Under the pieces are notes generated by a model that worked only from the letters and a program-made list of their open reading frames with translations, searched no databases and was not told where the DNA came from. The position numbers and the translations under genes are program-made. Below are positions 1 to 35,907 of a stretch of 35,907 bases of DNA, one piece after another. Position 1 is the stretch's first letter. Each line of letters begins with the position of its first letter. Source of the stretch: Candidatus Kerfeldbacteria bacterium RIFCSPHIGHO2_12_FULL_48_17 (GTDB taxonomy: Bacteria > Patescibacteriota > Patescibacteriia > HO2-48-17); assembly GCA_001818775.1 (NCBI GenBank), contig MHKD01000041.1:1-35907 (forward strand), read 5' to 3'.

Positions 1-375
1 GCCAGTAAGAAATTTCACGGCAGGTGGGGCCTGCCCGAAGGTATAATCGCCAAAGGAGAAAACATCTTCGAATCAGCCAAACGCAAGGTACATGAACAAA
101 CCAATCTCAGCATTCATTTGCGCGGACTCGTGGGGATCTATAATTGGTACAGCGAAGAAACACGATCAACGGAAATACACTATATATTTTTGGCGTCCGA
201 TCCCAAGGGAACATCCAAACCGAATATTTCCGAAATTTTATCCATCAAAGAATTTTCCATGGCGGAAATCATGGCCATGCCGGACGCGAGTTTTTCCTAT
301 CCGCAATTTCGTCAGGTGATAAAAGATTATCGGCGCGGCAAGCTCTATCCGCTCGAGGTTATCAATATTCTCTAA
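1..375 (+). CDS. Nudix-family hydrolase, C-terminal part (5' truncated by window edge)
   Basis: Frame 1 is open from base 1: ASKKFHGRWGLPEGIIAKGENIFESAKRKVHEQTNLSIHLRGLVGIYNWY...; WGLPEG plus a degenerate Nudix box. Confidence 0.75.
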   Translation, partial: ASKKFHGRWGLPEGIIAKGENIFESAKRKVHEQTNLSIHLRGLVGIYNWYSEETRSTEIHYIFLASDPKGTSKPNISEILSIKEFSMAEIMAMPDASFSYPQFRQVIKDYRRGKLYPLEVINIL

Positions 376-381
376 AACGCC

Positions 382-2079
382 ATGCGCTGGGTTTTCCAAA
401 AACACATACCAAGCAACATTTTCCAAAATCTCACGAACATACCTGAAGTGGTCGCGCAGATTTTGTATAACCGCGGTATCAGCGGACAGAAAACCATGGA
501 AGAATTTCTCGAACCCGATTATGACGAGGGAATTCATGATCCGTTTTTGTTTCGCGACATGGAAAAAGCCGTGGCGCGCATACAAAAAGCCATTCGTGAT
601 AAAGAAAAAATCGTCGCTCATGGGGACTACGACGCTGATGGTGTCTGCGGCGCGGCCGTGCTCGTTGATGGACTGCGTCAACTCGGCGCGCAGGTCGAGG
701 CCTATCTGCCGCATCGCGAACGTGAAGGATATGGTGTGAACAAAGAAACCGTCAGACAGCTGGCCAAAAACGGCACCAACCTCATCATTACCGCCGACTG
801 CGGCATCAGCAACCAGCCGGAAATCGAACTGGCGCGCGAACTCGGTATGGATGTTATTGTCACCGATCATCACCATGAACCGCTGCAAATGCCCACCGCC
901 GCGTACGCCATCATCAATCCCAGTGTCTCCACCGAAACCTATCCTTTCCGCGGTCTGGCCGGCGTTGGCGTGGCCTTTAAGCTCATTTCAGCGCTCTATC
1001 AAAAAGACAACGGCAAAACCGTACCCAAAGGCGCCGAAAAATGGCTGCTGGATCTCGTTGCCATCAGTACCATCACCGACATGATGCCGCTGCTGGGAGA
1101 AAATCGTGTCCTGGTCAAATATGGCCTCATTGTCCTGCGCAAAACCCGCCGCTTTGGTCTGCATGCCCTGGCTCAGGCCGTCAACACCCCCATAGAAAAA
1201 TTTGACACCGACCATATCGGTTTTCGCATCGGTCCGCGTCTGAACGCCGCCGGTCGTTTGCAGCACGCTGATATCGCTTTTCAAGCCATGATCACCAAAA
1301 GCGCGGGAGAAGCGCAAAAGCTGGCGCAGCGTCTGGAGCAAATCAACAACGATCGCCGCCTCGTCACCGAACTCATTTCCACGGAAGTCGAGCAGCAGCT
1401 GGGCGAAGTCGCGCCAGAGCAAAAAGCATTATTTGCTTTTGGAAACAACTGGCCCATCGGCGTCGTCGGTTTGGTGGCGGGCAAAGTGGCGCAAAAATAC
1501 AACCGCCCGGTGTTTATTCTTGGTGAAGTTGACGGCAATATTGTCGCTTCGGGACGCAGCGTGCCCGAGCTCAACATCGTGGAAGTTTTGCAAGCCAGCG
1601 CCAAATATTACGCCAAATATGGCGGTCATGCCGCGGCCTGCGGTTTCACGCTCAAGTACAAGGAAGATTTCGACGAGTGGAAACAGTTTATGCATGATCT
1701 CATAAAGGAAAAACTTGACGGCGCGGATACCACGCAGATGCTGAAAGTCGAAAGCGAAATACGCCTGACGGACATCACCTGGGAGCTGTGGCAGTTTCTG
1801 GAAAAATTGGCGCCGTTCGGCCAGGCCCATCCCAAGCCGGTGTATGCCGCCAGGCAGGTAACGGTGCAGCAGGTAAAGGCGCTCGGTAAAACCGGAAAAC
1901 ATTTACGGTTAGTTGTGGAGCAGGGTGGCATGACAAAACAGTCGGTGGGTTTTGGATTCGGGGAATGGTCACAGAAGCTGAGCCCCGGTCAAAAAATAGA
2001 TATAGCCTTTACTGTCGATCTGAATGAATGGAACGGCCAGCGCGAGCTGCAACTCAAAATTCTTGATATACATGTATGA
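382..2079 (+). CDS. recJ: Single-stranded-DNA-specific exonuclease RecJ
   Basis: 565 aa; DHH-family motifs HGDYDADGVCGAAVL, ITADCGISN, VTDHHHEP and DHHA1-like GGHAAACGF. Confidence 0.95.
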   Translation: MRWVFQKHIPSNIFQNLTNIPEVVAQILYNRGISGQKTMEEFLEPDYDEGIHDPFLFRDMEKAVARIQKAIRDKEKIVAHGDYDADGVCGAAVLVDGLRQLGAQVEAYLPHREREGYGVNKETVRQLAKNGTNLIITADCGISNQPEIELARELGMDVIVTDHHHEPLQMPTAAYAIINPSVSTETYPFRGLAGVGVAFKLISALYQKDNGKTVPKGAEKWLLDLVAISTITDMMPLLGENRVLVKYGLIVLRKTRRFGLHALAQAVNTPIEKFDTDHIGFRIGPRLNAAGRLQHADIAFQAMITKSAGEAQKLAQRLEQINNDRRLVTELISTEVEQQLGEVAPEQKALFAFGNNWPIGVVGLVAGKVAQKYNRPVFILGEVDGNIVASGRSVPELNIVEVLQASAKYYAKYGGHAAACGFTLKYKEDFDEWKQFMHDLIKEKLDGADTTQMLKVESEIRLTDITWELWQFLEKLAPFGQAHPKPVYAARQVTVQQVKALGKTGKHLRLVVEQGGMTKQSVGFGFGEWSQKLSPGQKIDIAFTVDLNEWNGQRELQLKILDIHV

Positions 2080-2480
2080 CAAAAATAATTGCGTATACGG
2101 ACGGCGGAGCGCGTGGTAATCCCGGTCCCGCCGGGCTTGGTGTGGTATTATATAATGAGCAAGGGAAGATAGTCAGCCGGCATAAAGCTTTCCTGGGCGT
2201 GCAAACCAACAACCAGGCTGAATACAAGGCGGTGATTGTTGCCCTGACCGAAGCGCTGAATCATGGGGCCGATGAATTGGAATTGCGCGCCGACAGTAAA
2301 CTGATTATTGAGCAGCTCAAGGGAAATTACCGCGTCAAAGATAAAATTCTCGGTCAGTTATTCGTCAAGGTATGGAACCTGCGCCACCGATTCAAAAAAA
2401 TAATCCTTGTTCATGTGCCGCGCGCGCGAAACAAAGTCGCGGACGCCCTGGCGAATGAGGCGATGGATGAAGGCGTATGA
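2076..2480 (+). CDS. RNase HI-like protein (ribonuclease H / reverse-transcriptase-like)
   Basis: YTDGGARGNPGPAGLGVVLY, NNQAEYKAVIVAL, LRADSKLIIEQL, NKVADALAN; ATGA overlap with recJ. Confidence 0.92.
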   Translation: MTKIIAYTDGGARGNPGPAGLGVVLYNEQGKIVSRHKAFLGVQTNNQAEYKAVIVALTEALNHGADELELRADSKLIIEQLKGNYRVKDKILGQLFVKVWNLRHRFKKIILVHVPRARNKVADALANEAMDEGV

Positions 2481-2644
2481 TGGGTCTGTCGCCGAATACC
2501 ATTTCTGCTGCAATCATTGAATTTTGGCCAGAACCGCTTCAAAATTTTTCGGCTTATATTCCATATAAACCTCAAAATTTATTCAGCAATTCTGTCACAA
2601 AATTCCATAATTTCGTCACGAAAGCGTATTCGGCGACAGACCCA
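2481..2644. mobile_element. MITE-like palindromic element, copy A
   Basis: TIR TGGGTCTGTCGCCGAATAC / GTATTCGGCGACAGACCCA; 2 mismatches to copy B; flanked by TGA (2478-2480 and 2645-2647), or ATGA if the 4-bp reading is used. Confidence 0.88.
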
Positions 2645-3165
2645 TGAAACACATTTCTCTCAGGCAACTTAACGATTTTCGCCGGGCAGGTCTGCGGCCG
2701 CAGGTGGTTGGCTGCTTCGTAAAAGACCGGCAGGTATTATTTGTGTACGTAAAAAAACACAAACTGTGGCAACTGCCACAGGGTGGAGTGGAGAACAACG
2801 AAACACTGGAAGCGGCGCTCGAGCGGGAGATGACCGAAGAACTCGGTCCAAGTTTCATGAAGCATGCTGCAAAAAAACGTCACCCCATGGGCGAGGACGT
2901 TTTACAGTTTCCCAAGAAGGCCCACAATACCCGTGACCTCAGGACCGACAGCGGTAAATCCATCAAGATGCGCGGGAAAAAATATTTTTTCTTTGCCATA
3001 CCGGTCGGAAAGAAAACCCTCCGTCTGCGTGAAACGGAATTCAACGATTACAGGTGGCTGGGGTACATTGATGCCCTGAACCTCACCGATACGATTTACC
3101 AAAAGGAAAAACAGAAAAAAACGCAGGGAATACTGAAAAACCTGCGTCAGCACGGCTGGCTGTAG
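2644..3165 (+). CDS. Nudix hydrolase (RppH-like)
   Basis: Intact Nudix box GGVENNETLEAALEREMTEELG; WQLPQGGVE. Confidence 0.9.
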   Translation: MKHISLRQLNDFRRAGLRPQVVGCFVKDRQVLFVYVKKHKLWQLPQGGVENNETLEAALEREMTEELGPSFMKHAAKKRHPMGEDVLQFPKKAHNTRDLRTDSGKSIKMRGKKYFFFAIPVGKKTLRLRETEFNDYRWLGYIDALNLTDTIYQKEKQKKTQGILKNLRQHGWL

Positions 3166-3173
3166 CTCCAAAC

Positions 3174-3202
3174 TTGACATTTTTTGTCATTTTGAGTATA
3201 TT
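3174..3202 (+). promoter_or_regulatory. Sigma-70-type promoter of rnpB
   Basis: TTGACA (3174-3179), 17-bp spacer, TATATT (3197-3202), 8 nt before the rnpB 5' end. Confidence 0.8.
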
Positions 3203-3210
3203 TATTCTAC

Positions 3211-3637
3211 TTAAGCTGGGCCGGATGACCGCTGCCAAATGGGGTAAAACCCGTTGGGAGAGGAAAGTCCGAACACCTTGTTTAGGCCAGTCCTAGACAA
3301 AAATATGGGTGATGGATAACGTCCATCGCACGTCCAGCAATGGCCGTGTAGGGAAAGTGCCACAGAGACAATACTACCTGATCCCGCATGGGTTCAGCGA
3401 AAGGTGAAAAGTCTGCGGAAGTATACCTGTTCTCATTTTTGAGGGCTAACCCGCTACCGCAGAATTGCATACGGCAACGTATGTGAGTGGTAAACCCCAC
3501 CTGGTGCAAGAGCAAGAGAGAAGAGGCCTCACGGCCGATTCTCGGTAGCTCGCTCGACCTTCGTGGCAACGCGAAGGCTAGATAGATGGTCATCGCTACG
3601 CAAGTAGTACAGAATTCGGCTTACAAGCCCAGCTTAA
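3211..3637 (+). ncRNA. rnpB: RNase P RNA
   Basis: Closing helix TTAAGCTGGG/CCCAGCTTAA; GAGGAAAGTCCGAACACC, CACAGAGACAATAC, GATAGATGGTCATC and AGAATTCGGCTTAC match the conserved core of bacterial RNase P RNA. Confidence 0.93.
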
Positions 3638-3664
3638 GCCCTGGAGGGCAAACCCTCGGACTTA

Positions 3665-3828
3665 TGGGTCTGTCGCCGAATACCATTTCTGCTGCAATCA
3701 TTGAATTTTGGCCAGAACCGCTTCAAAATTTTTCGGCTTATATTCTATATAAACCTCAAAATTTATTCAGCAATTCTGTCACAAAATTCCATGATTTCGT
3801 CACGAAAGCGTATTCGGCGACAGACCCC
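3665..3828. mobile_element. MITE-like palindromic element, copy B
   Basis: Near-identical to copy A; flanked by TTA (3662-3664 and 3829-3831), or CTTA if the 4-bp reading is used. Confidence 0.88.
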
Positions 3829-3832
3829 TTAC

Positions 3833-5287
3833 ATGTTTGGTGCATTTATGAAAAAGTCAGAGCTCGCATTTAATTTTATTCGCGTACCGGTAGATTATGT
3901 CATGTTAGTCGCAGCAGGTTTGGCGGCTTATTTTTTACGTTTCAGCAATTTCATCACCGATCTGCGCAATGTCTCCTATGAAATTCCTTTTCATTCCTAT
4001 ATTTGGATTCTCCTCCTGACCGCCTTGGTCTGGATTATCATCTTCGCCGTTTCCGGGCTGTATACTTTCAAAGGCACGCGCGGTATCGTCGCACAGACCC
4101 GTTCCATTTTTCTCGCCTGTTCAACGGGTGTCTTGGTCGTCATTCTGGTGATATTCTTCCGGCGCGAACTTTTCTCTTCGCGTTTCATCATCATCATAGC
4201 TTGGGTCATCAGTATCGTATTTGTCACGGTCGGTCGCTATATCATACTCAAAATTCAGCGTTACTTTTTCCAAAAAGGCGTTGGCGCGCACCGCGTTGTC
4301 ATCATCGGAGCAACCCGTGCCGCGACCACCATCAGGAAAGAAATAGAGAAAAACGTCAGTCTCGGTTACCGGGTTGTCCATCACTTTACCACTGCCGATG
4401 AAGCGATGTTGGAGCAGATCAAAAAATTCCAAACCGAAAAAACCATTGATGAAATTTTTCAGACCGATCCGTCGCTGAATCAAAAATACGAAAATCAACT
4501 CCTCGATTTTTGCCAGGTGAAACATATCACCTACAAATACGTGCCGAACATTCACGAAACCCGGTCAATAAACGTCCAGATGGATTCGCTGGCCGGTGTT
4601 CCCATCCTTGAACTCATCGGCACACCCCTTGACGGTTGGGGCAGAATAGCCAAGCGCGCGCTTGATATCATCGGCGCGGGTCTGCTCATTATCCTGACCA
4701 GTCCACTCATGCTCCTGGCAACTGGCATGATCAGGAGGCAGGATAAGGGTCCGATTATATACCGCAATGGCCGCGTCGGTTATAAGGGGAAGGTATTCGA
4801 AGCGTATAAATTCCGTTCCTACAAGCCTGAGTTTTGCACGGATTGGCGCAAAGAAGTCGCAGGGCAGGAATCGGCGGCTGAGAAATTCGAAAAGGAACTC
4901 ATCACCAAGCAGAATGCGAAAGGCAATGGGCCCCTCTATAAAATCAAAGATGATCCACGGGTCACCAAAGCCGGGTATTTTTTGCGCCGTAGCAGCATAG
5001 ATGAACTTCCGCAATTTTTTAACGTACTCAGGGGCGAAATGAGTCTTGTCGGTCCGCGTCCTCACCAGCCCAAAGAAGTGGCGCAGTACAAAAATAACCA
5101 CATGAAACTCCTGTCCATAAAACCGGGTATAACGGGGTTGGCGCAAATTTCCGGCAGGTCGGATCTGGAATTCGGAGATGAGGCAAAACTCGACATTTAC
5201 TACATTGAAAACTGGTCACTCCTGTGGGACATTGTTATACTGTTAAAAACTCCATTTGCTCTCGTTAAAAAACGCAACACCTTATGA
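3833..5287 (+). CDS. Polyprenyl-phosphate hexose-1-phosphate transferase (bacterial sugar transferase family)
   Basis: [75 protein letters not shown]. The track start (3701, TTG) lies inside element B; ATG 3833 or 3848 is more likely. Confidence 0.92.
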
Positions 5288-6411
5288 AAATCGCCCTCGT
5301 TCACGATCATCTGGCGCAGGATGGTGGAGCTGAAAAAGTGCTCCACTCATTCCACAAAATATGGCCCAAAGCGCCCATATTCATTTTACTGTATGATAAG
5401 GATTCAGCGCCAAAATATATCCCCTTCGAAAACATACAGACCTCCTTTATTCAGAAACTGCCCGGCGGTATAAAAAATTACAAGTGGTATTTACCGTTCA
5501 TGCCAACGGCCATAGAAAAATTTGATCTCATGGCATTTGATGTCGTACTTTCCAGCAGCTCAGCGCTGGCCAAGGGCGTGATAACAGCGCCGCACTCGCT
5601 CCACATCAGCTACACGCACACCCCAACACGCTACCTCTGGAGCGATACGCACAAATATATCGAAGAGCTGCCGTACCGCCGCATTATGAAAAAAATCATT
5701 CCGTTTTGCCTGACGTACCTGCGCATGTGGGACAGAATGGCCGCCGATCGGGTTGACCATTTTATCGCCAACTCAGGCATTGTCAAACAGCGCATAAGAA
5801 AGTATTATAAACACGAGAGCGACGTTATTTTTCCGCCGGTTGATACCACCAAATTTACGCCGGCTGCCAACCCAACCCGTGACTATTTCCTCGTTGGCGG
5901 GCGACTGGTTCCCTACAAGCGCTTCGACATCGCCATTCAGGCATTCAACCGACTCAAAATACCGCTCAAAGTTTTTGGCGCGGGTCCGGATATGGCCAGA
6001 CTCAAAAGCATGGCCGGAAAAAACATCACCTTTGTGGGGCGCGTATCCGGTGAAGAACTGGCCACATTATATCAAGATGCCAAAGCCCTGATTTTTCCGC
6101 AGGTGGAGGATTTCGGCATCGTACCTCTGGAAGCCATGGCCGCAGGGACTCCGGTGATAGCATACAAAGCCGGCGGCGCTTTGGAAACCGTTGTTGCCGG
6201 AAAGACGGGTATATTTTTCGAAGAGCAGGGTTGGGGGGATCTTTCCAAGGCGGTTGTGCAGTTCAAATCAACACAATTCGACGCAAAAACGATCCGCGCG
6301 CACGCTGAAAAATTCAGCACAGAAATATTTGAAAAGAATATCAAAGAATACGTGGAAGGCAAGTGGAAGCAACATAAGAGCCTGTTCAATATCTCTCTGA
6401 ATAATAATTAA
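5284..6411 (+). CDS. Glycosyltransferase family 4
   Basis: [76 protein letters not shown] overlap with the upstream gene. Confidence 0.92.
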   Translation: MKIALVHDHLAQDGGAEKVLHSFHKIWPKAPIFILLYDKDSAPKYIPFENIQTSFIQKLPGGIKNYKWYLPFMPTAIEKFDLMAFDVVLSSSSALAKGVITAPHSLHISYTHTPTRYLWSDTHKYIEELPYRRIMKKIIPFCLTYLRMWDRMAADRVDHFIANSGIVKQRIRKYYKHESDVIFPPVDTTKFTPAANPTRDYFLVGGRLVPYKRFDIAIQAFNRLKIPLKVFGAGPDMARLKSMAGKNITFVGRVSGEELATLYQDAKALIFPQVEDFGIVPLEAMAAGTPVIAYKAGGALETVVAGKTGIFFEEQGWGDLSKAVVQFKSTQFDAKTIRAHAEKFSTEIFEKNIKEYVEGKWKQHKSLFNISLNNN

Positions 6412-6419
6412 AACCGAAT

Positions 6420-7028
6420 ATGGAATTCAAGGAACATGTTTCAATCATAAAGAAAAGTAAAAATTTTATCATCATTTTTACGTTGGTCATCACCCTGCTC
6501 GGAGCCGTCGTTGGATACTTCATGGGCGTTCGTTATAAAACTTCCATCTCTTTCTCAATCATACGGACATCCAGCAAGGAAACTGCGGACTACCAATACG
6601 ATGACTACTACGCGATTCGTTCAGCCGAACTCCTTGGTCAGACGATGCTGAGCTGGTTTTTAACCCCGCCATTTCTTGTCGAAATATATGATGGGGCCGG
6701 TCTGCCGGCGAATATCACGTCACTGGACACCTTTGGTTTCCGCTTCAAGGCCAAGCTGATTGGCCCGCAAAATTTACAGGTCAGCTTTACTGAGGGTGAC
6801 GCTGATACGGCCAAGAAGCTTGCCAATGCCATTGTGACGATTGTGGAAAAGGAAGCTGCGCAGCTTGATCAGAGTCAGGATGCCAACACGTTTAAGGTGG
6901 TGGGCAGTGAGCCGGTCATTATAGAAAGTGTCATGCCCACCTGGCTCACGGCGCTGGTTGGATTGTTCGTTGGTCTGGTGACAGGCATCATCATGGTGTA
7001 TCTCAAGAGGTATCTGAAAGAGGTCTAA
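6420..7028 (+). CDS. Wzz/YveK-like chain-length determinant membrane protein
   Basis: 202 aa, N- and C-terminal TM segments, located inside the polysaccharide cluster. Confidence 0.65.
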   Translation: MEFKEHVSIIKKSKNFIIIFTLVITLLGAVVGYFMGVRYKTSISFSIIRTSSKETADYQYDDYYAIRSAELLGQTMLSWFLTPPFLVEIYDGAGLPANITSLDTFGFRFKAKLIGPQNLQVSFTEGDADTAKKLANAIVTIVEKEAAQLDQSQDANTFKVVGSEPVIIESVMPTWLTALVGLFVGLVTGIIMVYLKRYLKEV

Positions 7029-7036
7029 AAAACCGC

Positions 7037-8179
7037 ATGCGGATAGGTATTGATATTCGTCCACTGATGGAGGAAAGACTTTCGGGTGTTGCGCAGTATA
7101 CCATGCAACTCACCCGGAAGTTGTTAACTTTAGACACGAGCAATGAATACATACTTTTTTACAGCGGTTTCAAAAAAAGTTGGTTCATTCATCGCGCGCT
7201 TACCAACACACGGGCCAAAATAATACCGGTGCTCGTGCCGAACAAACTCTTCAACGGTGCGCAAACTTTTCTGCATTTTCCCTTTATAGATAAAAAACTC
7301 AGTGGACTCGATATCTTTTTTGCACCGAATTGGGGATTCGTAAATATATCCCCAAACTGCAGGCTCGTCGTCACCGCCCATGATCTTGCCTATAAAATTT
7401 ACCCGCAGTTCCTGAGTCCGAAGGGGAGGATATGGCACAGGGTCATTCACCCGGAAAAGTTTTTTACGCAGGCGGATCATATCGTTGCCGTTTCACAGCA
7501 TACGAAAAATGATGTCATGTCTACATTCAAAATTCCCGAAAACCGAATTTCAGTGGTTTATTCAGGAGTGGACCATGCCAATATCAGGGAACTCGATAAT
7601 AAGTTTGTTTTACAGGAAAAATATAAACTTCCGACGGACTATATTCTTTCCGTGGGAAATATTGAGCCACGCAAAAACATCAGCGGGCTTATAGGTGCAT
7701 TTCTGAAACTGAAAGGGGATGAGCGCGTCCAAAAAAAATATCCGGGACTCAAGTTATTGATTGCCGGCGCGCGAGGGTGGCAATCAGAAACACTGCCCAA
7801 AAACCAGAATGATATTATTTTCCTTGGGTACATTCCTGAAGAAGAGAAGGCTGCTCTCTATCGTCAGGCGCTGATTTTTTGTTACCCGTCTTTCTATGAG
7901 GGGTTTGGATTTCCGCCGCTCGAAGCCGGACTCGAGGGCACGGCGTCAGTCGTTTCAGCCGTATCCGCGTTGCCGGAAGTCATGGGTGATAGCGCCGTAC
8001 TCGTCGATCCATACAACATGCGTGATATCACCTACGGTATAATGACACTGCTTTTAGATGATGATTTCCGGCGGGAAAAAGGCCAGGCCGCCCAAAAAAG
8101 GGCGCAGGAATTCCGATGGGAAAAGACGGCCAGACAGATGATACGGCTGTGGGAAAGCGTAATACGATCACACGCATGA
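7037..8179 (+). CDS. Glycosyltransferase family 4
   Basis: MRIGIDIRPLMEERLSGVAQYT; SVGNIEPRKNISGLIGAF; FCYPSFYEGFGFPPLEAGLEGT. Confidence 0.92.
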   Translation: MRIGIDIRPLMEERLSGVAQYTMQLTRKLLTLDTSNEYILFYSGFKKSWFIHRALTNTRAKIIPVLVPNKLFNGAQTFLHFPFIDKKLSGLDIFFAPNWGFVNISPNCRLVVTAHDLAYKIYPQFLSPKGRIWHRVIHPEKFFTQADHIVAVSQHTKNDVMSTFKIPENRISVVYSGVDHANIRELDNKFVLQEKYKLPTDYILSVGNIEPRKNISGLIGAFLKLKGDERVQKKYPGLKLLIAGARGWQSETLPKNQNDIIFLGYIPEEEKAALYRQALIFCYPSFYEGFGFPPLEAGLEGTASVVSAVSALPEVMGDSAVLVDPYNMRDITYGIMTLLLDDDFRREKGQAAQKRAQEFRWEKTARQMIRLWESVIRSHA

Positions 8180-9303
8180 AAATAGCCATAGACGCGCGAT
8201 TTTACGGAGGTGAAAAAGCGAAAGGTTTGGGGAGGTATACCCAAAAACTCATTTTTCATTTGCAGGAGATTGACAGGGAGAACGACTACTTCATACTTTT
8301 GCAGCATGAGGATTACGAAAAAATCACCTTCACCAACAAGAAATTTCAAAAAGTTCTGGCGGATTTTCATTGGTACACGCTTAAAGAACAAATTCGGATG
8401 CCGCGTTTACTGAAAAAATTACAACCCGACATTACGCATTTCCCTCACTACAACGTACCGTTTTTTTTCCGGAAGAAATTCATCGTCACCATTCATGATC
8501 TTATTCTGCACCATTTTCCCACCAAGCGCGCGACGACACTCCCCGCCGCATTGTATTTTTTCAAGCAACTCGGCTACAAAGCGGTGATTCGGCATGCCGT
8601 ACAAGCGGCAAAAAAAGTTATCACCGTTTCCCAGTTTTCCAAAAAAGATATCCTGGAAACATTTCATATACCAGCCGGCAAAGTTGCCGTGACATACGAA
8701 GGTGTTGATAGGCCGCCTGAAAGGCGCACTGATCCCGCTATACTCAAAAAATATCACATCCAAAAACCATATATTCTCTATGTCGGCAATGCCTATCCGC
8801 ACAAAAATTTGGAAATACTTTTGGACGTGGTGAGTGAAATGAAGCGAACGGGTGAAATGGATTGGTCGCTCGTACTGGTCGGTAAAGAAGAATTTTTTTA
8901 CAAACGACTCAAAGAAGAAGCGCGGAGCAAAAACGTTCTCGATAAAGTGCTCTTTACCGGCTTTGTGCCAGACGAACACCTGAGTACGCTCTACCAGCAT
9001 GCTACGGCATATATTTTCCCATCACTGTATGAAGGTTTTGGTCTGCCACCGCTCGAGAGCATGGCGCATGGCACGCCGGTTCTGGCCGCGAACAGTTCTT
9101 CACTCCCGGAAATATTACAGGATAAAGTGCTTTACTTTGATCCAGGGGATAAAAATGGTATAATAAAAGTTCTCAAAGCACTCTTATCAAGTGCTGAATT
9201 ACGGCAAAAAATGAGTGCCGAGGGAAAAAAATATACTAAGGTCTTTGATTGGCGAAAGATGGCGCAGGAAACATATAAAATTTACGAAAACTGCGGCCGG
9301 TGA
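8176..9303 (+). CDS. Glycosyltransferase family 4
   Basis: Start ATG 8176 in an ATGA overlap (MKIAIDARFYGGEKAKGLGRYTQ); YVGNAYPHKNLEILLDVV; FPSLYEGFGLPPLESMAHGTPVLAANSSSLPEI. Confidence 0.92.
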   Translation: MKIAIDARFYGGEKAKGLGRYTQKLIFHLQEIDRENDYFILLQHEDYEKITFTNKKFQKVLADFHWYTLKEQIRMPRLLKKLQPDITHFPHYNVPFFFRKKFIVTIHDLILHHFPTKRATTLPAALYFFKQLGYKAVIRHAVQAAKKVITVSQFSKKDILETFHIPAGKVAVTYEGVDRPPERRTDPAILKKYHIQKPYILYVGNAYPHKNLEILLDVVSEMKRTGEMDWSLVLVGKEEFFYKRLKEEARSKNVLDKVLFTGFVPDEHLSTLYQHATAYIFPSLYEGFGLPPLESMAHGTPVLAANSSSLPEILQDKVLYFDPGDKNGIIKVLKALLSSAELRQKMSAEGKKYTKVFDWRKMAQETYKIYENCGR

Positions 9304-9314
9304 TCAAATAACCC

Positions 9315-11819
9315 GTGATTCGCCCAAAGATTTTTTCGGCACAAATGTCTCCAAAGAAAAAAACACAATCAAAAATACAGCAGCGCAAACAAGTCATAAC
9401 CGTGCGCACCACGGCTTTTTCTGTTCCCCAGGAAAATATCATCAATCTGAAAAAATCCACGGAATCAGGCAAAAATTCCCAAGCATCAACACAAGGACAA
9501 AACAATAAAACAAGACATTTTTTTCGGCGGAGAAGAGAAAAAGCAGAAGCATTCGATGCATCAAAAAACGGAAATGAACCACAACAGACGTCGCGAAATA
9601 TTTTCTTCCGGCCACTGCCCGAGCAATCAACCGCAAAAAAACTTTTTCTCAAAAGCCATTTTGCGGTAACCCCAAAGCCAACAGCTAAGCCGAATCTTTA
9701 CCAGCAATCCCAGCAACGTCAACCTGGGACGCAGCAGCCCCGGCTTCAGCCGCCGCCCCAAGAACGATTGCAAACGCCGCAACCGCAACAACGACCCAAA
9801 AGAAAACCTATACATTGGCCAAAACTCAAGCTCCCATCAAAAAAAGTCTTCATGCGGCAGCTTGCTATTTTTATCGTTGGCGCGGTGGTTCTTGTGACAC
9901 CCATTTACGCTTCGAGTCTGTATACCAAAGCCACCGTCGAAAAAGAAGCCCTCATCGCACATACCAAAGCCGGAATCGAACAACTTCAAACCGGCATTGA
10001 TCTTCTTATGGTCGGCGAAAAAGAAGAAGCTCGTGACGCCTTTATTCAGGCCAACCAAACATTCACCAAAGCGGAAAAAGAACTCAAAGGCGCGACGATC
10101 GGCCTCACATTTATCATAAAAAAACTCCCGGGCCCGGGAAAGCAGGTAGCTGCGGCTGACAATATCATTCAGGCCGGACGGGAAGCGGCGCAAGCCGGCG
10201 AGCAGATCGCCAAATCCATACAGGCCATAGAAGCACTCGGTACGATTTTTCAAAATAAAGATCAAGAGGTGCAGCTGACCGAAGCCCTGGTGGTGGCCAA
10301 GCGCGCCCTTGATCCGGCAATCGAGCACATAAAAAATGCCATCAGTTATGTCAAAAAAATAGACGGCAGTGTCATACCGGAAGAAAATAAACCGATGTTT
10401 GATCTCGTGCAAAGTAAACTCCCACTGGCCGAAACCACACTGAACCAGGTCAACGGCCTTTTCAACGGTCTCCTTACCGTACTCGGACACGACCAGAAAC
10501 AGCGCTACCTGCTCGTGTTTGGGAACAATGACGAACTCCGCGCATCTCTGGGATTCATCGGGGGTTTTGCGCTGATTGATATTGATGAAGGACGTGTGGA
10601 TGCCGTCGAAGTTCCGGGCGGCGGTATTTACGATGCTTCGAGCTGGCTTGATCAAAAACTGCAGGCACCGGCGCCTTTGCGTCTGGTGAATGCGCACTGG
10701 TTTATGCAGGACGCCAACTGGTGGCCCGACTGGCCCGCGTCGGCTCAAAAGCTGATGTGGTTCTATGAACACAGTCAGGGTCCAACCGTTGACGGTGTCA
10801 TCGGAATCACGCCGGATATTATCGAGCGCTTACTCATGATTACCGGTCCGATTGATATGACGAAAGATTACGGTGAGATTATAGACAGCACCAATTTCCG
10901 GCGCATTGCCCAGGAGTCATCAGAAGTCGATTTGAAAGGCACCGAAACGCCCAAGCAGCTGCTGGCCGACCTCACCCCGATTTTACTTGATAGGGTATTT
11001 CAGCTTAAAAAAGAAGACATACTGCCGACACTCATGGCACTCAATGAAGCGATCACCGAACGCGAGATGCTGATCTATTTCCGGGATGCGAAGCTCGAGC
11101 AGCAAATGCGCGATTTCGGCTGGGCGGGGGAAATCGCAGCCACGGATAAGGATTATTTGGCAATCATCAAAACCAACATTGCCGGTGGAAAAACCGACGG
11201 TGTCATTGACGACAGTGTCAGTCATGATGTAAACATAGCAGGCGATGGGAGTATCAACGATACGGTGACATACACTCGTGTTCACAACGGCGATCCAAAA
11301 AATATTTTACAGGGAATAAAAAATACTTCATTTATCAGATTTTATGTGCCCGAAGGAAGTACACTCGTGCGAGCGGAAGGATTCAGCGACATTCCTGATG
11401 CGAAATTTTCGACACCGGACGCAGACGCGGTTGTTGATGAAGATTTCGTGAAAAACGAGGGCACGATTGTCACTGATGAAATCACTGGTACACGCATCCA
11501 AAACAGTTTCGGGAAAACCGTGTTTGGAAACTGGCTGGAAGTGGCGCCGGGAGAAGGCAAGACTGTGACCATTGAATACAGGTTGCCGTTCAGGCTCGAT
11601 GTCAGTAATAAAACACAGGCGCAGACATTCAGTGTCCTGTATCAGAAACAGGCCGGCGCGCGGGCCATGACGATGAACACCAAAGTCAGATACCCCAAAG
11701 GCGTTGCCATCACCAAAGCCTTTCCCGAGGAAAGTAACGAAACCGCGAACGGTGCCACGCTGACAACCAATCTGAAAGCCGATGTTTTCTTTGGCGTACT
11801 TACGCAGGCGGCACCGTAA
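9315..11819 (+). CDS. DUF4012 domain-containing membrane protein
   Basis: 834 aa; Q/P-rich N-terminus, one TM (FIVGAVVLVTPIYASSLY), then DQKQRYLLVFGNNDELRASLGFIGGFALI...VNAHWFMQDANWWPDWPASAQ typical of DUF4012. ATG 9345 is an alternative start. Confidence 0.85.
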   Translation: MIRPKIFSAQMSPKKKTQSKIQQRKQVITVRTTAFSVPQENIINLKKSTESGKNSQASTQGQNNKTRHFFRRRREKAEAFDASKNGNEPQQTSRNIFFRPLPEQSTAKKLFLKSHFAVTPKPTAKPNLYQQSQQRQPGTQQPRLQPPPQERLQTPQPQQRPKRKPIHWPKLKLPSKKVFMRQLAIFIVGAVVLVTPIYASSLYTKATVEKEALIAHTKAGIEQLQTGIDLLMVGEKEEARDAFIQANQTFTKAEKELKGATIGLTFIIKKLPGPGKQVAAADNIIQAGREAAQAGEQIAKSIQAIEALGTIFQNKDQEVQLTEALVVAKRALDPAIEHIKNAISYVKKIDGSVIPEENKPMFDLVQSKLPLAETTLNQVNGLFNGLLTVLGHDQKQRYLLVFGNNDELRASLGFIGGFALIDIDEGRVDAVEVPGGGIYDASSWLDQKLQAPAPLRLVNAHWFMQDANWWPDWPASAQKLMWFYEHSQGPTVDGVIGITPDIIERLLMITGPIDMTKDYGEIIDSTNFRRIAQESSEVDLKGTETPKQLLADLTPILLDRVFQLKKEDILPTLMALNEAITEREMLIYFRDAKLEQQMRDFGWAGEIAATDKDYLAIIKTNIAGGKTDGVIDDSVSHDVNIAGDGSINDTVTYTRVHNGDPKNILQGIKNTSFIRFYVPEGSTLVRAEGFSDIPDAKFSTPDADAVVDEDFVKNEGTIVTDEITGTRIQNSFGKTVFGNWLEVAPGEGKTVTIEYRLPFRLDVSNKTQAQTFSVLYQKQAGARAMTMNTKVRYPKGVAITKAFPEESNETANGATLTTNLKADVFFGVLTQAAP

Positions 11820-11829
11820 TCCATAAAGC

Positions 11830-13473
11830 ATGATCAAAAATCAGCTGCAAAAACTCCAGAACACGATTATCGGCGGGGCCATCATCATCGGCCTGGCCTC
11901 TGTTTTGAGTCGCCTGACCGGCCTGCTGAGAGACAATATTTTCGCCCGAAAATTCGGAGCAGGCGAAACCCTCGACATTTACTATGCTGCTTTCAAAGTT
12001 CCTGATTTTATTTTCAATATTCTCATACTCGGCGCACTCTTCGCATCATTCATTCCCGTCTTTCTCGAATACTGGAACAAAGACCACGACGAAGCCTGGG
12101 ACACGGTCAGTTCAGTGCTCAACATTCTCCTCGCCGGCCTGCTCATTTTCGGCGGTCTGGCTTTTATTTTTGCCAATCCGCTCAGCAACCTGCTCGTACC
12201 GGGTTGGTCACCGGAACTCAAAGCCCAAACAGCCGAACTGACGCGCATCATGCTGCTCAGTATGTTTTTCTTCGGCATCAGCAATATTTTTTCCGGTATT
12301 CTCAGCTCCTTCCGCCGTTTTTCCGCGTATGCGATCGCACCGATCCTTTATAACGTCGGCATCATTATCGGTACGGTGTGGTTTTATGACATCTTCGGTA
12401 TCAAGGGTTTGGCGTACGGCGTTGTGCTGGGTTCACTTCTACACCTCCTCATCCAACTTCCGGCCGTTCTGCGAACCGGTTTCACCTGGCGCGCCACGTT
12501 CGATATCAAAAACCCCGGTGCCAGAAAAATTTTCCGCCTGATGGTGCCGCGTTCACTGGCCCTCGCCGCCGGTCAAATCAATATCCTGATTATCACCATC
12601 ATTGCTTCGGCGCTTCCGGCCCGCAGTCTCACCATCTGGGGCTGGGCTGACAACCTGCAGCATTTCCCGATCAATGTTTTCGGTGTATCACTCGCGCTGT
12701 CCGCCTTTCCCGTTTTCAGTCAGGCCTTCATCGAAAAAGACCAGAAAAAGTTCAAACAGGCCTTTTCCGACAGTTTCCGTCGTATTCTCTTTTTCATTAT
12801 TCCCATCAGCGTCGCCACACTCCTGCTGCGCGCGCAGATTGTCCGCCTTGTGCTCGGTGTCGGCGCCGGCAACTTCGGCTGGGATGACACCTTCGACACG
12901 GCCCAAACCCTGGGATTTTTCTCAATATCGCTCTTCGCGCAGGCATCCATACCGCTCCTGGCCCGCACCTTTTTCGCCCGCCAGGATACCAAAACTCCGG
13001 TGGTCATCAGCATTTTTACCGTAGTTGTGAACGCTGTGCTGGCCTGGTGGCTGGCATCATTTATGGGTATCTTTGGCTTAGCTCTGGCCTTTTCCCTGTC
13101 ATCACTCTTGAACATGCTGCTGCTTCTTGCTACATTGCGTGTACATATCGGCTACCTCGACGATAAGCAGATCACCAGCTCAACGCTGAAGATCGTTATT
13201 GCCTCGGGGGTGATGGGTGTCATCATCCAGGGCGCAAAATATTTTTTGGACGAATACCTCGTTAACACACACACATATGTCGGCATACTGACCCAGACCC
13301 TCGGCGCACTCTTTATGGGTGCTCTCATCTATCTCGTCATCGCTGTCTATGGTAATTTTTCCGAAGCCCTCATGGTGAAAAGCTGGCTCCTCAAAGCCAA
13401 ACAACTGCTTTTGAACGCCGGTAATGGAAACGGTGGCAACGGCAGCGGCATGAGCAAGGGCGTAAAAAAATAA
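11830..13473 (+). CDS. murJ: MurJ/MviN-family lipid II flippase
   Basis: VLSRLTGLLRDNIFARKFGAGETLDIYYAAFKVPDFIFNILILGALFASFIPVF; multi-TM. Confidence 0.92.
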   Translation: MIKNQLQKLQNTIIGGAIIIGLASVLSRLTGLLRDNIFARKFGAGETLDIYYAAFKVPDFIFNILILGALFASFIPVFLEYWNKDHDEAWDTVSSVLNILLAGLLIFGGLAFIFANPLSNLLVPGWSPELKAQTAELTRIMLLSMFFFGISNIFSGILSSFRRFSAYAIAPILYNVGIIIGTVWFYDIFGIKGLAYGVVLGSLLHLLIQLPAVLRTGFTWRATFDIKNPGARKIFRLMVPRSLALAAGQINILIITIIASALPARSLTIWGWADNLQHFPINVFGVSLALSAFPVFSQAFIEKDQKKFKQAFSDSFRRILFFIIPISVATLLLRAQIVRLVLGVGAGNFGWDDTFDTAQTLGFFSISLFAQASIPLLARTFFARQDTKTPVVISIFTVVVNAVLAWWLASFMGIFGLALAFSLSSLLNMLLLLATLRVHIGYLDDKQITSSTLKIVIASGVMGVIIQGAKYFLDEYLVNTHTYVGILTQTLGALFMGALIYLVIAVYGNFSEALMVKSWLLKAKQLLLNAGNGNGGNGSGMSKGVKK

Positions 13474-13489
13474 CCTACGATTACACTTC

Positions 13490-14275
13490 ATGCAAATTCA
13501 TTTTCTTACCATCAATATTTGGTGCGGTGGAATTCTTTTGCGCCCACTTTTACGTTATCTCAAAGAAACCGATGCCGATATTATTAACATGCAGGAAGTC
13601 TTCAATGGTTACGGCCAGAATCCAGCCGCACAACCGAAGGATCAAACTCCACCTCCGGAAAAGCGTTTTCGCACTTTGGAAATATTTACCAAAGAACTCA
13701 ATTACCCATACATGCATTTTGCGCCGGAATGTATGCGCAAACTAAAAGAGGGAACATTTGAGCATGGTATCGCAACATTCTCAAAATATCCAATCGTGTC
13801 GTCAAAAGTAACATTCACGCACGGGGCATACGGCGAAATAGAGGAAAAACGGGAATTATTCAGTCAGATGCCGCGGAATTTGCAGCACAACGTCATCGAC
13901 GCCAACGGTACCAAACTGAATATTTTCAACACCCACGGTATCTGGGGCGAAGATGGCCGTGACACTCCTGAACGCATCACACTCGGCAAAACCATCGCCA
14001 AACATGTCGCCAGAATTGAACACACCGTACTCAGCGGCGATTTCAACATGGATCCGAACATCGAAGCGACGAGTTACATAGAAAAACATCTCGAGAGCGT
14101 CTTCAAAAACGAACTCACCTCAACATTTAACATGAAGCGCAAAGACAGCCCCGGATATGCCACGGCCGTTGCCGATATGATTTTCACCAGTCCCGATATT
14201 CACGTCACCAACAAGGCCTGCGATCTCGTTGACGTCAGCGATCATCTGCCGCTGCGCATCACATTCGAAATATAA
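13490..14275 (+). CDS. Endonuclease/exonuclease/phosphatase family protein
   Basis: FLTINIWCGG, DADIINMQEVFNG, NTHGIWG, VLSGDFNMDPN, ADMIFTS, DVSDHLPLRITFEI. Confidence 0.85.
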   Translation: MQIHFLTINIWCGGILLRPLLRYLKETDADIINMQEVFNGYGQNPAAQPKDQTPPPEKRFRTLEIFTKELNYPYMHFAPECMRKLKEGTFEHGIATFSKYPIVSSKVTFTHGAYGEIEEKRELFSQMPRNLQHNVIDANGTKLNIFNTHGIWGEDGRDTPERITLGKTIAKHVARIEHTVLSGDFNMDPNIEATSYIEKHLESVFKNELTSTFNMKRKDSPGYATAVADMIFTSPDIHVTNKACDLVDVSDHLPLRITFEI

Positions 14276-14276
14276 C

Positions 14277-16085
14277 ATGCCCATCAATCAAGCCCACATC
14301 CGAAATTTTTGCATCATCGCTCACATCGACCATGGTAAATCCACCCTGGCTGACCGGCTTTTGGAATTTACCGGTACTATCGATAAGCGCGCCATGAAAG
14401 ATCAGGTTCTGGATCAGATGGATATCGAACGCGAGCGGGGAATCACCATCAAACTGCAGCCGGTGCGCATGGAATATACGTATCGAGGCGAAAAATACAT
14501 TCTCAACCTTATCGACACGCCCGGACACGTTGACTTCACCTATGAAGTTTCCCGTTCACTGCAGGCCTGCGAAGGAGCGCTCCTGGTCGTTGATGCCACG
14601 CAGGGTATAGAAGCCCAAACCCTGGCCAACCTCTATCTGGCCTTCGATCAAAATCTGGAAATTATTCCGGTCGTCAATAAAATTGATCTGCCCGCCGCTG
14701 ATCCCGACAAAGTCAGCCACGAAATTATGAAACTCATCGGTTGCAAAAAAGAAGATATTATTCTGGCTTCCGGCAAAGTCGGCACCGGCGTTGCCGATAT
14801 TCTCAAGGCCGTCATCGAACGCATAGCAGCGCCAACGGGCAACCACGACGCGCCATCACGCGCCCTTATTTTTGATTCGGTCTATGACGATTACCGCGGC
14901 GTTATCACCTACCTGCGCATGGTTGATGGCTCCATAAAAAAAGGTGAAGAACTGCTCCTGATGGCGCAAAAAAATCCAACCCAGGCCCTTGACACCGGTT
15001 TTTTCAAACCGCAACTCGTGAGTACGCCGCAGCTGCAAACCGGCGAAATCGGTTATATTGTCACCGGGTTCAAAGATATTGAAGCCGCCCGCGTTGGCGA
15101 TACGGTCACGGCCAAAGCGACCGGCAAACAGGCGCATAAAGCGCTGCCGGGGTATAAGCAGGTCAAGCCCATGGTATATGCGGGAATTTTTTGCAAAGAT
15201 GGCAGTGACTATCCTGATCTCAAAAAAGCTATGGCTAAACTCAAGCTCAATGATTCCAGTTTGCAGTACGAAGTTGAAAATTCACCAGCACTGGGTTTTG
15301 GTTTTCGCTGCGGCTTTCTGGGTTTGCTGCATATGGAAGTGGTGCAGGAGCGTCTCAAGCGTGAAGCTAATCTGGATGTTATGGTAACGGCGCCTTCGGT
15401 AGAATATAAAGTGACACTTTCCAGTGGCGAAAAAGTTGCCGTCACCAGCCCACTGGAAATGCCGGATCCGAGTACCATTCAAAAAATCGAAGAGCCAGTG
15501 GCGAAGGTGGATATTGTTACCCCAACGGAATATATCGGCGCCATCATGCAACTGGTCAAAGAAAAAAAGGGCAATCCCACCGGCAATGAAATGGAATACC
15601 TCGATGAATTACGCGTCATCCTGCATTATGAAGTGCCCCTGTCAGGCGTCGTGTCTGATTTTCATGACCGTCTCAAAAATGTCAGCGCCGGTTATGCGTC
15701 CATGAATTATGAGCTCAGTGGTTGGAAAGAAGCTGACGTGGTGCGACTTGATATTCTTGTCGCCGGAGATATCACCGAGCCGCTTTCCAGTATGGTGTAC
15801 CGCGATTCCGCCTTTTATGTCGGTCGAAAGATTGTTGCGGCCCTCAAAGATATTCTGCCGCGGCAGATGTTTGAAGTCCGCCTGCAGGCAGCCATCGGCG
15901 CCAAAATCATTGCCTCGGAACGTATTTCCGCCATGAGAAAAGATGTGACGGCCAAACTCTACGGTGGTGATGTCACCAGAAAACGAAAGTTGCTCGAAAA
16001 ACAGAAAAAGGGCAAACAGCGGATGAAAACCCAGGGCAAAGTGGATATCCCTCAGGAAGCCTTTTTGACGATTCTAAAAAAATAA
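14277..16085 (+). CDS. lepA: Elongation factor 4 (LepA)
   Basis: MPINQAHIRNFCIIAHIDHGKSTLADRLLEFTG; LNLIDTPGHVDFTYEVSRSLQACEGALLVVDATQGIEAQT; C-terminal KLYGGDVTRKRKLLEKQKKGKQRMK. Confidence 0.97.
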   Translation: MPINQAHIRNFCIIAHIDHGKSTLADRLLEFTGTIDKRAMKDQVLDQMDIERERGITIKLQPVRMEYTYRGEKYILNLIDTPGHVDFTYEVSRSLQACEGALLVVDATQGIEAQTLANLYLAFDQNLEIIPVVNKIDLPAADPDKVSHEIMKLIGCKKEDIILASGKVGTGVADILKAVIERIAAPTGNHDAPSRALIFDSVYDDYRGVITYLRMVDGSIKKGEELLLMAQKNPTQALDTGFFKPQLVSTPQLQTGEIGYIVTGFKDIEAARVGDTVTAKATGKQAHKALPGYKQVKPMVYAGIFCKDGSDYPDLKKAMAKLKLNDSSLQYEVENSPALGFGFRCGFLGLLHMEVVQERLKREANLDVMVTAPSVEYKVTLSSGEKVAVTSPLEMPDPSTIQKIEEPVAKVDIVTPTEYIGAIMQLVKEKKGNPTGNEMEYLDELRVILHYEVPLSGVVSDFHDRLKNVSAGYASMNYELSGWKEADVVRLDILVAGDITEPLSSMVYRDSAFYVGRKIVAALKDILPRQMFEVRLQAAIGAKIIASERISAMRKDVTAKLYGGDVTRKRKLLEKQKKGKQRMKTQGKVDIPQEAFLTILKK

Positions 16086-16090
16086 TACCC

Positions 16091-16236
16091 GCATGTGGTG
16101 TATGTGCTTTTGAGGGAGCTCAGTTTGCTTGCCAGGCTGGGTTCCCGATATATCGGGACTGGCATGCAAACTGCGCAGCTGAGGTCGCCGCAGGAGCGAC
16201 CGAAAGCGTGCCCGAAAAGGCACATACATCACATGC
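16091..16236. repeat. Large imperfect hairpin (nested palindromes)
   Basis: Outer arms GCATGTGGTGTATGTGCTTTT / AAAAGGCACATACATCACATGC; inner CAGTTTGC..GCCAG..TCCCGATATATCGGGA..CTGGC..GCAAACTG. Confidence 0.8.
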
Positions 16237-16243
16237 AGATTAA

Positions 16244-16366
16244 CCTGAATCCCGAAATTCTAACCTTAGCGAAATTTTTAAATCAGTTTTTCCTCTTTTT
16301 CGAACCGTTTACTTTCAAAAATTGCTAGCTTTAGCAAAATAGCATGAAATAATTTCGGGATTCAGG
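16244..16366. repeat. 123-bp inverted-repeat element
   Basis: Perfect 16-bp TIR CCTGAATCCCGAAATT / AATTTCGGGATTCAGG with imperfect inner arms. Confidence 0.75.
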
Positions 16367-16409
16367 AGATTATACTTGACAGATTGGCTAAGAATTCACT
16401 GTAACCAAC

Positions 16410-16440
16410 CCCGACTGTACCAGATAAAGAAGCAGTCGGG
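16410..16440 (+). promoter_or_regulatory. Hairpin in the 5' region of the sigma-factor operon
   Basis: CCCGACTG (16410-16417) / CAGTCGGG (16433-16440), upstream of the sigma gene. Confidence 0.5.
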
Positions 16441-16473
16441 ACATCATTAAACCGTTTCACATGTGCCTCTCAT

Positions 16474-17031
16474 ATGCTCGATAAGCAAGCGGAGCAAGAA
16501 CTCGTAACAGCAGCGCAATCCGGCGATGAAAATGCTATCATTACCCTATATGACGTCTATCTCCCGGCCATATATCGTTTTCTTTTTGCGCAAACCGGCA
16601 ACAAGGAAGATGCCGAAGATATCGCGCAAGACACGCTGACGGAAGCCTTTCGATCGCTGAAAAAATTCCGTGGCCAGGCGCGTTTTAAAAACTGGCTGTA
16701 TCAGATCGCCAAATTCAAACTGGCCGACTGGTGGCGCGCCAAATACAAGCAGCCCATCGTACCACTTGAGGATTTTTGCCCGGTAGCCACGCAGCCAGAC
16801 ATGTTTTTTGATGAAGACCATTCCGTTCTTGATAACATGAAGCAGGACCAAATCCAGAAAATACTGGAAGATTTGCCGGACAATTACAAGCGGGTATTGG
16901 AATACAGGTTTCTGAAAAATTTCTCTTTGAAGGAAACGGCCATCCACATGAACACCACTGAAGGCAACATTAAAGTTATGCAATTCAGAGCGCTCAAAAA
17001 AGCAGCTCAACTTTTTTCCCCAACACTATGA
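16474..17031 (+). CDS. RNA polymerase sigma factor, sigma-70/ECF family
   Basis: Region 2 YRFLFAQTGNKEDAEDIAQDTLTEAFRSLKKFRGQARFKNWLYQIAKFKLADWWR; region 4 LPDNYKRVLEYRFLKNFSLKETAIHMNTTEGNIKVMQFRALKKA. Confidence 0.93.
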   Translation: MLDKQAEQELVTAAQSGDENAIITLYDVYLPAIYRFLFAQTGNKEDAEDIAQDTLTEAFRSLKKFRGQARFKNWLYQIAKFKLADWWRAKYKQPIVPLEDFCPVATQPDMFFDEDHSVLDNMKQDQIQKILEDLPDNYKRVLEYRFLKNFSLKETAIHMNTTEGNIKVMQFRALKKAAQLFSPTL

Positions 17032-17798
17032 ATGAACCAATGAATGAAAATTTTTCCAAGAGCGATCTTGATCGGCTGGAAGAGTACATAGATGATCTCA
17101 ATCACGGTCGGTCTTCTGATGTCTTTGAAAAAATTCAAGATAAGGAACTTTTGGGTGTTTTGAAAGCGGCTCGTGACATGAAAGCCAGAGCGGCTGATGA
17201 TGAAATTGATCAGGCATTTTCCAGAAATCTTCGAAACCAAATTCTTCAGGAAGCAAAAGGCCAGGAAAGGGAAGTGCACCAAACCGGATCAGGCCGACTT
17301 TGGCGCTGGTTTGGATTCACTCTCGGCACCGTTGGGATTATGGCCGCAGTACTTGGCGTAGCGCTGGTCGTGACAGATCAAAAAAATACCAGCGGCACGG
17401 TAACAACCGTAAAAAACACGAATACCAAAAACGAGAATGTAAACCAGCCGGCAGTCACCGATAATAACCAAAACACGAATGGAACCGTAAACCGTAATCA
17501 GGGAACGGAAATTGTCCAGATCACCAACAGCGACACTCCGGAAAATCAGACAAATACCAACACAACAGTGCTTCCCGACGGCACGGAAACACTCGCAATA
17601 GCCGGAGGTGAAAATATTGAGGACGACGTCGTTGCCGCCTCGAGCGTAGAGATACCGATTGGCAGTTATGAGCTAACTCAGGCCGAGATCTCCATTGATG
17701 TGGCCAGTATTGAGAGTACCGTGAATGAAGTCGACCAGTGGATCGCCGATCCGGTATATGCGCAGCTCGAACAAGACACATCGCAAATTAAGCTTTAA
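17028..17798 (+). CDS. Putative anti-sigma factor / single-pass membrane protein
   Basis: ATGA-coupled to the sigma gene; N-terminal helical domain, one TM (FGFTLGTVGIMAAVLGVALVV), N/T-rich extracellular region. Confidence 0.6.
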   Translation: MNEPMNENFSKSDLDRLEEYIDDLNHGRSSDVFEKIQDKELLGVLKAARDMKARAADDEIDQAFSRNLRNQILQEAKGQEREVHQTGSGRLWRWFGFTLGTVGIMAAVLGVALVVTDQKNTSGTVTTVKNTNTKNENVNQPAVTDNNQNTNGTVNRNQGTEIVQITNSDTPENQTNTNTTVLPDGTETLAIAGGENIEDDVVAASSVEIPIGSYELTQAEISIDVASIESTVNEVDQWIADPVYAQLEQDTSQIKL

Positions 17799-17806
17799 CC
17801 ATACGT

Positions 17807-18601
17807 ATGAATAGCAGGTTCACAACAATTTTTTTCAGCTTCATGGTGATGAGCGCCATGGTTTTTGCGTATGCACCAAGCGCTGCGTCGGCAGACACAA
17901 CAGCTTCCCAGGATATACTCGATGAAACCCGCTCAGGATGGGAAGAGATGAAGGCAAAAGTTGAGGTCGGGATAGATACGATCTCAAACGAACTCCAGAA
18001 ATCGCTGTTGGAGAGTGGGCGCGCGTTTCTTGTGGCCATACAAGATACAGCTATGGGATTCATGAGTGAACTCCAGTCACGCATATCCGGATCCGGAAAG
18101 GCATCCCAGGGGGAGCAAGAAAGGATCACCCAGACCCTGGCGAATATCACAGAAAATATAGAGAACAAGCAAGCGGAGATTGCCAGCAGTCAAAGCATCT
18201 CCGATCTGGAAAATATCGCCAAGAGCATTCAAACCGAGGTTAATGCCTCAAAAGAGCAACTCGAGCGTTACAAAATAGCAGCGGTGTATGAAACATTAAC
18301 CAGGAGTCGGAACCGTGCTGCTGAGCTGCAGGTTCAATTGAACGAAGATATAAAAAAGCTCAACCAATCGGGAAAAAATACAGTGCAATTACAGTCACTT
18401 GCCGGTCAATATCAATCGTCACTGGATAGTCTCGATACGGTTGTCACTGGCCTGCAAACCATGCTCGCAGGCGCGACGACCGAAGCGAATGTAGCGGAGG
18501 GTTTGGAGTTTATACAATCAGGGAAGCAGCAGCTGACAAACTTACAAAGAATTTCTCAAGACATAGTCGGCGAATTACGAAAACTCGCCGGCACGAATTG
18601 A
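17807..18601 (+). CDS. Secreted coiled-coil protein of the sigma operon
   Basis: Signal peptide MNSRFTTIFFSFMVMSAMVFAYAPSAASAD followed by an amphipathic helical region. Confidence 0.6.
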   Translation: MNSRFTTIFFSFMVMSAMVFAYAPSAASADTTASQDILDETRSGWEEMKAKVEVGIDTISNELQKSLLESGRAFLVAIQDTAMGFMSELQSRISGSGKASQGEQERITQTLANITENIENKQAEIASSQSISDLENIAKSIQTEVNASKEQLERYKIAAVYETLTRSRNRAAELQVQLNEDIKKLNQSGKNTVQLQSLAGQYQSSLDSLDTVVTGLQTMLAGATTEANVAEGLEFIQSGKQQLTNLQRISQDIVGELRKLAGTN

Positions 18602-18638
18602 CAGACCCTTGATAGGGACACTGTTCAGCGGCAATCGA

Positions 18639-18668
18639 ACACACGCCCGAAGAAGCGTGTGTTTTTTA
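18639..18668 (+). terminator. Intrinsic terminator of the sigma operon
   Basis: AACACACG / CGTGTGTT stem followed by a T run. Confidence 0.75.
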
Positions 18669-18763
18669 TCAAAGTTCGGGCAAAACAGGGAAGATTGCCT
18701 ATGAACAAGAACATGAAAATTTCACTAATGTTAAATAAAAAATAAATAGTACGTCAGCGCGTA

Positions 18764-18792
18764 TTGACAAAAAAGAGCCATTGCGCTATCAT
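18764..18792 (+). promoter_or_regulatory. Sigma-70-type promoter
   Basis: TTGACA (18764-18769), 17-bp spacer, TATCAT (18787-18792). Confidence 0.75.
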
Positions 18793-18798
18793 ACATAT

Positions 18799-19057
18799 AC
18801 GTTTTTTTGTAAAAAAGTCACAAAACGAGAGAAAAGCCCCATGACGCGGGTCTTTCCATATGGGACGGAAGAAGAGACCAGGTAGGAGCGGCCGTTTCCC
18901 TCCAAACGACTGTCTGCTACCTGATCTCTGCAGCCGTTACACGTCCGGAGATACCAGTCTTATTTCCTGATCGTATCGTATTCACCTGATACCGTTATGA
19001 AATAAGCTGATATCTCATGAGGTGGTGACCTCATCTTTTAAAAGTTTAACCAAATAA
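18799..19057 (+). ncRNA. Candidate structured leader or small RNA
   Basis: Promoter-driven; helices AGAGAccAGGTAG/CTACCTgaTCTCT, CTTATTTC/GAAATAAG and GAGGTggtgACCTC; no long ORF. Confidence 0.45.
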
Positions 19058-19168
19058 ATGAGCAAACAAAAAAGAGTCGACGAAGCTGACAAACTTTTAC
19101 AGGAACTCAAAAAAGTGGAAGCTGAGGCAGATAGTCTGATAGAGCAACAGGAAAAGGGGAGAGAGTAG
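19058..19168 (+). CDS. Putative 36-aa small protein MSKQKRVDEADKLLQELKKVEAEADSLIEQQEKGRE
   Basis: Open frame between a promoter/leader and an intrinsic terminator; charged helical composition. Confidence 0.45.
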   Translation: MSKQKRVDEADKLLQELKKVEAEADSLIEQQEKGRE

Positions 19169-19325
19169 AGCTCATCTCAAAAATAATCTTTTACTGCAAT
19201 TTCAGATTTTCAGCTGCAAAATATTCAGATTTCGTCAGTATAGTAGTCACTATTCCTCCTCAATCTTCATATTTTTCGCTCGAAAATCTGAAATTTCGTC
19301 ACAAAGCTATTTTTGAGATGAGCTC
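19168..19325. mobile_element. MITE-like palindromic element E1
   Basis: TIR GAGCTCATCTCAAAAATA / TATTTTTGAGATGAGCTC; TA at both ends; inner stem AATTTCAGATTTT/AAAATCTGAAATT; shares the core ATTCAGATTTCGTCAGTATAGTAGTCACTATTCCTCCTCAATCTTCAT. Confidence 0.85.
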
Positions 19326-19339
19326 TAACAAAATGATCA

Positions 19340-19369
19340 AAGAACCGGCAGAAGCGGGTTCTTTTTTTT
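19340..19369 (+). terminator. Intrinsic terminator
   Basis: AGAACCGGC AGAA GCGGGTTCT followed by T8. Confidence 0.85.
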
Positions 19370-19381
19370 GGTAAAAAGTGG

Positions 19382-19387
19382 TATAAT
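19382..19387 (+). promoter_or_regulatory. Extended -10 promoter element of ftsW
   Basis: TGGTATAAT, ending 8 nt before the ftsW ATG. Confidence 0.6.
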
Positions 19388-19395
19388 AAAATTCA

Positions 19396-20550
19396 ATGAA
19401 ATCATACAGCAGGGCGCTTCCCAAGCGCGTACAAAAACCGAGTAGACCCTTCTCGGACGGTCATCAGGCAGATTATGTTTTACTCGCTCTTTTGGGTATC
19501 ATCATACTCGTCGGCCTGGTCATGCTGTCTTCGGCATCGAGTGTTGTTGCATTTGAAACATTCGGAGATACCAACTACTATCTTAAGCATCAGTTTCTCT
19601 ACGGCATTTTGCTTGGAGGGATAGCACTCTTTGTTTTTTCAAAAATCGATTATCGCGTTTGGAAAAGATATTCTTTCCTCCTGCTGGTCGTCACCATTTT
19701 TTTACTTATTATCGTACTGATCCCGGGCATTGGTTATGAATATCTCGGAGCGAGACGATGGATAAATATCGGAGGCGTGTTATTTCAGCCGACAGAAGTC
19801 GCGAAGCTTACTTTTCTCATTTATTTAGCGACATGGCTGGAGAAACGAGAAAAACACGTAGAAAATTTTGCGTACGGTTTTCTTGCCTTTATATTTCTAT
19901 TGGGGATTGTTTCTATACTCATCTTGCTTGAGCCCAACATGAGTACGATGATCATTATTGCTGTTATTTCACTGGTGGTCTACTTTGTGGGTGGCGCTCA
20001 CGTAAAACACCTGAGCATCCTGGGCGTGGGCGGTATCGGTTTATTCATTCTGCTTGCAAAAATAGCCCCCTACCGTGCGGCACGTTTTAAGGTCTTTCTC
20101 AATCCCGAGCTCGATCCGCTGGGGATAGGTTATCACATTAATCAGGCACTCCTGGCCATCGGCTCAGGTGGAATCTTCGGACAGGGACTGGGTCACTCAC
20201 GGCAGAAATACAACTACCTCCCAGAAGTGACAAGCGATTCCATTTTTGCCATCATCGCCGAAGAGCTCGGTTTTATCATCGCCATCGGCATTATCGCACT
20301 GTTTATCGCTTTGATGATTCGCGGTTTTAAAATAAGCAGACAAGCGTCCGACATGTTTGGCAAGCTGGTCGCCGCCGGTATCACCGCCTGGATTACGTTC
20401 CAGGCATTTGTAAATATCGGATCGATGCTGTCACTCTTACCTCTCACAGGAATTCCATTACCATTTATCAGTTACGGCAGTTCATCGGTGTTGACGCTTA
20501 TGGCGGCGTTTGGTATTTTACTTAACATATCAAAACATACAAAATCATGA
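19396..20550 (+). CDS. ftsW: FtsW/RodA-family SEDS glycosyltransferase
   Basis: YLGARRWINIGGVLFQPTEVAKL; GLGHSRQKYNYLPEVTSDSIFAIIAEELGF; GIPLPFISYGSSS; adjacent to murG. Confidence 0.93.
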   Translation: MKSYSRALPKRVQKPSRPFSDGHQADYVLLALLGIIILVGLVMLSSASSVVAFETFGDTNYYLKHQFLYGILLGGIALFVFSKIDYRVWKRYSFLLLVVTIFLLIIVLIPGIGYEYLGARRWINIGGVLFQPTEVAKLTFLIYLATWLEKREKHVENFAYGFLAFIFLLGIVSILILLEPNMSTMIIIAVISLVVYFVGGAHVKHLSILGVGGIGLFILLAKIAPYRAARFKVFLNPELDPLGIGYHINQALLAIGSGGIFGQGLGHSRQKYNYLPEVTSDSIFAIIAEELGFIIAIGIIALFIALMIRGFKISRQASDMFGKLVAAGITAWITFQAFVNIGSMLSLLPLTGIPLPFISYGSSSVLTLMAAFGILLNISKHTKS

Positions 20551-21608
20551 GGTTTCTTCTATCTGGAGGCGGCACAGGAGGACCAACCAGTACACTGCTC
20601 AGCCTGATTCCGGAATTAAAGCGGCATTACAAACGGGCGGAATTTTTATTTGTCGGTGATGATGCCGGTATCACGAAGAGTCTGGTGGAACAGGCCGGTA
20701 TCCCCATGGAGACCATATCCGCCGGCAAATTCCGCCGGTACGCCAGTGCCAAAAATTTCACCGATGTGGGGCAGGTTTTCAGGGGTATCGGCCAGGCAAA
20801 GAAAATTATCGAAAAATGGAAGCCGGATATTATCATATCGGCCGGAAGTTTTGTTTCGGTGCCCATGGTGATTGCCGGCTGGATGAAAAGCGTGCCCGTG
20901 CTCATTCATCAGCAGGATGCCAAAGCAGGACTCGCCAACAAGATCATGTCACCGTTTGCACACAGCATAACAACAGCTTTGGAAGTTTCCTGCGCGGCGT
21001 TTCCACCGCATAAAACGCACTGGACCGGCAACCCGGCGCGCGATACAATTTTGCATGGAGATCGGCGCAAGGCGCAGGAAAAATTTCACCTGGAAAATGA
21101 CGCGTCAACATTGTTGGTGGTGGGCGGAGGCACAGGCGCCGCCGGACTGAATATGCTTATAGAAGATGCGGGTGAACAGCTCGCGGAAGTATGCAACATT
21201 ATCCATATTACGGGGATGGGTAAGAAAACCGTGTGGCGGCATGAGCGTTATCATCCCATTGAGTTTGCAGAACAAGATTTCGGTGATATATTGGCAGCGA
21301 GCGATGTGGTGGTTTCCCGGGCGGGTATGGCGGCGGCGACCGAACTGGCAGCGCTGAAAAAACCGGTGATCTTTGTGCCCATGCCGGACTCACATCAGGA
21401 AAAAAACGCTCAGATTTTCGCGGAAGCGGAGGCTGGATTGGTGGTACAACAGGCGGAAGGCGCGCAGAAGCTGGTAAAAGCAGTGCAAAAGATAGTAAAG
21501 AACGGGAAATTACAAAAGGCACTGGGACAAAATTTGTTTCGGATGTTGCAACCACTGGCCTCAGTACGAAATATTATTGCGCAAATTGATACGATAGTTT
21601 CAACGTGA
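20547..21608 (+). CDS. murG: UDP-GlcNAc--lipid I GlcNAc transferase MurG
   Basis: MRFLLSGGGTGGPTSTL; HQQDAKAGLANKIM; SRAGMAAATELAALKKPVIFVPMP; ATGA overlap with ftsW. Confidence 0.9.
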   Translation: MRFLLSGGGTGGPTSTLLSLIPELKRHYKRAEFLFVGDDAGITKSLVEQAGIPMETISAGKFRRYASAKNFTDVGQVFRGIGQAKKIIEKWKPDIIISAGSFVSVPMVIAGWMKSVPVLIHQQDAKAGLANKIMSPFAHSITTALEVSCAAFPPHKTHWTGNPARDTILHGDRRKAQEKFHLENDASTLLVVGGGTGAAGLNMLIEDAGEQLAEVCNIIHITGMGKKTVWRHERYHPIEFAEQDFGDILAASDVVVSRAGMAAATELAALKKPVIFVPMPDSHQEKNAQIFAEAEAGLVVQQAEGAQKLVKAVQKIVKNGKLQKALGQNLFRMLQPLASVRNIIAQIDTIVST

Positions 21609-21612
21609 TTGT

Positions 21613-22992
21613 ATGGATATTCATTCAGCAAAAAAAATATACTGCATCGGCATCGGCGGCATCGGCTTATCAGCTCTGGCGCAGATTTTACTGACCAGAG
21701 GAAAAGAAGTGTATGGTTCGGACGCCACACATTCGGCGGTCATAGAAAAATTGCAATCAGCGGGTGCAAAAGTAAAGATAACGGAAGATCCAAAAGATAT
21801 ACCGAAAGATACGGATCTCATTATATACTCGGCAGCCGTCCCTGAAGATCATAAGCAGCGACAGAAAGCGCGCCAGGCCCTGATTCCGGAAATCGTCTAC
21901 CCGCAGGCCTTGGGGCAGCTCCTGCGTCGGGCCGAGTTGAGCATAGCCGTATCCGGTACCAATGGAAAAACCACCACAACAGCGATGATTGGTTTACTCC
22001 TGGAAGCGGCGGGGCTTGATCCGACGGTTATTGTCGGGAGTGTGGTGAAGCAATGGGGAAGTAACGCCCGCGCCGGAAAAAATAATGTTATGGTCGTGGA
22101 AGCGTGCGAACACAAAGCACATATGCTCCACCTGCAGCCGAACGTTATAGTGCTTACCAATATCGAAGAAGATCATCTTGATTTTTACAAAAATATACAG
22201 CATATTCAGGCGACGTTTGAAAAATATATCAAGGTATTACCGCAACACGGCTGGCTGTTTCTGAATAACGACGATGAAATTTCGCGGGAAAAACTCAAAC
22301 GGCCGCAGACGCAGATCCGCACCTTCGGCATAGATCGCGCCGCCGATACCCAGGGAAAAAATATCGTGTATCTTGATGGGAAGCAAAATTTCGAATGGTG
22401 GTTTCAGGAAAAATACATTGATGACATCGATCTGCAGGTTCCCGGAAAATTCAATGTTGCCAATGCGCTGGCCAGTATAAGCGTCGGCACGGCGCTTGGG
22501 ATAGAAACAGACGTCATTAAAAAGAGTCTGGAAAATTTTGCCGGCACCTGGCGCCGTTTTGAAACCGTCGGGCAGTGGCAGGGGGCAAGGATTATTTCCG
22601 ACTATGCCCACCACCCAACGGCTCTGGAGCAAACTTTGCGAGCGACCAAAGAAATGTACGGCGACAGGCGGGTCATTACCGTATTTCAACCGCACCAACA
22701 CAACCGCACCAAAAAACTTTTCACCGGGTTCGTTGAGTCGCTTCTGAAGGCTGATAACCTCATCATTCCTGAAATTTTTCATGTAGAGGGCCGTGAAGAC
22801 GACAGTGATGTCAGCTCCAAAGACCTGGTCGAAGCCATCACCAAAAAAGGAACGCCGGCGGTCTATGCGGCAGATCTCAGTCAAACAGAGAAAATTTTAA
22901 AAAAAACCGTGCAGGCAGGTGACGTCATCCTCATGATGGGGGCGGGTGATATTTATACATTAGCGGAAAAGTTATGTCAGAAAAAAAGTTAA
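21613..22992 (+). CDS. murC: UDP-N-acetylmuramate--L-alanine ligase MurC
   Basis: KIYCIGIGGIGLSALAQILLTRGKEVYGSD; SGTNGKTTTTAMIG; NIEEDHLDFY; SDYAHHPTALEQTL. Confidence 0.93.
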   Translation: MDIHSAKKIYCIGIGGIGLSALAQILLTRGKEVYGSDATHSAVIEKLQSAGAKVKITEDPKDIPKDTDLIIYSAAVPEDHKQRQKARQALIPEIVYPQALGQLLRRAELSIAVSGTNGKTTTTAMIGLLLEAAGLDPTVIVGSVVKQWGSNARAGKNNVMVVEACEHKAHMLHLQPNVIVLTNIEEDHLDFYKNIQHIQATFEKYIKVLPQHGWLFLNNDDEISREKLKRPQTQIRTFGIDRAADTQGKNIVYLDGKQNFEWWFQEKYIDDIDLQVPGKFNVANALASISVGTALGIETDVIKKSLENFAGTWRRFETVGQWQGARIISDYAHHPTALEQTLRATKEMYGDRRVITVFQPHQHNRTKKLFTGFVESLLKADNLIIPEIFHVEGREDDSDVSSKDLVEAITKKGTPAVYAADLSQTEKILKKTVQAGDVILMMGAGDIYTLAEKLCQKKS

Positions 22993-23858
22993 ACCTGCCG
23001 GATCTGCGGGAAAACGTGCCGCTTGCCCCGCTTACCACCATGAAGGTGGGTGGGCCGGCTCGCTATTTCCTGGAAGCCAAAACCACCGAGAGCATTGTGC
23101 AGGCGGTCCATTCGGCCCAGGAGAGCGGCATTCCCTACGTAATGCTCGGCGGCGGGAGCAATGTTTTGATTTCTGACGAAGGATTCAGGGGTTTGGTGAT
23201 TCGGACAAAAAATGTCGGTTATGAATTCCGGGGTGAAAAGCTTGTGGCTGAAGCGGGAGTGCCGCTGATTACGTTGGTAATGCAGTCAGCCAAGCGTAAT
23301 CTGCTCGGGCTCGAATGGGCGGCCGGAATACCGGGCACGCTCGGAGGCGCCGTACGCGGCAATGCCGGTTCCATGGGTTCGGATATGCAGGCGATTATTG
23401 ATGAGGTGGAAATACTCACCCGTGATGGCGCCAAAAAAACTTTGAGCAATAAGGAATGCGAATTTGCCTATCGCAATAGCCGTATCAAGAAAAATAAGGA
23501 AACGGTTTTGCAGGCCACGCTGAAATTGCGACCAGGCAAGACAGGGGAAGCGCAGGACAAGGTGAAACAAAATTTCAGCAAGAAACATAGTAGTCAGGAT
23601 CTCAAGCACCCCAGTTGTGGTTGTATGTTCACCAATCCTTTGCCGCAACACGCTGGAAGATTGCTAGAAGAAGCGGGGCTCAAGGGTTTTCAGATCGGTG
23701 GAGCCAAAGTTTCCGATGTGCATGCGAATTTTATTATAAACGATGGGACAGCGCGTGCCGAAGATATCGTGATACTCATCAGTGCAATCAAGCAAAAAAT
23801 TCGGGTCAAGTTTGGTGTGCAGTTACACGAAGAGGTGCAGTACATCGGGTTCGATTAG
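22974..23858 (+). CDS. murB: UDP-N-acetylenolpyruvoylglucosamine reductase MurB
   Basis: MKVGGPARYF; MLGGGSNVLISDEGFRGLVI; GLEWAAGIPGTLGGAVRGNAGSMGSDM; HPSCGCMFTNP. Confidence 0.94.
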   Translation: MSEKKLNLPDLRENVPLAPLTTMKVGGPARYFLEAKTTESIVQAVHSAQESGIPYVMLGGGSNVLISDEGFRGLVIRTKNVGYEFRGEKLVAEAGVPLITLVMQSAKRNLLGLEWAAGIPGTLGGAVRGNAGSMGSDMQAIIDEVEILTRDGAKKTLSNKECEFAYRNSRIKKNKETVLQATLKLRPGKTGEAQDKVKQNFSKKHSSQDLKHPSCGCMFTNPLPQHAGRLLEEAGLKGFQIGGAKVSDVHANFIINDGTARAEDIVILISAIKQKIRVKFGVQLHEEVQYIGFD

Positions 23859-23898
23859 AGGCATCTCAAAACATTTTTCAAAAATAATCTTTAACGGT
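23858..23898. repeat. Putative truncated E1-type element remnant
   Basis: TAGAGGCATCTCAAAA...CAAAAATAATCTTTAAC resembles the E1 left end TAGAGCTCATCTCAAAAATAATCTTTTAC. Confidence 0.45.
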
Positions 23899-23904
23899 AA
23901 AAAT

Positions 23905-24237
23905 ATGAATGCACAAATTCATGCAAAAAATTGTGAGCTGAATGAGGTGGAAGAAGATTATATCCACAGGAAGCTCCAGAACTTGGAAAAAATTCATGAA
24001 AACATTATCGCCGTAAAAGTTGATGTGGCAAAAGACGCGCATCATAAAACCGGCTACGTATATACCATGAAAGTTCACGTGAGCGTTCCCAAGCAGTTGC
24101 TTATGGCGGAAGAAGTGGGTTCCACGGTACAGCAGGCGGTTGATTTGATTGAAAATGAACTGACTCGCCAGCTCAAACGCTACAAAGAAAAGCTGATAAG
24201 CAAAAATATAAAGGCCGCGCGACTGAGAAGGGAATAG
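23905..24237 (+). CDS. hpf: Ribosome hibernation promoting factor (HPF/YfiA family)
   Basis: MNAQIHAKNCELNEVEEDYIHRKLQNLEKI...; ATG 23905; YfiA-like layout with basic C-terminal helix. Confidence 0.82.
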   Translation: MNAQIHAKNCELNEVEEDYIHRKLQNLEKIHENIIAVKVDVAKDAHHKTGYVYTMKVHVSVPKQLLMAEEVGSTVQQAVDLIENELTRQLKRYKEKLISKNIKAARLRRE

Positions 24238-24273
24238 GCGGAAGTCACGGGAAAAACTCTAAAAGCGTCTGCA

Positions 24274-24307
24274 GCTGGATCCGGCGCCTGTCTTGTGGCC
24301 ATCCAGC
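24274..24307. repeat. Short hairpin
   Basis: GCTGGAT (24274-24280) / ATCCAGC (24301-24307). Confidence 0.5.
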
Positions 24308-24313
24308 ATGTTA

Positions 24314-24470
24314 GAACCCATCTCAAAAATAATATTTTACTGCAATTTCAGATTTTTGTCTGCAAAACATTCAGATTTCGTCGGCATAGTTGTACTATTC
24401 CTCCTCAATCTTCATGTTTTTCGTCAAAAAATCTGAAATTTCGTCACAAATCTATTTTTGAGATGGGTTC
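24314..24470. mobile_element. MITE-like palindromic element E2
   Basis: TIR GAACCCATCTCAAAAATA / TATTTTTGAGATGGGTTC, TA at both ends; diverged copy of E1. Confidence 0.85.
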
Positions 24471-24536
24471 TACACAGTTTGCGGTGGCAGGCGTAAAGTG
24501 GTAGAGTAATCAGCATATTTCTGTGGAGCTATCTCA

Positions 24537-24696
24537 GTAACTGTCTCATATCTCCGTATTCTGCTGCAAAATTGAAATTTCGGCTGCAAAAAATTCAGAT
24601 TTCGTCAGCATAGTAGTCACTATTCCTCCTCAATCTTCATTTTTTTCGCTCGAAATTTCAATTTTTCGCTACGAAAGAGAGATATTAGACAGTTAC
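24537..24696. mobile_element. MITE-like palindromic element E3
   Basis: TIR GTAACTGTCtcATATCTC / GAGATATTAGACAGTTAC; TCA at 24534-24536 and 24697-24699; inner stem AATTGAAATTTCG/CGAAATTTCAATT. Confidence 0.88.
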
Positions 24697-24719
24697 TCAA
24701 ATTAAGCACAAAGCGCCGT

Positions 24720-27521
24720 ATGTCCATACTCAAAAAAATATTCGGGGATCCCAGTGTGAAAGCAGTGAAGGAATTCAGTAAAAAGATTGCCAAAATCAAT
24801 GAGCTCGAACCAGCGGTGGCCGGGCTCGGAGATGAGCAGCTCAAGGGTAAAACCCAGGCATTTCGCGAGAGATTAAAGAAGGGCGAGAAACTAGATGATA
24901 TGCTCTTTGAGGCTTTTGCCGTCGTCCGCGAAGCAGCCAAGCGCAGTCTGGGCCAAAGGCACTACGATGTTCAGCTCATAGCCGGACTGGCTTTGCATGA
25001 CAGAAACATTGCTGAAATGAAAACAGGCGAAGGCAAAACGCTGGCGGCAACACTCACGTTGTACGCAAATGCGCTGGAAGGAAAGGGTACGCATTTGGTA
25101 ACGGTAAATGATTACCTAGCCAGACGCGACGCTGATTGGATGGGGCGTATTTTTCATGCGCTTGGGTTGTCAGTGGGCTGTTTACAAAATCAGGGCATAT
25201 CCTACATTTTTGATCCTGAAGCGCGCGTCAAGGAAGAAAAAGACCGGGAAGAAAATACCGAAGACAGGACAGAAGAAATCGCACAGCTTTCTTTTAAGGT
25301 GGATATGGAAAATCTGCGCGCCGTATCGCGCCGTGAAGCCTACGCCGCTGATATTACCTACGGAACCAACAACGAATTCGGCTTTGATTATCTGCGTGAT
25401 AATATGGTGCAAAACCTGGCGGACAAAGTCCAGCGGGGTTTGCATTTTGCCATCATTGATGAAGTTGACAGTATCCTCATTGATGAAGCCAGGACGCCGC
25501 TTATCATTTCCGCGCCGGCCGAGAAAGCGACCGACAAATACTATGAATTTGCGAAAATGGTCAACACGCTCGATGTTGATAAGCACTACAATGTGGATGA
25601 GAAAATGAATTCCGTGGCTCTGACCCAGGAAGGCATTGATGCCGTGGAAAAGGCGCTGGGCCAAAAAGATCTCTATCAGGAGGGTGGTATTGAAGAAATT
25701 CATCATATAGAACAGGCCCTCAAAGCCAAGGCGTTGTTCCGGCTTGATAAGGAATACGTCATCAAAGACGGCGAAATCGTCATCGTTGACGAATTCACCG
25801 GTCGGCTGATGTTTGGTCGCAGATTTTCCGAAGGGCTGCACCAGGCGATAGAAGCGAAAGAAGGGGTGGAAATTAAACAGGAATCTCTGACGCTCGCCAC
25901 CATCACGTTGCAAAATCTGTTCCGCATGTATGAAAAAATCGGGGGCATGACGGGTACGGCGGAAACAGAAGCCGAAGAGTTCGGAAAAATTTACGGGCTC
26001 GACGTGGTGGTTATACCAACGCACCGGCAGATTGCGCGGCAGGACCACAACGATAAAATTTACAAAACAGAACTCGGTAAACTCAAAGCCGTGGTGCAGG
26101 AAATAAAACGTAAGCACGAAGCGGGTCAACCGGTGTTGGTCGGCACCATTTCCATCGAGAAAAATGAAATACTGGGAGCGCTCCTGCAAAGGGAGGGTAT
26201 AGTGCACGAACTCTTAAACGCCAAAAACCATGAGCGCGAAGGTCAGATTATCGCCCAAGCCGGACGGCCGGGCGCCGTCACCGTGGCTACCAATATGGCC
26301 GGGAGAGGTGTTGATATCGTGCTCGGTGGCAACCCACCCACGAAAGAAGATGCCGATAAGGTCAAAGCAGCCGGCGGACTCATGGTGATTGGCACGGAGC
26401 GCCACGAATCACGGCGCATTGACAATCAGCTGCGCGGTCGTTCAGGTCGCCAGGGGGATAAAGGGCTGTCACAATTTTTCGTCTCGCTTCAGGATGATCT
26501 GATGCGCATTTTTGCATCCGAAAAAATTTCCGGTCTTATGAACAGACTTGGTTTGCCCGAGGATATGCCGATTGAGAACAAACTTATTTCCCGCTCTATT
26601 GAGTCAGCGCAGAAAAAAGTGGAAGGAAGAAATTTCGATATCAGAAAACACCTCGTTGAGTATGACGATGTAATGAATAAACATCGTGAAGTCATCTATA
26701 AAAAACGGAATGACGTGTTGGAGGCTTTCAAAACCGAACCAAAAAAGCTCAAGGAGAAGATTATGGAGATGATGAGCTTGGAGATTGAACATGTGGTGGC
26801 CTTCCATACCGCCATTGAGGACAAGAAAAAAGACTGGAATGTGAAAGAGATCATCGAAACGATGGTAACCATATTTCCCATGTCAGAGGAAGAGCGGAAA
26901 AATATACTGAACAAAAATATTGAACAGCCTCAAGACGTCAATAAGGCCGTTGAACACAGAACTGAGCTTATAAAAGAACTTATCGCCGCGGCTGAAAAAA
27001 GATACGAAGAATTCACAGGAACATTTCCCGATGAAGATACCCTGCGCCGCGTGGAAAAAGATATCCAGTTGCGGGCCATTGATTCGCTCTGGGTTGAGCA
27101 TTTGGATCAGATGACCAGGCTCCGCGAGGGGATTGGACTGCGCGGCTATGGCCAAAAAGATCCGTTGGTCGAATACAAGCGTGAAGCATTTTCACTTTTT
27201 ACTGAGCTCATCAATCAGATACAGCGCCGGGTGGTATATGCATTCTTTAAAATACGGATCAAAGAGCCAAGCAGGGCAGCCAATATCATGAATCAACCGC
27301 GGATCCGTCTCCAGGGAGCCGCAAAGGAGATGAGCAGGGGTGCAGGACAATTTTCCGATACAAAAAATGGCGGAAAAAACGGCGTAGGCGTAGGCGTAAA
27401 ACAAGCGACAACACCAGCCGTAAGCGAAAAATTAAAAACACCGGAAGGAAAGAAGGTCGGCCGCAATGATCCCTGTCCATGCGGGTCGGGAAAAAAGTAC
27501 AAGCGCTGCCACGGAAAGTAA
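24720..27521 (+). CDS. secA: Protein translocase subunit SecA
   Basis: RHYDVQLIAGLALHDRNIAEMKTGEGKTLAATL; FAIIDEVDSILIDEARTPLIIS; TVATNMAGRGVDIVLGG; C-terminal SEC-C motif CPCGSGKKYKRCHGK. Confidence 0.98.
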   Translation: MSILKKIFGDPSVKAVKEFSKKIAKINELEPAVAGLGDEQLKGKTQAFRERLKKGEKLDDMLFEAFAVVREAAKRSLGQRHYDVQLIAGLALHDRNIAEMKTGEGKTLAATLTLYANALEGKGTHLVTVNDYLARRDADWMGRIFHALGLSVGCLQNQGISYIFDPEARVKEEKDREENTEDRTEEIAQLSFKVDMENLRAVSRREAYAADITYGTNNEFGFDYLRDNMVQNLADKVQRGLHFAIIDEVDSILIDEARTPLIISAPAEKATDKYYEFAKMVNTLDVDKHYNVDEKMNSVALTQEGIDAVEKALGQKDLYQEGGIEEIHHIEQALKAKALFRLDKEYVIKDGEIVIVDEFTGRLMFGRRFSEGLHQAIEAKEGVEIKQESLTLATITLQNLFRMYEKIGGMTGTAETEAEEFGKIYGLDVVVIPTHRQIARQDHNDKIYKTELGKLKAVVQEIKRKHEAGQPVLVGTISIEKNEILGALLQREGIVHELLNAKNHEREGQIIAQAGRPGAVTVATNMAGRGVDIVLGGNPPTKEDADKVKAAGGLMVIGTERHESRRIDNQLRGRSGRQGDKGLSQFFVSLQDDLMRIFASEKISGLMNRLGLPEDMPIENKLISRSIESAQKKVEGRNFDIRKHLVEYDDVMNKHREVIYKKRNDVLEAFKTEPKKLKEKIMEMMSLEIEHVVAFHTAIEDKKKDWNVKEIIETMVTIFPMSEEERKNILNKNIEQPQDVNKAVEHRTELIKELIAAAEKRYEEFTGTFPDEDTLRRVEKDIQLRAIDSLWVEHLDQMTRLREGIGLRGYGQKDPLVEYKREAFSLFTELINQIQRRVVYAFFKIRIKEPSRAANIMNQPRIRLQGAAKEMSRGAGQFSDTKNGGKNGVGVGVKQATTPAVSEKLKTPEGKKVGRNDPCPCGSGKKYKRCHGK

Positions 27522-27560
27522 AAATTTCGCCAAGATAAAACAAAAAAATACATTTCACCA

Positions 27561-27589
27561 TTGACAGAGATAAGAAAACCTGCTATTAT
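27561..27589 (+). promoter_or_regulatory. Sigma-70-type promoter of the FG-GAP/YkuD gene
   Basis: TTGACA (27561-27566), 17-bp spacer, extended -10 TGCTATTAT (27584-27589). Confidence 0.82.
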
Positions 27590-27694
27590 AACGTTATAAC
27601 GATGGAAAAGGCCGCAGAAGCAGGAAACATCAAAATAATGTCACTGCTCCGGCTCCGAAAAATAAAAACAAAATAACAATTGAACGGAGGAAGT

Positions 27695-29155
27695 ATGAAG
27701 TCATATTTTTTCTATAATCCCAAGCGAATTTTTGGTGCCGCAATTTTAACCATGATCACGCTCATGCCTGTGGGTGTTCATGCTTCGGAAACGCGCGCGC
27801 CGGAAGTTCGCATTTTTCGTTCGGCTGATCATGCCCAGCAAACTTCCTTCTACGCCTATGATCAGGGTTTTCGCGGTGGCGCAGATGTTGCCTTTGGCGA
27901 CTTTGGCGGTGACGGCGTCTATGAAATGGTAACAGGTCCAGGCACCGGTGGTGGCCCCGACATCCGTTTGTTTCGTGCAGACGGATCTTTTATTACCCAT
28001 TTTTTGGCGTACGAACCGAACTTTAACAAAGGCGTAAAAGTGGCGACCGGTGATCTTGATGGTGACGGTAAAGATGAAATCGTCACCGGCACGCGCACCG
28101 GCGGCGGTCCGTATATCCGGATTTTTGATGGGAACGGTATGCCGAAATTCACTCCAGGATTTTACGCATTTGATCCAAAGTACCATGGTGGTGTGGATAT
28201 TGCCGTTGGCGACATTGACGGTGATGGTACCGACGATATTATTATCGCGACCGGACAGGAAGCTCTGGCCCATGTGAAAGTGTACAACCGTTTCGGATAT
28301 CCGATGACCGACTCCGAATTTCATCCATTTGACTGGAATTTCCAGGGTGGCATTTCCGTTGCCGCGGCTAACGTGGATGGTGGTCCGGAAGATGAAATCA
28401 TTATGGGTGTGGCAGCGTATGGGCAATCATGGGTAAAGGTTTACAAAACTAATCGGGAACAAACGGTGCTTGGGAACTGGAAAGTCTTTGCTGACGATTT
28501 TACCGGCGGTGTGAATGTGGCGGGCGGAGATGTTGATAATGACGGTATGGATGAGGTGCTCGTCGGCGTGGGTGCCAACGGCAGTTCACACATCCGCGTG
28601 TTTGAAGGATATGGAAGGGAAATCGGTGGCGCCTTCTTTGCCTATGAAAATGAATATCAGGGTGGGGTATTTCTTGATGCGCAGGATCTTAACGGTGATG
28701 GTGGAGCGGAAATTATAACCGGTCCAAATCGATTCATCGCAACGTTCGGTGTTGATGACCGACCGGACCTGGCGCAGTATGCAAAATATATTGATATTAA
28801 TATCAGTGAGCAGAAACTCTATGCCTTTGAAAACGGGAAGCTCGTCAGGTCATTCCTCATCTCTTCGGGAATTCCGGGCTTTGAATCTCCGCGCGGTGAA
28901 TTCGAAGTCTTCCGAAAACTTCTCAATCATGATTACCGCTGGACATACGGCGGAAACCTCAGTTACCTGAGTTATAACATCCCGAACGTAAAGTACAATC
29001 TGAACTTTACCCCAAACTACTATATCCACTATGCTTACTGGCATAATGACTTCGGGAAAAAGAAAAGTCATGGCTGTATCAACGTTGATCTCACCAATTC
29101 GGAATGGATCTATAACTGGGCGCCGGTCGGAACCAAAGTCAAAATACATGACTAA
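27695..29155 (+). CDS. Secreted FG-GAP/VCBS-like repeat protein with C-terminal L,D-transpeptidase (YkuD) domain
   Basis: SD GGAGG then ATG 27695; repeats such as VATGDLDGDGKDEIVTGTRTGGGPYIRIFDGNG; YkuD motif YYIHYAYWHNDFGKKKSHGCINVDLTNSEWIYNWAPVGTKVKI. Confidence 0.9.
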   Translation: MKSYFFYNPKRIFGAAILTMITLMPVGVHASETRAPEVRIFRSADHAQQTSFYAYDQGFRGGADVAFGDFGGDGVYEMVTGPGTGGGPDIRLFRADGSFITHFLAYEPNFNKGVKVATGDLDGDGKDEIVTGTRTGGGPYIRIFDGNGMPKFTPGFYAFDPKYHGGVDIAVGDIDGDGTDDIIIATGQEALAHVKVYNRFGYPMTDSEFHPFDWNFQGGISVAAANVDGGPEDEIIMGVAAYGQSWVKVYKTNREQTVLGNWKVFADDFTGGVNVAGGDVDNDGMDEVLVGVGANGSSHIRVFEGYGREIGGAFFAYENEYQGGVFLDAQDLNGDGGAEIITGPNRFIATFGVDDRPDLAQYAKYIDINISEQKLYAFENGKLVRSFLISSGIPGFESPRGEFEVFRKLLNHDYRWTYGGNLSYLSYNIPNVKYNLNFTPNYYIHYAYWHNDFGKKKSHGCINVDLTNSEWIYNWAPVGTKVKIHD

Positions 29156-29315
29156 GTAACTGTCTAATATCTCTCTTTCGTTGCGAAAAATTGAAATTTC
29201 GAGCGAAAGAAATGAAGATTGAGGAGGAATAGTGACTACTATGCTGACGAAATCTGAATTTTTTGCAGCCGAAATTTCAATTTTGCAGCAGAATACGGAG
29301 ATATTAGACAGTTAC
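29156..29315. mobile_element. MITE-like palindromic element E4 (inverted relative to E3)
   Basis: Reverse complement about 98% identical to E3; TAA at 29153-29155 (the stop codon) and 29316-29318. Confidence 0.9.
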
Positions 29316-29380
29316 TAACGCCTCAAACATGACCTGGCTTCGCTGACCAATATAAAAAATATGCACAATCGCATCATAGG

Positions 29381-29413
29381 AAAACCGCCTTAATCAGGCG
29401 GTTTTGGTTTTGA
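29381..29413 (+). terminator. Intrinsic terminator
   Basis: AAAACCGCCT TAATC AGGCGGTTTT followed by a T-rich tail. Confidence 0.85.
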
Positions 29414-29445
29414 AGAATACCAAGCCGCAGGGGTCCGGTTTTACT

Positions 29446-29474
29446 TTGACCACACCATGGTTCTTCGTTATACT
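29446..29474 (+). promoter_or_regulatory. Sigma-70-type promoter of secDF
   Basis: TTGACC (29446-29451), 17-bp spacer, TATACT (29469-29474). Confidence 0.75.
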
Positions 29475-29480
29475 AGATGA

Positions 29481-29513
29481 ATGTCTTATTTTGTTTTTGG
29501 TGAAAACGTATGA
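29481..29513 (+). CDS. Putative leaderless 10-aa leader peptide MSYFVFGENV coupled to secD
   Basis: ATG is 7 nt downstream of the -10 end; its TGA overlaps the secD ATG in an ATGA. Confidence 0.35.
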   Translation: MSYFVFGENV

Positions 29514-31246
29514 CACAGCGTCGAAAAGTATGGTTGACCACCGTAATAATCCTGGTTATTACCGTTCTGGCGGTTCTTGTTGACGTGCCGAAAGGTCCGG
29601 ATATTCACATGAGCAGCCTGTCGCGGGAGCTGAAGGTGCGCCTTGGTCTTGATCTTCAGGGTGGCACCAGCCTGACCTATGAAGCCGATGTTTCCCATGT
29701 CGGTGATGCGGACAAAGAAGAAAGTATGGCCGGCTTGCGCGATGTTGTTGAACGTCGGGTGAATCAATTTGGCGTCAGTGAGCCGGTGGTGCGCGTGAGC
29801 AGGGTCGGCGATAGCCAGCGCCTGATAGTGGAATTGCCGGGTATTACGGATGTGAATGCGGCCATACAGGAAATCGGGGAAACACCACTGCTCGAATTCC
29901 GCGAGGAAGAAGCGCCGAAAGAAAAGACCGAAGAAGAAAAAGTCCAAATCCGCACCAAGAACGAAGAGCAGCGCGTCAAGGCTGAAGATGTTTTGCAAAA
30001 GGCACTCACCGAAGGAGCTGATTTTTCGGCACTTGCGCAGGAATTCAGCGAAGATCCGGGCAGTAAAGACAAAGGCGGCGATCTTGATTTTGCCGGAAAA
30101 GGGCTGTTCGATCCGGCCTTTGAAGAAGCGCTCTTCAGTGAAGAGGCCACGGTCGGACAGGTTATCCCGCGTCTGGTCGAGAGTTCATTCGGTTATCATA
30201 TAATAAAAATCACTGACAAGCGAGAAGTGAACGCGGCTGCGGATGCCGTGGGAGACAGCGCTGAGCCGGGTGGCATACAACCAGAGGTGCGGGCAAGTCA
30301 TATACTTTTGCTTACGGAATCAGAAGAAACCCAGCCACCATTATATCCTAATTACGTCAACACCGGACTCAACGGCGAGCATCTCGTCAAGGCTCAGGTG
30401 GGCTTTAGCGGTAATGGGACAGCGGGTGGGATCAACGAGCCGCAGGTACAGCTCAACTTCAATGAAGAAGGAAAAAAGCTTTTTGCCGAAATCACCGAAA
30501 GAAACATCAACAAAACCGTAGCCATTTACCTTGATGGCACACCGATAAGCACCCCGGTCGTGAATGCCGCCATACCAACCGGAGAAGCAGTCATTACCGG
30601 ATCTTTTACAGTAGATGAAGCCAAAGAATTGGCCAGGCGACTGAATGCCGGTGCCCTGCCGGTACCAATAAGCCTGGTAAATCAGGAGAATGTCGGCCCG
30701 TCACTGGGCGAAATATCGCTGCAAACCAGCCTTTTTGCCGGCATTATAGGTCTGGTGGCGCTGTCACTCTTTATGATCGTCTATTACCGCTTACCCGGTT
30801 TGGTGGCGGTCATTGCTCTCCTTATATACAGTCTGATAACATTGGCGCTCTTCAAACTCATCCCCGTAACGCTCAGTCTGGCCGGCATAGCAGGTTTTGT
30901 CCTTTCCATAGGTATGGCGGTTGACGCGAATGTGCTGATTTTTGAACGTCTTAAAGAGGAATTCCGATCCGGAAAACCACTGGTAAGTTCCATTGAAGAT
31001 GGTTTTGCTCGGGCCTGGCCGTCTATCCGCGACTCCAACCTGTCTTCACTGATCACCTGTTTTATTCTCGGTACTTTTTCCACCAGCCTGATTAAGGGAT
31101 TTGCCATTACGCTCGCCCTGGGCATTGGTGTGAGTATGTTTTCGGCAATAACGATAACCAGAACGTTTATGCGAATCATTGCCATTTGGCTGCCGGAAAA
31201 ACATGTGAAGATCCTTTTTGGGGTCGAAAAAATTCATCAAAAGTAA
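29510..31246 (+). CDS. secD: Protein translocase subunit SecD with parvulin-like (PpiC) insertion
   Basis: LGLDLQGGTSLTYEAD; TGLNGEHLVKAQVGF; VAIYLDGTPISTPVVN; six-TM C-terminal part; insert GADFSALAQEFSEDPGSKDKGGDLDF...SSFGYHIIKI...VRASHILLLTESEE. Confidence 0.95.
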   Translation: MTQRRKVWLTTVIILVITVLAVLVDVPKGPDIHMSSLSRELKVRLGLDLQGGTSLTYEADVSHVGDADKEESMAGLRDVVERRVNQFGVSEPVVRVSRVGDSQRLIVELPGITDVNAAIQEIGETPLLEFREEEAPKEKTEEEKVQIRTKNEEQRVKAEDVLQKALTEGADFSALAQEFSEDPGSKDKGGDLDFAGKGLFDPAFEEALFSEEATVGQVIPRLVESSFGYHIIKITDKREVNAAADAVGDSAEPGGIQPEVRASHILLLTESEETQPPLYPNYVNTGLNGEHLVKAQVGFSGNGTAGGINEPQVQLNFNEEGKKLFAEITERNINKTVAIYLDGTPISTPVVNAAIPTGEAVITGSFTVDEAKELARRLNAGALPVPISLVNQENVGPSLGEISLQTSLFAGIIGLVALSLFMIVYYRLPGLVAVIALLIYSLITLALFKLIPVTLSLAGIAGFVLSIGMAVDANVLIFERLKEEFRSGKPLVSSIEDGFARAWPSIRDSNLSSLITCFILGTFSTSLIKGFAITLALGIGVSMFSAITITRTFMRIIAIWLPEKHVKILFGVEKIHQK

Positions 31247-31250
31247 ATGT

Positions 31251-32144
31251 ATGTATAATATACTGCGTTTCGAAAAGTTACTCATCGGTATTTCCATCGG
31301 CCTGGCGGTGTTGAGCGCTGTTTCTTTGGCTGTATGGGGGCTGAAGCTGGGCATAGATTTCACCGGCGGCACACAAATGCGTGTGAGTTTTTCGGAACAG
31401 AGGCCCGAAATCGAAAGCGTGAAAAGCAGTTTACAAACGCTCGAACTCGGCGACGTCAGCGTGCAGCCGACAGAAGAAAAGGAATACATACTCAAACTCA
31501 AACCCATTGATAACGACACCCGGCAAAAGGTTCTTGAAAACCTGAACACTGCGTTTCCCGGCACGCAGGAAACGAGCTTTGAGTCCATCGGGCCGAGCGT
31601 GGGCGCGGAGCTGAAAAGCAAAGCGATAAAGGCCATCATCATCGTGTTGGTCGCCATTGTTCTCTTTATTACCTGGGCGTTTCGGAAAACTTCCAAAGGG
31701 CCTGTGCCTTCCTGGGTATATGGCATGGCGGCTATTATCGCCCTGGCGCATGATATATTTATAACCACCGGTATTTTCAGCTTCCTTACGTGGTGGAAGG
31801 GGATAGAGGTTGACAGTCTCTTTATAACGGCATTACTCACCATTCTCGGTTTTTCGGTGCACGATACCATTGTGGTATTTGATCGCATTCGTGAACACCT
31901 GAAAACGTCGAGTAGCAGCTTCCGTGAAATCATCAACGAAAGTATCAACAGTACCATGATGCGGTCACTGAACACTTCTCTTGCCACCCTTCTGGTTTTA
32001 TTGGCGCTGTTTATTTTTGGCGGTGCCTCCATTCAGTATTTCGTGCTGACCCTCATTATCGGCATCATTCTGGGAACCTATTCTTCCATTTTCATTGCCA
32101 GCCCACTGCTGCTGGTGTTCCAGAAATTCCTGAAGCGGTCTTAG
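31251..32144 (+). CDS. secF: Protein translocase subunit SecF
   Basis: GLKLGIDFTGGTQMRVSF; GFSVHDTIVVFDRIREHL; NESINSTMMRSLNTSLATLLVLLALFIFGG. Confidence 0.95.
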   Translation: MYNILRFEKLLIGISIGLAVLSAVSLAVWGLKLGIDFTGGTQMRVSFSEQRPEIESVKSSLQTLELGDVSVQPTEEKEYILKLKPIDNDTRQKVLENLNTAFPGTQETSFESIGPSVGAELKSKAIKAIIIVLVAIVLFITWAFRKTSKGPVPSWVYGMAAIIALAHDIFITTGIFSFLTWWKGIEVDSLFITALLTILGFSVHDTIVVFDRIREHLKTSSSSFREIINESINSTMMRSLNTSLATLLVLLALFIFGGASIQYFVLTLIIGIILGTYSSIFIASPLLLVFQKFLKRS

Positions 32145-32170
32145 TAACTGTCTCATAGCTTCGTAGCCTG
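32144..32170. repeat. Remnant of an E3/E4-type element
   Basis: TTA|GTAACTGTCTCATAGCTTCGTAGCCTGC matches the E3 left end GTAACTGTCTCATATCTCCGTATTCTGC at the secF stop; the rest is lost. Confidence 0.6.
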
Positions 32171-32196
32171 CTTTTGGTGCCAAAGTCAGGTAAGAA

Positions 32197-32220
32197 ACCC
32201 CTTGCTGAAGGGCTTTTTTT
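32197..32220 (+). terminator. Intrinsic terminator of secDF
   Basis: CCCTT GCTG AAGGG stem followed by a run of T. Confidence 0.75.
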
Positions 32221-32257
32221 GTTGACAAAAGCTGCTAAAATTGGCCTAAAAAATTGC

Positions 32258-32286
32258 TTGACACAAAAAGTAAGATATGCTATATT
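32258..32286 (+). promoter_or_regulatory. Sigma-70-type promoter
   Basis: TTGACA (32258-32263), 17-bp spacer, extended -10 TGCTATATT (32281-32286). Confidence 0.82.
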
Positions 32287-32324
32287 GATTCAATGAATTT
32301 TTGAAGATTCAGCCAAATAATTTT

Positions 32325-33464
32325 ATGAGCGATTCAATATTGGACAAAATCATTACCAGTCAACAGGTGTCGGAAATACAGTCTTTTCAGGCAACGGAAA
32401 TTCTGAATCAGTTGCTGAGTAAGCTTTCTCAAAAAGAGGAGGATATTTTGCGTCGTCGTTTCGGTTTGCATGAAAGGGAACCGGAAACACTGGAAAATAT
32501 CGGCAAACACTACAATGTGACCCGTGAACGCATCCGTCAGATCGAAAGTTTGGGCGTGAAGCGGATGAAGGAAAAACCTGATTTCCGGTCAAAAATCGCA
32601 TCGGTTGAGCATGTGCTGACCACGGTTTTTCAGAAATCTGGCGGTTTTCTCACCGAAGAAAAATTGTTTGAAAAACTGCTTGGTGAATACAAAGAAGCGT
32701 ATGAAAGTCAGCGCGCCATTCTTTTTATACTCAGTCATTTACTTTCGGAAAAATTCCACAAACATGCGGCAAACGAAAAGACCCGCCATGCCTGGAAAGT
32801 ACTCAGCGCTTCACAAAGTTTTCTGGAAGAAGCCCTGGAACACCTGCATAATCTGATTGATACCCATGGAAAGCCACTGAAGTTCGAGGATGTGCATGAA
32901 AAGTTCTCACAGCATGAGTTCTATCAAAAACATCAGGATAAGCTGTCAGAAGATGTGCTGTCTTCTTTCCTGGATATAAGTCAAAAAATCGATAAAAATC
33001 CCTTTGACGAATACGGTTTGACCCACTGGGGCGCTATCTCACCCAAGCGAATGGACGACAAGATCTATCTCATCCTGAAGAAAGAAAGCAGGCCTTTACA
33101 CTTTACTGACATTGCGGAAAGAATTTCCAAGACGTTTAAAAAGCGCGCCTATCCGCCAACCGTGCATAATGAACTGATTCTGAACGCAGAGTATATCTTG
33201 GTTGGTCGCGGTATTTATGCGCTGAAAGAATGGGGGTATACATCCGGTGTGGTTGCCGATGTACTCGAGAACATTCTCAAACGCGAACAGCGACCGATGA
33301 CCCGTGAAGAACTGGTAAAGGCCGTACTCAAAGAACGTATCGTAAAACGCAACACGATTCACCTGGCGCTGACGAATAAAAAGAAATTCAAAAAGAACAG
33401 TGACAACGCCTATGAACTGAACGCAGAAACTCCCCAGACTCCAGCCGCGGACATGGCAAAATAA
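32325..33464 (+). CDS. Sigma-70 region 4 domain fused to HARE-HTH-type winged-helix domain(s)
   Basis: LSQKEEDILRRRFGLHEREPETLENIGKHYNVTRERIRQIESLGVKRMKE is region 4; C-terminal ILKKESRPLHFTDIAERISKTF...GIYALKEWGY resembles HARE-HTH. ATG 32325 preferred to the TTG at 32301. Confidence 0.8.
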   Translation: MSDSILDKIITSQQVSEIQSFQATEILNQLLSKLSQKEEDILRRRFGLHEREPETLENIGKHYNVTRERIRQIESLGVKRMKEKPDFRSKIASVEHVLTTVFQKSGGFLTEEKLFEKLLGEYKEAYESQRAILFILSHLLSEKFHKHAANEKTRHAWKVLSASQSFLEEALEHLHNLIDTHGKPLKFEDVHEKFSQHEFYQKHQDKLSEDVLSSFLDISQKIDKNPFDEYGLTHWGAISPKRMDDKIYLILKKESRPLHFTDIAERISKTFKKRAYPPTVHNELILNAEYILVGRGIYALKEWGYTSGVVADVLENILKREQRPMTREELVKAVLKERIVKRNTIHLALTNKKKFKKNSDNAYELNAETPQTPAADMAK

Positions 33465-33530
33465 ACAAGGGTTAAACAGCCAGGTCCACACGCCAAAATT
33501 CAAAAAAGAAAAATACATACCAGCAAAAGC

Positions 33531-34952
33531 ATGCCTGATTTTCTCATAAATATAGTGAGCCAAGGCGGAGACAACCCTTTCTCCGTATTTTGGTTTATTT
33601 TTACCAGTGGTGGCTGGATAGTCATGGATGCTGCCATGCTCTGGGTTCTGTATTTGGCATATTATGATCTGATTCAGAGCCGTTATGACAGAACGGTCAA
33701 ACATGTTTTGCTGGCCATAGATGTTCCCAAAGAGAATGAACAATCTTTTAAGGCCGTTGAGCAGATTTTTGCCACACTTTCGGGCGCGCATAAAGATCCC
33801 AACCTGACGGAAATTTACCTTGAAGGTGAATTTCAGCTCAGTTTCAGTTTTGAAATCGTCAGCATTGATGGCTATATTCAGTATATGGTCAGAACCCCAA
33901 AACGTTTCAGAAATCTCATAGAATCGGCGATATTCGCCCAGTACCCGGACGCGGAAATTACGGAAATAGAGGATTACACAAAAAACCTGCCGAAAGATAT
34001 TCCCAACGAAGAATGGGATCTCTATGGTGGCGAGTTCATCCAAACAGGCAGCCAGTATTACCCCATACGGACATGGTCAGAATTTGAAGATAAGGCCACG
34101 CAGACAACGGCTGATCCCATGGCTTCATTGCTGGAAATTATGGCCAGTTTGCCGCCCGGTGAACAGATATGGTTTCAGATCATCGTGACGCCGGTCAGCC
34201 ATAAGTGGAAAGATAAAGGCGATAAATTGGTAAAAAAATTGATTGGCGGCAAAGTTGAAACCGAGTATAATGCCTTTGAAAAAGTTTTGTATGGTACACT
34301 GAATACACTTGGTTTTATCAGCGAGCAAACGATTGGATATGGACCGACATCACCTGAAGAAAAAACAGATGCTCCACGGAGTCAAATGCTGTTTTTGAGT
34401 CCCGGTGAAAACGTGATCGTGGAAGCTCTCGAAAAAAAGCTCGCAAAAATAGGTTTTAGATGCCGGACACGGGCTTTATATATCGGTCGGCGTGAAACAT
34501 TCAGCAAGAAGAGAATAGTATCGCCGATTATCGGGGCCATTAAGCAATTCAACACCCACAACCTCGGGGGCCTAAAACCGGACCCAATCGTCAGCACCAA
34601 CAAAGCCGAATATTTTTTCAAACGATACAGGACACGGTTAAAGCAGGTGCGCATATACAGAGCCTTCCGCGACCGCAGTACCTGGATAGGTGCAGCCAAA
34701 GGCTATGGTATACTGAATATAGAAGAATTGGCGACACTGTGGCACTTCCCGCTCATCAACGTCAAGGCGCCGTCACTGGCCAAGTCGCTGGTCCGCACCA
34801 CCGAACCGCCAACCCGTTTACCGGTAACCCCACCTGGCGCGGAGAGAACAGCTCGGGGTATTCAGAGCAACCCATTAGGTGGTCAGGCGCTGCAGAGACA
34901 GCCGGGCGAAATCGGGCCTGCCGGTCCGCCAACCAATTTACCAATAGGTTAA
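33531..34952 (+). CDS. Uncharacterised membrane-anchored protein upstream of a conjugation-type ATPase
   Basis: 473 aa; N-terminal TM (IVMDAAMLWVLYLAYYDLI), conserved-looking soluble domain, P-rich C-terminus. Confidence 0.7.
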   Translation: MPDFLINIVSQGGDNPFSVFWFIFTSGGWIVMDAAMLWVLYLAYYDLIQSRYDRTVKHVLLAIDVPKENEQSFKAVEQIFATLSGAHKDPNLTEIYLEGEFQLSFSFEIVSIDGYIQYMVRTPKRFRNLIESAIFAQYPDAEITEIEDYTKNLPKDIPNEEWDLYGGEFIQTGSQYYPIRTWSEFEDKATQTTADPMASLLEIMASLPPGEQIWFQIIVTPVSHKWKDKGDKLVKKLIGGKVETEYNAFEKVLYGTLNTLGFISEQTIGYGPTSPEEKTDAPRSQMLFLSPGENVIVEALEKKLAKIGFRCRTRALYIGRRETFSKKRIVSPIIGAIKQFNTHNLGGLKPDPIVSTNKAEYFFKRYRTRLKQVRIYRAFRDRSTWIGAAKGYGILNIEELATLWHFPLINVKAPSLAKSLVRTTEPPTRLPVTPPGAERTARGIQSNPLGGQALQRQPGEIGPAGPPTNLPIG

Positions 34953-34956
34953 TATC

Positions 34957-35077
34957 AGGACTTACGCGTTTGCGTGCAGTTCAAGGCAAGCGCGAGGAGC
35001 ACAGCGAGGCGTACTAAAAAGTACGTCGAGCAAGCCCCGCAGCGCTAACGCAGAAATGCGCCAAACGCGTAAGTCCT
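34957..35077. repeat. 121-bp inverted-repeat element
   Basis: Perfect 16-bp TIR AGGACTTACGCGTTTG / CAAACGCGTAAGTCCT; central palindrome GTACTAAAAAGTAC. Confidence 0.8.
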
Positions 35078-35089
35078 AAAAACAAAAGT

Positions 35090-35907
35090 ATGCCGCATGA
35101 CAGACGACCCGCTGATGTCAAAGATATATCCTTTTTCGGTGAGACATTTTTCCGTAACCGCAGTGTTAAGTTCGGCATAAAAACCGACGACCGCCGCCGG
35201 CACATGTATGTCATAGGAAAAACCGGTATGGGAAAATCAACGCTGCTGGAAAACATGATCATTGATGATATCCGCGGCGGCAGGGGCGTGGCGGTTGTTG
35301 ATCCGCACGGTGATTTGGTGGAAAAAATTCTTGATTTTATTCCTTCATTTCGGGTCAACGATGTCGTGTATTTTAATCCAGCCGACGGTGATTACCCGAT
35401 AGCGTTTAATATTCTTGAAAATACCAATCCCGAATACAAAAACCTGATCGCATCCGGCTTGGTTGGTGTCTTTAAGAAAATCTGGGCAGATTCCTGGGGG
35501 CCGCGTTTGGAATACATCCTCATGAACTCAATTTTGGGACTCCTCGAAACGCCGAACACGACGCTTTTGGGCTTGCCGCGCTTATTGGTTGATAAAAAAT
35601 ACCGCCGGAAAATCGTCAACAACATCACCGATCCAGTGGTAAAATCGTTCTGGGTTGATGAATACGCCAACTATAACGATAAATTTCGCAATGAAGCCAT
35701 AGCTCCAATCCAAAACAAAATCGGTCAGTTTTTATCATCGGCGCTTATCCGCAACATTATCGCGCAGCCGAAATCAACCATTGATATTCGCGAAATCATG
35801 GACAGTAAAAAGATTATCCTCATGAATCTTGCCAAGGGGCGCATCGGTGAAGAGAATTCAGCGCTGCTCGGCGCCATGATGATCACCCGCATTCAGCTAG
35901 CTGCCAT
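35090..35907 (+). CDS. Type IV secretion/conjugation coupling ATPase-like protein (TraG/HerA-type), 3' truncated by window edge
   Basis: Not in the ORF track; translated by eye: MPHDRRPADVKDISFFGETFFRNRSVKFGIKTDDRRRHMYVIGKTGMGKSTLLENMIIDDIRGGRGVAVVDPHGDLVEKIL...; Walker A GKTGMGKST, Walker-B-like GVAVVDPHGD. Confidence 0.88.
   Translation, partial: MPHDRRPADVKDISFFGETFFRNRSVKFGIKTDDRRRHMYVIGKTGMGKSTLLENMIIDDIRGGRGVAVVDPHGDLVEKILDFIPSFRVNDVVYFNPADGDYPIAFNILENTNPEYKNLIASGLVGVFKKIWADSWGPRLEYILMNSILGLLETPNTTLLGLPRLLVDKKYRRKIVNNITDPVVKSFWVDEYANYNDKFRNEAIAPIQNKIGQFLSSALIRNIIAQPKSTIDIREIMDSKKIILMNLAKGRIGEENSALLGAMMITRIQLAA

Follow-up and report, generated by a model that had tools for sequence, protein, structure and literature searches.

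Within the window (the whole stretch of DNA analysed, 35,907 nucleotides, which is contig C41 in the genome of Candidatus Kerfeldbacteria bacterium RIFCSPHIGHO2_12_FULL_48_17, 1.22 Mb in size and 91% complete), we examined two short repeats, A and B. The neighbours of A are an RNase H-like gene and a Nudix gene, and those of B are rnpB and a sugar-transferase gene (table 1). As originally predicted from the sequence, they are near-identical copies arranged as direct repeats around the Nudix gene and rnpB, with only two internal differences, at element positions 81 (C/T) and 129 (A/G). The predicted terminal inverted repeat (TIR) shared by the copies also stands, yet each copy measures 162 bp rather than 164 bp, and the T placed at the head of the TIR is target-site DNA, as shown by the different bases that other copies carry at this place. 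The TIR proper is 18 bp long, perfect, and reads GGGTCTGTCGCCGAATAC at both ends. Conserved protein-coding capacity is absent, the frames running through B being chance extensions. The site of A is an ATGA stop/start overlap of two genes, and both codons are intact thanks to the target duplication. As for the neighbourhood, the Nudix gene (2644-3165) is not adjacent to rnpB in the relatives examined, where RNase H is often the upstream neighbour; here it stands between the RNase H-like gene and rnpB, apparently as an insertion specific to this lineage.

Table 1. Coordinates of the repeats, their parts, and neighbouring genes in the window.
Feature	Position	Strand	Score or basis
RNase H-like gene (PF13456), upstream of A	2076..2480	+	
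A left target duplication ATGAT, 4/5 match; holds stop codon of RNase H-like gene	2477..2481	.	
Element A, imperfect hairpin, MITE-like	2482..2643	+	covariance model 173 bits; fold z -10.35
A left TIR GGGTCTGTCGCCGAATAC	2482..2499	+	
A right TIR	2626..2643	-	
A right target duplication ATGAA; holds Nudix start codon	2644..2648	.	
Nudix gene (PF00293), directly 3' of A	2644..3165	+	
rnpB, RNase P RNA class A; 3' end 26 bp before start of B	3213..3639	+	
B left target duplication CTTAT, 4/5 match	3661..3665	.	
Element B, 162-bp imperfect hairpin, 2 differences vs A	3666..3827	+	covariance model 172 bits
B left TIR	3666..3683	+	
B right TIR	3810..3827	-	
B right target duplication CTTAC	3828..3832	.	
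E1, same superfamily, different TIR	19166..19327	+	covariance model 125 bits; core alignment
E2, same superfamily	24312..24472	+	covariance model 117 bits
E3, same superfamily; TIR as in G001 IS5-superfamily insertion sequence; 3-bp duplication TCA	24536..24697	+	
E4, same superfamily; TIR as in G001 IS5-superfamily insertion sequence; 3-bp duplication TAA	29155..29316	-	

The proposal that A and B belong to a recently moved subfamily was borne out by copy number, short target duplications, and empty orthologous sites for B. The host genome holds 11 full copies, 98-99% identical, besides fragments; copies are 86-92% identical in G001, the only other genome of the same family, and 79-82% in G037 and G056, from the same class, with a full-length size class of 159-163 bp across genomes. 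A scan of named genomes with the TIR returned at least 112 loci and, among the matches listed, nearly all are from Patescibacteria (Magasanikbacteria, Kerfeldbacteria, Azambacteria, Falkowbacteria, and two marine MAGs). TIR ends with at most two mismatches number 231 in G095, 201 in G101, 102 in G100, 62 in G001, and 27 in the host genome; the reversed control pattern gave zero matches. TIR matches outside Patescibacteria (seven examined) and one on a viral contig are without a partner end and were discarded as chance, and no copy of the element was found in the phages and plasmids searched. The flanks carry A+T-rich 5-bp duplications, exact at 5/5 positions in 39 of the 66 distinct copies of the 162-bp class; 30/49 exact duplications were observed versus 0.92 expected when flanks were re-paired among copies. 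Nine of the 11 single mismatches fall at an outer position, so that some duplications are probably 4 bp long. The duplicated sequence varies freely among copies, with no fixed TTTAT target motif, and insertions are mostly intergenic as judged by crude gene calls. The order rnpB then sugar transferase is ancestral across the class, and in 17 relatives B is absent from the gap, which spans 11-110 bp there versus 208 bp here. B is therefore not fixed in position, and its absence from this conserved gap indicates that A and B inserted separately and recently.

The original prediction also assigned A and B to the superfamily of four further repeats in the window, E1-E4, on the basis of shared subterminal boxes. 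Aligned without its TIRs, the core of A scores z = 5.5 against the E1 core with dinucleotide shuffles and 5.9 with palindrome-preserving shuffles, and 6.7 and 6.8, respectively, against the E3 core; both alignments exceed all 2000 shuffles of either kind, placing the box similarity above chance. When A-type, E-type, and other copies were combined into a covariance model, A and B reached 172-173 bits and E1-E4 117-134 bits, with nothing else in the window below E = 0.2. Given that A and E are inside the model, its scores are partly a matter of construction, and the shuffle-tested core alignment is the independent test. The similarity persists when more copies are aligned, and membership of one superfamily holds in both core alignments and covariance model; the kinship of A and B with the E elements is confirmed. 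The boxes are indeed shared, but the likeness extends beyond them to the hairpin as a whole, over about 160 bp; nor is the TIR "entirely different," as A and E3/E4 both have CTGTC at a nearly equal distance from the end. Across the class, the model found full-length matches, of about 160 bp, in 71/381 genomes. The TIR types seen on the same core are GGG[T/A]CTGTCGCCGAAT, AGACCTGTTGCGTAAT, GAGCCTGTCTAATAAG, and the E3/E4 type, AGTAACTGTCTAA. The window also has, at 32143-32155, a lone E3-type end (AGTAACTGTCTCA) with no partner end nearby, missed by the hairpin model.

Some of these ends match those of insertion sequences. The E3/E4 TIR is identical over 13 nt to that of an IS5-superfamily insertion sequence (DDE_Tnp_1/DDE_Tnp_1_2) at locus L249 of G001, whose TIR AGTAACTGTCTAAATTC begins with the same 13 bases as E4, and both have TNA duplications (TTA for the L249 element, written from GTAAC; TCA for E3; TAA for E4). 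Another TIR carried by this core, of the AGACC type (AGACCTGTTGCGTAATAA), corresponds to that of a second IS5-type insertion sequence, of the DDE_Tnp_4 kind (L285; TIR AGACCTGTTGCGTATTAA, a type found on several hairpin relatives; duplication ATT). The likeness to these Patescibacteria elements ends after the TIR, only the terminal 13-18 bp being in common and not the interior, so simple deletion within these elements would not yield the hairpins. For the A-type TIR, no autonomous element was found, including in the complete genome of a sister family member. The long TIR pairs examined for an internal gene (L092, L094, L108, L141, L143, L160, L165, and L177) enclose housekeeping or unrelated frames only; no transposase could be recognised at the lone ends of the host genome on C19, C18, C44, C43, C15, and C11 (frames around C43, C19, C18, and C44 read by eye), and, among the ends inspected at 29 more DDE_Tnp_1 loci from the class, none has GGGTCTGTCGCC. 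A Tn3 transposase (the TIME reading) was rejected, PF01526 being detected in 0/10 carriers while the positive control worked. Y1_Tnp genes are present in 6/12 carriers, the host genome included, and absent from G001, G095, and G100; the TIR is near none of the Y1 loci found. The CTGT motif in common and the example of their kin suggest that A and B may be moved by an IS5-like transposase. Other lone ends lie in the window at 6378-6395 and 26914-26931 (GAGCCTGTTCAATATCTC and a diverged version of it); they are similar to the ends of an IS5-type insertion sequence at L297 (TIR GAGCCCGTTCAATATCTC). At locus L063 (G000:C43), two frames, 1-1201 and 4049-5296, have in common the beginning of an ATPase-like protein (FLNHRQEVGDRRMLYISLDEVVNVLGSSLKDVL), the second being fused to another, phosphotransferase-like sequence, by duplication or recombination.

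The feature that unites these copies is their fold. The whole element forms one imperfect hairpin (fold energy z = -10.35), and among 23 diverged copies double (compensatory) changes occur in 28/56 pairs, amounting to 130 double-changed cells; shuffling gives 33.5 +- 5.2, and sliding the partners no more than 32. The least sequence-conserved stem (columns 34-39/125-130; 0.50) retains its pairing, and the internal-loop columns are conserved at 0.85, above this covarying stem. In addition, T.C and C.T mismatches at 59/104, 60/103, and 69/93 are retained in 22-23 of the 23 copies; we read this as selection for the fold with specific mismatches. A pattern search for a strict TC-helix-TC motif had no success, because loop sizes differ. 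In the complete genome G033, a copy (L272 1501-1661; G033:C10:392472-392632) lies inside the only rnpB detected, in its 3' part, between the P2 3' strand and the conserved ACAGAAUUCGGCUUA, the 3' block ACAGAATTCGGCTTA following the element; this insert is without a clear duplication and thus may be old. In the marine MAG G095 and its relatives, palindromes of 37, 44, 51, and 75 bp have the same TIR, also with duplications. The 37-bp class consists of two 18-bp TIRs and one base (e.g. L102 3079-3115 and L129 4331-4367), with exact 5-bp duplications in 16/33 versus 0.62 expected. These short palindromes look like tip deletions of the 161-bp hairpin.

Overall, we consider it very probable that A and B are recent, independent insertions of a non-autonomous element mobilised in trans, with an old, fold-selected hairpin interior and with ends that diverged or were exchanged. 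Such an element would be protein-free, bounded by 18-bp TIRs, with all 162 bp folding back as one imperfect hairpin. A DDE-type transposase, presumably supplied by an IS5-superfamily element, would act in trans, cutting the target with a 4-5-bp stagger and inserting preferentially into A+T-rich DNA; A would have entered the ATGA stop/start overlap with both codons preserved by the duplication. The interior would represent one old hairpin lineage common to the E elements and many other Patescibacteria, its fold and a few conserved mismatches maintained by selection, whereas the ends, diverged or exchanged, would be recognised by different transposases, several of the IS5 superfamily. The conserved folded shape with differing ends suggests, in fact, one hairpin lineage moved by different transposases. 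Our best guess is that the fold is retained by making insertions tolerable, by aiding transposition, possibly at the DNA level, or by both, two roles indistinguishable here. Several points count against this explanation: the searches found no autonomous element with the A-type TIR, the 5-bp duplication of A-type copies is unlike the 3-bp TNA of the IS5-type elements found, palindrome correction could in principle produce covariation too, and the own duplications of A and B match at only 4/5 positions. A bolder reading, which we hold only tentatively, treats the hairpin core of about 125 bp as a mobile lineage in its own right: a structured nucleic-acid satellite under selection for its fold, which repeatedly gained ends from different transposons, is mobilised by several transposases, and has its folded strand (DNA or RNA) participate in the spread.

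Other accounts of the fold and its mobility have to be weighed against the trans-mobilised hairpin. Long palindromes undergo template-switch correction, an established process that can in principle also yield covariation during replication, and the tip-deleted 75-, 44-, and 37-bp forms show that hairpin-dependent deletion happens. That the complementarity of the arms derives solely from such repair of quasi-palindromes, the fold being unselected, is nevertheless quite improbable: correction should erase mismatches, yet those listed above persist in nearly all diverged copies, and the internal loops are more conserved than the covarying stem. Palindromes of the REPIN/RAYT type, mobilised as single-stranded hairpins by a Y1 tyrosine transposase, would account for hairpins as such, for the existence of 37-bp palindromes of TIRs alone, and for Y1_Tnp in half of the carriers, including the host. 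However, G001 lacks the gene, as do the richest carriers, G095 and G100, no Y1 locus has the TIR nearby, and staggered 5-bp duplications are not expected from Y1/HUH family transposition, so we regard this origin as very improbable. A single composite element, with A and B as its ends and the Nudix gene and rnpB as its cargo, is still harder to credit. Their direct-repeat arrangement around both genes and the separation of the Nudix gene from rnpB in relatives would fit, but the outer flanks (ATGAT and CTTAC) differ, the rnpB-sugar transferase order is ancestral, and each copy has its own short duplication, which argues for independent insertions. That the hairpin is a structured RNA serving the host as a terminator, RNase III site, or mRNA stability element, spread by transposition and with its fold selected by the host, is somewhat more plausible but unlikely. 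The strong covariation, the conserved internal loops, and the position of B 26 bp past rnpB speak for it, as does the fact that known bacterial MITEs affect mRNAs (PMC2229807). On the other hand, sites are not conserved between genera, there is no Rfam family match, and orientation relative to flanking genes shows no preference (12 tandem copies along the gene direction versus 21 opposite, by crude gene calls), which argues against a strand-specific RNA role, although either strand of a near-palindrome folds into a similar hairpin.

Like MITEs, A and B are short, have no conserved coding capacity, and show TIRs, a target-site duplication, and many near-identical copies; a TIR common to an autonomous transposon, another mark of MITEs, was seen for E3/E4 and the AGACC type, and no partner was found for the A/B TIR. 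E3/E4 match the IS5 superfamily in both TIR and duplication size, whereas A and B share only CTGT and GC of the TIR motif and have 5-bp instead of 3-bp duplications; A+T-rich 5-bp duplications, as in A/B-type copies, resemble those of Tn3. The bcr1/group A repeats of the Bacillus cereus group are likewise MITE-like in structure and function, without their own transposase, and often in transcripts (PMC3446304); they resemble A and B in their similar size and intergenic position. By description rather than sequence comparison, they differ in phylum and in a fixed TTTAT motif to which B. cereus repeat mobility is tied (PMC6542083), A and B having a variable 5-bp duplication and an 18-bp TIR. Rickettsia palindromic elements, hairpins of 105-146 bp, also occur inside RNA genes, including RNase P (M1) RNA (PMC2229807), as does the G033 copy here, which suggests that a compact hairpin may be tolerated inside a folded RNA. 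They are known for inserting in frame into protein genes and show no clear target duplication (PMC2229807), unlike A/B-type copies, which have clear duplications and are mostly intergenic. Correia/NEMIS, ERIC, RUP, and YPAL are bacterial non-autonomous hairpins of 100-200 bp with TIRs and target duplications, many per genome; Correia, ERIC, and RUP have TA termini, and YPAL is without terminal repeats (PMC2229807). None of these is described there as one hairpin core across several TIR systems. We thus regard A and B as a variant of the bacterial MITE/palindromic element, with a conserved hairpin core that bears several kinds of transposase-specific ends.

The literature searched holds no account of such elements in Patescibacteria, where short mobile repeats are hardly described. 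As far as tested, the class-wide family, the conserved mismatched hairpin, and the placement of one core on several TIR systems are new. Patescibacteria genomes are reduced, and this hairpin family is present in close to a fifth of the sampled genomes of one class. Our findings make two questions testable: why long hairpins are so frequent among the non-autonomous elements of bacteria, and whether the interiors of such elements follow a course of evolution separate from that of the mobilising transposases.
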